From the NCBI GenBank assembly GCA_947375135.1, contig CANCER010000011.1:1-64000 (forward strand): 64,000 nt of DNA, in the 5' to 3' direction. Within the stretch, counting starts at the first letter, position 1, and every line of letters begins with the position of its first letter. The stretch comes from Comamonadaceae bacterium (GTDB lineage: Bacteria; Pseudomonadota; Gammaproteobacteria; Burkholderiales; Burkholderiaceae_C). Positions 1 through 64,000 of the stretch are shown here, one piece after another. The notes beneath the pieces were generated by a model. The model was not told where the DNA came from. It was given only the letters and a program-made list of their open reading frames with translations, and did not search any database. A program made the position numbers and the translations under genes.

Positions 1-1
1 C

Positions 2-358
2 GTCAAACGTTTTTACAACCTGGGCGTCAAGCCCGAGTGGTGGAAGCTGGCCCCCATGTCAGCGGCCGGCTGGCAGGCTCTGGAAGTGCTGGTGGCCGAG
101 CGTGACCCGCATTGCCGTGGGGCCGTCATCCTGGGTCTGAACCAGCCCATCGCGCATCTGGTGGACAGCTTCCGCAACGCCACCAACCCCATCGTCAAAG
201 GCTTCATGGTGGGACGCAGCCTGTGGATGGACGAGTCGCTTGCGTGGCTGCGCGGCAGCATCGACGACGCTACATTGGTGAGCCGCGTGGCCGCTAACTA
301 CACCGTGCTGGTGGACGCCTGGCGCAACCGCCGCAGCATGGTCCGCGCGGTCGCCTAA
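2..358 (+). CDS. iolC: IolC C-terminal part (5-dehydro-2-deoxygluconokinase, DUF2090 domain), 5' truncated by window
   Basis: Open from the window edge in frame 2 to a TAA at 356-358, giving 118 residues. The protein reads VKRFYNLGVKPEWWKL and continues through a MVGRSLW segment, which matches the DUF2090 aldolase-like domain that many proteobacterial IolC proteins carry behind the PfkB kinase domain. IolC phosphorylates 5-dehydro-2-deoxy-D-gluconate in the cytoplasmic myo-inositol pathway, and the DUF2090 part probably adds the aldolase (IolJ-type) activity. It lies 24 bp upstream of iolD in the same orientation, so it is the first visible gene of the iol operon. The kinase domain itself is outside the window. 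The internal ATG at 56 is not the start, because the reading frame and homology extend upstream of it. Confidence 0.85.
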   Translation, partial: VKRFYNLGVKPEWWKLAPMSAAGWQALEVLVAERDPHCRGAVILGLNQPIAHLVDSFRNATNPIVKGFMVGRSLWMDESLAWLRGSIDDATLVSRVAANYTVLVDAWRNRRSMVRAVA

Positions 359-382
359 AGAGTTTCAGGAGAGCAACACAAC

Positions 383-2254
383 ATGACAACGATCCGACTG
401 ACCATGGCCCAGGCCCTGGTGAAATACCTGGCCGCGTTGCGCGTCGAAATGGAAGACGGCAGCATCCAGCCCTATTGCGGTGGCGTGTTCACCATCTTCG
501 GCCACGGCAATGTGGCGGGTTTTGGCGAGGCCCTGTGGGCCGAGCGCGCCACGCTGCCCACCTTCCGTGCCCACAACGAGCAGGGCATGGCCCACGCGGC
601 CATCGGCTTTGCCAAGGCGCATCTGCGCCAGCGCATGATGGCCGTGAGCAGCAGCATTGGCCCCGGCGCCACCAACATGGTCACCGCCGCCGCCGTGGCC
701 CACGTCAACCGCTTGCCCGTGCTGCTGCTGCCCGGCGACACCTTTGCCACGCGCGCACCCGATCCGGTGCTGCAGCAGGTGGAAAGCTTTCAGCAGGGCG
801 ATGTGTCGGCCAACGATTGCTTCCGGCCTGTGACCCGCTACTTCGACCGCATCAGCCTTCCTGAGCAGTTGCTCACGGCCCTGCCGCGCGCCATCCAGGT
901 GATGACCGATCCCGCCAACTGCGGCCCGGTCTGTCTGGCCCTGCCGCAGGACGTGCAGGCCCATGCTTTCGACTACCCGACCAGCTTCTTCGCGCCGGAA
1001 ATCATTCGCTTCCGCCGCCCGCCTGCCGATGCGTTTGAGCTGAGCCGTGCAGCGGCCCTGTTGAAGACCGCCAAACAGCCCCTGATCGTGGCCGGTGGCG
1101 GTGTGCTTTACAGCCAGGCCTGCGAGGGCCTGCGCGCCTTTGCCGAACGGTTCGGCATTCCTGTCGTGGAATCGCACGGGGGAAAAAGTGCCTTGGCCTG
1201 GGACCACCCGCTCAACGTCGGTGGCATTGGAGTGGATGGCGGCCCTGCGGCCAACGCACTGGCGCGCGAGGCCGATGTGGTGTTTGCTGTGGGCACCCGC
1301 CTGCAGGACTTCACCACCGGCTCACACGCGCTGTTTGCCAAGGCCCACTTGCTGAGCCTGAACGTGCAGCCCTTTGATGCCGGCAAATGGAGTGGCACAG
1401 CGCTGGTGGCCGATGCGCGCGTAGGTCTGGAGCAGCTCACCATGGCACTGACTGGCTGGCAGGCCGATGCCGCGTGGACGGCGCGCTGCAAGGCGGGAGC
1501 TGCGGGCTGGGTCGCCAAGGTCACCGAGCTGACAACGAACGTGCCTGCCGCAGGCACACTGCCCTATGACGCCGAAGTGATGGGCGCGGTGCGCGATTCG
1601 CTCAACGACTTTGGTGGCAACAGCGGCCAACACGACGTGGTGGTCTGCGCCGCCGGTACCCTGCCGGCCGAATTGCACAAGCTCTGGCGTGCGTCCCTGC
1701 CGGGCAATTACCACATGGAATACGGCTACTCCTGCATGGGCTACGAGATTGCCGGTGCCCTGGGCGCCAAGATGGCGCGCCCTGCGCAGGAAGTGATTGT
1801 GATGGTGGGCGACGGCTCCTACATGATGATGAACTCCGAGCTGGCCACCTCGGTGCTGCTGGGCAAGAAGCTGATCGTCGTGGTGCTGGACAACCGCGGC
1901 TATGGCTGCATACAGCGCCTGCAAAATGCCACCGGCAGCCCCAGCTTCAACAACATGCTGGATGACTGCATCCCCGATGGGGGCGAGGCCAGCAAGATTG
2001 ATTTCGCCATGCACGCGGCATCCATGGGTGCGGATGCAGTGCATGTGAGCAACGTGGCCGAACTCAAGACGGCGATGGTGAAAGCCCGCGCTGCCAAACG
2101 CACCCAGGTGCTGGTGATTGACACCACGCATACCCGCGTCACCCGCGAGGGCGGATGCTGGTGGGAAGTGGGCATTCCGGAAGTGTCCGAGCGCCCTGAG
2201 GTGAACCAGGCCTACGCCGGTTTCCTCGCCGCGAAAAAAGACCAGCGCGTGTAA
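383..2254 (+). CDS. iolD: 3D-(3,5/4)-trihydroxycyclohexane-1,2-dione hydrolase (IolD)
   Basis: A 623-residue thiamine-diphosphate enzyme of the acetolactate-synthase fold, normal for IolD. It hydrolytically opens the ring of the diketo inositol intermediate to 5-deoxy-glucuronate in the cytoplasm. The N-terminal FGHGNVAGFGEAL segment and the following RAHNEQGMAHAA (containing the ThDP-activating Glu) are characteristic of the family. The C-terminal ThDP/Mg motif starts at GDGSYMMMNSE near residue 475 and ends at DNRGYGC. The ATG at 383 is preceded by an AGGAGAG-like ribosome site. It lies between iolC and iolE, fitting a single iol transcription unit. Confidence 0.97.
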   Translation: MTTIRLTMAQALVKYLAALRVEMEDGSIQPYCGGVFTIFGHGNVAGFGEALWAERATLPTFRAHNEQGMAHAAIGFAKAHLRQRMMAVSSSIGPGATNMVTAAAVAHVNRLPVLLLPGDTFATRAPDPVLQQVESFQQGDVSANDCFRPVTRYFDRISLPEQLLTALPRAIQVMTDPANCGPVCLALPQDVQAHAFDYPTSFFAPEIIRFRRPPADAFELSRAAALLKTAKQPLIVAGGGVLYSQACEGLRAFAERFGIPVVESHGGKSALAWDHPLNVGGIGVDGGPAANALAREADVVFAVGTRLQDFTTGSHALFAKAHLLSLNVQPFDAGKWSGTALVADARVGLEQLTMALTGWQADAAWTARCKAGAAGWVAKVTELTTNVPAAGTLPYDAEVMGAVRDSLNDFGGNSGQHDVVVCAAGTLPAELHKLWRASLPGNYHMEYGYSCMGYEIAGALGAKMARPAQEVIVMVGDGSYMMMNSELATSVLLGKKLIVVVLDNRGYGCIQRLQNATGSPSFNNMLDDCIPDGGEASKIDFAMHAASMGADAVHVSNVAELKTAMVKARAAKRTQVLVIDTTHTRVTREGGCWWEVGIPEVSERPEVNQAYAGFLAAKKDQRV

Positions 2255-2321
2255 GGCACGCACCGTCACAACACCTGCCACGCAACACAAGATCAACCCC
2301 ACCTTTTTAAAGAGAACGCAC

Positions 2322-3248
2322 ATGACCTGGAACGTACAAATCGGTATCAACCCCCTGTCCTGGATGAACGACGACCTGCCCTCGCTGGGCGGCGAAACCC
2401 CGCTGGAATTGGCCCTGAAAGAAGGCAAGGAAATCGGCTACGAAGGCTTCGAGCTAGGCAACAAATTCCCCAAGGACGGCCCCGGCCTGAAGGCCAAGCT
2501 GGACGAATTCGGCCTGGCCTGCGTGTCGGGCTGGTACTCCGGTTTTCTGGCCGAAGTGGAGCCGGGCCAAAGCAATGCCGACGCCGTGGCCGCAGAGATC
2601 GAACGCTGCAAGGCGCACATGCGCAAGCTGCAATACAACGGCGTGAAAGTGGTGGTCTATGGCGAATGCGCCGGCACCGTGCAGGGCCAGATCGACACCC
2701 CCGTATCCAAGCGCCCCACCTTTGCAACTGAAGCCCTGTGGCAGGCTTACGCTGAGCGCCTGAATGCCTTTGGCGAACACCTGCTCAGCAGCTACGGCAT
2801 CAAGCTGGCCTACCACCACCACATGGGCGCTTACGTAGAGTCCCCCTCCGATGTGGACAAGCTGATGGCCCTGACCGACCCGGCCAAGGTGTTCCTGCTG
2901 TTTGACACCGGACACGCCTACTTTGGCGGCGCGGTCAACCCCGTCACCCTGCTGGAAAAGCATGTCAAGCGCGTGGTGCATGTGCACTGCAAGGACGTGC
3001 GTGCATCCGTCATCGTACAGGCCCGCAACGACAGCTGGAGCTTTTTGAACGGCGTGATCAACGGCACCTTCACTGTGCCCGGCGACGGCAGCATCGACTA
3101 CAAGGCAGCGCTCACCGTGTTGAAGAACGCAGGCTATGAAGGCTGGCTAGTGGTGGAAGCCGAGCAGGACCCGGCGGTGGCCCCCAGCTACGAATACGCC
3201 AAGAAGGGTTTTGATACCCTGCGCCGCCTCGTCGACAGCCTCGCTTAA
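2322..3248 (+). CDS. iolE: Myo-inosose-2 dehydratase (IolE)
   Basis: A 308-residue xylose-isomerase-like TIM barrel of the IolE family. It dehydrates scyllo-inosose (2-keto-myo-inositol) to the dione that IolD hydrolyses, using a divalent metal. The start VQIGINPLSWMNDDLP and the metal-site segments YHHHMGAYVES, FDTGHAYFGG and VHVHCKDVR are family hallmarks. An AAAGAGAA ribosome-binding site precedes the ATG. The 67-bp gap after iolD has no promoter or terminator that I can recognise, so it is likely cotranscribed. Confidence 0.97.
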   Translation: MTWNVQIGINPLSWMNDDLPSLGGETPLELALKEGKEIGYEGFELGNKFPKDGPGLKAKLDEFGLACVSGWYSGFLAEVEPGQSNADAVAAEIERCKAHMRKLQYNGVKVVVYGECAGTVQGQIDTPVSKRPTFATEALWQAYAERLNAFGEHLLSSYGIKLAYHHHMGAYVESPSDVDKLMALTDPAKVFLLFDTGHAYFGGAVNPVTLLEKHVKRVVHVHCKDVRASVIVQARNDSWSFLNGVINGTFTVPGDGSIDYKAALTVLKNAGYEGWLVVEAEQDPAVAPSYEYAKKGFDTLRRLVDSLA

Positions 3249-3260
3249 GGAATCACAACC

Positions 3261-4082
3261 ATGGTCAGCCCTTTACTTGCCAAGGCCGCGCCTGCCGGTC
3301 GCGAAATCGTCACCGTGACACCCGAGCGCGCGGGCTGGACCCATGTGGGTTTCCGCGCCCTGCGCCTGAATCCGGCAGAGAGCGAGACCGTGGACACGGG
3401 TTCGCGCGAACTGTGTTTGGTGGTGCTGACCGGCACCGTGGACGTGACCGTGGACGGCGTCACCTACGCCAATCTGGGCACGCGTACCAGCGTGTTTGAA
3501 GAGGTCTCGCCGGCGGCCGTCTATGTGCCCGCTGGCAAGACCGTCACCGTGGGCAATGTGCCCGGCGCCACGAACGTGGCCGAAGTGGCGCTGTGCACCG
3601 CTCCTGGCCAGGGTGGCTCCTGCGTGGTCAGCGTGATCGACTCTGCCGCCATGCGCCGCAGCGTGCGCGGCCAGGGCACCAACACGCGCTATGTCTGCGA
3701 CATCCTGCCGCACGACGACCCGCGCGCCGCGCATCTGCTGGTGGTCGAGGTGATCACCCCGGCCAGCCACAGCTCCAGCTACCCGCCCCACAAACACGAT
3801 GTGGAGCAGCCCCCGGTAGAGACCCAGCTGGAGGAGGTCTATTACCACCGCCTCAACCCGCCGCAGGGCTTTGCCTTCCAGCGCGTCTACACCGACGACC
3901 GCAGCATCGACGAAGCCTGCGCCGTGGAAGACCACGATGTGGTGATGGTGCCCAGGGGCTACCACCCGGTCACCGCACCGCATGGCTATGACCTGTATTA
4001 CCTGAACGTGATGGCCGGCCCGAACCGCTTCTGGGTCTTCAAGAACGACCCGGTGCATGAGTGGATACTGGCCAAGGCTTAA
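3261..4082 (+). CDS. iolB: 5-deoxy-glucuronate isomerase (IolB)
   Basis: A 273-residue bicupin of the IolB/KduI family. It isomerises 5-deoxy-D-glucuronate to 5-dehydro-2-deoxy-D-gluconate, the IolC substrate. The cupin metal motif is visible as SSSYPPHKHDVEQ around residue 172, and HPVTAPHGYDLYYLNVMAGPN near the C terminus is strongly conserved in IolB. It starts 12 bp after iolE with an AAGGAA ribosome site. It is the last gene of the visible iolC-D-E-B run. iolG and iolA lie elsewhere, with copies at 13.7 and 37.7 kb in this window. Confidence 0.97.
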   Translation: MVSPLLAKAAPAGREIVTVTPERAGWTHVGFRALRLNPAESETVDTGSRELCLVVLTGTVDVTVDGVTYANLGTRTSVFEEVSPAAVYVPAGKTVTVGNVPGATNVAEVALCTAPGQGGSCVVSVIDSAAMRRSVRGQGTNTRYVCDILPHDDPRAAHLLVVEVITPASHSSSYPPHKHDVEQPPVETQLEEVYYHRLNPPQGFAFQRVYTDDRSIDEACAVEDHDVVMVPRGYHPVTAPHGYDLYYLNVMAGPNRFWVFKNDPVHEWILAKA

Positions 4083-4091
4083 GCCCTTGGC
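4071..4091 (+). terminator. Weak stem-loop at the end of iolB
   Basis: A perfect 7-bp stem (GCCAAGG / CCTTGGC) with a 7-nt loop straddles the iolB stop codon. No U-tract follows, so it may be a weak or Rho-assisted terminator or an mRNA 3' end stabiliser rather than a true intrinsic terminator. Confidence 0.3.
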
Positions 4092-4397
4092 AAAGGTGTC
4101 CGGATGGACCGGTGGATTGTGGTACCCATTCGGTCTGGCGCTAACTTCATCCACATGAAATTCCGGTGAATGGTTGTCTTTTTTCTTACTCGGGGATGTT
4201 GGCAATGGGCTGATACCGGCCATCCACATTTTTTGGGTTCTCTGCAACCACTTGGCAGAGCTGACGTTCGCAATGGCTGCTTTGTGGCATCGAGACAAGG
4301 AGAATCTCCTTAAGAGTGAAGGGGATGTGAATATGCTCCTTTTGGTTATTTGTGTACACTATGATTCACAAATTCATTTCAACCTCAAAGGAAAACG
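4083..4397. other. Intergenic region between iolB and the toxin-antitoxin pair
   Basis: This 315-bp gap is AT-richer than its surroundings, especially its second half. It carries no convincing coding frame. The 99-residue ORF at 4174-4473 runs into the antitoxin in another frame and resembles nothing. Near the antitoxin there is an 8-bp palindrome GTGTACAC (4352-4359) followed directly by TATGAT (4360-4365), a plausible -10 box 32 bp before the antitoxin ATG. The palindrome would suit autoregulation by the antitoxin, but no good -35 box is visible. Confidence 0.4.
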
Positions 4398-4682
4398 ATG
4401 GAAGCTACCAAAGTGGGCATTCGAGAATTTCGTGCCGGGATGGCCGAGTTCATTGCGTCAAGCACGCCGGTAGCGGTGACGCGCCATGGTCAAACCATCG
4501 GTTACTTTATTCCTACCCATGGGCAGGCTGAGGCTGACCTTGCCTCGCTGAAGAAGGCCAGCAAGACGCTGGATCGCCTGCTTGCGGCTAAGAGCGTTGA
4601 TGTAGACGCTGTAGTTGCTGATTTCAAAGCAGCACGTAAGCGGGCGAACGCCCCTAAGAAGTCCACTCCCTCGGTGACATGA
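4398..4682 (+). CDS. Phd/YefM-family antitoxin
   Basis: A 94-residue protein whose N terminus (VGIREFRAGMAEFIASS, then VAVTRHGQTIGYFIP) is the classic Phd/YefM antitoxin fold: a DNA-binding dimer that also represses its own promoter. The lysine-rich C-terminal tail (AARKRANAPKKS) would be the toxin-neutralising part. It overlaps the downstream PIN toxin by 4 bp (ATGA), the usual arrangement of a type II toxin-antitoxin operon. AAAGGAAAACG is a good ribosome site. The pair sits between the iol operon and the transporter operon, a typical small accessory insertion. Confidence 0.85.
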   Translation: MEATKVGIREFRAGMAEFIASSTPVAVTRHGQTIGYFIPTHGQAEADLASLKKASKTLDRLLAAKSVDVDAVVADFKAARKRANAPKKSTPSVT

Positions 4683-5101
4683 GCAAGAAAGCGATCGTTC
4701 TGGATGCCAACATCCTGATCCGGGCGGTGCTGGGCAGGCGGGTTCGTGAGCTCATTGTTGATAACGCACACATGGTCCAATTTTTTGCGCCAGATGTGGC
4801 GTACGCCGACGCCCGAAAGTATCTTCCCTCCCTGTTGGAAAAAAGAGGAGTTAAGAGTGAGCCCGCGATGGCGGTATTGGACGCACTGGAATCAATAGTC
4901 CGGCCGCTGGAGCTTGGTGTCTATGAAGGCCTGCAAACCCAGGCACTCCAAAGAATCGCGATACGCGATGCAGATGATTGGCCTGTTTTGGCGTGCGCTC
5001 TGACCATCGGTTGCCCTGTGTGGACTGAGGATGCGGACTTCTTTGGGACAGGAGTTGCGACCTGGACCTCCGATCGCGTGGAGCTGTACTTGGCAGGCTG
5101 A
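4679..5101 (+). CDS. PIN-domain toxin (VapC-like ribonuclease)
   Basis: A 140-residue PIN-domain protein. The acidic metal-binding residues of PIN nucleases are present: VLDANILIRAVLG at the N terminus, RDADDWPVLACAL in the middle, and WTEDADFFG near the C terminus. Such toxins cleave tRNA or rRNA when released from the antitoxin. Translation is coupled to the antitoxin by the ATGA overlap. The gene looks intact. The specific RNA target cannot be read from sequence. Confidence 0.85.
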   Translation: MSKKAIVLDANILIRAVLGRRVRELIVDNAHMVQFFAPDVAYADARKYLPSLLEKRGVKSEPAMAVLDALESIVRPLELGVYEGLQTQALQRIAIRDADDWPVLACALTIGCPVWTEDADFFGTGVATWTSDRVELYLAG

Positions 5102-5252
5102 TATCCGTCGGGTGTCTAAGATGTGCCCAAAGCGGTCGCAGCCCACATTGATGCCAGCGCACGAAGGCAACTCACGTCGAACGGCAGCGTGCGACGCGCG
5201 CATTGCGGCGCGAGTTGATTGTTGTCGCGGGTGGGCGGGCACTGCGTGAAGA

Positions 5253-6170
5253 CTAGCGTTGAGCCAACCCCGGGATTGGCGCATAGGCTTCATTCGAGAC
5301 GAAGCGCGTTGTCTGTTGTTGTGCTTGCGCGAGTAATTCATGCTCATGGGACATGGCAATGAACAAACTCTGTGCCAGACCCATGCTGCTGCTCAGCGAG
5401 CGGAAGCCATCCCGGGTGTTTTCTTGAACCACCAGGGTCGCCTGCGCCAGTTGGGCCAGAGGACTCATACCGCTGTCGGTGATGGCGATGAGTTGCGCGC
5501 CGTGTTCCAACGCGTTGCGTGCCACTGCGAGTGTTTCCTCTGCGTAAGGAAAAAAGGAAATGGCAACCATCACATCACCAGCCCGCGCGCTGTGCGCCTG
5601 GCCCAGATGGGCGTGGGCCATTGTCTGCAGGGTGATGACGCGCTTGTCGGTGTGCTGCAAGGCGTAGTCCAGATATGCTGCGACTGGAAACGAGCGGCGC
5701 GAGGCTGCCAGCACGATGCAATCGCTATGCAACAGCAACTCCACGGCAGAGCCAAAAGCCGCCTCTTCCAGACGCTGCTCAAGTGCCTGCATACCGGCCA
5801 CACTGACAGCCAGAAACTCCTGTGCCATCTCGACGTGTGAGCGCGTGTGGCTACGAGGAGCATCCCCGTCCCGCATGGGGTCCCTGCTCTGGCCGCAGGG
5901 CGTTAGCTGGCGCGACAGGTTGCCGCGAAAAATTGTCTGTAAATCACGGTAGCCCTCCAGGCCAAAATGCTGGGCAAAGCGCACCACCGCAGAGGGGTGC
6001 ACATTGCAGTCCCTGGCAAATTCCCGCACCCCTTCAAAGCCGAGCTGGTCGCGGTGCTGCTCCACGTACAGCGCAATTTTCTTGAGCTGTTTGCTGAGTG
6101 ATGCGTAGTCCTGCGTGATGCGCAGGATCATTTCATCTACCGTCGGCCTTGGCAGAGGTGCAGTGGCCAT
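5253..6170 (-). CDS. MurR/RpiR-family transcriptional regulator (probable inositol regulator)
   Basis: A 305-residue protein with an N-terminal RpiR-type helix-turn-helix (about residues 10-85, with FARDCNVHPSAVVRFAQHFGLEGY) and a C-terminal SIS sugar-phosphate isomerase-like domain (about 125-260). RpiR proteins sense phosphorylated sugars. In rhizobia and other proteobacteria the inositol regulator IolR belongs to this family, so regulation of iol genes by an inositol-pathway phosphosugar is a fair inference. Its ATG directly follows the stop codon of the ABC ATPase gene with no gap, making it the last gene of the transporter operon. It reads toward the toxin-antitoxin pair. Confidence 0.88.
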   Translation of the reverse strand: MATAPLPRPTVDEMILRITQDYASLSKQLKKIALYVEQHRDQLGFEGVREFARDCNVHPSAVVRFAQHFGLEGYRDLQTIFRGNLSRQLTPCGQSRDPMRDGDAPRSHTRSHVEMAQEFLAVSVAGMQALEQRLEEAAFGSAVELLLHSDCIVLAASRRSFPVAAYLDYALQHTDKRVITLQTMAHAHLGQAHSARAGDVMVAISFFPYAEETLAVARNALEHGAQLIAITDSGMSPLAQLAQATLVVQENTRDGFRSLSSSMGLAQSLFIAMSHEHELLAQAQQQTTRFVSNEAYAPIPGLAQR

Positions 6171-6956
6171 TCAGTGCAAGTGGCTTTCGATCTCGGCCTC
6201 CAGCCCGGCCATGGCCTCGCCACCGGCCATCAGATCGGTCACCTCTTCGCGTGTCTTTTCTCCCTTGCGGAAGTCGGCCGCCTTCATGCCCCGAATCAAC
6301 ACCGCAAAGTGGTCACCTACCGTCAGCGCATGGGTCACCTGGTGCGTGATGAAAATCACTGCAATGCCCTTCTTGCGCGCCTGCAAGACGATGCGCAGCA
6401 CATGCGCCGCTTCCTTCACGCCCAGAGCGGCAGTCGGCTCATCCAGAATCAGCACACTGGCACCGAAGTGCACGGCGCGGGCAATAGCAAGGGCCTGGCG
6501 TTCACCGCCGGAGAGGCCGCCTACGAGGCGGTCCCCGTCGTTGATGCGGGTGATGCCGAGTTGGCGCATTTCGCGCACCGCAATCTCGTTGGCCTTTTTG
6601 CGGTCAAACACTTCAAACGGTCCCCAGCGTTTGGTGGGCTCCGCACCCACGAAGAAAGAGCGGCCAATACTCATCAGCGGGAAGGTGCCACCAAACTGGT
6701 GCACGGTGGCAATGCCGTGGTCGCTGGCTTCGCGCGGGTTTTCGAACGAAACCGGTTTGCCGTTCATCAGCATTTCGCCAGAGGTGGGCTTGTGCACACC
6801 AGACAGCAGACGGATCAGCGTGGACTTGCCCGCGCCGTTGTCGCCCAGCAGGCACAGCACTTCACCGGCCTTCACTTCGATCGAGATATCGTGCAGGACG
6901 TCAATCGGTCCAAACGATTTATTGACGCTTTTGAGTTGCAGTAAGGGGGCGGTCAT
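6171..6956 (-). CDS. Sugar (probable inositol) ABC transporter ATP-binding protein
   Basis: A 261-residue single-domain ABC ATPase. Walker A is GDNGAGKST (about residue 38), the signature is LSGGERQALAIARAV, and Walker B is VLILDEPTAAL. It has one nucleotide-binding domain, like FrcA, rather than the two of RbsA, so it probably works as a homodimer at the inner membrane with the adjacent permease. Its start overlaps the permease stop by 4 bp, showing translational coupling. With the neighbouring binding protein it forms a CUT2-type importer, and the location next to iol genes makes inositol or a derivative the likely cargo. Confidence 0.93.
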   Translation of the reverse strand: MTAPLLQLKSVNKSFGPIDVLHDISIEVKAGEVLCLLGDNGAGKSTLIRLLSGVHKPTSGEMLMNGKPVSFENPREASDHGIATVHQFGGTFPLMSIGRSFFVGAEPTKRWGPFEVFDRKKANEIAVREMRQLGITRINDGDRLVGGLSGGERQALAIARAVHFGASVLILDEPTAALGVKEAAHVLRIVLQARKKGIAVIFITHQVTHALTVGDHFAVLIRGMKAADFRKGEKTREEVTDLMAGGEAMAGLEAEIESHLH

Positions 6957-8026
6957 GGGGCGGCCTTGGGTTTGATGCGCGGTGCGGCGTGCGAGATCGC
7001 CATGGCGCGGAAAGTATTGTTGAGCAGGACGGCGGCGAGCAACAGCACGCCAATGATCAGGCTGGCCCAGTTGGCGTCAAAGCCCGTGTAGTAAATGCCC
7101 TGGTTAACGATGGCAAAGGTCATGGTGCCCAGCACAATGCCGATCACCGAGCCGTAGCCACCGGTCAGGATCACCCCGCCAATCACCACCGCAATGATGG
7201 AGTTGAAGATGAAGGACTGGCCGGCCGAAACCTGCGCACTGTTGTAGAGGATGGCCTGGCACATGCCGACAAAAGCGGCGCACAGGCCACTGGCCATGTA
7301 CAGCGCCACATTGAGCTTGTCGGTGGGGATGCCGGCATTGCGGGCGCTGACCTTGTCGCCGCCCAGCGCCAGAATCCAATTGCCGTATTTGGAGTGACCC
7401 AGTATGTAGCCCACGAACAGCATGGCGGCTATCCACCACAGCAGGATCACTTCAAACTTACCGTTGATGAAGTCGCCAAAAACCATCTTGGTGATCGGGT
7501 CGCTTTTCAAGGCCACGCTTGTACTGCCGGCCACAATGACAGAGAGACCCAGCGTCAGGCCAGCCACAGCAAAGAGGGTTCCCAGTGTCACCACGAAAGA
7601 AGGCAGGTCGGTCTTGATGATCAGGTAGCCGTTCAGGAAGCCAATCCCCAGGCCCAAGGCCAGGGAGCAGACGATGCCTACCGGCATAGGCAGCCCGAAG
7701 TGGCCGGAAACGATGGCCACCATCATGGAGCTGGCCGGGATGACGCTGCCAATCGACAGGTCCAGGTGGCCGGCAATCATCAACAGGCCAATCGGCAGGG
7801 CAATGATGCCCAACTCGGCGGCGATGTTGAGCCAGCTGGCCAGGCCGCTGACTGACAAAAAGGTTTCTCCACCGAAGATGGCGAAGAAGACAAAGACACA
7901 GACCAGACCAATGAAGGATCCTGTCTCCGGCCGGCGGATGAGATTGCCAAGCGAGGCCATGGAGGGACCCGCGCTTGGGGGGGCCGGGTTTGCGGCCGCA
8001 GGGGTTTGGATGGAGTTGGCGGTCAT
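6953..8026 (-). CDS. Sugar (probable inositol) ABC transporter permease
   Basis: A 357-residue, strongly hydrophobic CUT2-family permease (RbsC/FrcC type) with about 8-10 membrane segments after an Ala/Pro-rich cytoplasmic N terminus. Conserved pieces include a LDLSIGSVIPASSMMVA-like segment and GGVILTGGYGSVIG near the C terminus. The ORF track begins at a TTG at 8044; the first ATG is at 8026 and gives MTANSIQT, which I prefer. It lies between the binding protein and the ATPase. A stem-loop separates it from the binding-protein gene, consistent with lower permease than binding-protein expression. Confidence 0.92.
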   Translation of the reverse strand: MTANSIQTPAAANPAPPSAGPSMASLGNLIRRPETGSFIGLVCVFVFFAIFGGETFLSVSGLASWLNIAAELGIIALPIGLLMIAGHLDLSIGSVIPASSMMVAIVSGHFGLPMPVGIVCSLALGLGIGFLNGYLIIKTDLPSFVVTLGTLFAVAGLTLGLSVIVAGSTSVALKSDPITKMVFGDFINGKFEVILLWWIAAMLFVGYILGHSKYGNWILALGGDKVSARNAGIPTDKLNVALYMASGLCAAFVGMCQAILYNSAQVSAGQSFIFNSIIAVVIGGVILTGGYGSVIGIVLGTMTFAIVNQGIYYTGFDANWASLIIGVLLLAAVLLNNTFRAMAISHAAPRIKPKAAP

Positions 8027-8059
8027 GGTTTCATTTGTTTGCAAATTTCAAAGCGTGTG

Positions 8060-8089
8060 GCCCGGACCGGCGTTTTGGCCGATCCGGGC
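8060..8089 (-). other. Intercistronic stem-loop between binding protein and permease genes
   Basis: An 11-bp inverted repeat (GCCCGGATCGG / CCGGTCCGGGC, one G-U type pair) with an 8-nt loop lies in the 56-bp gap between the two genes. There is no U-run. Structures at this place in ABC operons typically protect the upstream binding-protein mRNA or limit read-through, giving an excess of binding protein. Confidence 0.5.
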
Positions 8090-8100
8090 TGCACAGGTTC

Positions 8101-9081
8101 TTAGCGCGCGCCGGCTGCCGCACCCGCCACTGTGGCTGCCACATTGGAGGCATCGACAATTCCGGGGCCGGTCAGGATGGGCGCAGTCGGCACCTTCAGG
8201 CCGTACTGCACATAGCCATTGAGCATCGACACGGCCAGGTAGCCTTGCAGATAGGGCTGCTGGTCGATACAGAACAGCTGGGTGCCGTCCTTGATGCGCT
8301 GCAGGTTGGTCGAATCAATGTCAAAGGTGCCCAACTTGACCTGCTTGATCAGGCCGGCCTGGCTGATGCCGGTGGCCGCGCTGGTGGCGTCTCCCGCGCT
8401 GATGGTGATGAGGCCGTCCACCGTCTTGTCTTTAAGCAGCGCGGCCTTCACAGCCTGGGCCACGGCAGTCGGGTTGCCGAATGACGAAGAAGGCAGTGGC
8501 AATTGCGTGCTTTTGCCGCCGCCCTTGGCCATGCCGTCTGCCAGGCCTTTGCAACGCGATTCCTGGTTAGTGGAGCCGGGCTGGGTGTTCACGCACAGCA
8601 CGTTCTTGGCGCCAGCCTTGGAGAAATATTCGCCGCCTCCCATACCGGCGACATACTCTTCGCTACCCACGTAGTTTTGCGCACCCAGGCGCTTGGCTGC
8701 TTCCATGCCGCCGGAGTTGTAAATAATCAGGGGCACGCCCGCTGCCACCACTTCCTTGAAGGCCGCGTCCATGGCCTCGGGTACCCAGTCGGGGCCGACG
8801 ATGGCATCGGGCTTCTGGCTCAGCGCCGTGCGGATCAGCTTGGCGGCATCAGGTCCCAGGTTGTCATAGTTCTGCGGGCCCAGCCAGGTCACAGTGCCAC
8901 CAGCGGCCTTGACTACCAGCGCGGCGTCGTCTGCTCCCTTCTTGACGCGCGACCAGAACGGATCATCCGCCTTGCCGCCAATTACAAAAATCTTGGGACC
9001 AGCAGCCAGGGCGGCTGTTACGGTGGTGACCAGGGCGGCGGCCACTACGGCCATCTTAAAAAAGGTTTTTGCTGATTTCAT
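8101..9081 (-). CDS. Periplasmic sugar-binding protein of the CUT2 importer (probable inositol or methyl-inositol binding)
   Basis: A 326-residue type I periplasmic binding protein (RbsB/IbpA-like). It has a clear signal peptide (MKSAKTFFKMAVVAAALVTT, cleaved after AALA), then KIFVIGGKADDPFWSRVKKGA, the usual start of the mature domain. It delivers the ligand to the permease in the periplasm. It is the first gene of a four-gene minus-strand operon (binding protein, permease, ATPase, RpiR). A LacI-type palindrome lies 41 bp upstream of its ATG. MocB of rhizopine catabolism is a protein of this class; whether this one prefers inositol, a methylated inositol or an inosamine cannot be told from sequence. 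Confidence 0.9.
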   Translation of the reverse strand: MKSAKTFFKMAVVAAALVTTVTAALAAGPKIFVIGGKADDPFWSRVKKGADDAALVVKAAGGTVTWLGPQNYDNLGPDAAKLIRTALSQKPDAIVGPDWVPEAMDAAFKEVVAAGVPLIIYNSGGMEAAKRLGAQNYVGSEEYVAGMGGGEYFSKAGAKNVLCVNTQPGSTNQESRCKGLADGMAKGGGKSTQLPLPSSSFGNPTAVAQAVKAALLKDKTVDGLITISAGDATSAATGISQAGLIKQVKLGTFDIDSTNLQRIKDGTQLFCIDQQPYLQGYLAVSMLNGYVQYGLKVPTAPILTGPGIVDASNVAATVAGAAAGAR

Positions 9082-9122
9082 GTTTGTCTCCTGTGGGTTT
9101 CAAAAGCTTGCTTGTCCGTAAA

Positions 9123-9136
9123 TGCAACCGGGTGCA
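9123..9136. promoter_or_regulatory. LacI-type operator upstream of the ABC importer
   Basis: TGCAACCGGGTGCA is a 14-bp dyad with one mismatched pair and a central CG, the form expected of LacI-family operators. It differs by one base from the perfect palindrome at 10641-10654 in front of the oxygenase operon. The lacI gene itself lies between the two sites. Confidence 0.7.
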
Positions 9137-9369
9137 CATTGACTTTAGCCAAGAACTTGCACATTCCGCATAGGTGTTTTCCCGTAAAAGAATTTTCAAA
9201 CGACGTAATTTATGGATGAAATTTTCTAACTTAAACCCATAAAACGACGTGGAGAGCGACAAGTTTTCAGGCGGCATCGCTATTTGCGATCCCGTGCACG
9301 TGTTTTGACAGGTGGGCCGGGGTGGCTGTTGAGCAGGAAACCCAAGAGCCGCACGATTGGCCCCTGAAA

Positions 9370-9385
9370 TTGCACCCGGTGGCAA
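9370..9385. promoter_or_regulatory. Possible auxiliary LacI-type operator
   Basis: TTGCACCCGGTGGCAA shows TTGC/GCAA arms around a CCGG core, with two mismatched pairs, and resembles the two better sites nearby. It is 234 bp from the importer-proximal site, a distance compatible with looping. It could also be chance. Confidence 0.3.
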
Positions 9386-9416
9386 TTTGCAGGCCTTTGC
9401 GGTACGGCGCACCCTG

Positions 9417-10436
9417 TCAGCTGGCGCTGCGCCGGTGCGAGGACCGCAGCACCAGCGAGCCCGGCGCCATCAGCTTGCGGTGGCTTGTACTGCCGGGCTC
9501 GAGCACCAGGCGAATGGCCTCTCCCACCAGGTGCTCCACCGGCTGGTGGAAGGTGGTGAGCTCATAGCTGGGTGAGGCCGCCATCTCGATGTCATCAAAG
9601 CCGACAATGGCGATTTTGCGCTGGGCATTGGTCGCCACCAGTGCGTCCATGGCGCCAATGGCAAGAATGTCGTTCTCGCAAAACAGCGCCTCCAGACGCT
9701 GATCCCTAGGGGTGGATTCCAGGTAGCGCTGCAGCGCCTGCATGCCCTGCTCGCGTCGGTAGTGCGCGGTCTCGATCACGCAGGCGAGGGCCGCGCCGCA
9801 GGCCTCTAGCCGGTCCCTGAATCCCTCCATGCGCCGCAGCTCGGTGCGCTCCGACAGCGGGCCGGCCATGTAGCCTATTCGCCGATAGCCCTGTGCCAGG
9901 AACAGGTCGGCAATCTCGGTACCTGCGGCATAGCCGTCGGTGCTGACAAAGGGGATTTCGGCCATGCCGCTGTTGCGCATGATCACCACCAGCGGGATGT
10001 GCTTGATGCGCTGCGCCAGCTCCACCAGTTCGTGCTTGAGCGTGGTGCCCAGGAAGAGGATGCCATCCACCTGGAACTGGTCGGCCAGACGCAGGGCCGT
10101 GGCCGGGCTGTACTCCGGGCTGACGTTGAGCAACAAGGAACTCAGCCCCTTGGCCTGGAGCTGCCGGGTGGCCTCGTTCAGGATCTTGAGCTGATTGGGA
10201 TTGCCCAGCTCGTCAGCCACCAGGGCCATCAGGCCGGTGCTGCGGGTGGAGAGGCTGCGTGCCAGCAAATTGGGCGAGTAGCCCATGTCGGCGGCGAGCT
10301 GGAGAATGCGCGCGCGCACCTCGGGTGCAATCGAGGCGCCATCGGTGAAGGCGCGTGACACCGTCCACTTGGAGACGCCGGCACGGGCCGCTACATCGCT
10401 GGCAGTAACCTTTTTGTTGGGAGGGCGGGGTGTCAT
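9417..10436 (-). CDS. LacI-family transcriptional regulator
   Basis: A 339-residue LacI/GalR regulator when started at the ATG at 10436. The ORF track's longer start adds 24 residues without homology. The N-terminal helix-turn-helix reads VTASDVAARAGVSKWTVSRAF, followed by the hinge (DMGYSPNLLARSLSTRSTG) and a periplasmic-binding-like effector domain. It probably represses both the ABC importer on one side and the mocD-like oxygenase operon on the other, since matching 14-bp palindromes occur upstream of both and the gene sits between them. The effector would be an inositol derivative by context. Confidence 0.92.
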   Translation of the reverse strand: MTPRPPNKKVTASDVAARAGVSKWTVSRAFTDGASIAPEVRARILQLAADMGYSPNLLARSLSTRSTGLMALVADELGNPNQLKILNEATRQLQAKGLSSLLLNVSPEYSPATALRLADQFQVDGILFLGTTLKHELVELAQRIKHIPLVVIMRNSGMAEIPFVSTDGYAAGTEIADLFLAQGYRRIGYMAGPLSERTELRRMEGFRDRLEACGAALACVIETAHYRREQGMQALQRYLESTPRDQRLEALFCENDILAIGAMDALVATNAQRKIAIVGFDDIEMAASPSYELTTFHQPVEHLVGEAIRLVLEPGSTSHRKLMAPGSLVLRSSHRRSAS

Positions 10437-10577
10437 GGTGGGGCGTGGGGTGAGAGGCTGCCAAAAATGGTATTTTGCACCTGAGAGCACCTCGATGAAA
10501 ATTTTCACTGAACTAGCGTAAACCCTTAAGAAAAAGCTGTTTCTCCTGTGTAATGATCCTCCTCATTGGAAATTTTT

Positions 10578-10612
10578 TTCGAATTGATGGTTTTTAAATA
10601 AACCACTTCGAA
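10578..10612. promoter_or_regulatory. Interrupted dyad in the lacI/oxygenase intergenic region
   Basis: Two TTCGAA boxes 29 bp apart flank a GGTTT/AAACC pair in an AT-rich segment, giving an interrupted 35-bp dyad. It lies upstream of the -35-like TTGACC at 10630. It could bind an activator or be part of the lacI promoter; evidence is symmetry only. Confidence 0.3.
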
Positions 10613-10640
10613 TCAGGTTTCCAAAAAATTTGACCGTTTG

Positions 10641-10654
10641 TGCACCCGGGTGCA
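10641..10654. promoter_or_regulatory. LacI-type operator of the oxygenase/C1 operon
   Basis: TGCACCCGGGTGCA is a perfect 14-bp palindrome with the central CG typical of LacI-family operators. It starts 6 bp after a -35-like TTGACC (10630-10635) and ends 29 bp before the oxygenase ATG, so a bound repressor would cover the promoter spacer. Confidence 0.75.
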
Positions 10655-10683
10655 AAACGGAATGGAACTTTCAGGAATGCGAT

Positions 10684-11688
10684 ATGGACGACTTGCAATA
10701 CGGAAAACGCAACAAGCGCGGGGACTGGGCGCCCCACGCGACGCTGGAGGCCGCCCCCCTGTGGGTGCGCCCGCTCAATGTAGGCAATATCCTGCGCTGG
10801 CTGGTGGGCTATGTCTGGCCCTGGAATGCGTTTCACATGGCCGTCACTCTGGTCTACTGGTATCTGGTGGTACCCGACGTGGAAACCCTCAAGAACGTGG
10901 ACTGGGCCTGGGCACTTCGTCTGTATGCGGTGAATGCCGCGGGCATTCTTTTGTTCTATGGCGCCTTTGAATACCAGCTGTACAGGCGCCGTGGCCAGGG
11001 CACCCGCTTCAAATACAACGGCAAGTTCCCGGCCGACAATGCGTCGGATGTTTTCTGGTTCAAGAGCCAGAACATGGACAACTTCCTGCGCAGCTTCTTT
11101 GTCTCCATCCCGCTGTGGACGGTGGTGGAGGTGCTGTTCCTGTGGTGCTTTGCCAATGGCTATGTGCCCTGGCTGAGCTGGAGCGTCCACCCCGTCTACC
11201 TGGCAGTCGTGCTGCTGCTGGCGCCCGCCATTCACGAGGTGCACTTCTTCTGTATCCACCGGCTCATCCACACGCCGCTGCTCTACAAGTGGATCCACTC
11301 CATCCACCACAACTCGGTAAATCCCACGCCCTGGTCGTCATTGTCGATGCACCCTGTCGAAGGCTTTCTGTACCACGCGGTGGCGCTGTGGCATCTTGTC
11401 ATCCCCTCCAACCCCATCGTGGCGCTGTTCCAGATCAACATGGCGGGCTTTGGCGCCATCAACGGCCACATCGGCTTTGACAAGGTGGAAACTTCGGAGG
11501 GCCAGGGCTTCAAGAGCCATGCCTATGCCCACTACCTGCACCACAAGCACTTCGAGGTGAACTACGGCGGCGACCAACTCATACCCCTGGACGTCTGGTT
11601 CGGCACCTGGCACGACGGTTCGCCCGAAGGCGAGGCCCGCATGCAGGCCCGGTTTGCCAAGAAGCGCGAACGCATGAATGCAGCCTGA
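10684..11688 (+). CDS. Fatty-acid-hydroxylase-superfamily diiron monooxygenase (MocD-like, probable O-demethylase)
   Basis: A 334-residue membrane protein starting at the ATG at 10684 behind a TTTCAGGAAT ribosome site; the track start 54 bp upstream lies inside the promoter. It has four or five hydrophobic segments and the histidine clusters of the sterol-desaturase/fatty-acid-hydroxylase superfamily: HFFCIH (187-192), HSIHH (205-209) and HYLHHKH (283-289), which bind two irons. The next gene is a MocE-type Rieske ferredoxin and a MocF-like reductase is in the same operon, matching mocDEF of Sinorhizobium, where this trio removes the O-methyl group of rhizopine. With IolG, FolD and PurU in the operon, oxidative demethylation of a methylated inositol, releasing formaldehyde, is my inference. 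Substrate is unproven. Confidence 0.82.
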   Translation: MDDLQYGKRNKRGDWAPHATLEAAPLWVRPLNVGNILRWLVGYVWPWNAFHMAVTLVYWYLVVPDVETLKNVDWAWALRLYAVNAAGILLFYGAFEYQLYRRRGQGTRFKYNGKFPADNASDVFWFKSQNMDNFLRSFFVSIPLWTVVEVLFLWCFANGYVPWLSWSVHPVYLAVVLLLAPAIHEVHFFCIHRLIHTPLLYKWIHSIHHNSVNPTPWSSLSMHPVEGFLYHAVALWHLVIPSNPIVALFQINMAGFGAINGHIGFDKVETSEGQGFKSHAYAHYLHHKHFEVNYGGDQLIPLDVWFGTWHDGSPEGEARMQARFAKKRERMNAA

Positions 11689-11732
11689 AGGCAGCCCCTT
11701 TACTTTCCCACCCATATCAAGGAGACCGCCCC

Positions 11733-12044
11733 ATGCCCCAATGGATTGACGCCTGCGCCACCAGCGACGTGGAGCCCGAAGAGGTGATCCGCTTCGACCA
11801 CGCCACCCAGACCTTTGCGATTTTTCGCAGCCCGGATGACGAATATTTTTGCACCGCGGGCCTGTGCACCCACGAAAAGGTGCACCTGGCCGACGGCCTG
11901 GTGATGGACTACGAAATTGAGTGTCCCAAACACAGCGGCGCTTTTGACTACCGCACCGGCGAGGCCATCCGCGCGCCGGTCTGCGTGAACCTGAAAACAT
12001 TCCCCATCAAGGTCGAAAACGGCCGCATCCACATCGAGATCTGA
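11733..12044 (+). CDS. MocE-family Rieske 2Fe-2S ferredoxin
   Basis: A 103-residue Rieske ferredoxin. Its cluster ligands are visible as C45-T-H47 and C64-P-K-H67. It shuttles electrons from an FAD reductase to an oxygenase in the cytoplasm; the partners here are the MocF-like reductase at 16508 and the membrane oxygenase immediately upstream. The protein matches the small, soluble MocE type and not the longer oxygenase-fused Rieske domains. AAGGAGA precedes the ATG, 44 bp after the oxygenase stop. Confidence 0.9.
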   Translation: MPQWIDACATSDVEPEEVIRFDHATQTFAIFRSPDDEYFCTAGLCTHEKVHLADGLVMDYEIECPKHSGAFDYRTGEAIRAPVCVNLKTFPIKVENGRIHIEI

Positions 12045-12050
12045 ATCACC

Positions 12051-12839
12051 ATGAGCAATGCCTTCACCCTTGCAGCCTGCGCCGAAATGCTGTGGCGCGA
12101 CAAACCCATGCAGTGGCGCGTCAAACGCCTGACCGAAATGGGATTTCAAGTGGGCCTGTGGAACTGGCCCGAGCATGACCTGGCCATGCTGGAAAAATCC
12201 GGCGCCACCTTCTCCATCATGAATGGCTACCTGAGTGGCCGCCTCAGTGATGACGAGGGAGCGGCCGAGTTGCTGCGCACAGCGCGCGAAACCGCACAAG
12301 TGGGCAAGCGCCTGGGGGTAGCCCGCCTGAACCTGCACGGCACCGGTCTGGGTGAGGGCGGCCTGCCCGTCACGCCCTGCCAGGTGGTGACCGGCCCGAT
12401 GTGGCTCAAGGCCCGCGACACCCTGGCGCGCATTGCCGACATGGCCGAAGAAGAAGGCGTGACCTTCACCCTGGAAAACCTGAACCTGCCGGTGGACCAT
12501 CCGGGCGTGCCTTTTGGCCGCGCCGAGGACACGCTGGCGCTGGTCTCGTCGGTGAACCACCCGCGCCTGCGCCTGAACCTGGACCTGTACCACGCGCAAA
12601 TCGGCGAGGGCAATCTGGTGGAACTGTGCCGCAGCTGCCTGCCCTGGATTGGCGAAGTGCAGGTGGCCGATGTGCCCGGGCGCATGGAGCCCGGCACCGG
12701 AGAAATCAACTACCCCGGTATTGCCCGCGCCCTGTTTGCCATGGGTTACCGCGGCCCGGTGGGCATGGAGGCGTTTGCCAGCGGCGACCCGGAAGCGGCG
12801 CTGGAAGCCTTCCGCAGCGCCTTCACCATAGCCGCCTGA
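12051..12839 (+). CDS. Hydroxypyruvate isomerase-like TIM-barrel enzyme (Hyi family)
   Basis: A 262-residue xylose-isomerase-like TIM barrel. Hyi-type signatures are present: a TLENLN segment with the first catalytic Glu, LDLYHAQIGEGN, QVADVPGRMEPGTGEINY and GMEAF with the second Glu. Classical Hyi interconverts hydroxypyruvate and tartronate semialdehyde, but relatives include IolE and IolI, and the operon context makes isomerisation of a keto-inositol equally possible. It follows the ferredoxin by 6 bp. The family assignment is firm; the substrate is not. Confidence 0.8.
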   Translation: MSNAFTLAACAEMLWRDKPMQWRVKRLTEMGFQVGLWNWPEHDLAMLEKSGATFSIMNGYLSGRLSDDEGAAELLRTARETAQVGKRLGVARLNLHGTGLGEGGLPVTPCQVVTGPMWLKARDTLARIADMAEEEGVTFTLENLNLPVDHPGVPFGRAEDTLALVSSVNHPRLRLNLDLYHAQIGEGNLVELCRSCLPWIGEVQVADVPGRMEPGTGEINYPGIARALFAMGYRGPVGMEAFASGDPEAALEAFRSAFTIAA

Positions 12840-12850
12840 GGAGTTACGCC

Positions 12851-13657
12851 ATGCAAGCCAAACGCCCCACTGTTGCCGACATACGCGCCATGAAGGCGCG
12901 TGGAGAAAAAATCTCCATGCTGTATGTCACCACCCTCGAAGAAGCTGCTGCCGCAGACGCGGCCGGCATCCACATGCTGTCAATTGAAGGGCGCTTCTTC
13001 AGCCCCGAAATGCGCACCGCTGCAGGGCGCTGCTTTGTGCAGGTCGGCATGCCCTATGGCCCATATGGCAACCTGGCCACCGCTGAGGACTATTTGCGTG
13101 AAGCCTTCCGCCTGATGCGCCTGGGCGCTGACTGCCTGTACTGCGCTGCATCCCTGGACATCCAGAAGGTACTGTGCGACAACGCCGTGCCGGTGGTAGC
13201 CCACGTGGGACTGATCCCCTCGCAATGCACCTGGACCGGCGGCTTCAAGGCCGTGGGCAAGACCGCTGCCGGTGCGCAGCAGGTGTGGCAGCACGTGCAG
13301 CGCCTGGAGGCCGTTGGCTGCTTTGGCGCCGAGCTCGAAGTGGTGCCCGACCGCGTGGCCGAGGCCATCAGCAAAAACACTTCCCTGATCATGCTGGGCA
13401 TGGGCGCAGGCCCCCATGCCGATGCGCAGTACCTGTTCACGGAGGACGTGCTGGGTCACACCGCGGGCCACAAGCCGCGCCATGGCAAGACCTATCGCAA
13501 CTTCGCCGCCGAGTTCGCCCGGCTGCAGGCCGAGCGGATTGCCGCCTTCCAAGAGTTCATCGCCGATGTGAACAGCGGTGCCTATCCGGCGCCCGAGCAC
13601 ACCGTGCCCATTCTTGATGCCGAGTTCGAAGCCTTCATCGCACAGATGAAGCGCTAA
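12851..13657 (+). CDS. Divergent PanB-like (ketopantoate hydroxymethyltransferase superfamily) protein
   Basis: 268 residues from the ATG at 12851; the ORF track extends the frame far into the preceding gene. The C-terminal half matches PanB: HVGLIPSQ (118-125), LEVVP (162-166) with the catalytic-type Glu, and MLGMGAGPHADAQYL. The N-terminal half is changed. The GDSLG Mg site is replaced by SIEGR (44-48), the ADLPF Asp by Gly (VGMPY, 65-69), the KIEGG Glu by Ala (98-101), and the loop after GDSLG is about 25 residues shorter. PanB transfers a hydroxymethyl group from methylene-tetrahydrofolate to a 2-oxo acid. Here, beside FolD, PurU and an oxygenase, it is more likely a catabolic enzyme handling a C1 unit or a 2-oxo acid aldol. 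I expect no role in pantothenate synthesis. Confidence 0.78.
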   Translation: MQAKRPTVADIRAMKARGEKISMLYVTTLEEAAAADAAGIHMLSIEGRFFSPEMRTAAGRCFVQVGMPYGPYGNLATAEDYLREAFRLMRLGADCLYCAASLDIQKVLCDNAVPVVAHVGLIPSQCTWTGGFKAVGKTAAGAQQVWQHVQRLEAVGCFGAELEVVPDRVAEAISKNTSLIMLGMGAGPHADAQYLFTEDVLGHTAGHKPRHGKTYRNFAAEFARLQAERIAAFQEFIADVNSGAYPAPEHTVPILDAEFEAFIAQMKR

Positions 13658-13686
13658 TTATTTTTTTACCCCAGGAGAAACTTCAC

Positions 13687-14697
13687 ATGTTCAAAATTGG
13701 TCTACTCGGCGCAGGCCGCATCGGCAACGTACACGCCAAAAGCATCACAGCCCATAGCGGTTGCCAGCTGGTCGCCATCTCGGATGTCAACATGGCATCT
13801 GCCGAAACACTGGCCGCGAGTTGCGGCGCAGTTGCACGCAGTACTGCCGACATCATTGCCGACAAGTCGATTGACGCGGTGCTGATAGCCACGTCCACTG
13901 ACACCCACTCCAACCTGATCGAAGCTGCCACAGCGGCGGGCAAGGCCGTGCTGTGCGAAAAGCCAGTGGACCTGGACCTGAGCCGCGCCCTGGCTTGCCA
14001 GGACGTGGTGGCTGCCAACGGCCGCCCGGTGATGATTGGCTTCAACCGCCGCTTTGACCCCAACTTTGCAGCACTCAAGCGCGCGTTTGATGCGGGCGAA
14101 ATCGGCAAGGGCGAGCTGCTGTCCATTACCTCGTTTGACCCCTCGCCTCCGCCCGTGTCTTACATCAAAGTGTCGGGTGGCATCTTCCGCGACATGGCCA
14201 TCCATGACTTTGACATGGCCTGCTGGATTTTTGGCGGCTTGCCCGAAAGCGTGTCGGCCGTGGGCACCAGCATCGTGGACCCAGCCATTGGCCAGGCCGG
14301 TGACTTTGACACCGCTGTGATCACACTGCGCTATGCCGATGGCCGTATCGCCGTGATCAAGAACAGCCGCCGTGCCGTCTATGGCTACGACCAGCGCGTG
14401 GAGCTGCTGGGCGCGACTGGCCTGTTGCAAGCTGGCAATGTGCTGGAGAACACCGTCACCAAAACCACCACAGCCGGTGCCATTGGCGCCAAGCCCGAGT
14501 TCTTTTTCCTGGAGCGCTACATGCGCGCCTACGAGGCGGAATGGTCGGCCTTCATCGGCGCACTGCAAACCGGCGGCGCCTTGCCCGTCACGCTGAAGGA
14601 CGGCGTGAACGCCCTGGCAGTGGCCGAAGCCGCAACCTTGTCGGCCAAGACCGGTGTGCCGGTGGCACTGAAGGATGGCAAACCCGTCCAGCCCTGA
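13687..14697 (+). CDS. iolG: Inositol 2-dehydrogenase (IolG, Gfo/Idh/MocA family)
   Basis: A 336-residue NAD(P)-dependent oxidoreductase. It has the Rossmann start IGLLGAGRIGNVHAKS, the catalytic-Lys motif CEKPVDLD (about 93-100) and the family motif GGIFRDMAIHDFD with the catalytic Asp and His. It oxidises myo-inositol to scyllo-inosose for IolE. No iolG is seen in the iolC-D-E-B run, so this copy may serve the pathway; iolG could also lie upstream of the window. In this operon it would act on the demethylated inositol. CCAGGAGAAAC is a strong ribosome site. Confidence 0.92.
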   Translation: MFKIGLLGAGRIGNVHAKSITAHSGCQLVAISDVNMASAETLAASCGAVARSTADIIADKSIDAVLIATSTDTHSNLIEAATAAGKAVLCEKPVDLDLSRALACQDVVAANGRPVMIGFNRRFDPNFAALKRAFDAGEIGKGELLSITSFDPSPPPVSYIKVSGGIFRDMAIHDFDMACWIFGGLPESVSAVGTSIVDPAIGQAGDFDTAVITLRYADGRIAVIKNSRRAVYGYDQRVELLGATGLLQAGNVLENTVTKTTTAGAIGAKPEFFFLERYMRAYEAEWSAFIGALQTGGALPVTLKDGVNALAVAEAATLSAKTGVPVALKDGKPVQP

Positions 14698-14739
14698 TCC
14701 CAGACCCGCCCTAACATCCCCTCACAAATTGATCGCCCC

Positions 14740-15588
14740 ATGTTGACTTCATTTATTCTTACCCTGTCCTGCACGGACCAGCCGGGAATCGTCCACGCCG
14801 TATCGGGTTTGCTCTTTCAACATGGGGCCAACATTGAGGAGGCAGCCCAGTTCAACGACCAGAGTACGCGCCTGTTCTTCATGCGTGTGCAATTTGCCTG
14901 TGACGAAGGCGCAGAAGAGGCCGTGCAAGCCGCACTGCAAGACCTGGCGCACGCCTGGTCCATGCAACTGGCCTTGCACCGGGCCGCACGCCGCACACCA
15001 ACCATCATCATGGTCAGCCAGCACGGCCATTGCATCAACGATCTGTTGTTCCGCTGGAAGAGCGGCCTGTTGCCGGTGGATATACGTGGCATCGTCAGCA
15101 ACCACCGCGATTTCTATCAGCTTGCCGCGAGTTACAACGTTCCGTTCCACCACATCCCCGTCACAGCTGCCACCAAGGCCGAGGCCGAAGCACGCCAACT
15201 GGAGTTGATCGCCAAGGAAGGAGCCGAGCTGGTGGTGCTGGCGCGCTACATGCAGGTGTTGTCCGACCCGATGTGCCGGGCCCTCAACGGGCGTGCCATC
15301 AACATTCACCACAGCTTCCTGCCCAGCTTCAAGGGTGCGCGGCCTTATTACCAGGCCCATGACCGGGGGGTGAAGCTCATTGGTGCCACGGCGCACTATG
15401 TCACCGCCGATCTGGACGAAGGCCCCATCATCGAGCAGGACGTGGCGCGCGCCGACCACGCCATGACACCCGAACACCTGACCACCATTGGTCGCGATAC
15501 CGAAAGCCAGGTGCTGGCGCGGGCCGTGAAATGGCACGGCGAGCATCGTGTACTGCTCAATGGCCATCGCACCGTGGTATTTCGCTGA
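14740..15588 (+). CDS. purU: Formyltetrahydrofolate deformylase (PurU)
   Basis: A 282-residue protein with an N-terminal ACT-like domain (about 1-85: [20 protein letters not shown]) and a C-terminal formyltransferase-fold hydrolase domain. The latter carries [20 protein letters not shown] (about 186-205) and the catalytic Asp region [13 protein letters not shown]. It hydrolyses 10-formyl-tetrahydrofolate to formate and tetrahydrofolate in the cytoplasm. A purU in a catabolic operon directly followed by folD is the signature of C1 disposal after demethylation, as known for glycine betaine and related demethylation clusters. Its stop codon overlaps a possible folD ATG. Confidence 0.95.
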
Positions 15589-15605
15589 TGCAGGCCACCT
15601 CAGCC

Positions 15606-16475
15606 ATGGCAGCCCAAATCATCGACGGCAACGCCCTGGCCGCCCACACCCGCGCCGACGTGGCGCGCCGCACCGCCTTGCTCACCAGTCGTGGCCTGAC
15701 CCCTGGCCTGGCCGTGGTGCTGGTGGGCGAGAACCCGGCCTCCCAGGTCTATGTGCGCAACAAGGTCAAGGCCTGCGCCGACGCCGGCCTGCACTCCGTG
15801 CTGGAGCGCTACCCCGCCACCATGACCGAAGCTGAACTGCTGGCACGCATTGACGCCCTGAACCAAGACGACAGCATCCACGGCATTCTGGTGCAACTGC
15901 CCGTGCCAGCGCACATTGACGCCAACAAGGTGATTGAAGCCATCAGCCCGGCCAAGGATGTGGACGGCTTTCACGTCTCCAGCGCCGGTGCCCTGATGGT
16001 CGGCCAGCCGGGTTTTTGGCCCTGCACGCCCTACGGCTGCATGAAGATGCTGGAAAGCATTGGCTACAGCCTGCGTGGCAAGCACGCGGTGGTGATCGGG
16101 CGCAGCAACATCGTGGGCAAGCCCATGGCCATGATGCTGTTGGCGCAAAACGCTACCGTCACCATCTGCCACAGCGCCACCGCCAATCTCAAGGCCATGA
16201 CGCTGCAGGCCGACGTCATTGTGGCGGCCGTGGGCAAACGCAATGTGCTGACGGCCGACATGGTCAAGCCCGGTGCCATCGTGCTCGATGTGGGCATGAA
16301 CCGCAACGACGAGGGCAAGCTCTGCGGCGATGTGGACTATGCCGGTGTCAGCCAGGTGGCCGGCTACATCACCCCGGTGCCCGGCGGTGTCGGCCCCATG
16401 ACGATTGCCATGCTGCTGGTGAACACCTTGGAAGCCGCCGAGCGCGAAGCCTTGGAGCTTCAAGCACTGGCTTGA
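15606..16475 (+). CDS. folD: Bifunctional methylenetetrahydrofolate dehydrogenase / methenyltetrahydrofolate cyclohydrolase (FolD)
   Basis: 289 residues from the ATG at 15606 (MAAQIIDGN, the usual FolD start). An in-frame ATG at 15588 overlaps the purU stop as TGATG and could be the coupled start, adding six residues. Family motifs: [30 protein letters not shown] (NADP site) and [15 protein letters not shown]. It converts methylene-tetrahydrofolate through methenyl- to 10-formyl-tetrahydrofolate. Together with PurU it oxidises a formaldehyde-level C1 unit to formate while recycling tetrahydrofolate. The ORF track's start at 15531 lies inside purU and is rejected. Confidence 0.95.
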
Positions 16476-16507
16476 CCATCCCTTCAGCCAACGTTCACAC
16501 AAGCGCC

Positions 16508-17743
16508 ATGCCCCATACAAACAGTTCATCCATTGTGATCGTCGGTGCGGGTCACTGTGGTGGCCGCACCGCGCAGTACCTGCGTGAGTTTGGCTTTGCA
16601 GGGGCAATCCACCTGGTGGGTGACGAGGCCAGCCCCCCCTATGAACGTCCGGCCCTGTCCAAAGAGGTTCTGACGGCCGCCAAGCCACTTGACGCGTTGG
16701 ACCTCCTGACTGCCGAGCGCATGGAGGCACTGGCGCTGACACGCCATTGCGCGTCCGTCCTGTCCATCGATACCGTGGGCAAAACAGCACTGCTGTCCAA
16801 TGGGCAAACGCTGGGCTTTGGCGCCTTGCTCTTTGCCAATGGCGGCCGTCCACGGCGTCTGGGCATCCCGGGTGAAGAGCTGCCAGGTGTGTTGAGCCTT
16901 CGGACCAAAGATGACGCGGCTCGTCTGCTTGGCCGTCTGCGGGCCGGACAGCATCTGGCTGTGATAGGCGGTGGTTTCATTGGACTGGAAGTGGCAGCCT
17001 CCGCACGCAAGTTGGGTTGCGAGGTGACCCTGGTCGAAGCGGGCCCGCAACTCATGGGGCGGGTGGTGCCAGCGGTGCTGGCCGACTGTGCACGCGCGGT
17101 GCATGCGTCTCAGGGCGTTCAGCTGCATTGCCATGTCAGCCCGGTGCGCATCGAACCACAAGACCAGCGACTGGCGCTCACCTTGTCCGATGGCAGCACC
17201 GTGCTGGTTGACACCGTGCTGGTTGGAATTGGCATCGTGCCCGGTGTGGCGCTTGCAGAGGCTGCGGGCGTGGCGGTGGCGCGTGGCATTCTGGTGGACG
17301 CCCAATTGCGTACCAACATCCCCGATGTCTATGCGGCTGGCGATGTAGCGGAATTTCCCAGCCCGGATTCCGGCACCTTGATGCGACAGGAAACCTGGCA
17401 CAACGCAGAGTCACAAGCCCGTGTTGCGGCGCAGAATCTGCTGGGCGCTCAGGTGGCGCTGAGTGCCAAGCCGTGGTTCTGGTCCGACCAATATGACTAT
17501 CAACTGCAGCTCAGTGGCGAGCCTGCTCCTGGCCTGGTGCAGGTGGTGCGTGCGCAGGAGGGCGGCGACCTCATCCTGTTCTACCTGAACGGGAGCAGCA
17601 AAATTGTGGGCATCTGCGGCTGGGGACTGACAGCGCGCATCGCACGGGACCTGAAAATTGCGCGTGCCTTGGTGGAACGCGGAGCCAGTGCCAGTGCCGA
17701 GGTATTGGCGGACCCGGCAACCCGTCTGAAATCCTTGTTATGA
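16508..17743 (+). CDS. FAD-dependent ferredoxin reductase (MocF-like)
   Basis: 411 residues from the ATG at 16508; the longer track ORF reads through folD in another frame. It is a Rossmann-fold ferredoxin/rubredoxin reductase with an FAD motif SIVIVGAGHCGGRTAQ, the PYERPALSKEVL segment typical of oxygenase-coupled reductases, an NAD motif LAVIGGGFIGLEVAAS, the second FAD motif VYAAGDVAEF and a C-terminal reductase domain. It moves electrons from NAD(P)H to the MocE-type ferredoxin at 11733, completing the three-component oxygenase. It lies six genes away from the ferredoxin but in the same transcription unit. The 3' end overlaps the next gene by 4 bp. Confidence 0.9.
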   Translation: MPHTNSSSIVIVGAGHCGGRTAQYLREFGFAGAIHLVGDEASPPYERPALSKEVLTAAKPLDALDLLTAERMEALALTRHCASVLSIDTVGKTALLSNGQTLGFGALLFANGGRPRRLGIPGEELPGVLSLRTKDDAARLLGRLRAGQHLAVIGGGFIGLEVAASARKLGCEVTLVEAGPQLMGRVVPAVLADCARAVHASQGVQLHCHVSPVRIEPQDQRLALTLSDGSTVLVDTVLVGIGIVPGVALAEAAGVAVARGILVDAQLRTNIPDVYAAGDVAEFPSPDSGTLMRQETWHNAESQARVAAQNLLGAQVALSAKPWFWSDQYDYQLQLSGEPAPGLVQVVRAQEGGDLILFYLNGSSKIVGICGWGLTARIARDLKIARALVERGASASAEVLADPATRLKSLL

Positions 17744-18396
17744 AAACCCTTTTGTGCTTTGGTGACTCCAATACCCACGGCACCATTCCCATGCGCTCCC
17801 TTGACGAAGTGTCGCGCTATGCATTCAATCAAAGATGGCCGGGCCTGGTGCAGGCAGCACTGGGCAGCGACTGGTGGGTGATTGAAGAAGGCTTACCGGG
17901 GCGAACCAGTTCCTTCGATGATCCCCAGGAGGGAGAAGACCGCAATGCCCTGCGCTACTGGCAGGCCTGCCTGCAAAGCCACAGGCCGGTGGATGCGATT
18001 GTCATCATGCTGGGTACCAACGACCTCAAGGCCCGCTTCGTGGCCACGCCCGAGCGCATTGGGGAGGGCGTGGCGCGGCTGATCGCTATCGCGCTGGAGA
18101 ACACCCCCCCTGGCAGGCGCCATCCCTTCATCCTGGTGGTGACACCTGCACCGATTGAGGAGCTGGGCTTCTTTCGTGAACCATTTGCCGGTGGGCAGGC
18201 CAAATCCCGGCAGCTGCCAGCGGAGTTTTCCAAGCTGGCACGCCACCAGGGCGTGCAGGTGCTGCATGCCGGGGATTGTTGTGAGGTCAGTGCCGTGGAT
18301 GGCATTCACCTGGACGCCATGGCACACCAGCAACTGGGGCGTGCGATTTTCAATGCCCTGCAAATAGTGTCCGCCGGTGGTGAAGACGGGTTCTAG
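17740..18396 (+). CDS. SGNH/GDSL-family hydrolase (arylesterase-like)
   Basis: A 218-residue SGNH hydrolase without a signal peptide. The catalytic Ser is S10 in CFGDSNTHG (block I), block III is MLGTNDLK, and the Asp-His pair is in SAVDGIHLDAMA near the C terminus. Relatives hydrolyse aryl or short acyl esters. It overlaps the ferredoxin reductase stop (ATGA), so it is the last gene of the oxygenase/C1 operon. This suggests a role in removing an acyl group from the imported inositol derivative, which is inference. A small GGATA/TATCC hairpin follows the stop at 18401-18414. Confidence 0.83.
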   Translation: MKTLLCFGDSNTHGTIPMRSLDEVSRYAFNQRWPGLVQAALGSDWWVIEEGLPGRTSSFDDPQEGEDRNALRYWQACLQSHRPVDAIVIMLGTNDLKARFVATPERIGEGVARLIAIALENTPPGRRHPFILVVTPAPIEELGFFREPFAGGQAKSRQLPAEFSKLARHQGVQVLHAGDCCEVSAVDGIHLDAMAHQQLGRAIFNALQIVSAGGEDGF

Positions 18397-18586
18397 CGGC
18401 GGATACGGCTATCCGATGCGTTCCTCTTGTTTCGCTTCAACGCCCCACTGCTCAGCAGACAAAAAACACCTTGAGTTCGGTGTACTTCTTCCATCCAAGC
18501 ACCATTGCTTTTGTGATTTCAGCCATGCGTCGAGTCATGTTTTGGTCTCTTCCTTCTAAGCGTATTGTGCTTGCACTGATTGATGC

Positions 18587-22334
<3,748 letters not shown>

Positions 22335-22336
22335 CT

Positions 22337-23116
22337 ATGACCGAAGCCTTGACCCATATTGAGCGCGCGGGTGATGTGTGCATCGTCACACTGAATCGCG
22401 AGCCCAAACTCAACACGCTCACGCCTGCCATGCTGGATGAGCTGGAGGCCCATGCGCGCGCCATTGATGCCGACCGGGATATTCGCGTCGTGATCCTGAC
22501 GGGCGCCGGAGGCCGCGCCTTCTGTGTCGGTGCCGACATCACCCAATGGGCCGCCTTGGATGCGCTGGATATGTGGCGCCAATGGGTCAAGCGCGGTCAC
22601 CAGGTGTTTGATCAATGGGCGCGCCTGCGCCAACCCGTCATTGCGGCTATCAACGGCCACGCCTTTGGCGGTGGGCTGGAACTGGCCATCAGCGCCGACA
22701 TCCGTATCGCCACGACGGCTGCGCAATACGCCTTGCCCGAAGCGTCCATCGCCACTTGCCCGGGTTGGTCCGGCTCGCAGCGCATGGTGCGTCTGATTGG
22801 CGGCAGCCAGACCAAGTACCTGGCCATCAGCGGCCAGCGCCTGTCTGCCACCCAGGCCTTGCAAGCTGGCCTGGTGCATGAAGTGGTGGAGGCCGATGGT
22901 CTGATGGCCCGTGCCAAAGTCCTGGCGGCAGACATGGCCACCAAGGCACCGATCTCCCTGCAGTTGACCAAGCAACTGGTCAATGCCGCCACCGGCGAAG
23001 ACCGGGATGCGGTGCTCGAAGCCATGGCCGGTGCGCTGGCCGCCAGCACCCAGGATGCCGCAGAAGGCATCGCCAGTTTTAAGGAAAAGCGCAAGGCCGC
23101 TTACCTCGGCCGCTGA
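22337..23116 (+). CDS. Enoyl-CoA hydratase/isomerase (crotonase) family protein
   Basis: A 259-residue crotonase with the oxyanion-hole segments AFCVGADI and NGHAFGGGLELAISADIRIA. The Glu in ALPEASIATCPGWSG aligns with the first catalytic Glu of rat enoyl-CoA hydratase. The position of the second catalytic Glu (just before SGQRLSATQA) appears to be Tyr, so a plain hydratase role is uncertain; a lyase, isomerase or hydrolase role is possible. The start is 2 bp after the CoA-transferase stop, so the two act together. Confidence 0.88.
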   Translation: MTEALTHIERAGDVCIVTLNREPKLNTLTPAMLDELEAHARAIDADRDIRVVILTGAGGRAFCVGADITQWAALDALDMWRQWVKRGHQVFDQWARLRQPVIAAINGHAFGGGLELAISADIRIATTAAQYALPEASIATCPGWSGSQRMVRLIGGSQTKYLAISGQRLSATQALQAGLVHEVVEADGLMARAKVLAADMATKAPISLQLTKQLVNAATGEDRDAVLEAMAGALAASTQDAAEGIASFKEKRKAAYLGR

Positions 23117-23147
23117 GCCCCACTCCATACCAAACGAAAGATTCACC

Positions 23148-24653
23148 ATGCCCACCCCTCTTACTACAAGCAATCTGGCCGGCCGTCCTGTCTTTGAAGG
23201 CAAGCTGCTGATCGACGGCCAGTGGGTCGCCGCCGCGGATGGCGCCACGCTGCAACGCAAGTCTCCCGCGCACGACCAACTGGTGGCTGTGTATGCCCAA
23301 GCCGGTGTCACTGACACCGAACGCGCCATCGCCGCTGCGCGCAAAGCCTTTGACAAGGGTGAGTGGCCGCGCATGAAAGGTGCCGATCGCTCCAAGGTGC
23401 TGCGCCGGGTGGCAGACCTGATTCTGGAACGCAAGCAGGCCATTGCCGAGATGGAGACGCTGGAAAACGGTAAACCCCTGGCACAGGCATTGGCGGAGAT
23501 TGAAGGCTCTGCCGACCTGTGGCAATACGCCGCCACCCTGGCGCGCAACCTGCACGGCGACAGCTACAACACCCTGGGTGAGAACACCCTGGGTGTGGTG
23601 CTGCGCGACCCTATCGGAGTGGTCAGCGTCATCACGCCCTGGAATTTTCCGTTCCTGATCGTCAGCCAGAAGCTGCCTTTTGCGCTTGCGGCAGGCTGCA
23701 CGGCCGTGGTCAAACCCTCGGAATTTACCTCCGGCACCACGGTCATGTTGGGACAAATTCTGATCGATGCCGGCGTACCTGCCGGTGCGGTCAACATAGT
23801 GGTCGGCCTGGGCCATGTGGTCGGTGACGTCATGGTGTCGCACCCGGAAGTGGACATGATTTCCTTTACCGGCTCCACCGCCGTCGGCAAGGCGGCCGTT
23901 GCCAAGTCCGCCGCGACCTTGAAAAAAGTGTCCATGGAACTGGGTGGCAAGAATCCGCAAATCGTGTTTGCCGATTGCGACTGGGACGCAGCGGTGGACG
24001 CTGCCGTTTACGGCATCTACTTCAACGCCGGCCAGTGCTGCAACAGCGGCAGCCGCATTCTGGTGCAGGAATCGATTGCCGAGAAGTTTGCCGCCGAAGT
24101 GGTGGAACGATCGAAACACGTCAAGGTGGGAGACCCTCTGGTGGCGGGCATGCAGGTCGGTGCCATCACCACCGAAAAGCAGCTGCATACCATCCTGGCC
24201 CATATTGATGCGGCCAAGGCGGCCGGTGCCACTGTGGCCCTGGGCGGTGCGCAAATCACTGGCGCGGGCATGTACATCGAACCCACCGTGGTGACCGGCG
24301 TGACGTCCGACATGGCCATCGCCCGCGAAGAAGTCTTTGGTCCCGTGCTTGCCATGCTGACCTTCAAGGATTTGGACGAAGCCGTTGCGCTGGCCAACAG
24401 CACCCTGTATGGGCTGTCTGCCGCCGTGTGGAGCCAGGACTTCAGCACCTGCATGACAGCCGCGCGCCGCATCCGTGCCGGAACCATCTGGGTCAACACC
24501 TTCCTGGAAGGCCATGCCGAGTTGCCCTTTGGCGGCTACCAGCAAAGCGGCATTGGTCGTGAGCTGGGCCGCTTTGCGACCGAGGATTACACCGAAACCA
24601 AGACTCTACAAATGCATCTGGGCGCGCGTACCGATTGGTACCTGCCGCGCTGA
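23148..24653 (+). CDS. Aldehyde dehydrogenase (NAD(P)+)
   Basis: 501 residues from the ATG at 23148 (MPTPLTTSNLAGRP); the track start lies in the crotonase gene. Standard ALDH motifs are present: TPWNFPFLIVSQKLPFAL, the NAD-binding SFTGSTAVGKA, the Glu motif MELGGKNPQIVF, and FNAGQCCNSGSR with the catalytic Cys. It resembles betaine-aldehyde and vanillin-type dehydrogenases rather than CoA-acylating ones. Following a CoA-transferase and a crotonase, it is the third member of an arrangement like the Fcs-Ech-Vdh set for ferulate, with the synthetase replaced by a transferase. That parallel is inference. Confidence 0.92.
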   Translation: MPTPLTTSNLAGRPVFEGKLLIDGQWVAAADGATLQRKSPAHDQLVAVYAQAGVTDTERAIAAARKAFDKGEWPRMKGADRSKVLRRVADLILERKQAIAEMETLENGKPLAQALAEIEGSADLWQYAATLARNLHGDSYNTLGENTLGVVLRDPIGVVSVITPWNFPFLIVSQKLPFALAAGCTAVVKPSEFTSGTTVMLGQILIDAGVPAGAVNIVVGLGHVVGDVMVSHPEVDMISFTGSTAVGKAAVAKSAATLKKVSMELGGKNPQIVFADCDWDAAVDAAVYGIYFNAGQCCNSGSRILVQESIAEKFAAEVVERSKHVKVGDPLVAGMQVGAITTEKQLHTILAHIDAAKAAGATVALGGAQITGAGMYIEPTVVTGVTSDMAIAREEVFGPVLAMLTFKDLDEAVALANSTLYGLSAAVWSQDFSTCMTAARRIRAGTIWVNTFLEGHAELPFGGYQQSGIGRELGRFATEDYTETKTLQMHLGARTDWYLPR

Positions 24654-24697
24654 TGCAAAAGGATTCGTCCGGGCCCACAGGGGTCTGGACGGGTAAC

Positions 24698-24727
24698 GCC
24701 ACTCAGTGGCATTTCAGCGAGCGCTGA
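24698..24727 (+). other. Two small hairpins between the enzyme genes and the ABC importer
   Basis: GCCACTCAGTGGC (24698-24710) and TCAGCGAGCGCTGA (24714-24727) form two adjacent 5-6 bp stem-loops in the 113-bp gap after the aldehyde dehydrogenase. They lack a U-run, so an RNA-processing or stability role is more likely than termination. Confidence 0.35.
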
Positions 24728-24766
24728 TTGGCGGCGCATATTTCTAAAACTGACAGGAGATTTCAA

Positions 24767-26005
24767 ATGAAGAAGCAAGTATTGGGTCTGTTGATTGCCG
24801 CGTCCTTCGCGGCTCCGGTGATGGCTGAAGAAGCGGTTGAAGTGCTGCACTGGTGGACTTCGGGCGGTGAAGCCGCTGCCCTGGGCGTGCTCAAGGGCAA
24901 CCTGGAAAAGCAGGGCGTCAAGTGGAACGACATGCCCGTGGCCGGTGGCGGTGGCGAGCAGGCCATGACAGCCGTGCGTGCGCGCGTGACAGCGGGCAAC
25001 CCGCCCACCGCCGTACAGATGCTGGGCTTTGACATCCAGGATTGGGCCAAGCAGGGCGTGCTGTCCGACCTGAACGCCATTGCCACCAAAGAAGGCTGGG
25101 ACAAGACGGTGCCCCAGGCCCTGCAGAAGTTCTCCAAGTACAACGGCAAATGGGTGTCAGCGCCCGTCAATGTGCACTCCACCAACTGGGTCTGGGCCAA
25201 CAAGGAAGTGCTGGCCAAGGCCGGCGTGACCACCGAACCCAAGACCTGGGAAGAGTTTGTTGCTGCCTTGGACAAGGTACAAAAGGCCGGCTTCATCGGT
25301 CTGGCCCATGGCGGACAACCCTGGCAAGAAGCCACGGTGTTCGACGGCGTGGTGCTGGCCACCGGCGGTCTGGACTTCTACAAGAAGGCCTTCATCGATC
25401 TGGACCCCAAGGCTTTGAACTCCGACACCATGGTCAAGTCCTTTGACCGCATGGCACAACTGCGCAAGTATGTGGACAAGGATTTTTCGGGCCGCGATTG
25501 GAACGTTGCCAGTGGCATGGTGATCAGCGGCAAGGCCGGTTTCCAGATCATGGGTGACTGGGCCAAGGGCGAGTTTGTCGGCGCCAAGAAGGTCGCCATG
25601 AAAGACTTCGCCTGCTTCCGTACCCCCGGTACCCAAGGCATGGTGTCCTTCAACGCCGACCAGTTCGCCATGTTCAAGGTGGGTGCCGACAAGGTGGCCG
25701 CACAAAACAAGCTGGCGACCGCCATTTTGGAGCCCGGCTTCCAGTCGGCCTTCAACGTGGTCAAGGGCTCAGCCCCGGCCCGCACCGATGTGCCGGACAC
25801 CGCCTTTGACGCTTGCGGCAAGAAGGCCATCAAGGACCTGGCCGAAGCCAACAAAAGCGACAAGCTGGTGGGCTCCATGGCGCATGGACACGCCGTTCCT
25901 GCATCCATCAAGAACGCTTTCTATGACGTGATCACGCGCCAGTTCAACGGCCAGATCGACTCCAAGAAGGCGGCTGTCGAGATGGCTTCCGCCGCGAAGA
26001 ACTAA
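24767..26005 (+). CDS. Extracellular sugar-binding protein of a CUT1 ABC importer
   Basis: 412 residues from the ATG at 24767 behind an ACAGGAGA ribosome site. A signal peptide ([20 protein letters not shown]) precedes [19 protein letters not shown], the usual start of family 1 sugar-binding proteins similar to the glucose/mannose GtsA type. It captures the substrate in the periplasm and passes it to the two permeases downstream. A perfect 12-bp stem-loop follows the gene, consistent with overproduction relative to the permeases. Confidence 0.92.
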
Positions 26006-26014
26006 GGGCTCCCC

Positions 26015-26056
26015 AGCGATGACCCGGCAGAGGGCTGACTCTGACGGGTCATCGCT
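26015..26056 (+). other. Strong intercistronic stem-loop after the binding-protein gene
   Basis: AGCGATGACCCG pairs perfectly with CGGGTCATCGCT (12 bp) around an 18-nt loop. It fills most of the 75-bp gap between the binding protein and the first permease. There is no U-run, so it most likely protects the upstream mRNA from 3' exonucleases and lowers permease expression, like the malE-malF element. Confidence 0.65.
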
Positions 26057-26080
26057 TCAACGACTCACGGAGAAGATGCT

Positions 26081-26947
26081 ATGAAAGCAGGTTGGCTACC
26101 CAAGCTATTGATCACACCGAGCGCCTTTCTGGTGCTGGTGTGCGTCTACGGTTACATCATGTTCACGGTGTACCTGTCGTTCACGGCATCGACGATTCTG
26201 CCGAACATGGAGTGGAACGGCACGGCCGCCTACACCCGTTTGTTTGCTCTGGAAAACTGGAGCGTGGCGCTGGGAAACCTGTGGGTTTTTGCCAGCCTGT
26301 ATATCCTGATTGCCATGGGAATGGGATTGACCCTGGCCATTCTGATTGACCAGAAGGTGCGCGCCGAGAGCGCGCTGAGGTCCATATTTTTGTATCCCAT
26401 GGCACTGTCCTTCATCGTCACCGGAACCGCCTGGAAATGGCTGCTGGATCCCGGCGTCGGTGTGGAACACTCGCTCAAGGCGATGGGCATTGACAATATT
26501 CCCTTCGACTGGATCAAGAGCTCCGAGATGGCCATTTACTGCGTGGTCATTGCCGCCGTCTGGCAGACCGCCGGGTTTGTGATGGCCATGTTCCTGGCCG
26601 GCCTGCGCGGCGTGGACAGCGAGCAAATCAATGCGGCCCGCCTGGATGGTGCCAAGACCTGGCAGATCTACCAGCGCATCATCATTCCCCAACTCGGCCC
26701 CGTGTTTATCTCGGCCTTCGTGATCCTGGCCCACATGGCCATCAAATCCTATGACCTGGTAATTGCCCTGACCAACGGCGGGCCCGGTCGCTCCACCTGG
26801 TTGCCCTCGGTCTTTATGTACCAGTACACCTTTACCCGCAACGAAATGGCGGTGGGTGCAGCGAGCTCCGTGCTGATGCTGCTGGGCATCGCAGTGGTGG
26901 TGTTGCCTTACCTGTATACCGAACTCCGAAAGGGCCATCATGGATAA
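26081..26947 (+). CDS. CUT1 ABC importer permease (MalF-like)
   Basis: A 288-residue inner-membrane permease with six predicted segments. The cytoplasmic EAA loop reads DSEQINAARLDGAKTWQIYQRIIIPQLGP, the docking site for the ATPase. GACGGAGAAG precedes the ATG. It overlaps the next permease by 8 bp, so the two permease subunits are translated together. Confidence 0.93.
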   Translation: MKAGWLPKLLITPSAFLVLVCVYGYIMFTVYLSFTASTILPNMEWNGTAAYTRLFALENWSVALGNLWVFASLYILIAMGMGLTLAILIDQKVRAESALRSIFLYPMALSFIVTGTAWKWLLDPGVGVEHSLKAMGIDNIPFDWIKSSEMAIYCVVIAAVWQTAGFVMAMFLAGLRGVDSEQINAARLDGAKTWQIYQRIIIPQLGPVFISAFVILAHMAIKSYDLVIALTNGGPGRSTWLPSVFMYQYTFTRNEMAVGAASSVLMLLGIAVVVLPYLYTELRKGHHG

Positions 26948-27803
26948 GACCCCATTGACCCAGGCAGCACGCGTCTTGCTGTATCTGATTCTGATCATCG
27001 CGGCCTTCGCCTTTATCACCCCGGTGTATGTGATGGTGGTGAACTCGCTAAAGCCCCTGGACGAGATCCGCAACGGCAATCTGTTGGCCTTGCCGATGGA
27101 GTGGACCGTGGAGCCCTGGCTGCAGGCCTGGAGCAAGGCCCAAATCGGCGTGCAGGCAACGGGCCTCAAACCCTATTTCATCAACTCTTTTTTGCTGGTG
27201 ATTCCGGCGGTGATTCTGTCCACGCTGATAGGTGCTTTGAACGGTTACATTCTGACGCAGTTCAAGTTCAAATTTGCCGACACGCTGTTTGCGGCCATGC
27301 TGTTCTCGGTGTTCATTCCCTTCCAGATCGTGCTGATTCCCATGGCCAAGACACTGGGTTTCTTGGGCTTGGCCGGTACGGTCAAAGGCCTGATCTTTGT
27401 GAACGTGGTGTATGGCATTGGGTTCACCACGCTATTCTTCCGCAACTACTACGCAGCCTTTCCCAACGAACTGGTACGCTCGGCGCGCATGGATGGCGCC
27501 GGCTTCTTCGGTGTGCTGCACAAGATCCTGCTGCCCAATAGCGCGCCCATCATTGTGGTGACCGTGATCTGGCAGTTCACCAATATCTGGAATGAGTTCC
27601 TGTTTGGTGCGTCCTTCAGCGACTACACCTCCTTCCCAATGACCGTGGCGCTCAACAACCTGGTCAGCAGTTCCACCGGCGTGAAGGAATACAACGTTCA
27701 CTTCGCCGGTGCCTTTATCGCGGCCATACCCACGCTGGTGGTGTATCTGGTCTCCGGCAAATATTTCGTACGCGGTCTGATGGCCGGTTCAGTCAAGGGG
27801 TAA
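26940..27803 (+). CDS. CUT1 ABC importer permease (MalG-like)
   Basis: A 287-residue inner-membrane permease. The EAA motif is RSARMDGAGFFGVLHKILLPNSAPI, and the C terminus (YFVRGLMAGSVKG) is typical of MalG-type subunits. It forms a heterodimeric channel with the preceding protein and starts within that gene's last codons. Confidence 0.93.
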   Translation: MDKTPLTQAARVLLYLILIIAAFAFITPVYVMVVNSLKPLDEIRNGNLLALPMEWTVEPWLQAWSKAQIGVQATGLKPYFINSFLLVIPAVILSTLIGALNGYILTQFKFKFADTLFAAMLFSVFIPFQIVLIPMAKTLGFLGLAGTVKGLIFVNVVYGIGFTTLFFRNYYAAFPNELVRSARMDGAGFFGVLHKILLPNSAPIIVVTVIWQFTNIWNEFLFGASFSDYTSFPMTVALNNLVSSSTGVKEYNVHFAGAFIAAIPTLVVYLVSGKYFVRGLMAGSVKG

Positions 27804-27806
27804 CAC

Positions 27807-28922
27807 ATGTCTTCACTCGATCTCGTCAGCATTCATAAGAGCTTCGGCCCGGTCCAAATTCTTCACGACGTCTCCATTGCGCTGAAGGACGGAGAGTTTC
27901 TCGTGCTGGTCGGACCCAGCGGCTGCGGCAAGAGCACCTTGATGAACATCATCGCCGGCCTGGAAGAGCCCACTGGCGGCCTGCTCAAATTGGACGGCAA
28001 GGACATCACCCAGGTGGCGCCCGCCGCGCGGGACATCTCCATGGTGTTCCAGTCCTATGCGCTGTATCCCAACATGACGGTGGCCAAGAACATCGAGTTC
28101 CCGCTTGAAATGCGCAAGGTGGAGCAGTCGGCTCGGGCCGCACGCGTGCAAAGCGTGGCCAAGCTGCTGCAGATTGAACATCTGCTGGAACGCAAACCGC
28201 GCCAACTTTCCGGTGGCCAACGTCAACGTGTGGCCATTGGCCGTGCATTGGCACGCGAACCCAAGCTGTATCTGTTTGACGAGCCGCTCTCCAACCTGGA
28301 TGCGCAATTGCGCCTGGACATGCGTACCGAGATCAAGAAGCTGCACCAGCGCTTGAAGTCGACCATCGTTTACGTAACCCACGACCAGATCGAGGCCATG
28401 ACCCTGGCTACCCGCATCGCCGTCATGAAGGGCGGCGTGGTGCAACAACTGGGCACGCCGCATGAGGTCTATAACCGCCCGGCCAACACCTTTGTCGCTG
28501 GCTTCATGGGCTCACCGCGCATGAACCTGGCCCGGGCCCAGGTGACGGATGCGGCTGGCGCCCTGTCACTGGAATTCCAGACTGGCAATGGCAAGAAAAT
28601 CACTTTGCCCCTGTCCGAGCAGTTCAGCTATCTCAAGCGCTATCTGGGGCAGGAAGTCATTGCCGGCATTCGCCCCGAGACGATCAATCTGCCGACTGCC
28701 AATCTGGACCACAAGGAACTGCAGCGCCCCTTTGCAGCAAAAATTGAAGTGATTGAGCCGACGGGAGCTGACACCCAGGTTATCTTGAATTTTGGCGGCA
28801 ACGAGTTCACTGCGACCCTGGAACCTGATCTCCCCCTGAGCGTGGGACAAGAGACCCAATTCACGGTAGATTTGACCAAACTAGTGTGCTTTGATTCGAA
28901 GACCGAATTGCTTATCGCCTAA
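27807..28922 (+). CDS. CUT1 ABC importer ATP-binding protein (MalK/UgpC-like)
   Basis: A 371-residue ABC ATPase: Walker A GPSGCGKST (about 37-45), signature LSGGQRQRVAIGRAL, Walker B YLFDEPLSNLDA, switch His in VTHDQ, and a C-terminal TOBE/regulatory domain of about 130 residues. It energises the importer formed by the two upstream permeases. It follows the second permease by 3 bp, and the set binding protein-permease-permease-ATPase is complete. Confidence 0.94.
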   Translation: MSSLDLVSIHKSFGPVQILHDVSIALKDGEFLVLVGPSGCGKSTLMNIIAGLEEPTGGLLKLDGKDITQVAPAARDISMVFQSYALYPNMTVAKNIEFPLEMRKVEQSARAARVQSVAKLLQIEHLLERKPRQLSGGQRQRVAIGRALAREPKLYLFDEPLSNLDAQLRLDMRTEIKKLHQRLKSTIVYVTHDQIEAMTLATRIAVMKGGVVQQLGTPHEVYNRPANTFVAGFMGSPRMNLARAQVTDAAGALSLEFQTGNGKKITLPLSEQFSYLKRYLGQEVIAGIRPETINLPTANLDHKELQRPFAAKIEVIEPTGADTQVILNFGGNEFTATLEPDLPLSVGQETQFTVDLTKLVCFDSKTELLIA

Positions 28923-28933
28923 GAAGTCCTGCA

Positions 28934-30439
28934 ATGAAAAACTATGACGTGGTCATCATCGGCTCCGGGGTGGGCGGTGGCTCTGTGGCTCTTCAACTGG
29001 CGGGCAGCCATGCCAAGGTGCTGATTCTTGAGCGGGGCCCGGCCCTGCCAAGGGAAGCCCAGAACTGGGATCCGGTGGAAGTGTTCTGCGAGCGCCGGTA
29101 TCACACCAAGGAAACCTGGTTTGCTGACGGGCGTGCATTCCAACCCGGCATGTTTTACTTTGTGGGTGGCAGCACCAAGTTCTATGGCACTGCCATGTTC
29201 CGGTTCCGGGAAAAGGACTTTGAGGCGCTGCAACACCCGGAAGGTGTTTCACCAGCCTGGCCTATTCGCTATCAGGAACTGGAGCCTTGGTATGGCAAGG
29301 CGGAACAGCTCTTTGGTGTGCGCGGCCAGGCCGGCCAGGATCCCAGTGACCCACCGCGCAGCGCGGGTTATGCCCATGGCCCCATCCCGCATGAACCCGT
29401 GATCGACGCGATTGCCGGCAAGTTGCGTGCCCAGGGCTTGCAACCCTTCCCGATGCCCAGTGCGGTAGATTTTGGCCCCACGGGAAGCTGCCAACGCTGC
29501 TCCAACTGCGATGCCTTCCCCTGCAAAATCAACGCCAAGGGTGACGCAGAGATGAAGCTGATTGAGCCCGCGCGGCGCAGCAACAACATTGAGTTGATGA
29601 CCAATGCCCTGGTTGAGAAGCTGGAGACCGACGAAACCGGCCGCAAGGTAGTTGCGGCGGTCGTGAGCGTCAATGGTGTGCGCCAACGCATTACGGCCAG
29701 CACCTTTGTACTCAGTGCCGGTGCCATCAACTCCGCTGCCTTGCTGCTGCGTTCCGCCAATGCCCGCAATCCGCGCGGGCTGGCCAATAGTTCGGACGTG
29801 GTGGGGCGGCATTACATGACCCACAACACCAGTGCCTTGATGGCAGTGCATCCCTTCAAGATCAACAAGACGCAATTCCCCAAGACGCTGGCCGTGCATG
29901 ACTACTATTTTGGCGAAGGCGAGGGTGACACCCCACTGGGCAGCCTCCAGCTGCTGGGCAAGATCAAGGAACCCATGCTGCGTGGTGCTTTGGGTACCGT
30001 GCCGAAGTTCATCCGCTCAGCCCTGGCGACGCACAGCGTGGACTGGTATGCGCAGAGCGAAGACCTGCCCCATCCCGAGAGCCGCATCACCATCCGCCCC
30101 GATGGGGCGATCAATCTGCACTGGCATCGCAGCAATATGCAAACCCACCATCGCTGGGTTGCCAAGTGCAAGTCCATCTTGCGGGGCACCGGCTATCCGA
30201 TTGTGCTGTCGGCCCCTTTCGGCACCGACGTGGTCTCGCACCAATGCGGCACCATCCGCTTCGGTAACGACCCGGCCACCTCGGCACTGGATCCGCTGTG
30301 CAAGGCCTGGGACCATGACAACCTGTTTGTCATGGACTCCAGCTTCTTTCCGTCATCGGCAGCGGTCAATCCCGCTTTGACGGTGGCGGCGCAAGGCCTG
30401 CGGGTGGGGCAGTACATACGACAAGAGATCATTCGATGA
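28934..30439 (+). CDS. GMC-family FAD oxidoreductase 1
   Basis: A 501-residue flavoenzyme. The FAD-binding motif is VVIIGSGVGGGSVALQLA at the N terminus, with the glucose-methanol-choline C-terminal signature near SSFFPSSAAVNPALTVAAQG containing the usual Asn. A Cys-rich segment SCQRCSNCDAFPC (about 186-198) is typical of the gluconate-dehydrogenase-like and pyranose-oxidase-like branch. No signal peptide, so cytoplasmic. It probably oxidises a hydroxyl of a sugar moiety; bacterial glycoside 3-oxidases belong to this branch, so a glycoside substrate is a reasonable guess. It overlaps the second GMC gene by 4 bp. Confidence 0.87.
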   Translation: MKNYDVVIIGSGVGGGSVALQLAGSHAKVLILERGPALPREAQNWDPVEVFCERRYHTKETWFADGRAFQPGMFYFVGGSTKFYGTAMFRFREKDFEALQHPEGVSPAWPIRYQELEPWYGKAEQLFGVRGQAGQDPSDPPRSAGYAHGPIPHEPVIDAIAGKLRAQGLQPFPMPSAVDFGPTGSCQRCSNCDAFPCKINAKGDAEMKLIEPARRSNNIELMTNALVEKLETDETGRKVVAAVVSVNGVRQRITASTFVLSAGAINSAALLLRSANARNPRGLANSSDVVGRHYMTHNTSALMAVHPFKINKTQFPKTLAVHDYYFGEGEGDTPLGSLQLLGKIKEPMLRGALGTVPKFIRSALATHSVDWYAQSEDLPHPESRITIRPDGAINLHWHRSNMQTHHRWVAKCKSILRGTGYPIVLSAPFGTDVVSHQCGTIRFGNDPATSALDPLCKAWDHDNLFVMDSSFFPSSAAVNPALTVAAQGLRVGQYIRQEIIR

Positions 30440-32049
30440 CCAGCGAAAATTTTGACTACATCATCACCGGTGGTGGCTCCGCCGGCTGTGTTCTGGCCAA
30501 CCGGCTGAGCGAAGACCCCTCGGTGAAGGTGCTGCTGCTGGAAGCCGGCGGGGGCGACAGCCACCCGTTCTTCCACTGGCCCGCAGGCTTTGCCAAGATG
30601 ACCAAGGGCATAGGCTCCTGGGGTTGGGAGACCGTGCCGCAGAAGCACCTGAAGAATCGCGTGTTGCGCTTCACCCAGGCCAAGGTGATTGGTGGTGGTT
30701 CGTCCATCAACGCCCAGTTGTACACGCGTGGCGTGCCCGCTGATTACGACGAATGGGTCAGCGAGGAAGGCGCCACGGGCTGGGGCTACGAGGATGTGTT
30801 GCCCTACTTCAAGCGCTCGGAGTGCAACCAGCGCTTTGCCAACCGTTACCACGGCTACAGCGGCCCCTTGGGTGTCTCCAACCCCATCAGCCCGCTGCCG
30901 ATTTGCGAGGCCTATTTCCAGGCGGGACAGGAGCTTGGCATACCCTTTAACCCGGACTTCAATGGCGAACACCAGGCCGGGCTGGGCTATTACCAGCTCA
31001 CGCAACTGAATGCGCGGCGCTCCTCCACATCGATTGCCTTCCTCAAGCCGGTGCGCCACCGTGCCAATCTGTCGGTCATGCTGCACACCATGGCCACCCG
31101 TGTCGTGGTGGAAGGTGGTTGCGCCGTGGGCGTGGAGGTGGTGCAGGGCAGCAACCGCACACCCTCGGTACTGCGCGCTGAGCGCGAAGTGATCGTGTCC
31201 TCGGGTGCCATGGGCTCGCCCAAGCTGCTGATGCAATCCGGCATCGGCCCGGCCGAGCACCTGAAATCGGTGGGCGTTTCCGTCGTTCACGATCTGCCCG
31301 GTGTGGGATCGAATCTGCAGGATCACCTGGACCTGTTTGTGATTGCCGAATGCACGGGCGACCACACCTACGACAAGTACAACAGGCCTCACCATGCGGC
31401 CTGGGCCGGTCTGCAATACCTGCTGCTGAAAAAGGGCCCCGTGGCCTCCAGCCTGTTTGAGACGGGTGGCTTCTGGTATGCCGACCCGGCAGCGGGGGCG
31501 CGCTCGCCCGACATCCAGTTCCATCTCGGCCTGGGCTCTGGCATCGAGGCCGGCGTGGCCAAGATGCAGAACCCCGGCGTCACGCTCAACACGGCTTATT
31601 TGCGTCCGCGCTCGCGCGGCACGGTGCGCCTGTCCAGCAGCGACCCGGCAGCATCGCCGCTGCTGGATCCGAATTACTGGTCTGATTCGCATGACCGCAG
31701 CATGGCGATCAAGGGCCTGCGCATGGCGCGCGAGATTCTGAGCCAGGCCGCACTGAAGCGCTATGTGCAGTCGGAGGTGCTGCCCGGTGCGAATCGGAAA
31801 TCCGACGAAGACCTTTTCAACTACGCCTGCGCGCATGCCAAGACCGACCACCATCCGGTGGGCACCTGCAAGATGGGCCCGGAATCGGAGCGCCGCAGCG
31901 TGGTGACTCCCGACTTGAAGCTGATCGGTCTGAAGGGGCTACGCGTGGTGGACGCGTCCGTCATGCCCCGCGTGCCCTCCTGCAATACCAATGCGCCTTC
32001 CATCATGGTGGCCGAAAAGGGCGCAGACCACATTCTCGGGAAGCTCTGA
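30436..32049 (+). CDS. GMC-family FAD oxidoreductase 2 (choline-dehydrogenase-like)
   Basis: A 537-residue GMC enzyme of the choline/alcohol dehydrogenase branch. The FAD motif is YIITGGGSAGCVLANRLSED, GMC signature 1 is KVIGGGSSINAQLYTRG, signature 2 is SSGAMGSPKLLMQSGIG, and HPVGTCKMG with DASVMPRVPSCNTNAPSIM closes the active site. It oxidises a primary or polyol alcohol with FAD. It is translationally coupled to GMC 1, suggesting two consecutive oxidations on one substrate. Confidence 0.93.
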   Translation: MTSENFDYIITGGGSAGCVLANRLSEDPSVKVLLLEAGGGDSHPFFHWPAGFAKMTKGIGSWGWETVPQKHLKNRVLRFTQAKVIGGGSSINAQLYTRGVPADYDEWVSEEGATGWGYEDVLPYFKRSECNQRFANRYHGYSGPLGVSNPISPLPICEAYFQAGQELGIPFNPDFNGEHQAGLGYYQLTQLNARRSSTSIAFLKPVRHRANLSVMLHTMATRVVVEGGCAVGVEVVQGSNRTPSVLRAEREVIVSSGAMGSPKLLMQSGIGPAEHLKSVGVSVVHDLPGVGSNLQDHLDLFVIAECTGDHTYDKYNRPHHAAWAGLQYLLLKKGPVASSLFETGGFWYADPAAGARSPDIQFHLGLGSGIEAGVAKMQNPGVTLNTAYLRPRSRGTVRLSSSDPAASPLLDPNYWSDSHDRSMAIKGLRMAREILSQAALKRYVQSEVLPGANRKSDEDLFNYACAHAKTDHHPVGTCKMGPESERRSVVTPDLKLIGLKGLRVVDASVMPRVPSCNTNAPSIMVAEKGADHILGKL

Positions 32050-32052
32050 TTT

Positions 32053-34170
32053 ATGTCGAACCCACGTGAACGCCGCAGTGCAGCGGGCGAGCCTGGTATT
32101 TCGCAGGAGATCCTCGACGCGCTCACCGATGTGAAGATGCCACGCCTGAGCCCCAAGCCCCCGACCAAAGAGAGCATCTCGGTACATGGTTGGCAGCTCC
32201 CGGTGCGGCGCGCACGCGTGTTCATTGTTGGCAGTGGTGCGGCCGGCCTGCGTGCAGCGGTGGAGCTGAAGCGACGGAATGTGGAGGTCAGCGTGGTCAC
32301 GCAAAGTGCCTATGGAGGCACCTCTGCCTGCTCCGGCTCGGACAAGCAGACCTTGCATACGGCCAATACCTCGGACCGTGGCGACAACTTCAGGGCCATG
32401 GCCGAGGCGATCGGTGCCGGTGGCGCCATGGACAAGGACACGGCCTATATCGAGGCGGTGGGATCCGGGCGTGCTCTGTCCACGCTGCAGTTCCTGGGGC
32501 TGCCCCTGCCGGTGGATAGCTATGGCGGCGTGTTGCGCTACCAGACTGACCACGATGAAGTGGGCCGTGCCACCAGCTGCGGACCGCGAACTTCCCGCCT
32601 GATGGTGAAGGTGCTTGCACAAGAGGCCATTCAGCTGGGTATCCCGGTCTTCAACCAGACAACGGCCGTGCAGATCCTGGTGCAAGAAGACGAGGCACAA
32701 GCGCAGCGAGTCATAGGTACGCTGTGCATAGACCCCAAGTTATGTGCCGAGAACAATCCGTATGGTGTGGTTGCGCACCTGTGCGACTACCTGGTGCTGG
32801 CCGCAGGTGGACCGGGCGAACTGTACCGTGACAGCGTCTATCCCCGAAATTGCTTTGGCTCGCTGGGCCTGGCGCTCGAAGCCGGTATCGAAGCCGTCAA
32901 TCTGACTGAAAGTCAGTTTGGCATAGGCACATCACGCGATGGTTTTCCCTGGAATCTGTCTGGCACCTATGCCCAGTGCATGCCCTACGTTTACTCCGTG
33001 GACGATGCGGGGGCTGAGCACAACTTCCTGGCCGACTACTACCGCACGACGCAGGAGTTGGCATCCAACACTTTTCGCAAGGGGTATCAGTGGCCCTTCC
33101 ACGCGACCCGCATGCTCGACTTTGGTTCCAGCCTGTTTGACCTGGCCGTGTTCCGGGAGATGCAAAGCGGGCGCAAGGTCTATATGGACTTCAACCGGAA
33201 TCCGCTGCCCGTACCGGGCGATCAGGTTTTTGATCTGAACCGTTTGGATGCGGATGTCCACACCTACCTGGAGAAATCCGGCGCCCTGCTGGACAAGCCC
33301 ATTGAACGCCTGAAACGGATGAACCCCCTCTCCATCGAACTGTACAAACAGTACAAGGTCGACATCGAGAAGCATCCGCTGCTGTTCGCCATGAACAACC
33401 AGCACATGAATGGCGGCCTGGCCGTCGACATCTGGGGGCAGACCAGCCTGAATGGTTGCTACGCGATCGGCGAAGCCGCTGGTACGCATGGCGTTACGCG
33501 TCCCGGCGGCTCGGCACTGAATTCAGGCCAGGTGTTCGGTACGCGGTGTGCGGAACACATCGCCTCCAGGCAAGCAGAAGCGGTACACGGTGCGTCGCAA
33601 GCACAGGCTGTGATTCAGGCGGGCGTACTGCGCATCCAGACTGCGCTGCAGACAGCCAGCCCTATCAAGGTATCCGCAATCAAGCGCGCGGTACAAGCGC
33701 GCATGAGCGATGCGGCGGGGATGATTTGCCGGCCCAACGAGATTGCCTCTGCCCTTCATGAGGCGCAGCAACTCACACGTGCCGTTCGCGAGCAGGGTGT
33801 GGCGTTTGAGGCCACGACCTTTGGCGCAACCCATGCGTTGCAGTGGCGGCATAACGCGCTGGCCTCGGAAGCCATTCTGTATGCACTGGACTTCTATGTC
33901 ACACGCGGTGGCGGCAGCCGTGGCGCCAGGGTGATTTGCGACAGCGCAGGGACCTGTGTTCCCACCACGGCCAAGGGCCCGCTGGAGGCCTATCGCTTCC
34001 GGATGGAGCGAGCCGAAGACAAAAACGAGCAGATTGTGGTGAGGATGGTCGGCGCTGCGGTGTGGGTCGCCACCAATAAGCCCAGGGAGTTCCTGCAAAC
34101 AGAGCGCCCGTTCTTCGAGCGCAATTGGCCCCATTACCTGACGGGCGCCATCTACCGGGAGACCGTTTGA
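32053..34170 (+). CDS. FAD-dependent oxidoreductase of the fumarate reductase/succinate dehydrogenase flavoprotein superfamily
   Basis: A 705-residue protein with an N-terminal extension and then a dinucleotide-binding motif ARVFIVGSGAAGLRAAVELK at about residue 54. The SdhA-like substrate/FAD region NNQHMNGGLAVDIWGQT and GEAAGTHGVTRPGGSALNSGQVFG lies near residue 455. The covalent-flavin His motif of SdhA is not evident. The C-terminal 200 residues resemble the helical and capping region of SdhA or aspartate oxidase. Specific function unknown. It starts 3 bp after GMC 2, so it probably works on the same substrate line, perhaps reducing or dehydrogenating an alpha,beta bond. Confidence 0.83.
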   Translation: MSNPRERRSAAGEPGISQEILDALTDVKMPRLSPKPPTKESISVHGWQLPVRRARVFIVGSGAAGLRAAVELKRRNVEVSVVTQSAYGGTSACSGSDKQTLHTANTSDRGDNFRAMAEAIGAGGAMDKDTAYIEAVGSGRALSTLQFLGLPLPVDSYGGVLRYQTDHDEVGRATSCGPRTSRLMVKVLAQEAIQLGIPVFNQTTAVQILVQEDEAQAQRVIGTLCIDPKLCAENNPYGVVAHLCDYLVLAAGGPGELYRDSVYPRNCFGSLGLALEAGIEAVNLTESQFGIGTSRDGFPWNLSGTYAQCMPYVYSVDDAGAEHNFLADYYRTTQELASNTFRKGYQWPFHATRMLDFGSSLFDLAVFREMQSGRKVYMDFNRNPLPVPGDQVFDLNRLDADVHTYLEKSGALLDKPIERLKRMNPLSIELYKQYKVDIEKHPLLFAMNNQHMNGGLAVDIWGQTSLNGCYAIGEAAGTHGVTRPGGSALNSGQVFGTRCAEHIASRQAEAVHGASQAQAVIQAGVLRIQTALQTASPIKVSAIKRAVQARMSDAAGMICRPNEIASALHEAQQLTRAVREQGVAFEATTFGATHALQWRHNALASEAILYALDFYVTRGGGSRGARVICDSAGTCVPTTAKGPLEAYRFRMERAEDKNEQIVVRMVGAAVWVATNKPREFLQTERPFFERNWPHYLTGAIYRETV

Positions 34171-34201
34171 ATGGCACAGTCTAAGACAAGCGGAGCGCGA
34201 T

Positions 34202-35140
34202 ATGGCGATTGATGTGGTGACTTTCGGTGAGGCCATGATGCTGCTGGTCGCCGATCAGCCGGGGCCGCTGGAGCGTGCCCGGGCGTTTGTCAAACGCACG
34301 GCCGGGGCTGAGACCAATGTGGCGATTGGCCTGGCACGCTTGGGGCTGCAGGTCGCGTGGTGCAGCCGCCTGGGCACCGACTCCATGGGGCGCTACCTGC
34401 TTCAGTCCATGGAGGCAGAGGGTATCGACTGTTCGCATGTGGTGTGTGACGCCACCCAGCGCACGGGCTTCATGATCAAGGGCCGTGTGGAAGGCGGGGG
34501 TGACCCGCAGGTGGAGTACCACCGTAAGGGCTCTGCCGCGAGTCTGTTTCAGCCCGAAGAAATTGATACGCCGTGGTTGGTCGGAACCAGACATTTGCAT
34601 GCCACCGGTATCTTTGCGGCGCTCTCGAGTAACTGTCTTGCGAGCTCCCTTGCCAGCATGGATGCGATGCGCAAGCATGGCAAGACCGTTTCGTTCGATC
34701 CGAACCTGCGTCCCTCGCTCTGGGCCAGCAGGGAAGTCATGCGTGAGACCGTCAACAGCCTGGCTTTTCGTGCCGATTGGGTGCTACCGGGGATTGAGGA
34801 AGGCAAGCTGCTGACCGGCCAAGATTCCCCGCAGGAGATTGCCAGGTTTTATCTGGATGCGGGGGTATCGCTGGTGGTGGTCAAGTTGGGCGCCGATGGG
34901 GCTTACTACGCAACATCGCAGGAATCTGCATTTGTATCCGGTTTTCCTGTCGATCAGGTGCTCGATACGGTAGGTGCTGGCGATGGTTTTGCCGCAGGCG
35001 TGATCAGCGGCATGCTGGAAGGCCTTGGCGTCCAGAACGCAGTCCGGCGCGGGGCGTGGATTGGTGCGCGTGCAGTGCAGGTCCTCGGTGATACAGAGGG
35101 TTTGCCAACGCGCGCTCAGCTTGCTCAAGCGCAGTTGTGA
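34202..35140 (+). CDS. PfkB-family sugar kinase (2-dehydro-3-deoxygluconokinase-like)
   Basis: A 312-residue ribokinase-fold kinase. The start VVTFGEAMMLLVADQPGPLE and the ATP-site motif DTVGAGDGFAAGVI (about 257-270, with the catalytic Asp) match KdgK-type enzymes. It would phosphorylate 2-keto-3-deoxygluconate or a similar keto-sugar acid produced upstream in the cluster. No KDPG aldolase gene is visible nearby. GCGGAGCGCGAT precedes the ATG. Confidence 0.88.
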   Translation: MAIDVVTFGEAMMLLVADQPGPLERARAFVKRTAGAETNVAIGLARLGLQVAWCSRLGTDSMGRYLLQSMEAEGIDCSHVVCDATQRTGFMIKGRVEGGGDPQVEYHRKGSAASLFQPEEIDTPWLVGTRHLHATGIFAALSSNCLASSLASMDAMRKHGKTVSFDPNLRPSLWASREVMRETVNSLAFRADWVLPGIEEGKLLTGQDSPQEIARFYLDAGVSLVVVKLGADGAYYATSQESAFVSGFPVDQVLDTVGAGDGFAAGVISGMLEGLGVQNAVRRGAWIGARAVQVLGDTEGLPTRAQLAQAQL

Positions 35141-35167
35141 ACGGCGATCAAATGAGGACCACATTCC

Positions 35168-35667
35168 ATGGATAGCACTTCAGACGCGATACGTGACCTT
35201 GCCATCATTGAATTGCAGGAGGAACTCCTGCAATTCACTGCCTTTGACAACACGACTGCCTGGCAGTTGGGCGAGTCCATCAAAAAGCATTGCGAATCCC
35301 GGAGTCTGGCAGTCACGATTGAAATTCGGATGTGCCGGGAGACCGTGTTCTTCTTTGCCATGCCCGGCACTTCACCGAACAATTCTGACTGGGCACGCCG
35401 CAAGCGCAACACAACCGAATTGCAGCAACGCAGTTCCTATGCCGTCGGGCTTGCATTGCCTGAAGGGGAGACACTGGAGCGCCAGACTGGTTTGCCCTTG
35501 CGTGACTTTGCGCATCACGAGGCAGTGTTCCGATACGGGTCAAGGGTGTGGGCTGCGTGGGCACCGCAACGATCTCGGGGCTGCCGCAGCGCGAAGACCA
35601 CAATATCGTGGTGCAGTCTATGGCGGACTTCATGGGCGTGACTTTGGTTGCGTGCACTTTAGCCTGA
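35168..35667 (+). pseudogene. UPF0303 / HbpS-like (heme-degrading-domain) protein, frameshifted
   Basis: The frame from the ATG at 35168 follows the UPF0303 family (LLQFTAFDNTTAWQLGESI, then SYAVGLALPEGETL) until DFAHHE near 35520. There it leaves the family and continues as an unrelated Arg/Trp-rich tail. In the -1 frame the expected C terminus is present: GSVPIRVKGVGCVGTATI and SGLPQREDHNIVVQSM, ending at TGA 35665-35667. Insertion of one G in the gaggca stretch would restore the whole protein. It follows the kinase gene by 27 bp and was probably the end of the catabolic operon. A sequencing deletion is an alternative to true decay. Confidence 0.75.
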
Positions 35668-35708
35668 ACCTCATTCGTGTTTCTGAACGAGGTCGATCGC
35701 CGGACCCC

Positions 35709-36144
35709 ATGACTGCATTGCAAATTGCCGAGTGCCACTTGCCCAGCCCGCTTTTGGGCATCCACCATGTGGCCATCATCGCATCGGACTACCAGGCATC
35801 CAAACGCTTTTATGTTGGTCTCTTGGGGTGCGCGGTAATTGCGGAGCATTTCCGTGAGCAGCGTAAATCCTACAAATTGGACCTTGGCTTGCCTGACGGA
35901 TCTCAGCTGGAGCTGTTTTCATTCCCGGAGCCGCCAGCACGTCTCAGTAGGCCTGCGGCTTGCGGCACCTGGCATTCAGGGTGGGCAACCTGGATGCCTT
36001 GAACACCGTGGAGTGGAGGTGGAAGCAGTGCGCATGGATGAACACACTGGCCACCGATTTCTCTTCTTCGCAGACCCTGACGGCCTGCCGCTTGAACTCT
36101 ATGAAGCTGATCCGTATCGCGCAATCTGGCATCAACCCCTATGA
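35709..36144 (+). pseudogene. VOC-family (glyoxalase I-like, YaeR type) protein with two frameshifts
   Basis: Three consecutive frames give one VOC protein. MTALQIAECHLPSPLLGIHHVAIIA through LELFSFPEPPARLSRP is in frame 3; GLRHLAFRVGNLDAL follows in frame 2 from about 35957; and RGVEVEAVRMDEHTGHRF, FFADPDGLPLELYEADPY lie in frame 1 from about 36010 to the TGA at 36142-36144. Each change equals a one-base loss. The reconstructed product has the usual length (about 145 aa) and the metal ligands His (GIHHVAII), Glu (QLELFS), His (LRHLAF) and Glu (LELYE). Function of the intact family: small-molecule lyase or dioxygenase-like metal enzymes, often of unknown substrate. Confidence 0.75.
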
Positions 36145-36278
36145 CTGCTCAGGAGAAGTCCCTCAGAGAACGTAATGACTGCAATAGAGTTGCAAGCATG
36201 TCCGGTCACTTTTTTCGAACGACTCCTAACGCGGCGCTGGAGTCATTCGGTAAGCGTGTCTTTTTTGGGTTCGATCAC

Positions 36279-36600
36279 TCAGTGGTCGTCGCTTTCTCGC
36301 TGGTGCCGAACTGCGCCGATAGGGACCCGACCTGCGGCTTTTATTTCGAAGTGCACTCCATAGCCGCTTGCACCCAACGGGACAACCTGTTCACGGACAA
36401 ACGGACTATCGTCTGCTTTGCGGCAGCTAAACGGAATCATGGCAAGAAACTGGCACGCCCCTCGGATGGACTGAATCGCCCCCATCGGAATTTCAAGATC
36501 GCCAGTTGGACTGTTGGGTTCACGCTCAAAGGCGAAATCCAACATTGTTTCGAGATCCTCGTCGGCCTCGCGGCTGGAATCCGGTCGCCCGCCCCGTCCC
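36279..36600 (-). pseudogene. RelE/ParE-family toxin fragment, 5' truncated
   Basis: On the minus strand a frame reads SREADEDLETMLDFAFERE, then QFLAMIPFSCRKADDSPFVRE and GYGVHFEIKAAGRVPIGAVRHQRESDDH before the stop at 36279. This pattern matches type II RelE/ParE toxins to their normal C terminus. The first few residues are missing: upstream the frame runs into GC-rich sequence and the 3' end of the LysR gene, and the only in-frame ATG (36641) lies inside that gene. No antitoxin gene is adjacent. I read it as a remnant of a lost toxin-antitoxin module. Confidence 0.55.
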
Positions 36601-36612
36601 CGCAGCCCGTCC

Positions 36613-37557
36613 CTATGGCTGCAAGCCAAAGCCGCCGGCAAACACCTCCCGCAGGTAGCCTACAAACGCGGTGACCGCCAGTGGCACATGGTGCGAGTAA
36701 GGCCGTATGGCATAGATGGCCTCGGCAAAGGCGCCGACCGACTTCCATTGCGGCAGCACCTGCACCAGCTTGCCCTGGCGCAGGCTGGTCTGGGCGCTGA
36801 AGTCCGGCACCAGGGCAACGCCCAGGCCCGCCAGGGCGGCGTCGCGCAAGGCCTCGCTGTTGTTGGCAGAGAGGGAACCCGATATGGGCACCGTGACCCG
36901 CGCCGACTCCTTGTGTGCGCTCAGGGGCTCAAAGGTCCAGGCCGGCGCGTCGTGCGAGCGCCGGTAATGCAGGCAGTTGTGTGTGACCAGATCTGCGGGG
37001 GCGGCCGGGACGCCGCGTTTGCGCAGGTAACTGCGCGTAGCCACCAGCACCGTGCGCGTCGTGCACAGGTTCCACGCCACATGCGTGTCCGGGGGCGCTG
37101 CGGTGTGGCGAATGGCCAAATCAAAGCCTTCGGTACCCATGGAGCTGAGGCGGTCGGACATATCCAGCTCCAAGCGCACCTCGGGGTACAGGCGCAGAAA
37201 GTCGGCCAAGCGGGGCACCAGTTGCTGGCGTGCCAGGGCCACCGGTGCGGTGATGCGCAGCAGGCCGCGCGGCGCGCCCGCCAGGTCGCGCACACTGGCG
37301 AAGCTCTGCGCAATTTGCTCGAACGGGGCCCGCGTCTCGTCCACCAGACGCTGCCCGGCCTGCGTGAGCTGCACGCTGCGCGTGGTGCGCCGGACCAGTT
37401 CCACGCCGGCAGTGCGCTCCAGTTCGGCAATGTGCTGACTCATCGCCGCCTTGCTCACGCCCAGGCGGGCCGCTGCGGCCGTGTAGCTGCCCTGTTGCGA
37501 CAGCACCATCAGCCCATGCAGGTGGTTCCAGGGGTCTTTCAATTTTTGCTCAATCAT
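36613..37557 (-). CDS. LysR-family transcriptional regulator
   Basis: 314 residues when started at the ATG at 37557 ([16 protein letters not shown]). The track's TTG start at 37584 would place the start inside an inverted repeat that is better read as an operator. The N-terminal helix-turn-helix is [28 protein letters not shown], followed by a periplasmic-binding-like effector domain. It is divergent from mmsA, so by the usual LysR logic it controls that gene in response to a pathway intermediate. Confidence 0.9.
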
Positions 37558-37563
37558 GGGCCT

Positions 37564-37585
37564 ATTGTTCACCATGTTGAACAAT
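37564..37585. promoter_or_regulatory. LysR-type inverted repeat between the regulator and mmsA
   Basis: ATTGTTCA and TGAACAAT form an 8-bp perfect inverted repeat with a 6-bp spacer, containing a T-N11-A core as seen in LysR-regulator boxes. It sits just upstream of the preferred LysR start and about 110 bp before mmsA. Confidence 0.6.
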
Positions 37586-37693
37586 CAATTCAGGTCACCG
37601 GTCTTGTTGGATCCCTCTGCGCGCCATAAACTGGGCGCCCAAGCAAAGCCTGAGCGGGTTTTGTCTGAGCCCTTATTCCAACAGAGACACGCA

Positions 37694-39217
37694 ATGACGC
37701 CTTACACCGATTCCACCGAAGTAGCCCAGTACATCCAGGGTGCCCGCAGCGCCGGCAGCAGCACCCGTACCCAGGCCATTTACAACCCCGCCACCGGCGC
37801 CGTGGCGCGCCAGGTGCGCTTGGGCAACGCCGCCGATGTGGACGCCGCCGTGGCCTCCGCACAAGCCGCCTTCCCGGCCTGGTCGGACACCCCGCCCATC
37901 CGCCGCGCCCGCGTCATGTTCAAGTTCCTGGAACTGCTGAACGCCAACAAGGATGAGCTGGCCCGCGTCATCACCGCCGAACACGGCAAGGTGTTTACCG
38001 ATGCCCAGGGTGAAGTGGCCCGCGGCATCGACATCGTCGAGTTTGCTTGCGGTATTTCCCAACTGCTCAAGGGTGACTTCACCGACCAGGTGTCAACCGG
38101 CATCGACAACTGGACCCTGCGCCAGCCCCTCGGCGTCGTGGCCGGCATCACGCCCTTCAACTTCCCCGTGATGGTGCCGATGTGGATGTTCCCCGTTGCC
38201 ATTGCCGCCGGCAACACCTTTGTCCTGAAGCCCAGCCCCCTGGACCCCAGCCCCAGCCTGTTGATTGCGGATTTGTTCAAGCAGGCCGGTCTGCCGGACG
38301 GCGTGTTCAACGTGGTGCAGGGTGACAAGGAAGCCGTGGATGCGCTGCTGGTGCACCCGGACGTGAAGGCCGTGAGCTTTGTCGGCTCCACGCCGATTGC
38401 CAACCACATTTACGAAACCGGTGCCCACCATGGCAAGCGCGTGCAGGCCCTGGGCGGCGCCAAGAACCACATGGTGGTGATGCCCGATGCCGACATCGAC
38501 CAGGCCGTGGACGCCCTGATCGGCGCCGGTTACGGCTCGGCAGGTGAACGCTGCATGGCCATCAGCGTGGCCGTGCTGGTGGGTGATGTGGCCGAGCGCT
38601 TGATGCCCAAACTGCTGGCACGCACCAAGACCCTCAAGGTGCTGGACGGCATGAACCTGGCCGCCGAGATGGGCCCCATCGTCACCCAACTGGCACATGA
38701 CCGCATCACCGGTTACATCGCCCAGGGTGTGAAGGAAGGCGCTACCTTGCTGCATGATGGCCGCGACTTCAGCGGTGCCTCTGCCGGTGCCGGTTGCGAC
38801 AAGGGCTTCTGGATGGGCGGCACGCTGTTTGACAACGTGACCCCCGAGATGCGCATCTACAAGGAAGAGATCTTCGGCCCCGTGCTGTCCTGCATGCGCG
38901 TGAAAGACCTGGCCGAAGCGGTGGACCTGATCAACGCCCATGAGTTCGGCAACGGTGTGAGCTGCTTTACCCGCGACGGCAACGTGGCGCGTGAATTCAG
39001 CCGCCGCATCCAGGTCGGCATGGTCGGCATCAATGTGCCGATTCCCGTGCCCATGGCCTGGCACGGTTTTGGCGGCTGGAAGAAGAGCCTGTTTGGCGAC
39101 ATGCATGCCTATGGCGAAGAGGGCGTGCGCTTCTACACCAAGCAGAAATCCATCATGCAGCGCTGGCCCGAAAGCATTGGCAAGGGTGCCGAGTTTGTGA
39201 TGCCTACGGCGAAGTGA
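37694..39217 (+). CDS. mmsA: Methylmalonate-semialdehyde dehydrogenase (CoA-acylating; MmsA/IolA)
   Basis: 507 residues from the ATG at 37694; the track extends the frame into the regulatory gap. It is an ALDH-fold enzyme with [31 protein letters not shown], and the nucleophile Cys in [19 protein letters not shown], the MmsA-specific context. It converts malonate semialdehyde to acetyl-CoA (end of inositol catabolism) or methylmalonate semialdehyde to propionyl-CoA (valine). With iolCDEB and iolG in the same window it can complete the inositol route, although the LysR partner also fits valine or beta-alanine use. The stop overlaps the next gene's GTG start. Confidence 0.94.
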
Positions 39218-39618
39218 ACGACAAGCTGCCCGACTGGGACCTGTACCACGCCCTGCGCGAGCAGTGGACGCACGAGGACAACCTGGTCAACCACCGGCTG
39301 ATGTGGCTGATCCTGTCGCAGGGCCTGCTGTTCACCGCCTACGGCACGCTGACGATCGACAAGCACCGTTGGCTGGTCTACGGCTTTCCGGTGTTCGGCA
39401 TGGCGGTAGCAGCGGTGATCGGGGTCAGCATCTTTGCCGCGCTGGATGCCTCAGGCGCCATTGAGGCGGCTTACGAAAAAGCCGGCCTCGACCGGCTCTG
39501 CCATCTGACGCCCCAAAGCACGACCGCCCACCGGGGTAACTGGGCCGCCAAGGCGCTGCCCTTTGTGTTTGGCACGCTGTGGTTGCTGGCGGCGACCGGG
39601 TTCATCCAGGCTAACTAG
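39214..39618 (+). CDS. Small membrane protein of unknown function
   Basis: 134 residues from a GTG that overlaps the mmsA stop codon (GTGA), so translation is coupled. After a charged N terminus ([24 protein letters not shown]) there are three hydrophobic stretches, near residues 30-48, 53-77 and 113-131, with a cytoplasmic or periplasmic loop between the second and third. I do not recognise the family. Its coupling to mmsA suggests co-expression but gives no function. Confidence 0.75.
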
Positions 39619-39648
39619 CCCCCACGCTTCTCGCTGCGCGTAGTGCGC
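39616..39648 (+). repeat. 33-bp intergenic repeat, copy 1
   Basis: A 33-bp unit beginning TAGCCCCCACGCTTCTCGCT and ending in GTAGTGCGC recurs exactly 84 bp downstream. The unit contains a CGCTGCGCGTAGTGCGC partial palindrome. It abuts the stop codon of the membrane-protein gene. Such GC-rich repeats are common between genes of Comamonadaceae genomes. Confidence 0.8.
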
Positions 39649-39699
39649 TGCCCCCCGAGGGAGCCTGACCCCGCTTGGGGCGGCCCGGCGCGGGGTCCA

Positions 39700-39732
39700 T
39701 AGCCCCCACGCTTCTCGCTGCGCGTAGTGCGC
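39700..39732 (+). repeat. 33-bp intergenic repeat, copy 2
   Basis: An exact second copy of the 33-bp unit at 39616-39648. Between the copies is a GC-rich spacer with further inverted symmetry (CCCCGCTTGGGGCGG, GCCCGGCGCGGGG). The pair may form an extended RNA structure at the end of the mmsA transcript. Confidence 0.8.
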
Positions 39733-39783
39733 GGTCCCGCCGAGTTCACTAGGGGTTAGCCCCGTGCCTGTTGGCACAGAAAC

Positions 39784-39809
39784 TGCATACACTTTTTGTA
39801 TACACTTTT
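39784..39809 (+). promoter_or_regulatory. Tandem 13-bp operator-like repeat upstream of the purine/uracil permease
   Basis: TGCATACACTTTT is followed immediately by TGTATACACTTTT, a direct tandem duplication with one difference. The second unit contains the perfect palindrome TGTATACA. Such sites are typical of GntR-type regulators. The element ends 19 bp before the permease ATG. Confidence 0.5.
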
Positions 39810-39828
39810 CTGATGCAAAGGGCCTTCC

Positions 39829-41322
39829 ATGACCACCACGACAGCGGTTCATCCCATTGATGAGCGACTCCCCACCGGCAAATTAACCGTGCTGGGTTTG
39901 CAGCATGTGCTGGTGATGTATGCCGGCGCGGTGGCCGTGCCGCTGATCGTCGGGCGCGCCCTCAAGCTCAGCCCCGAGCAGGTGGCGATGCTGATTTCGG
40001 CCGATCTGTTTTGCTGCGGTCTGGTGACCTTGATCCAGTCGCTGGGTGCGACGCAGTGGTTTGGCATTCGGCTGCCCGTCATGATGGGTGTGACCTTTGC
40101 CTCGGTTGCGCCCATGGTGGCGATTGCCGGTGCCACGCCGGGCGTGGAGGGCGCGGGACTCATCTTCGGCGCCATCATCGGCGCCGGGGTGATCTCCATG
40201 CTCATTGCGCCGCTGGTCAGCCGCATGCTGCGCTTCTTCCCGCCGGTGGTCACCGGCACCATCATTGCGGTCATCGGCATCAGCCTGATGCGCGTGGGCA
40301 TCAACTGGATTTTCGGCAACCCCTTCGGCCCCACCGCGCCCAGCGTGGTGAATCCGGAGCATGCCAAGTGGCTGGCCGACGTCACGGCCGCGGCCAGCGC
40401 GGCGGGCAGCAGCCTGCCGCCCATACCCAAAGGCCTGGCGCTGGCAGCCAGCGTGCCCAACCCCAAGTATGCGGACCTGAGCGGCGTCGGCATTGCAGCG
40501 CTGGTGCTGGCTTCCATCCTCCTGATTGCCAAATACGGCCGGGGCTTCATTTCCAACATCTCGGTGCTGCTGGGCATTGTGGTGGGCGGCATCGTGTCCA
40601 CGGCCGTGGGCCTCATGAATTTCGACAAGGTGGCCAAGGCTGCCTGGTTTGATGTGGTGCTGCCCTTCGGCATTGCCGCGCCGGTGTTCGACCCCATCCT
40701 GATACTCACCATGACACTGGTGATGATTGTGGTGATGATCGAATCCACCGGCATGTTTCTGGCGTTGGGCGAAATGACCGACCGCACCATTGACCAGGCC
40801 GCACTCACCCGCGGTCTGCGTACCGACGGCCTGGGCACGCTGATCGGCGGCATCTTCAACACCTTCCCCTACACCAGCTTCTCGCAAAACGTGGGCCTGG
40901 TGGCGGTGACCGGCGTGAAGAGCCGCTTTGTCTGCGTGGCCGGTGGCGTGATCCTGATTGTGCTGGGGCTGCTGCCCAAGATGGCGGCACTGGTGGAGTC
41001 GCTGCCCACGGTGGTGCTGGGCGGCGCCGGGCTGGTGATGTTCGGCATGGTCACAGCCACCGGCATCCGCATCCTGGCCGGGGTGGATTTCAAAACCAAC
41101 CGCAACAACGCCTTTGTGGTGGCGGTGTCCATCGGTGTGGGCATGATCCCGCTGGTAGCGCCCAACTTCAAGCAGTGGATGCCGCACGGCCTGCACCCGC
41201 TGATCGAGTCCGGCATTTTGCTGACCTCGATTGCAGCGCTGCTGCTCAACCTCTATTTCAATGGCGCAAAGGGCGGTGCCAAGGATGCCGTGGCGGCGGC
41301 CAAGCAGGCCGACGCGCACTAA
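39829..41322 (+). CDS. NCS2-family nucleobase permease (xanthine/uracil type)
   Basis: A 497-residue inner-membrane protein with about 12-14 hydrophobic segments. The NCS2 signature is visible as QNVGLVAVTGVKSR (about 351-364), and the N terminus has VLGLQHVLVMYAGAVAVPLIVG, the first helix of this family. It is a proton- or sodium-coupled importer of xanthine, uric acid or uracil; the exact base cannot be read safely. GGGCCTTCC lies before the ATG. The 3' end overlaps the convergent rhodanese gene by 4 bp. Confidence 0.92.
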   Translation: MTTTTAVHPIDERLPTGKLTVLGLQHVLVMYAGAVAVPLIVGRALKLSPEQVAMLISADLFCCGLVTLIQSLGATQWFGIRLPVMMGVTFASVAPMVAIAGATPGVEGAGLIFGAIIGAGVISMLIAPLVSRMLRFFPPVVTGTIIAVIGISLMRVGINWIFGNPFGPTAPSVVNPEHAKWLADVTAAASAAGSSLPPIPKGLALAASVPNPKYADLSGVGIAALVLASILLIAKYGRGFISNISVLLGIVVGGIVSTAVGLMNFDKVAKAAWFDVVLPFGIAAPVFDPILILTMTLVMIVVMIESTGMFLALGEMTDRTIDQAALTRGLRTDGLGTLIGGIFNTFPYTSFSQNVGLVAVTGVKSRFVCVAGGVILIVLGLLPKMAALVESLPTVVLGGAGLVMFGMVTATGIRILAGVDFKTNRNNAFVVAVSIGVGMIPLVAPNFKQWMPHGLHPLIESGILLTSIAALLLNLYFNGAKGGAKDAVAAAKQADAH

Positions 41323-41699
41323 TCGAAGGAAAGCGTATCCGGCTGGGCCACCGGCTGGCCTGCCGCCACCCAGGCATCAAAGCCACCGGCAAGGTTCAGC
41401 ACATTCAGATAGCCCATCTCCTGCAAGGCGGCACCGGCCAACGCGGCCCGGCCGCTGGTCTTGCAGTACAGCACGACCTGGATATCGCGCGCCTGCAGAG
41501 CGGGCATGCCACTGAAGCGGAACTCCAGCATGCCACGCGAGATGTGAATGGCACCGGGCAGGTGGCCGGCGGCGAACTCGTCGGCCTCGCGCACATCCAC
41601 CAGCACGCTGGCCTCGCGGATGGCTTGCCCGGCGTCAGCAACAGAAACTTCCAAAACGCGCGCCTTGGCGGCTGCGACCAGATCGTGTGCGGTTTTCAT
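41319..41699 (-). CDS. Rhodanese-like domain protein (cytoplasmic)
   Basis: 126 residues from the ATG at 41699 behind an AAAGGACA ribosome site; the track start 90 bp upstream lies in the preceding gene. A single rhodanese domain with SVLVDVREADEFAAGHLPGAIHI and the active-site loop VLYCKTSGRAAL, whose Cys carries the persulfide. Likely sulfur transfer or detoxification. It follows the methyltransferase gene by 13 bp in the same operon. Confidence 0.87.
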   Translation of the reverse strand: MKTAHDLVAAAKARVLEVSVADAGQAIREASVLVDVREADEFAAGHLPGAIHISRGMLEFRFSGMPALQARDIQVVLYCKTSGRAALAGAALQEMGYLNVLNLAGGFDAWVAAGQPVAQPDTLSFD

Positions 41700-41712
41700 G
41701 GCTTGTCCTTTT

Positions 41713-42312
41713 TCAGATGCGTTGACCGAGCCAGCGCGTGACATGCGCCAGCCCCTGATGTCCCGGCCCCTCGGACAGGGTGGTCTCACCCTGCCAGGCC
41801 AATACGGGTTGCAACAGGTCTGCGAATTCTGCCGCCAGTTGTTCCGGCGTGTAGAGCATATCCACGTCCCTGGGGCCGCCGCTGCTGTGGTGCAACTGCT
41901 GGGGGTGAAAGGCTTCGAGGATCAGCCAGCCACCGGGCTTGAGCCCCTGTGCCAGCGCACGGTGCGCCCGCAACCGGATGCTGCCGGGCAGGTGCACATA
42001 GATCAGCACCACCGCGTCCACGCTGGCGGGCGCGGGCGACCAGTCGGCCAGATCGACGAAGGTGGTGGTCAGCGTGACCCCTTTTTCAGCCGCCAGGGTT
42101 TGCGCCTTTTGCAGGCCGACGCTGGAGTTGTCGACCGAGGTCACGGCATGGCCCTGGCCGGCCAGCCAGACGCCGTTGCGGCCCTCGCCGTCACCGGGCA
42201 CCAGTACGACGCTGGCAGCTGGCAGACGAAGGGCTGCTTCGCGCAAAAAAGCGTTGGCTTCTGTGCCGTATTTGAAGCCCGGCTCGGCAAAGCGCTGGTC
42301 CCAGAAATTCAT
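41713..42312 (-). CDS. Class I SAM-dependent methyltransferase (TehB-like)
   Basis: A 199-residue Rossmann methyltransferase. It starts MNFWDQRFAEPGFKYGTEANAF, as in small thiol/tellurite methyltransferases. The SAM motif I is degenerate-looking (VVLVPGDGEGRNGVWLA), followed by VTSVDNSSVGLQKAQ. The substrate is unknown; a toxic oxyanion or thiol is plausible given neighbours (rhodanese, AhpD-like proteins, metal-responsive regulator). It is 9 bp downstream of the AhpD-like gene. Confidence 0.85.
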   Translation of the reverse strand: MNFWDQRFAEPGFKYGTEANAFLREAALRLPAASVVLVPGDGEGRNGVWLAGQGHAVTSVDNSSVGLQKAQTLAAEKGVTLTTTFVDLADWSPAPASVDAVVLIYVHLPGSIRLRAHRALAQGLKPGGWLILEAFHPQQLHHSSGGPRDVDMLYTPEQLAAEFADLLQPVLAWQGETTLSEGPGHQGLAHVTRWLGQRI

Positions 42313-42321
42313 GGCCAGGCC

Positions 42322-42672
42322 TTACGCCGGTGCCGACATGGCGTCGAAGGCGGCCAGCGCCTCTGCGGTGTACATCAGGGCCGGGCCACCGCCCATGTAG
42401 ACGCACACGGCCAGCATTTCTTCCAGTTCCTGCTTGCTGCAGCCCAGCTTGATCAGGGCCTTGACGTGAAAGCCGATGCAGCCCGAGCAATGCTGGGTGA
42501 TCCCGATGGCCAGGGCCATCAGCTCCTTGTGTTTGGCGCTGACGGCGCCCTCCGCCATGGCGGCACGCGCCAGCTGGCCAAAGGCCTGCATGGCGTCGGG
42601 CTGGGCTTTGCGCAGGGGCGCCAGGTTGGCGTTGATGTTCTGGATCAGGCCGGTGTGGTCAAAGGTGCTCAT
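42322..42672 (-). CDS. Carboxymuconolactone decarboxylase/AhpD-family protein with CxxC
   Basis: A 116-residue AhpD-like helical protein. The redox motif is HCSGCIGFHVKALIKLG (CxxC plus the downstream His), and ELMALAIGIT precedes it as in alkylhydroperoxidase-like proteins. Probably a peroxidase or thiol-redox protein. It is the first gene of a three-gene minus-strand operon and is divergent from the MerR regulator, with a 20-bp palindrome between them. Confidence 0.87.
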   Translation of the reverse strand: MSTFDHTGLIQNINANLAPLRKAQPDAMQAFGQLARAAMAEGAVSAKHKELMALAIGITQHCSGCIGFHVKALIKLGCSKQELEEMLAVCVYMGGGPALMYTAEALAAFDAMSAPA

Positions 42673-42712
42673 GGGGGCTCACAATCAAAGTGGGGAAGGA
42701 ATAAGGAGGATT

Positions 42713-42732
42713 TTATACCCCATGGGGTATAA
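42713..42732. promoter_or_regulatory. Perfect 20-bp palindrome in the AhpD/MerR divergent promoter
   Basis: TTATACCCCATGGGGTATAA is fully self-complementary. It lies 41 bp upstream of the AhpD-like ATG and 57 bp upstream of the MerR start, so a bound regulator could act on both. The A/T-flanked C-tract/G-tract layout recalls CsoR-type sites as well as long MerR operators. Confidence 0.7.
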
Positions 42733-42789
42733 GATGCAACCTTTGCAACGCACACTGGTGCTGCATCAACAAATGACGGGGGACAGGTG

Positions 42790-43209
42790 ATGGAACGCAT
42801 GAATATCGGACAGGCAGCCAAGGCTTCGGGCGTGTCGGCCAAAATGATCCGCCACTACGAAAGCATCGGCTTGGTTGCGCCGGCGGCGCGCACCGAGGCC
42901 GGTTACCGCCTGTATGGCGCGCGCGACATCCACACCCTGCAGTTTGTGCGCCATGCGCGCGACCTGGGTTTCTCCCTGGCGCAGATCGGCGAACTGATTG
43001 GCCTGTGGCAGGACCGTTCGCGCCCTAGCCGCCAGGTGAAAGCCCTGGCCCAGGCGCATATCCGCGCGTTAGAGCAAAAGGCCGCGGAGTTGCTCACCAT
43101 GAAAGCTACGTTGGCGCAACTGGTGCAGTGCTGCCATGGCGACGACCGGCCCGAATGCCCGATTCTGGAAACCCTGGCCAACGACCGGCAACCGGCAGCC
43201 GGGCACTGA
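42790..43209 (+). CDS. MerR-family regulator, CueR-like (probable Cu/Ag-responsive)
   Basis: 139 residues from the ATG at 42790, 6 bp after a GGGGGA ribosome site; an alternative ATG is at 42799. The winged helix is MNIGQAAKASGVSAKMIRHYESIGL with RTEAGYRLYGARDI, and a dimerisation helix follows. The C-terminal loop CCHGDDRPECPILETLA matches the CueR metal loop (Cys-x7-Cys) for monovalent copper-type ions. It would activate divergent or distant genes by twisting a long-spacer promoter. No copper ATPase or chaperone gene is adjacent. Confidence 0.87.
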   Translation: MERMNIGQAAKASGVSAKMIRHYESIGLVAPAARTEAGYRLYGARDIHTLQFVRHARDLGFSLAQIGELIGLWQDRSRPSRQVKALAQAHIRALEQKAAELLTMKATLAQLVQCCHGDDRPECPILETLANDRQPAAGH

Positions 43210-43211
43210 CT

Positions 43212-43760
43212 TCAGTCGTTCTCCGGCTGCACCTGCAGCGCTTCCAGAAAGCGCGACACCATGTTGTAGGTGGCAATCACACCGACGAGTTCCACCAGGG
43301 CTTGCGTGGAATCCAGCGCCTGCTGCACGCGGTCAAAGCAGGCATCGGTGACCTGCACATTGCACGTCATCTCCCGCGTCAGTTGCAGCACCGCGCGCTC
43401 GGCCTCGCTGAACAGCACCGCATCCTGCAGCGCGGCGTCCAGGTTCTTCAGCCGCTCCAGTTGCGCGGGTGTGCCGCCCACGGCCAGCCACTCCGGCGCA
43501 TGCTGCAGCAGCTCGTAGTCGGCGCGGTTCAGTACCGCCACCGCGCAGATGGCCAGCTCCCTGAGCCTGGCATCCAGCAACAGGGCATTGCGCACCGCGC
43601 CCAAAAAGCCATTCCAGCCGACGGCAAAGGCCGGGCTGTTGAGCAGCATGCGGTCCAGATTCAGCAGGGTGCCGCCGCGCCGCTTGCGGATAGCCTGCAC
43701 CACGTCCATGGGTTCCAGTTGGTCGTCCGGCCGCTGGGGGATTCGGAGGGGATGGGGCAT
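43212..43760 (-). CDS. Carboxymuconolactone decarboxylase/AhpD-like protein without CxxC
   Basis: A 182-residue protein of the AhpD-like superfamily: RELAICAVAVLNRADYELLQHAPEWLAVGG holds the family core with Glu and His, but the CxxC pair is absent. At the C terminus it has ELVGVIATYNMVSRFLEAL, common in these proteins. Enzymatic activity uncertain. It lies 2 bp before the ABC ATPase gene in the minus-strand orientation and is probably the last gene of the SsuABC-type operon. Confidence 0.83.
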   Translation of the reverse strand: MPHPLRIPQRPDDQLEPMDVVQAIRKRRGGTLLNLDRMLLNSPAFAVGWNGFLGAVRNALLLDARLRELAICAVAVLNRADYELLQHAPEWLAVGGTPAQLERLKNLDAALQDAVLFSEAERAVLQLTREMTCNVQVTDACFDRVQQALDSTQALVELVGVIATYNMVSRFLEALQVQPEND

Positions 43761-43762
43761 GC

Positions 43763-44557
43763 TCAGTCCACCGCAGCGATCAGCTCGGCAGCGTGGTGGC
43801 GCTGCTGCTCTTCCATCACCAGCTGACCCAGCTCGCGCTTGAGGCTATTGAAGGCAGGTGAAGAGGGGTCGCGCAGGCGCGGCAGGTCCACCAGCAGGTC
43901 GCGCTTGACGGTTCCCGGGCGGTAGGTCATGACCACAATGCGGTCGGCCAGGTAAATGGCCTCCTCGATGCTGTGCGTCACAAAAATCACCGTCTTGCCC
44001 AGCTCGGCCCAGATGCGCAGCAGCTCGTCCTGCAGATTGCGGCGCGTGAGCGCATCGAGTGCGCCAAAGGGTTCGTCCATCAGCAGGATGGGCGAGTCCA
44101 GCGCCAGGATGCGGGCAATCGCCACGCGCTGGCGCATGCCGCCCGACAGGTCCTTGGGGTAGCGGCTGCGGAAGTCGGTGAGGCCCAGCTTGGCCAGCAG
44201 CGTGGTGACGGTATCGTGGATTTTTTCCGCTGATTCGCCCTTGATTTCCAGACCGAAGGCGATGTTTTTTTCCACCGTCATCCAGGGGAAGAGGGCGTAT
44301 TCCTGGAACACCATGCCGCGGTCCGGCCCGGGGCCGGTGACCGCTTGGCCGTCGGCCGTGATGCTGCCGCTGCTGGGCAGCGAAAAGCCGGCAATGGCAT
44401 TGAGCAGGGTGGACTTGCCACAGCCCGAGGGGCCGAGCAGGCAGACAAACTGGCCGCGCGGAATGTCGAGGTGAATGTCTTTCAGTGCGACCACTTCACG
44501 GTCCGCACTGGCGAAGATTTTGTGGACGCCTTGGATGGCAATATGCGATGCGCTCAT
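43763..44557 (-). CDS. ABC transporter ATP-binding protein (SsuB/TauB type)
   Basis: 264 residues from the ATG at 44557. Walker A GPSGCGKST (about 45-53), signature LSGGMRQRVAIARIL, Walker B LLMDEPFGALDALTR and switch VTHSIEEA are those of the nitrate/sulfonate/taurine importer family. It works with the permease and binding protein just upstream in the operon. It begins 1 bp after the permease stop. Confidence 0.92.
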   Translation of the reverse strand: MSASHIAIQGVHKIFASADREVVALKDIHLDIPRGQFVCLLGPSGCGKSTLLNAIAGFSLPSSGSITADGQAVTGPGPDRGMVFQEYALFPWMTVEKNIAFGLEIKGESAEKIHDTVTTLLAKLGLTDFRSRYPKDLSGGMRQRVAIARILALDSPILLMDEPFGALDALTRRNLQDELLRIWAELGKTVIFVTHSIEEAIYLADRIVVMTYRPGTVKRDLLVDLPRLRDPSSPAFNSLKRELGQLVMEEQQRHHAAELIAAVD

Positions 44558-44558
44558 G

Positions 44559-45383
44559 TCAATGCTCCAGACCACGGTGCCAGCGCAGCAAATAGTTGTT
44601 CAGTTTGTTCACGCCCATGTCGATGGCCAGGCCCAGCATGCCGATGCTGACCATGCCGGCGATGATTTTGTCGGACCAGAAATACTCCCGTGCCTCCAGA
44701 ATCCTAAAGCCCAGGCCGTTGTTCACCGCAATCATCTCGGACACGATGACCACGATAAAGGCGGTGCCGATGCCGATGCGCACGCCCGACAAAATGTAGG
44801 GCACGGAGGCCGGCAATATCACGCGCAAAAACAGCGTGCGTTGATTCGCACCCAGGTTGCGCGCGGCACGCAGGTAGATGCCGTCCACATGGCGAACGCC
44901 GGCGATGGTGTTGATCAGCACCGGGAAGAAAGCACCGATGCTGATGAGGAAGATGGCCGGCGGATTGCCCAAGCCGAACCACAGAATCGCCAACGGAATG
45001 TAGGCAATCGGCGGGATGGGCCGCAACACCTGCGCCAGCGGATTGAGCCAGGCATAGACGCGCGGGCTCGCACCCATCACCAGGCCCAGCGGCAAGGCCA
45101 GGCCGGCGCCCACACAAAAGCCCACCGCCACCCGGTACATGCTGCCGGTGGCGTCCAGAATCAGCTCCCCCGAGATGGCCCAGGCCAGCCAGCTGCCACC
45201 GGTTTCAGCGAACGACTTGGGCGGCAGCAGGTAGGCCACCCAGCGTGTCACCACCGCCCAGGGCGAGGGCAGCACATGCTCGTTCACCCAGCCCAGGCTG
45301 GAGACGGTTTGCCAGATGGCAATCAGGACGATGGGAACGATGAACCCGGCGCCCGCTTCGCGCCAGTTAAAGGGTTTGCGCAT
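44559..45383 (-). CDS. ABC transporter permease (SsuC/TauC type)
   Basis: A 274-residue inner-membrane permease with about six segments. The EAA-like loop reads RAARNLGANQRTLFLRVILPASVPYILSGVRIG, typical of sulfonate/nitrate/thiamine-precursor importers. It lies between the binding protein (6-bp gap) and the ATPase. Confidence 0.92.
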   Translation of the reverse strand: MRKPFNWREAGAGFIVPIVLIAIWQTVSSLGWVNEHVLPSPWAVVTRWVAYLLPPKSFAETGGSWLAWAISGELILDATGSMYRVAVGFCVGAGLALPLGLVMGASPRVYAWLNPLAQVLRPIPPIAYIPLAILWFGLGNPPAIFLISIGAFFPVLINTIAGVRHVDGIYLRAARNLGANQRTLFLRVILPASVPYILSGVRIGIGTAFIVVIVSEMIAVNNGLGFRILEAREYFWSDKIIAGMVSIGMLGLAIDMGVNKLNNYLLRWHRGLEH

Positions 45384-45389
45384 GGCGGT

Positions 45390-46373
45390 TTACTTCACGC
45401 CCAGGGACTTCTTGGCCGCATCCAGCAGGTCGGTCTTGACCCAGTCGGTGGCCACCGGCGGCTTGTCCATCTTCCCGATGCCGTACTTGGCCATCAGGTC
45501 GGTGGAGACCTGGATGTGCGCGGGCGTGATGTCAAAACTGTAGGGCGAGTTGCCGATGGCGTCGTCAAAGTCGTCCTTGGTGATCTGGCCCTTGAAGACG
45601 GTTTGCGTGACAAACTTTTCCGCCGTGGCCTTGTTGTCGATAAAGGTCTTGGTAGCTTCGACAAAACAGCGCATGAACTTCTCGGCCAGGGGGCGGCGCT
45701 CCTTGTAGAACTTCTCGGTCATCACCAGGGTGCGCACCGGCTCGCCAATCGGCGTGTCGTAGGGTTTGAGAATTTCCACGCCGAAGTTTTTGTTCAGCGC
45801 CTGCGAGGCCTGCGGCTCCGTCTGCATGATGGCGTCCAGGTTCTTGCCGATGAGGGCGGCGTTCAGGTCCGGGTAGCCCAGGTAAATCAGCTGCACGTCC
45901 TTGCCGGGTGCGTCAGAAGAACTGATGCCGTTCTGCCCCAGCTCGGTGGCCAGCAGCAGTTCCTGGATGCTGCCGCGCGTGACCCCAACCTTCTTACCCT
46001 TCAGGTCTTTGATGGTCTTGATACCGGCGTCCGGGCGCGCCACCAGGCGCGCGCCGCCCTTGGCAAAACCGGCCACCACGTAAATCGGGATGCCCTTGGC
46101 GCGTCCCGAGATGGCGGCCTCGGAAGCCGTGGCGCCCACATCCAGCTCACCGGCAATGATGGCCTGCATCACGTCCAGACCCTTGGCGAAGGTACTTTCT
46201 TCCACCTTGATGCCGCACTTGGGGGCGATTTCCTTGATGTAGGAAATGGCGGCAAAGTGCGCCAGTTTGAGGTTGCCCAGGCGGATCACGTCATCGGCGG
46301 CGCGGGCGGAAAAGCTGGTGAAAGTCGTAAATGCGGCGCAGGCCAACAGGCCCACAGCGAGGGGTTTGAACAT
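45390..46373 (-). CDS. ABC transporter substrate-binding protein (SsuA/TauA/NMT1-like)
   Basis: 327 residues from the ATG at 46373. Signal peptide [20 protein letters not shown] with cleavage near ARAA, then [20 protein letters not shown]. The mature part has the NMT1/sulfonate-binding layout, with [25 protein letters not shown] in the hinge region. The ligand may be a sulfonate, nitrile or heterocycle; none of the desulfonating enzymes (SsuD, TauD) is nearby, so the substrate is open. It is divergent from the giant sensor kinase, with a 122-bp gap. Confidence 0.9.
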
Positions 46374-46495
46374 GGTTTGTCTCCGTTGATATCGGTGAGG
46401 CAGATGCACGCTTGCTCTGCACTGACGCTATTGTGCCGCCCTCTGCGACATTGCACCCGGACCCGACCGGGACCAATGGTTGTAGAGTAGCTGCC

Positions 46496-53164
<6,669 letters not shown>

Positions 53165-53167
53165 GCC

Positions 53168-54955
53168 TTAAGGAACCACCCATTCCGGCTCACCGGTCAC
53201 GCCGGGAGCATCCGGGTTCAAACGCGCCAGATAGGCCCCTTTGGAGGCAAAGCGCTGGCCCTGCGCCAGACTCAGGCGCGGGTACACCGTGGTGCCGCCG
53301 CGCAAGCGCATTTCTTCCAGGTGCGCCATCTGGGCCTTGGTGATCGCCTCCGCCGCCGCCGCCTGGGCCGGCGTGGTTTGTGTGGTTTGCAGCGGGCGCT
53401 TGTTCATGGGCGCCATCATCATGGCCTGGATTTCTTCCTGCACCTGCAGGGTCTCAAAACCGCCCAGGGTGGATTCGGCCCGCTCGATCAGGTAGTCGGT
53501 GTGCAGGTTATTGAGCATGCCCCGCAAGGTGGACTGCAATGCGCCGGCGGCAAAAAACACCTCGGACTGCAGGCGCAAATCCACCAACGGCACCTGGCTT
53601 CCGGCCAGCCAGGCCTGCAAGCGCTCCACATTGGCCGTGCGCAGCCGGGGCAGCTCCAGCGGCTGCACCAGGGTGGCGTTTTGGCGCCAGGCAGCGGGCA
53701 GTGCCAGTTGCTCATCCCCGGCCAAACGGGCAGAAACCAGCACCCGGGCGGGCGTAGGCGCCAGCGCGGCCAGCGCGGCCACATCCGCCGGCCGCAACCA
53801 CAGCACCAGGGTATCTTGCGCGCCCAGACCGGCTACGGCTGCCTGCACCGTGGCCGGGTCCGCATGGGCGTCCACCTCCTGCAGCGCCAGCTGCGCGGCC
53901 TCTGGGCTGCCCGCCACCAGCGACTGCCGCAGGGCGGCCGCAGCGCTGCGCGCCACGGCGTCAGGGGCAACCAGTTGCACGATACGTCCGCCCCCCGCCT
54001 GAAGTTGGGCCGCCATGACCTGCGCCTCGAGCGCCACACCGGCTGAAAAATACAGGCTGAACTGGCTCTGCGCAGCGTCTGCCGGCACCTTGTCCACACT
54101 GGGGAACCAGCAGGCCACGCGGTGCGCTTCGCAAAAATCCTGCACCGGCTGCCATTCGCCGTTGGACAGGCCGGACACCAGGGCAAACACCGGCTGCTGC
54201 GTTTGGCGTTGCACCAGCTGTTGAGCCCAGCCCTCACTCGGGCCACTGAGCTCCCAGATGTCCAGGGCCCACTTGCGGCGCGACTGCAAACGGCGCTCCT
54301 CTACCGCCATCATTTTTTGGCGCCGGCCCGTCGTCACGTTGAGGTTCATCTGCCGGACCGCCGTGGTCAGCGTGTGGATGAACGCCTGGCGCCGCGCCGG
54401 CTCCACACCCGGCGCAATCACGGTGGCCATGTGGATGGTGTCGCCCACCACGGCCGCCGACATGGCAGGAGACAGGGTTTGCAGATACGCCGCCAGCGCA
54501 CGCAACTGTCCCTCGGTCAGGGCGAAGTGCGGCATGAGCGCGTCCATGGCGCGCCCGTCAGGGTGCTTGCCTTCACGCACAGCGGCAGAAAATGCTTGCG
54601 GGCTGTAGGGCGCGTGCGCCACCGAGATGCGCCGGTCAAACTGCCGGTCCATGCGCACCACCACCGGCTCCCCCCCGCCAAACAGGGCACGGCCACTGAT
54701 GGGTGGTATGCCGGCAGTGCCTTCCACCTGGCCCAGGCCGCTGCGGCGGTGGCAGGTGACGCAAGCAGCGGCGCTGCCGGATACCGCACCGATATCCGGG
54801 CGCAGGCCTTGCAGCGGCTTTCCATCCGGTAGCACGCCCTCCAGGTAAATCCGGCGGCCTGCCGCCACCTCGGCATCGGTGGCGGTCTGCGCCCTGGCGG
54901 GCCAGGCAACAGACAGCAGCAGCGCGAGCAGGACCAGAAGGGATTTCGGTTTCAT
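53168..54955 (-). CDS. Secreted cytochrome c fused to a periplasmic-binding-protein-like domain
   Basis: 595 residues from the ATG at 54955. Signal peptide MKPKSLLVLLALLLSVAWPA with cleavage near ARAQ. A cytochrome c domain occupies about 28-165 with one heme motif CVTCH (65-69) and a plausible distal Met region (DALMPHFALTEGQLRALAAYL). The rest (about 180-595) looks like a type I periplasmic binding fold (MATVIAPGVEPARRQAFIHTL, LVSGLSNGEWQPV), ending in a short tail. It probably accepts electrons in the periplasm. It starts 35 bp after the multicopper oxidase stop in the same operon, paralleling mofA-mofC of Leptothrix, where a c-type heme protein accompanies the Mn-oxidase. That parallel is inference. 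Confidence 0.82.
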   Translation of the reverse strand: MKPKSLLVLLALLLSVAWPARAQTATDAEVAAGRRIYLEGVLPDGKPLQGLRPDIGAVSGSAAACVTCHRRSGLGQVEGTAGIPPISGRALFGGGEPVVVRMDRQFDRRISVAHAPYSPQAFSAAVREGKHPDGRAMDALMPHFALTEGQLRALAAYLQTLSPAMSAAVVGDTIHMATVIAPGVEPARRQAFIHTLTTAVRQMNLNVTTGRRQKMMAVEERRLQSRRKWALDIWELSGPSEGWAQQLVQRQTQQPVFALVSGLSNGEWQPVQDFCEAHRVACWFPSVDKVPADAAQSQFSLYFSAGVALEAQVMAAQLQAGGGRIVQLVAPDAVARSAAAALRQSLVAGSPEAAQLALQEVDAHADPATVQAAVAGLGAQDTLVLWLRPADVAALAALAPTPARVLVSARLAGDEQLALPAAWRQNATLVQPLELPRLRTANVERLQAWLAGSQVPLVDLRLQSEVFFAAGALQSTLRGMLNNLHTDYLIERAESTLGGFETLQVQEEIQAMMMAPMNKRPLQTTQTTPAQAAAAEAITKAQMAHLEEMRLRGGTTVYPRLSLAQGQRFASKGAYLARLNPDAPGVTGEPEWVVP

Positions 54956-54990
54956 TCCAATTGGCACGTCACAGCGTCCGGGCCGGCCGC

Positions 54991-57900
54991 TCAGGGGGCC
55001 GTGACCGACACAGGCGCAGAATACGCCGAGGCGCCCAGCGCATGGGTGGCCGCGACGCGGAAGTAGTACACCGTGCCCTTGGTCAAGCCCGTGGCCAGGT
55101 AGCTGCCCGAACCACCGGTTCCCGCCAGGGGCACAGGCACTGCCGTGGTCACCAGACCGGCGGTAAATGCGCTATTGGTGGCGCGCTGCACCAAGAAGCC
55201 GGTTTCATTGGCAGCCCGGTCCGTCCAGCCCAGCAGCACCGACCGCGTGGCTCCTGGCGTGGCCGTCAGTGCAGTGGGCACGTTGAGTGGCAGCACGGCC
55301 GTTACCGGTTGGGAGGCCACGCCGGTCACCACAGGCTGCACACCTGCAGCCGAAGTCACAGCGGCCACCGTATAGGTGTAGCTTGCCAGGGGCACGGCCG
55401 TGGTGTCGGTGTAGCTCACTGCACCGCCCGCGCCCACCTTCAGGGCGGTGCTACGGGCCGGTGTCGTAAACACCACCCGCACACCGGCCGCGTCGGTACG
55501 CGTCACCTGGAACGCGGTTTCGTTGCTGCTGTTATCCACCCAGCTCAACACGACCGACACACCGCCCGCTGTGTTGGCCGTCAGTCCCGTCGGGGCGGTG
55601 GAAGGCGGTGTGGCCGTGGCCGTATTGGATGGCAACGAGCTGGATACCGTGCTGCCGTTGGTGTTGACCGCAAGCACCTGGTAGTCGTAAGCCGTACCTG
55701 CCACGGCCGAGGCGTCGACGTAGGTGACCAGGGTGCCCTTCGTGGTTTTTGCAGCGGCGCTACGGGCTACCGTAGCCAGCAAACCGAATGTCCCGCTACC
55801 CCGGAGGCTGCGCCAGACCTGGAAGGAGGTTTCGTTGGTGGAGGTGTCGGTCCAGGCCAGCAGGACATTGCCACCATTGGCACCCACGGCCACCAGATTG
55901 GCTGGCGCAGCCACCGTGGTCGCCGCCGTGACGGAGGTCGAACTGCCAGCCGGCCCCACGGTTGCGCCCCGCACGGCTTTCACACGGTACATGTACGTGG
56001 AACCGTCTGCGGTGGTGGTGTCGACGTAGCCCGTACTGTCGGCTGGCAAGGTGCTGCTCAAGACGACCCAGGCCGCTGCGGGGGCTGCACATGCCGTGCC
56101 GTTGCAACGCTCCACGGTATAGGACGCTGCCCCGGTGGCGGTGTTCGTCCAGTTGACGGTGGTCTGCGGTACACCGTTGACCGTGGTCGACTGGGCGTTC
56201 ACCACCGGTGCGAGCAGGGCAAACTTCAGCGTAAACGGGGCGCTGGCTATGTCACCCGCTTCATTGACTGCGACCACCCGGTACCGGTAGTCGGTGATGG
56301 CCGCCAGCGTGCTAGGGTCCTGGAAGCTGGTGGCATTGGCCAAGGTATTGACGCGGGAATCCACCACGGGAGACGCGGCTGCGAGGGCCACGAAGCTGCC
56401 CACCGTGGCCGTTGCACCGCTGCCGGTGACCGCCGCACGTTCGACACGGAAGCCGATTTCATTCTGGGTATTGCCCTTGGTGGCGGCATTGGCGTTGCCG
56501 AAGCTGTCGGTCGCGGGGGTCGGGTCGGTCCAGGTGACCTTGCCGCTGGCATCCACCGCCACATTGCCGGGCGCGGCCGGTGCCGTAACGACCGGGAAGA
56601 AGGCCATGGGACGCATCAGGTCGTTTTCTTCGTGGCCCAGGATGTGGCAGTGCCAGACGTATTCCCAACCGAAGTTGGTGCGGATGTTGGCCACAGGCTG
56701 CGCCATGGGCTGGCCATACGCCGGGCTGGAGGCATCCAGGTTCAACTGGTTGAACGCGAACGGGACGGTGCTGCCATCCGTGTACGCGGTGCCGTACAGC
56801 ACGTCATTGGCCGTGGCACCGTCCTTCATGGTCGGGTCCAGCGGGCGCACGCTGTTGGGCAGGCCAAAGGGCAGCTGCGGTGTCTTGGGCTTGAGGGCGA
56901 CGATGATGTCTGCACCCGGCCAGTTCTTCACGTTTTCTTTCCAGCCCATTTCATCTGCCGCAGGCGGCTGCAAGGTGCCATCCATCAAACGGTGGGCCAG
57001 CACTTGCACGTTGAAGAGGTGGAAGTGCATCGGGTGGTTGTCCACGTCGTAGTTCTTGATCCACCAGTACTGCACCTCGTCCGGATGGAGGATTTCGGTC
57101 GGTGCGTCAATGTAGGACAGGGGAGTCGCCCCGACAGTCCCCGGCAGTTCCGTGCCCAGCTGCGCAATCAGGCGTCCGATATTGGAGTCGGTATAGCCGC
57201 TGATCGTTTTCACCTTGAGCGTCACCTTGGCGCCACTGGCCAGCACCATTTCGTTGCTGGCCGCATCCACCGATTGGGGCATGGCCTGTTCGATGTGCGG
57301 CTCTGCCACGGCGGCATAAGCCTTGGGCAACTCAGTGGCCAGCGCGCCACCGCTTCCGGTCGGGTCATAGGCTGCTTCAGGCGCGGCGCCATTGGCCAGT
57401 GTGGCGGCCACGCGGATTTGCATGAGCGTGCGGGTGTTCGGGCCGTAACCGGCCAGGGTGCCGGGGGCACCACCGGCGGCCGTCTGATCGGCGTTGCCGG
57501 TGTAGTAGTCGTAACGCGGATCGCCGCCGGGCACGGGTGCCGTGCCGTCGTTGTACATGATCAGGGTCTGGCCCGCGAACTGCGAAAAATCGATCACGGT
57601 ATCGGCCCGCTCGGCGGTGCCGAGGTAGAAGTCACCGGCCAGCTCTTCGCCGTTGATGTCAAAACGCATCAGGGTGGGCTGGTGCACCACAGGGTGGGGC
57701 AAAAAGCCGGTCTCGTTGCCAAACTGGATGATGCTGGGGCCGGCGGTGGACGGATCGGGAACCCCGGCCGGATCGGTCGATGTGTTGACAAAGCCGTTCG
57801 CTCCGGTTCCATCGCGCGGGACGATGGTGAGTTCGGTGTCCGCTGCGGTGGTCTTGCCGGTCAAGGGGTCTGTCACGGGCGCCGAGGGGGCCGCCTTCCA

Positions 57901-59541
57901 GAGCGAGATGTTGAAGTAGCGGTCATTGGCGCCATTCAGGAAGCGCACGCGGTAAGCCTTGGGTTCCACATGCATCACCGGGTAGGCCACCCCGTTGATC
58001 ACCGGGGTGTCCATGTAGGACTCGGGCGTTGCGGAGGGGCCCTTGCCGGCGGTACCGTCGGCATTGGAGCCGTCGGGAAAGGCGACCATGCCGTAGTCGG
58101 GGTCCAGGCGTGTGGCGCCCACCTTGGGCGGCAGGTAGGTGCCGTCCAGGTCATTGACAGCGTAGTCCCAGCGCCCGGCAGGATTGGTGCCTGCGCTTGC
58201 CGAGTCAAAGCCGGCGGCGGGTGGCGTGGTTCCCCACAACTGGAAGGGTTCGTACACGTGCGGGAACCACAGGTCGCCGGGTTGCCCCCAGGCCTTGGTG
58301 TCCCACTTGGCGTCTTGTACGCCAATGTCGGCGGGGACAAAGGTCTTGTCCTGAATCACCAACAGGATTTGGTCCAGCAGCGTGTTGGGGATGGCTTTGC
58401 TGATGGTTTGGCCATTCACGGTGCCGCCATTGAGCAGCGCCATTTCCGCCGCATCCATGAGGAAGTAGCTGGCCGCTTCGCCACCATAGGCGTTCTGGCG
58501 CGTCAGGCCGAAGGTGTGGTCGTGGTACCACATCAGGCGGGCGCTCTGGTCGTTGGGATAGAAGAGGGTGAGCGCGCCCTCACCCGGAAAAGGCATGTCG
58601 GGCACGTTCATCTGGCGGTTGCCGGATTTGTACGGTGAAGGGTCTGCCGCGGGGGTGATCCATTGGTGCGGGGTGCCGTCACTGATCCAGGGCGAGTCGC
58701 CACCGTGCAGGTGGAACGACACCCGGTTTTGCGGGTATTTATCGGGCGTCGCGCCCCCAGTCGGTGCCAGGCCGGCGCCGCCCAGCGACTCGTCCACCGG
58801 CAAAAAGATGTCGCCATTGCGGGCCGTTACCTTGCCTTGGGCATCCCGTGTGGCACGGCCTGGCGGTAACAGGTTGACCATCTGGGCGCGCACCGGGGTG
58901 CCCGAATGGGTCATGAGGGTGGGGCCCAGGTAGCTGGGCTTGTTGTAGGCGTAAACCTGCTCGCCGGCCGGGTTGGCTGTCGTTTTGCTACCCGGCCAGG
59001 TGATGGCGCTGCCATCCGGATAGGTCAACGCGACGGGGGCCGGCAGCGTCTGCTGGGTGACCGCATCCAGTGCTGTGGAGGGGGGGTTGACGGCTCCGGC
59101 CGGACGCTCGCTCAGCCGGGGGTAAAGCTGCACGTAACCCCGCAGCGTTGTGGCCTTTTGCAGGTCACTGTGCATGCGCTGCGCGTGCTCCACGACACCA
59201 ATGATGTAGTAGTCCGAACCGGGGTAGGTGGTCTTGTCTGCAACGCCCACTGCCATGTACTCGCCCGGCTGGCCGCCGGCAAAGGTGTTGGTTTTTGCTG
59301 CGGTCAGGCCGGGCAGTGTGTCCACAAACTTGCGCAACGCGGGGCTGTTGGCGTAGTAGGTGTTGATGGTGTTGCCGGCGCAGGCCGCCAGGGGCGACAC
59401 CCCGTCCAGACACACTTTGCCGGGACCGGCATGGGCCGACATCGACGCCAGCGCCATGCTCACCAGGGCGGCCGAAGTCAAGCGCTTGCTACGCGCTGCC
59501 TGGCTGCGCTTTTCATAACCCCGATTTATTTTTTCAAACAT
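54991..59541 (-). CDS. Secreted multicopper oxidase with C-terminal fibronectin type III repeats (MofA-like candidate)
   Basis: 1516 residues from the ATG at 59541 (MFEKINRG), with a signal peptide (hydrophobic LTSAALVSMALASM, cleavage near AHA-GPG). All four copper motifs are present: SFHLHGG (about 276-282), MWYHDH (about 337-342), HPMHFHLF (about 833-840) and WHCHILGHEENDLMRP (about 960-975), giving complete type 1, 2 and 3 sites with an axial Met. About 490 residues separate motifs 2 and 3, longer than in CotA or CueO. After about residue 990 come roughly five Fn3-like repeats (for example APANLVAVGANGGNVLLAW and APTGLTANTAGGVSVVLSW) to the C terminus. Size, secretion and copper sites resemble bacterial Mn(II)-oxidising MCOs such as MofA; laccase-like oxidation of phenols is the alternative. 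Confidence 0.88.
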   Translation of the reverse strand: MFEKINRGYEKRSQAARSKRLTSAALVSMALASMSAHAGPGKVCLDGVSPLAACAGNTINTYYANSPALRKFVDTLPGLTAAKTNTFAGGQPGEYMAVGVADKTTYPGSDYYIIGVVEHAQRMHSDLQKATTLRGYVQLYPRLSERPAGAVNPPSTALDAVTQQTLPAPVALTYPDGSAITWPGSKTTANPAGEQVYAYNKPSYLGPTLMTHSGTPVRAQMVNLLPPGRATRDAQGKVTARNGDIFLPVDESLGGAGLAPTGGATPDKYPQNRVSFHLHGGDSPWISDGTPHQWITPAADPSPYKSGNRQMNVPDMPFPGEGALTLFYPNDQSARLMWYHDHTFGLTRQNAYGGEAASYFLMDAAEMALLNGGTVNGQTISKAIPNTLLDQILLVIQDKTFVPADIGVQDAKWDTKAWGQPGDLWFPHVYEPFQLWGTTPPAAGFDSASAGTNPAGRWDYAVNDLDGTYLPPKVGATRLDPDYGMVAFPDGSNADGTAGKGPSATPESYMDTPVINGVAYPVMHVEPKAYRVRFLNGANDRYFNISLWKAAPSAPVTDPLTGKTTAADTELTIVPRDGTGANGFVNTSTDPAGVPDPSTAGPSIIQFGNETGFLPHPVVHQPTLMRFDINGEELAGDFYLGTAERADTVIDFSQFAGQTLIMYNDGTAPVPGGDPRYDYYTGNADQTAAGGAPGTLAGYGPNTRTLMQIRVAATLANGAAPEAAYDPTGSGGALATELPKAYAAVAEPHIEQAMPQSVDAASNEMVLASGAKVTLKVKTISGYTDSNIGRLIAQLGTELPGTVGATPLSYIDAPTEILHPDEVQYWWIKNYDVDNHPMHFHLFNVQVLAHRLMDGTLQPPAADEMGWKENVKNWPGADIIVALKPKTPQLPFGLPNSVRPLDPTMKDGATANDVLYGTAYTDGSTVPFAFNQLNLDASSPAYGQPMAQPVANIRTNFGWEYVWHCHILGHEENDLMRPMAFFPVVTAPAAPGNVAVDASGKVTWTDPTPATDSFGNANAATKGNTQNEIGFRVERAAVTGSGATATVGSFVALAAASPVVDSRVNTLANATSFQDPSTLAAITDYRYRVVAVNEAGDIASAPFTLKFALLAPVVNAQSTTVNGVPQTTVNWTNTATGAASYTVERCNGTACAAPAAAWVVLSSTLPADSTGYVDTTTADGSTYMYRVKAVRGATVGPAGSSTSVTAATTVAAPANLVAVGANGGNVLLAWTDTSTNETSFQVWRSLRGSGTFGLLATVARSAAAKTTKGTLVTYVDASAVAGTAYDYQVLAVNTNGSTVSSSLPSNTATATPPSTAPTGLTANTAGGVSVVLSWVDNSSNETAFQVTRTDAAGVRVVFTTPARSTALKVGAGGAVSYTDTTAVPLASYTYTVAAVTSAAGVQPVVTGVASQPVTAVLPLNVPTALTATPGATRSVLLGWTDRAANETGFLVQRATNSAFTAGLVTTAVPVPLAGTGGSGSYLATGLTKGTVYYFRVAATHALGASAYSAPVSVTAP

Positions 59542-59581
59542 TGCTGAATATTCCACTGGCAATGCACGAGAAGTCCAAAAG

Positions 59582-59601
59582 CCCCGGGTGGTGCACCGGG
59601 G
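59582..59601. other. GC-rich stem-loop upstream of the multicopper oxidase
   Basis: CCCCGGGTG and CACCGGGG pair with one bulged G around a 3-nt loop, 40 bp before the oxidase ATG. On the minus strand it is followed by CTTTTGG, so it could end patatin transcription weakly or structure the oxidase 5' leader. The rest of the 285-bp gap (59542-59826) is AT-rich and has no coding frame. Confidence 0.45.
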
Positions 59602-59826
59602 AGAAATGCCTTTGCTATTGGTATCACGGCCGGTGGACTTTTTTACCCGGGTGACAGAAGTGTTGATGCTGAGTCAACGCATCACAAGAACGCCAAATTT
59701 AACGACCCCCTTGAATTCCCAGCAGGTAATTTTTCACAACATTGCGTTTTTTATCAATTGATTGCCTGGAAGCAGCAGACAGTGGCGAGCATCTGCGGCC
59801 CGTTTGCGTACCCCCTTGCGCCAGGC

Positions 59827-60966
59827 TCAGGGTGTGGGCTTGCGCGCTACCGGCACACGCATGTCGTCCAGGTAGTCATGCGCGATGTTGATGCTGGAAA
59901 CCACACCCACGCTGTGCAGGTTTTCCTCAAGCCAATGGGCCGCACAGGTCCGGCCCAGATCGCGCAGACGGTAAATCAGATCGGCACTGGTTTCGGCCTT
60001 GCTCGATGCGGGGTAAGCATCCAGTTCCTTGCCGCCGTCTATGCGGTGCATGAGCACATCTTTGTAGTGCGTAGGGTCCAGCTTGCCCTCGGCCAGCAGG
60101 CGCTTCACAAAATCGATGGCGCGCATCTCGGCAATCAGGGCCGAGTTGAAGGTGATCTCGTTGAGCCGGTCCAGAATGTCCGCCGAGGTCGTGGGCACAT
60201 CGTGACGCCGGATCGGATTGATCTGCACCAACACCACATCCCGGCTGTCGCAGTTGTAGACCAGGGGGTGAATCGCCGGGTTGCCGGAATAGCCGCCATC
60301 CCAGTAGTGCTCGCCTTCGACCTCCACGGCCTGAAACACCGTGGGCAGGCAGGCCGAGGCCATCACCGCTTTGGCCGTCAGGCGATTGCCGGAGAAGATT
60401 TCGGCCTTGCCTGTGCTGACTTTGGTGGCCAGCACAAACACCTTCAAACCTTGGTAGGCGGCAAGGCGCTCAAAGTCGATTTGCCGCTCCAGAAAATCCT
60501 TGAGGGGGTTGATGTCCAGCGGGTTGGTCTGGTAGGGGGAAAAGGACTTGCCCCAGAAGCTGGCCATGGCATCGCTCACCATTTGCCCCGGGGAGGGGTG
60601 TCCGGCCAGCGCAGCCAGGCCGCCAAACAAGAGGTCAAAAGGCACACGCTGCGCATTGGAGATGGTGTTTTGAAGAGCCCCCATGGACACCACCCCGTCC
60701 CAGAACGCCTTGAGGGAGGCGCGTGCCGATTGGCGCATCTCACCCACCGGTTTTCCCTCAGCCTGCGCCAGGCCATGGGCCATGGCCACCGCATTCATGG
60801 CACCGGCACTGGTGCCGCTGATGCCCTCAAAGCCCAGCCGGCCATCCTCCAGCAAGGTGTCCAACACGCCCCAGGTAAAGGCGCCGTGCGAGCCGCCACC
60901 CTGCAAGGCCAGGTTGATGGGGCCATGGGAGGCCGGGTCAGGATGGCTGGATTGCAGTGTGGTCAT
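59827..60966 (-). CDS. Patatin-like phospholipase/acyl hydrolase
   Basis: A 379-residue patatin-fold hydrolase. The oxyanion motif GGGSHGAFTWG (about 26-36), the nucleophile elbow GTSAG (catalytic Ser) and DGGYSGN (catalytic Asp) are all present. No signal peptide is evident, so it probably acts on membrane lipids or stored polyesters from the cytoplasmic side. It is monocistronic by appearance, divergent from the azoreductase. Family certain, substrate not. Confidence 0.9.
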   Translation of the reverse strand: MTTLQSSHPDPASHGPINLALQGGGSHGAFTWGVLDTLLEDGRLGFEGISGTSAGAMNAVAMAHGLAQAEGKPVGEMRQSARASLKAFWDGVVSMGALQNTISNAQRVPFDLLFGGLAALAGHPSPGQMVSDAMASFWGKSFSPYQTNPLDINPLKDFLERQIDFERLAAYQGLKVFVLATKVSTGKAEIFSGNRLTAKAVMASACLPTVFQAVEVEGEHYWDGGYSGNPAIHPLVYNCDSRDVVLVQINPIRRHDVPTTSADILDRLNEITFNSALIAEMRAIDFVKRLLAEGKLDPTHYKDVLMHRIDGGKELDAYPASSKAETSADLIYRLRDLGRTCAAHWLEENLHSVGVVSSINIAHDYLDDMRVPVARKPTP

Positions 60967-61121
60967 GGTGTGATTTCGGGGAGTTCAAGGGTTCGATTGT
61001 TGCGGATTCAGCAGTGCACCAGTGCCGCAGCCGCTGTTTCTCTTCTGTTGGCGAAACTTTACAGTCCACGTCACCGATACGGCGCAGGCCGCAACCCCTT
61101 TGATCACACAGGACACCCACC

Positions 61122-61769
61122 ATGAAACTCTTGCACATTGACTCCAGCGTACTGGCCGACAGCTCCGTCTCGCGCAAACTGACCGCCCAGATCGTGGCCG
61201 AATGGAGTGCCAACCATGCGGGCACCACGGTGGACTATCTGGACCTGGCCACACAAGCCCCCAGCCACCTGTCGGCGGACTCGCTGGGCTTTCGCTTAGC
61301 CCAAGGCGCCGACCTGAGCGACGTGCAAAAGACCGAGAACGCCATCTCTGAAGCCCTGGTGCAGCAGTTCCTGGCCGCCGATGTGATCGTGGTCGGCGCC
61401 CCGCTGTACAACTTCTCCATCCCCAGCCAGCTCAAGGCCTGGATTGACCGTGTGGCCCAGGTCGGGCGCACCTTCCAGTACACCGCAACCGGCCCGGTGG
61501 GCCTGGCCGGTGGCAAGACCGTGATCGTGGCCTCCACCCGTGGCGGCATGTACTCCACCAGCGAAGGCGGACGCGCCATGGAGCACCAGGAAAGCTATCT
61601 GCAGACCGTGTTCGGCTTCTTTGGTGTGACCGATGTGCGCATCGTGCGCGCTGAAGGTCTGGCCATGGGGGACGCCGGCCGGGCACAGGCTCTGGCCTCG
61701 GCCGATACCGATATCAAGTCGGCCACCAAGGTGGCCGCCAACGCGGCCAACGCCCAGGCCGCCGCATAA
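61122..61769 (+). CDS. azoR: FMN-dependent NADH-azoreductase (AzoR)
   Basis: A 215-residue flavodoxin-like quinone/azo reductase. [21 protein letters not shown] binds the FMN phosphate, [26 protein letters not shown] is the family core, and ASTRGGMYS is the second FMN loop. It reduces quinones and azo compounds by two-electron transfer from NADH in the cytoplasm. A strong intrinsic terminator follows. Confidence 0.94.
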
Positions 61770-61830
61770 GACGGATGGGGGGCGCCGGGCCACGCCCTGC
61801 CTGAGCACGGCACGCGCATCGCCGCCGCAG

Positions 61831-61869
61831 AAAAAGCCCGGGCTGCAGCCATGCAGCGCCGGGTTTTTT
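61831..61869 (+). terminator. Intrinsic terminator after azoR
   Basis: An 11-bp GC-rich stem with one bulge (CCCGGGCTGCA / TGCAGCGCCGGG), a 4-nt loop and a run of seven T on the + strand. A five-A run on the 5' side means it could also work in the other direction, although no minus-strand gene needs it here. Confidence 0.88.
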
Positions 61870-61960
61870 TGCGTCATGTCAAACGAGGCGCCGTTGCGAC
61901 ACCCGTGCACGGTGGGGGTGCACATAATCGGCCACCGTTTACCGTCCCCAGGAGAAGTCC

Positions 61961-63628
61961 ATGGTTCACCCGCTTGCCGCCGATGCCACCCCCATCCCCG
62001 ATTACCAGCAATTCCTGGCGGACTTTCAGCCCGACAGCTTGGACAAAGAGTTCGCCGGGGACTTTGCCAAGGGCATGAACGCCGCCATCGAGTGCTGCGA
62101 CCGCTACGCACACGGCGGCCGCGTAGCGCTGTACTGGGAAGGGCAAGACGGACGGAGCACGACGCACACCTTTGAAGAGTTGAAAGAGGCCTCCTCGCGC
62201 TTTGCCAACTTTCTGGTCAGCCAGGGCGTGCAGCCGGGCGACCGCGTGGCCGGCTTGCTGCCGCGTGTGCCCGAGCTGCTGGTGGTGATTCTGGGTACCT
62301 GGCGCGCGGGAGCCGTCTACCAGCCGCTGTTCACCGCCTTCGGCCCCAAGGCGATTGAATACCGCGTCTCGTCCAGCGAAGCCAAGCTCATCGTGACGGA
62401 CAGCAACAACCGGCACAAGCTCAACGAGGTGCCCGACTGCCCCGCCATTGCCACCCTCGCCGGGGCCGCGCCGCTGGCAGCAGGGGACTTTGATTTCCAC
62501 GCCGAACTCGCACGCCACAGCGCCAGCTTCGCACCTGTCATGCGCACGGGCGACGACGCCTGCATGATGCTGTTCACATCGGGCACCACGGGTCTTGCCA
62601 AGGGCGTGGCTGTGCCCAACAAGGCGCTCAAGGCCTTCTATATGTACATGCGCTACGCGGTCGACCTGCGCCCTGAAGATACCTACTGGAACATTGCCGA
62701 TCCGGGCTGGGCCTACGGCCTGTACTACGCGGCCATAGGCCCGCTGCTGATGGGCCACGCCACGCTGTTTTACGAGGGCGCGTTCACGGTGGACAGCACC
62801 TACCGGGTCATACAGAAATACGGCATCACCAACCTGGCCGGTGCGCCCACCGCCTACCGCCTGCTGATTGCCGCCGGCGGCGACAAGGCCCTGCCGGTCA
62901 AGGGGCAGTTGCGCGTGGCCAGCAGCGCCGGTGAGCCGCTGAACCCGGAGGTGATCCGCTGGTTCCACGCGCATCTGGCCTGCCCGGTAAACGACCACTA
63001 TGGCCAGACCGAGATCGGCATGGTGCTGTGCAACTTCCACGGGCTGCACCATGCGGTGCGCGCCGGGTCTGCCGGTTACTCCGTGCCCGGCTTTCGCATG
63101 GTGGTGGTGAATGACGAGGGCGTGGAGCTGCCACCCGGTCAGCAGGGCACGCTGGCGGTGGACCGCGAGGCCTCCAGCCTGATGTACTTTGCGGGCTACT
63201 GGAAAGCCAACACCCCCGGCTTTGTCGGCCAGTACTACCTGACCGGCGACACGGTAGAGATGGACGCCCACGGCAACATTGCCTTTGTCGGGCGCGGCGA
63301 CGACATCATCACCTCGTCCGGCTACCGCATAGGCCCGTTTGATGTGGAGAGCTGCCTGATCGAGCACCCGGCCGTGGCCGAGACGGCCGTCATCGGCAAG
63401 CCCGACCCGGAGCGCACCGAGATCGTCAAGGCCTTTGTGGTGCTCAAGCAGGGCTATACCGCCAGCCCCGCGCTGGCTGAGGAGCTGCAACAGCTGGTGA
63501 AACACCGGTTGGCCGCGCACGCCTACCCGCGCGAGGTGCAGTTTGTGTATGAATTACCCAAGACACCTAGTGGAAAAATCCAGCGTTTTTTGCTGCGCCA
63601 GCAGGAAAGTGGTAAAACCAACGCCTGA
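61961..63628 (+). CDS. AMP-forming acyl-CoA synthetase (acetyl-CoA synthetase-like)
   Basis: A 555-residue ANL-superfamily enzyme. The P-loop is LFTSGTTGLAKGVAV (about 206-220), the adenine motif region is DHYGQTEIG, the hinge is YLTGDTVEMD and the C-terminal catalytic Lys lies in LPKTPSGKIQRFLLR. It activates a short-chain or medium-chain carboxylic acid as acyl-AMP and then acyl-CoA. It is shorter than AcsA (about 650 aa), so propionate, butyrate or a related acid may be preferred over acetate. CCAGGAGAAG precedes the ATG. Confidence 0.9.
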   Translation: MVHPLAADATPIPDYQQFLADFQPDSLDKEFAGDFAKGMNAAIECCDRYAHGGRVALYWEGQDGRSTTHTFEELKEASSRFANFLVSQGVQPGDRVAGLLPRVPELLVVILGTWRAGAVYQPLFTAFGPKAIEYRVSSSEAKLIVTDSNNRHKLNEVPDCPAIATLAGAAPLAAGDFDFHAELARHSASFAPVMRTGDDACMMLFTSGTTGLAKGVAVPNKALKAFYMYMRYAVDLRPEDTYWNIADPGWAYGLYYAAIGPLLMGHATLFYEGAFTVDSTYRVIQKYGITNLAGAPTAYRLLIAAGGDKALPVKGQLRVASSAGEPLNPEVIRWFHAHLACPVNDHYGQTEIGMVLCNFHGLHHAVRAGSAGYSVPGFRMVVVNDEGVELPPGQQGTLAVDREASSLMYFAGYWKANTPGFVGQYYLTGDTVEMDAHGNIAFVGRGDDIITSSGYRIGPFDVESCLIEHPAVAETAVIGKPDPERTEIVKAFVVLKQGYTASPALAEELQQLVKHRLAAHAYPREVQFVYELPKTPSGKIQRFLLRQQESGKTNA

Positions 63629-63648
63629 TCAAACCATCGGAGTTTCCT

Positions 63649-63972
63649 ATGATTTTTACAAAAAGAATGGTCGCCACAACACTTGGCTTGCTGCTGGCCG
63701 TGTCGGCCTTTGCCAAGGACATCGTCATCGACGTGCGCACCCCGCAGGAGTTCCAGTCCGGCCACGTAGAGGGCGCACTGAATCTGCCGCATGACAGCAT
63801 AGGCCGGGACATTTTCAAAGCCAAGGTCAGCAAGGACGACCATGTGGTCCTGTATTGCCGCTCGGGCCGCCGCTCCGATTTGGCCCTGGGCACGCTCAAG
63901 GGCCTGGGCTTTAGCAACGTCGAAAACTACGGCGGCTTTGAGCAGGCCCAAAAGCGCCTGCAAAAGCCATAA
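63649..63972 (+). CDS. Periplasmic rhodanese (PspE-like)
   Basis: A 107-residue protein with a signal peptide (MIFTKRMVATTLGLLLAVSAFA) and a single rhodanese domain: IVIDVRTPQEFQSGHVEGALNLPHD and the active-site loop VVLYCRSGRRSD, whose Cys is the sulfur acceptor. It resembles E. coli PspE, a periplasmic thiosulfate sulfurtransferase. It starts 20 bp after the synthetase stop and is probably cotranscribed. Confidence 0.9.
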   Translation: MIFTKRMVATTLGLLLAVSAFAKDIVIDVRTPQEFQSGHVEGALNLPHDSIGRDIFKAKVSKDDHVVLYCRSGRRSDLALGTLKGLGFSNVENYGGFEQAQKRLQKP

Positions 63973-64000
63973 GGTCGCGCCGCCGCCGGCCGCCAAAAGG

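Follow-up and report, generated by a model that had tools for sequence, protein, structure and literature searches.

A PanB-like protein lacking the metal ligands of PanB, encoded in a MocDEF-type operon, as a candidate for folate-linked formaldehyde condensation

The stretch of DNA analysed here (64,000 nt, referred to as the window) carries an apparent operon with the gene order MocD-MocE-MocC-PanB-like-IolG-PurU-FolD-MocF, located near iolDEB. The genes and features of this region are as follows.

383..4082, plus strand: iolD, iolE and iolB of inositol catabolism (TIGR04377, TIGR04379 and TIGR04378, all above cut-off)
6171..9081, minus strand: sugar/cyclitol ABC transporter consisting of ATPase, permease and a binding protein that resembles the rhizopine-binding model
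9417..10508, minus strand: LacI-family regulator, divergent from the operon (PF00356 and Peripla_BP_1/3)
10684..11688, plus strand: oxygenase in the MocD position, membrane di-iron FA_hydroxylase family (PF04116; homologues in the same position)
11733..12044, plus strand: MocE-family Rieske [2Fe-2S] ferredoxin (TIGR02377, 178.6 bits, cut-off 136)
12051..12839, plus strand: TIM-barrel sugar isomerase/epimerase-like protein of the MocC/hydroxypyruvate-isomerase type (PF01261, 103 bits; NCBIfam hydroxypyruvate isomerase below cut-off)
12851..13657, plus strand: PanB-like protein (PanBL), 268 aa, PanB fold without the Mg ligands, with Glu163 and His118 kept and Glu161 gained
13687..14697, plus strand: IolG/MocA-type inositol 2-dehydrogenase (TIGR04380, 416 bits, cut-off 355)
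14740..15588, plus strand: PurU, formyltetrahydrofolate deformylase (TIGR00655, 327 bits, cut-off 286)
15606..16475, plus strand: FolD, methylene-THF dehydrogenase/cyclohydrolase (NF010786, 518 bits, cut-off 421)
16508..17743, plus strand: FAD ferredoxin reductase in the MocF position (Pyr_redox_2 and Reductase_C)
17740..18396, plus strand: SGNH/GDSL hydrolase at the 3' end of the apparent operon (PF13472)

From MocD through MocF, the intergenic gaps measure 44, 6, 11, 29, 42, 17 and about 32 nt. Both PurU and FolD of the operon are second copies in this genome, the others being located at G000:C21 and G000:C48, respectively. The binding protein of the ABC transporter reached 194.7 bits against the rhizopine-binding model NF052284, below its cut-off of 420. 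The SGNH/GDSL hydrolase gene overlaps the end of the reductase gene, and its product might deacylate an esterified methyl-cyclitol. The DEF part of the moc system demethylates; the initial annotation of this DNA had overlooked the MocDEF-type oxidative demethylase in the operon.

The PanBL reading frame is genuine: it is preceded by a GGAG ribosome-binding site, starts 11 nt past the preceding stop codon and is separated from its neighbours by short gaps. Its product matched Pfam family PF02548 with 145 bits (cut-off 28.7), the sole match in the domain search, in which neither a Fae, a Gfa nor a GcvT domain was detected. It fell below both NCBIfam PanB models, with 132 bits against a cut-off of 272 (NF001452) and 100 bits against a cut-off of 207.6 (TIGR00222). 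PDB relatives by sequence were PanB structures. The initial annotation had called the product a PanB-fold protein and proposed a comparison of its predicted structure with PanB. An AlphaFold model built from 58 homologues (mean pLDDT 94.4) agreed with this assignment: the best 28 Foldseek matches were all PanB (E 2e-21), and relatives of 2-methylisocitrate lyase and PEP mutase ranked behind. An ordinary panB (342 bits) is present on another contig of the same genome. Database entries nevertheless name PanBL-type proteins as pantothenate enzymes, and plasmid records list them as 3-methyl-2-oxobutanoate hydroxymethyltransferase.

For residue counts, 83 PanBL homologues obtained by scanning 85,462 species genomes, the window copy included, were aligned with three PanB references. 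We take Asp45, Asp84 and Glu114 to be the Mg ligands of E. coli PanB. The Asp84 position is occupied by Gly in 74/83 homologues and by Asp in a single one; the Glu114 position holds Ser, Ala or Gly in 75/83 and Glu in none; the Asp45 column is a gap in 63/83 and never contains an acidic residue. The replacement of the Asp/Asp/Glu metal positions, originally described for the window copy, thus applies to that copy and to practically all 83 homologues. Lys112, whose loss had not been recorded before, is also missing throughout, with Tyr at its position in 78/83. A missing segment had been given as about 25 residues; the deletion is real, and its size as counted from the alignment is about 20 residues, since the positions of Asp45 and Asp84 are 39 apart in PanB and 19 apart here. 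The HxGLxP, LExVP and GMGAG segments are retained as described. The Glu of SIEGR, found in the window copy, does not provide a conserved substitute ligand, as relatives read SVPP at this site.

Other parts of the predicted active site are strictly kept. Glu163 (PanB Glu181; the second Glu of ELEVVP), His118 (PanB His136) and Asp199, the last as in PanB, are invariant in 83/83 homologues. A second glutamate, Glu161, has been gained and is present in 83/83; further newly fixed residues are Arg210 (all), His211 (82/83), Trp128 (99%) and Glu31 (98%), and Cys98 is nearly conserved (72/83). Because Glu161 and Glu163 are two residues apart on a single predicted strand (159-163 of the AlphaFold model), both should point into the barrel. 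The ligand losses extend through the clade and so characterise the subfamily; for this reason, and because other residues are invariant, random drift of a single gene and a pseudogene were both rejected. Judged from the alignment, the pattern is that of an enzyme with a changed reaction and not that of a dying gene.

A maximum-likelihood tree separated 87 PanBL rows, among them a Burkholderiales branch, from 9 rows of PanB and PanB paralogues with a support of 100/100 and a very long stem. A tree of PanB homologues read together with genomic context had been suggested with the initial annotation, which postulated a new subfamily not serving pantothenate synthesis. The separate clade, its linkage to demethylase genes and PurU/FolD (see below) and the canonical panB elsewhere in the genome support this view, and the subfamily represents a new form of a known fold whose function is probably also new. 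Members were found in Rhizobiales, Rhodobacterales, Pelagibacter-like marine Alphaproteobacteria, Verrucomicrobiota, Actinomycetota and Burkholderiales. The closest relatives of the window protein are Rhizobiales and Rhodobacterales proteins with 74-79% identity, yet among about 100 genomes of its own genus only one other clear carrier was detected (G018, 58%). As such similarity to taxonomically distant relatives coincides with rarity in the genus, horizontal transfer is likely.

The Burkholderiales branch (L005-L010 in G170, G177, G121, G135, G193 and G137) forms a second branch and shares these losses (KVRFD, VPLV, CQWS). Its proteins have about 300 aa and an additional N-terminal MASHATGDGGIPPRD segment. 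Neighbouring genes encode fused isobutyryl-CoA-mutase-like proteins, NamZ and Bug-type receptors, without MocE, and a shared, nameable demethylase context was not found in these six neighbourhoods. The PanB homologue of the Filomicrobium methanesulfonate locus has about the length of these proteins. A further Burkholderiales PanB paralogue (L016, L017), in which Glu114 is replaced by Gln (KPQGG), falls on the PanB side of the tree.

Across 80 PanBL loci, MocE, MocF and an FA_desaturase- or FA_hydroxylase-family oxygenase recurred as neighbours of the gene. For linkage analysis, 28 genomes were selected by PanB-like sequence alone and searched for MocE (above cut-off) and for PanBL, the latter search separating PanBL (mostly >269 bits) from ordinary PanB (about 90-115 bits). 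MocE was located within 4 kb on the same strand for 46 of the 51 PanBL copies, usually together with the membrane di-iron oxygenase and the reductase, that is, a demethylase set of the rhizopine type. An artefact of genome choice by MocE was considered and rejected, as the genomes had been found by PanB-like sequence alone. The reverse fraction (PanBL near 47/62 MocE genes) is biased by the choice of genomes and is no proof of linkage. The other 15 of these 62 MocE genes had no PanBL nearby; some MocDEF clusters thus work without a local copy. A control search of such clusters for another C1 gene yielded none that stood out among the genes detectable by similarity under a non-exhaustive annotation.

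PurU was present within 4 kb of 12/53 PanBL copies (the 28 genomes plus G000 and G018), with 0.14 expected by chance; the nominal Poisson p of 1e-19 is overstated, as the genomes are related and the enrichment is not fully independent. In four copies it is 73-89 nt downstream of PanBL; in others it stands after MocF, at a downstream distance of about 2.7 kb, and two more show a convergent or divergent layout. FolD comes next in five cases. With at least five distinct arrangements, the association is therefore not a single inherited block. PurU was found near 10/46 PanBL copies accompanied by MocE versus 0/15 MocE genes without PanBL (Fisher p = 0.045), and in G018 (L121, G018:C37) PurU and PanBL are divergently arranged and MocE is absent from the vicinity. 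It is thus PanBL that PurU accompanies. About three quarters of the PanBL copies have no PurU nearby, and FolD is nearby in fewer still; since PurU is missing near most copies and 15/62 MocE genes lack PanBL, PanBL is to be regarded as accessory, like DmmD. The L121 surroundings comprise a sensor kinase, a TRAP transporter, a flavin monooxygenase and a sigma-54 regulator, without MocDEF.

PanBL is retained with oxygenases of different classes, namely FA_desaturase, FA_hydroxylase or, in marine Alphaproteobacteria, PhyH located behind a tandem pair. Most relatives have a PF00487 (FA_desaturase) oxygenase beside MocE, the type to which MocD itself presumably belongs, whereas the window has PF04116. 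On pSymB of Sinorhizobium meliloti (L113:4892-9801), genes for LacI, fatty acid desaturase, MocE, FAD oxidoreductase and 'PanB' are consecutive. Six marine Pelagibacter-like loci (L102, L103, L105, L108, L110, L088) have the order MocD-MocF-MocE-PanB-like followed by a second desaturase and an FA_hydroxylase, and continue with gluconolactonase-like and dehydratase-like genes; in these very small genomes they make up a demethylation pathway that is still uncharacterised. At L055:4249-10810, in a genome without true MocE, PanBL comes after genes for nicotinate-type pyridine degradation (FAD monooxygenase, alpha/beta hydrolase, Asp/Glu-racemase-like, isochorismatase, NicX-like and MarR proteins); trigonelline or another N-methylpyridine may supply the methyl group there. 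These varied settings could have in common that a methyl group is lost oxidatively as formaldehyde. Other members lie outside demethylase contexts, namely in Verrucomicrobia (with sulfatases or glycosidases), in Actinobacteria and as a GH4 pair in marine Alphaproteobacteria, and for several distant members no neighbouring gene could be recognised as a demethylase. In L106, L109 and L111 (marine Alphaproteobacteria), PanBL directly follows a GH4-family glycosidase gene, with a gap of 2 nt in L106 and no adjacent MocE.

A role of PanBL in folate-dependent C1 metabolism is well supported by genomic context. On balance, we consider it probable, at somewhat better than an even chance, that PanBL condenses formaldehyde from oxidative demethylation with tetrahydrofolate, FolD and PurU then releasing formate. 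In the proposed scheme, an O-methylated inositol or a close relative would be imported, and the membrane oxygenase, the MocE ferredoxin and the MocF reductase would hydroxylate its methyl group. The resulting hemiacetal would break into free cyclitol and formaldehyde, as expected by analogy with MocDEF. PanBL would bind tetrahydrofolate and convert it with formaldehyde to 5,10-methylene-THF, the folate half of PanB chemistry, the keto-acid half having gone along with the metal site. FolD would oxidise methylene-THF to formyl-THF and PurU would release formate and recycle THF, while IolG would oxidise the cyclitol for IolE, IolD and IolB. At the level of aligned residues, loss of the keto-acid and metal half with retention of the base and His fits a folate-only reaction.

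Several published systems bear on this scheme. mocDEF and mocC are needed for catabolism of rhizopine (3-O-methyl-scyllo-inosamine; PMC10107442), and the purU-mabO-folD operon of pAO1 is a precedent for the scheme (PMC3891541). DmmD of dmmDABC binds H4F and was proposed on genetic grounds to conjugate monooxygenase-derived formaldehyde with H4F (PMC5520151). A methanesulfonate monooxygenase region carries a PanB homologue, a candidate relative of PanBL, and GcvT (PMC4433239). PanB acts on methylene-THF (PMC4814558). Formaldehyde and THF condense too slowly in vivo when no enzyme assists (PMC7073904), and a catalyst would therefore be of advantage; in E. coli, PanB was suspected of contributing to the condensation and a contribution was not found (PMC7073904).

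The best rival to this condensation is removal of a hydroxymethyl group by a retro-aldol step, in which a C-methyl group would be hydroxylated, IolG would make the neighbouring ketone and PanBL would cleave off CH2OH as methylene-THF. This would be nearest to PanB chemistry, namely PanB run backwards on a cyclitol with the base Glu and His retained; IolG adjoins PanBL in the window and in L035, L036, L039, L045 and L075, and FolD and PurU would serve equally. Against it, no member retains the enolate-stabilising metal of PanB, many clusters lack an adjacent IolG, L055 stands beside a pyridine-degradation set in a genome without MocE, and the mocDEF precedent concerns a methyl ether. A formaldehyde/folate link had already been proposed at the outset, and it is supported by the linkage to demethylase and PurU/FolD genes; the retro-aldol version put forward with it is possible and less likely, because the enolate-stabilising metal is gone and the gene stands beside unrelated pathways that apparently share methyl removal. 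We regard it as unlikely overall. Somewhat less probable still is capture of formaldehyde on an acceptor other than folate, such as a thiol or a sugar ketone, or formation of a hydroxymethyl adduct that enters the pathway. The nearly conserved Cys98 (72/83) and the presence of PurU near only about a quarter of the copies would agree with such an acceptor, but the PurU/FolD enrichment lies far over chance and PanB ancestry implies use of folate.

Loss of all three metal ligands and the extreme linkage to MocE (46/51) would also be expected of a degenerate, non-catalytic PanB acting as structural subunit, electron-transfer scaffold or formaldehyde/folate sensor of the oxygenase. Glu161, Glu163, His118 and Asp199 in 83/83 and His211 in 82/83 look like a working active site, many MocDEF clusters have no PanBL and the G018 copy has no MocE nearby; this reading is about as doubtful as that of the non-folate acceptor. 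That PanBL is a second PanB for pantothenate synthesis, as annotated in databases, appears very improbable: PF02548 membership and the hydroxymethyltransferase annotation of the plasmid records speak for it, whereas the scores lie below both NCBIfam cut-offs, the metal and Lys112 positions are lost, and the PanBL operon is catabolic, in a genome that has a separate canonical panB. The same scores, the separate panB and the lost metal-site residues led us to reject a normal PanB isozyme.

Returning to condensation of formaldehyde with THF, it is a long-standing question whether cells possess an enzyme that initiates folate-linked formaldehyde oxidation, and PanBL is a concrete candidate. Reviews call this step spontaneous; its measured spontaneous rate is far too low to support growth (PMC7073904). 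In the open-access literature searched, no dedicated enzyme for condensation of formaldehyde with folate, no paper on the PanBL subfamily or its MocDEF link, no biochemistry for any member and nothing relevant on MocE with PanB or on methyl-inositol catabolism was found. The broader proposal, to which we give a chance just short of even, is that a widespread PanB-derived family is the missing THF-dependent formaldehyde-activating enzyme, which works without metal or keto acid and serves pathways of O-, N- and perhaps S-linked oxidative demethylation across rhizobia, roseobacters, Pelagibacter-like marine bacteria and Burkholderiales. If true, a common misannotation as pantothenate biosynthesis would be corrected, and PanBL would point to pathways, as yet uncharacterised, by which rhizobia and other Alphaproteobacteria demethylate methylated plant cyclitols, with Sinorhizobium meliloti pSymB as one example.

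Among known systems, PanBL shares with PanB (EC 2.1.2.11; PF02548; PDB 3vav, 1m3u) the fold, the HxGLxP, LExVP and GxGAG motifs, the catalytic-type Glu and His and, presumably, folate ancestry. It differs in lacking the Mg ligands and Lys112, in being about 20 residues shorter at the keto-acid lid, and in its new invariant Glu161, Trp128 and Arg210-His211, its long C-terminal helix and its demethylation operon. The rhizopine moc genes (mocDEF, mocBA, mocC, mocR; PMC10107442) resemble the window in the MocE-family ferredoxin, FAD reductase, MocC/MocA-type proteins, a similar binding protein and the theme of a methylated cyclitol; the window differs by its FA_hydroxylase-family oxygenase, a LacI regulator instead of a MocR-type one, a binding protein below the rhizopine cut-off and the PanB-like, PurU and FolD genes. 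The purU-mabO-folD unit of nicotine plasmid pAO1 (PMC3891541) is likewise a demethylation unit with dedicated FolD and PurU oxidising methylene-THF, but there the oxidase itself makes methylene-THF and no PanB-like protein takes part. Fae (H4MPT) and Gfa (glutathione) accelerate condensation of formaldehyde with a C1 carrier, as proposed for PanBL, with other folds and carriers; neither domain occurs in PanBL. The nearest functional precedent is DmmD of the dimethylamine monooxygenase dmmDABC (PMC5520151), likewise an accessory gene tightly linked to a multicomponent monooxygenase and proposed to conjugate the released formaldehyde with H4F, although it has an unrelated GcvT fold and serves N-demethylation of dimethylamine.

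Follow-up and report, generated by a model that had tools for sequence, protein, structure and literature searches.

Closest described systems

Among the described systems closest to the oxidase studied here are MofA of Leptothrix discophora SS-1, encoded in mofABC, and OmpB of Geobacter sulfurreducens (GSU1394). MofA is likewise a large exported multicopper oxidase (MCO) from the Burkholderiales with a MofC-type cytochrome partner, and the work of Bocioaga in 2014 is said to have found that disruption of mofA did not abolish Mn oxidation. In published accounts MofA is termed putative or implicated, the functions of mofABC have not been experimentally elucidated and an iron role is considered possible (PMC5566968, PMC11412304), which is weaker than the original prediction for this locus, according to which MofA drives Mn(II) oxidation. 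MofC combines a cytochrome c with a periplasmic binding domain. It is described as the partner protein of MofA and also, though in a more distant form, of OmpB from Geobacter, itself an exported MCO homologous to MofA that bears a fibronectin type III (Fn3) domain and has a MofC homolog in its gene cluster, with no mofB (PMC5566968).

The nearest solved structures are those of CotA laccase and the bilirubin oxidase of Myrothecium, with which the oxidase reported here has in common the three-cupredoxin fold and the copper motifs. Mn(II) oxidation has also been linked to further large MCOs, MnxG/McoA of Pseudomonas putida and the MnxG of Bacillus, likened here by description; no MofC-type partner of these is known to us.

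The window oxidase

The oxidase gene lies in a window of 64,000 nucleotides, the whole stretch of DNA that was analysed, from a Comamonadaceae bacterium, and its features are the following:

54991..59541 (-), secreted OmpB/MofA-family multicopper oxidase, 1516 aa (sequence, profile search, tree, predicted fold)
59428..59541 (-), Sec-type signal peptide, residues 1-38 (by inspection)
56575..59424 (-), three-cupredoxin multicopper oxidase core, residues 40-989 (alignment, profile, model)
58702..58713 (-), copper motif HLHG with H277 and H279 (alignment)
58516..58530 (-), copper motif WYHDH with H340 and H342 (alignment)
57019..57036 (-), copper motif HPMHFH with H836 (type 1), H839 and H841 (alignment)
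56614..56652 (-), copper motif HCHILGHEENDLM with H964, C965 (type 1), H966, H970 (type 1) and the clade-specific axial L975 (alignment)
54994..56583 (-), five Fn3-like repeats, residues 987-1108, 1109-1210, 1211-1314, 1315-1419 and 1420-1516 (Pfam and manual partition)

The reading frame is intact from its ATG start and its 1516 residues agree with the predicted length of over 1500; an alternative in-frame TTG at 59562 would lengthen the protein by seven codons. The N-terminus resembles a Sec-type signal peptide (KR...LTSAALVSMALASMSAHA before G; by inspection only), and the four copper motifs, placed in the family order, hold 11 of 11 copper ligands, ten His and one Cys, which are kept across the aligned relatives. 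Together with a Cu-oxidase_2 match of 31.3 bits against a cut-off of 20.4 (Pfam), these observations bore out the proposal of a secreted MCO with all copper ligands. The AlphaFold model of the core reached a pTM of 0.88 and its top PDB matches in a fold search were CotA and bilirubin oxidase (E down to 5.8e-37), the same solved structures to which the family profile was nearest (E 5e-68). Identity to these enzymes in the structural alignment was about 14-19%, and the window oxidase differs from them in a core nearly twice as long, the Fn3 tail and the cytochrome partner. Grouping with laccases or bilirubin oxidases had been put forward as an argument against Mn oxidation; such a grouping was seen, but it is non-discriminating, because sequence and fold alike bring the entire OmpB/MofA family closest to CotA and bilirubin oxidase, and because a CotA with Mn oxidase activity has been reported (PMC3618234).

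The comparison of the window gene with its nearest homolog, an 85%-identical copy in a congener, gave dN/dS values of 0.05-0.16 depending on the method, which indicates that the gene is under purifying selection. The Rfam scan of the window returned no RNA family, the promoter scan returned one weak site only, at chance level, and a tblastn search of the plasmid collection found no family member, only distant multicopper oxidases below 32% identity. Upstream of the oxidase and on the same strand, a patatin-like phospholipase is encoded at 59827-60966 (-), with no sign of belonging to the oxidase unit.

The tail gave an fn3 match of 54.6 bits (cut-off 25) with three significant stretches in Pfam, and manual partition of residues 987-1516 divided it into five repeats of 97-122 aa each, in line with the "about five" of the original prediction. 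The combination of an MCO core with tandem Fn3 repeats had been called unusual; it is instead the norm for the OmpB/MofA family, as 45 of the 65 family tails scanned contain an fn3 Pfam match, and any novelty of the tail or of the protein length was therefore dropped. Moreover, the repeat count varies within the seven-sequence clade of the window protein, which means that the tail does not act as a precisely dimensioned component.

The MofC-like partner and the two-gene unit

Downstream of the oxidase, two features were recognized:

53168..54967 (-), MofC-like protein of 599 aa with a one-haem cytochrome c (CVTCH) and a type-I periplasmic-binding-protein domain (Pfam, predicted fold)
54749..54763 (-), haem c attachment motif CVTCH of the MofC-like protein (motif)

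The MofC-like gene begins 23 bp after the oxidase stop, on the same strand; the original prediction overlooked both this gene and the mof operon with the paralog, which lies at another site of the genome. The product of the MofC-like gene carries a single CxxCH haem motif and is predicted to adopt a type-I periplasmic-binding-protein fold, and Pfam matches among its relatives were to Cytochrom_C in 23/25 and to Peripla_BP_6 in 16/25. Five relatives (L017, L018, L019, L035, L036) share with the window the oxidase-mofC pair without mofB, while for a sixth (L063) the contig ends. Neither the window locus nor any of the five relatives having both genes contains mofB; SCO genes are likewise missing from the window locus, and type II secretion system (T2SS) genes from the entire window. 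The MofC and oxidase families co-occur across 61 genomes of the genus: both were present in eight, each alone in one and neither in 51 (Fisher p 3e-8, with genomes counted as independent despite kinship).

The mofC gene converges, with 3 bp between the stops, on the gene of a 2250-aa fusion protein (46412-53164, +) that joins a Ser/Thr kinase, an AAA ATPase, a GAF domain, a histidine kinase, two receivers and an Hpt domain.

The paralogous mof operon and type II secretion

The host encodes a second oxidase of the family on another contig (C6), which is more MofA-like than the window protein, within the following region:

L016:8438-19789 and L030:29-6924 (host contig C6), complete mof operon running into T2SS genes

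The gene order is mofA (1816 aa), mofB (FKBP-type isomerase), mofC, the gene of a small exported protein and that of an SCO copper chaperone, after which come gspG, gspF, gspE and the secretin. The published mof operon of Rubrivivax A210 has the same gene set (PMC8218464); thus, the MofA of this host, if there is one, is the C6 gene and not the window gene. In fact, compared by description, the C6 locus fits MofA better, whereas the window oxidase has no adjoining mofB, lacks the glycine/tyrosine-rich insert that precedes the third cupredoxin domain in the C6 paralog, and carries an axial Leu where the paralog has Phe. An assignment of the window oxidase as MofA proper was rejected, since no mofB separates it from mofC and mofB sits instead by the C6 paralog. 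The predicted tie to MofA therefore holds for the family, the kind of cytochrome partner and the order shared with Leptothrix, but not for the gene itself.

An identification with OmpB was likewise rejected. The putative iron-binding EXXE motif, stated for OmpB and not for the wider OmpB/MofA family, occurs 0 times in the 1516 aa of the window oxidase, with about one occurrence expected by shuffling. The window oxidase also differs from OmpB, which is tied to Fe(III) oxide reduction, in having no adjacent SCO gene.

T2SS genes adjoin mof operons at six loci, the host's own included, with similar arrangements in L021, L024, L026, L027 and L050, and OmpB is reported as T2SS-secreted (Mehta 2006).

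Family placement and the axial leucine

The window oxidase almost certainly belongs to the OmpB/MofA family of exported multicopper oxidases, kinship being judged by the family profile, operon layout and published descriptions and not by authentic MofA, OmpB, MnxG, McoA or MoxA sequences. A scan of named genomes gave 545 confirmed stretches, of which the best 80 were taken as family loci; those listed come from Pseudomonadota, Geobacteraceae, other Thermodesulfobacteriota, Acidobacteriota, Chloroflexota, Bacillota, Actinomycetota and archaea. The protein, odd at first sight, is thus one of a widespread family, for which the collection of bacterial and archaeal genomes yielded over 500 matching stretches. 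Very long members with intact copper motifs were also observed, at L055:9902-19198 and at L186/L187 (G719:C1, about 1516468-1530420), with open frames of 3099 and 4651 residues, respectively.

Trees were built from 91 and from 31 cores, and in them the window protein formed a clade of seven sequences, with 100/100 support and a long branch, together with six others, all from betaproteobacterial or unassigned-proteobacterial MAGs. This clade sits among MofA-operon oxidases, in a mainly betaproteobacterial part of the tree that holds mofA-mofB-mofC loci; the deeper forks are weak, and no exact sister of the window protein stands out. The axial residue of the type 1 copper site is Leu in 7/7 members of the clade, whereas the other 86 sequences read divide into 43 with Phe and 43 with Met. 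A non-coordinating axial residue raises the potential of type 1 copper, and the Leu is accordingly predicted from the sequence to give a high-potential site. Such a site would suit substrates that are hard to oxidise, Mn(II) among them, although the Phe found elsewhere in the betaproteobacterial group should have much the same effect. That the axial-Leu clade represents a functionally separate enzyme, paired only with MofC and exchanging electrons with the cytochrome, is a very improbable extension. If true, the axial-Leu oxidase and its cytochrome would link a surface mineral or dissolved metal to the periplasmic electron chain, and not simply reduce O2 alone.

Copper-less MofA paralogs

Multicopper oxidases have a known copper-less relative in SufI/FtsP. 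In four loci of the present family, a full-length MofA homolog without copper ligands directly follows an intact MofA:

L021:14096-19900 (+), MofA-like paralog without copper ligands
L024:2087-8206 (+), MofA-like paralog without copper ligands
L057:4374-11138 (+), MofA-like paralog without copper ligands
L059:14106-19079 (+), MofA-like paralog without copper ligands

All copper motifs are gone from these proteins, in much the same way in each. They form one clade, sister to the clade of their intact partners (100/100), and their dN/dS of about 0.14-0.20 reflects purifying selection, with the same constraint as in the intact ones. The copper-less paralog looks like a conserved pseudo-oxidase partner, and the literature consulted on the family gave no account of an intact and a copper-less MofA in conserved tandem. 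When 399 genomes of the order were searched, no copper-less paralogs came up beyond the known loci, and the only genome newly added by that search has intact copper motifs.

Proposed mechanism and alternative readings

On balance, the locus is best explained as a member of the OmpB/MofA family from its own betaproteobacterial subclade, paired in a unit of two genes with a MofC-like protein that joins cytochrome and periplasmic-binding domains, an explanation held with guarded confidence. Established here are the ligand set, the predicted fold, the family, the operon-like pair and its conservation, the purifying selection and the Fn3 tail. The oxidase would be exported by Sec and then probably by a type II secretion system, as suggested by the T2SS genes next to mof operons at six loci and by the reported secretion of OmpB. 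From the ligand set and standard multicopper oxidase chemistry, a reduced metal, Mn(II) or Fe(II), would give single electrons to the high-potential type 1 copper (H836, C965, H970 and the axial Leu), from which they would pass to the trinuclear cluster for the four-electron reduction of O2 to water. The Fn3 tail may serve as a spacer or adhesive keeping the enzyme at the cell surface, on a polysaccharide or on a mineral, and MofC may be an auxiliary partner in electron transfer or in maturation or sensing.

That the window oxidase oxidises a metal, Mn or Fe, is considered somewhat probable, whereas Mn(II) as its main substrate is rather doubtful. We know of no residue signature for Mn(II) that could be tested, and nothing in the sequence decides between Mn and Fe. 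The host has three MtrB/PioB-type porins, each near a decahaem cytochrome (L171, L172 and L173, on host contigs C21, C13 and C44), one of them also near a 9-haem protein, and these clusters make extracellular electron transfer likely in this organism. That the window protein oxidises Mn(II) is plausible, but oxidation of Fe(II) or some other metal reaction outside the cell would fit equally well, because the role of MofA is unproven, OmpB functions in the reduction of Fe(III) and three such clusters are found in the host.

A dedicated Mn(II) oxidase forming Mn(III/IV) oxide at the cell surface would agree with a family and partner that match MofABC, implicated in Mn oxidation, with the placement of MofA homologs in the Mn-oxidising MCO cluster (PMC8218464) and with the predicted high-potential type 1 site. 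Yet the role of MofA is itself putative, a paralog closer to MofA, with its complete operon, is already present in the host, and MCO gene content and Mn phenotype do not match in the Sphaerotilus-Leptothrix group (PMC13386937); given this mismatch, the putative status of MofA, the part of OmpB in Fe(III) reduction and the MtrB clusters of the host, this reading is kept as a tentative one. The animal-haem-peroxidase type of Mn oxidase had no match in the host, but none in the control genomes either, which deprives this negative of weight. An equally tentative place is given to an Fe(II) oxidase, or to an OmpB-like component of extracellular electron transfer acting with MofC and Mtr-type conduits, for which the haem motif in MofC and the three MtrB/decahaem clusters speak, together with the need for Geobacter OmpB in the reduction of insoluble Fe(III) (PMC5566968) and the strong expression of mofA in iron-rich L. 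ochracea mats (PMC11412304). It is weakened by the missing EXXE motif and by the location of the Mtr clusters on other contigs, unlinked to the oxidase-mofC pair. Against the favoured explanation as a metal oxidase count the tie of the family member OmpB to Fe(III) reduction and not to metal oxidation, the lack of mofB, SCO and T2SS genes at the locus, and the fact that Rhodoferax, the genus named for a close relative of the window gene, is mainly known for metal reduction (PMC12569786).

The proximity of the core to CotA and bilirubin oxidase would suit an ordinary extracellular laccase or CotA-like phenol oxidase, or a copper-detoxifying oxidase, as would the finding that no other Cu-oxidase_2 or Cu-oxidase_3 protein was detected in the 90%-complete host genome besides the window oxidase and its paralog. 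The conserved cytochrome partner, the very large Fn3-tailed layout common to OmpB/MofA and the long inserts relative to 500-aa laccases nevertheless make such an enzyme unlikely.

For the OmpB/MofA family, the question is whether the substrate is manganese, iron or something else. A unit of oxidase and MofC with an axial Leu and without mofB, SCO or secretion genes is a small testable system for that question.
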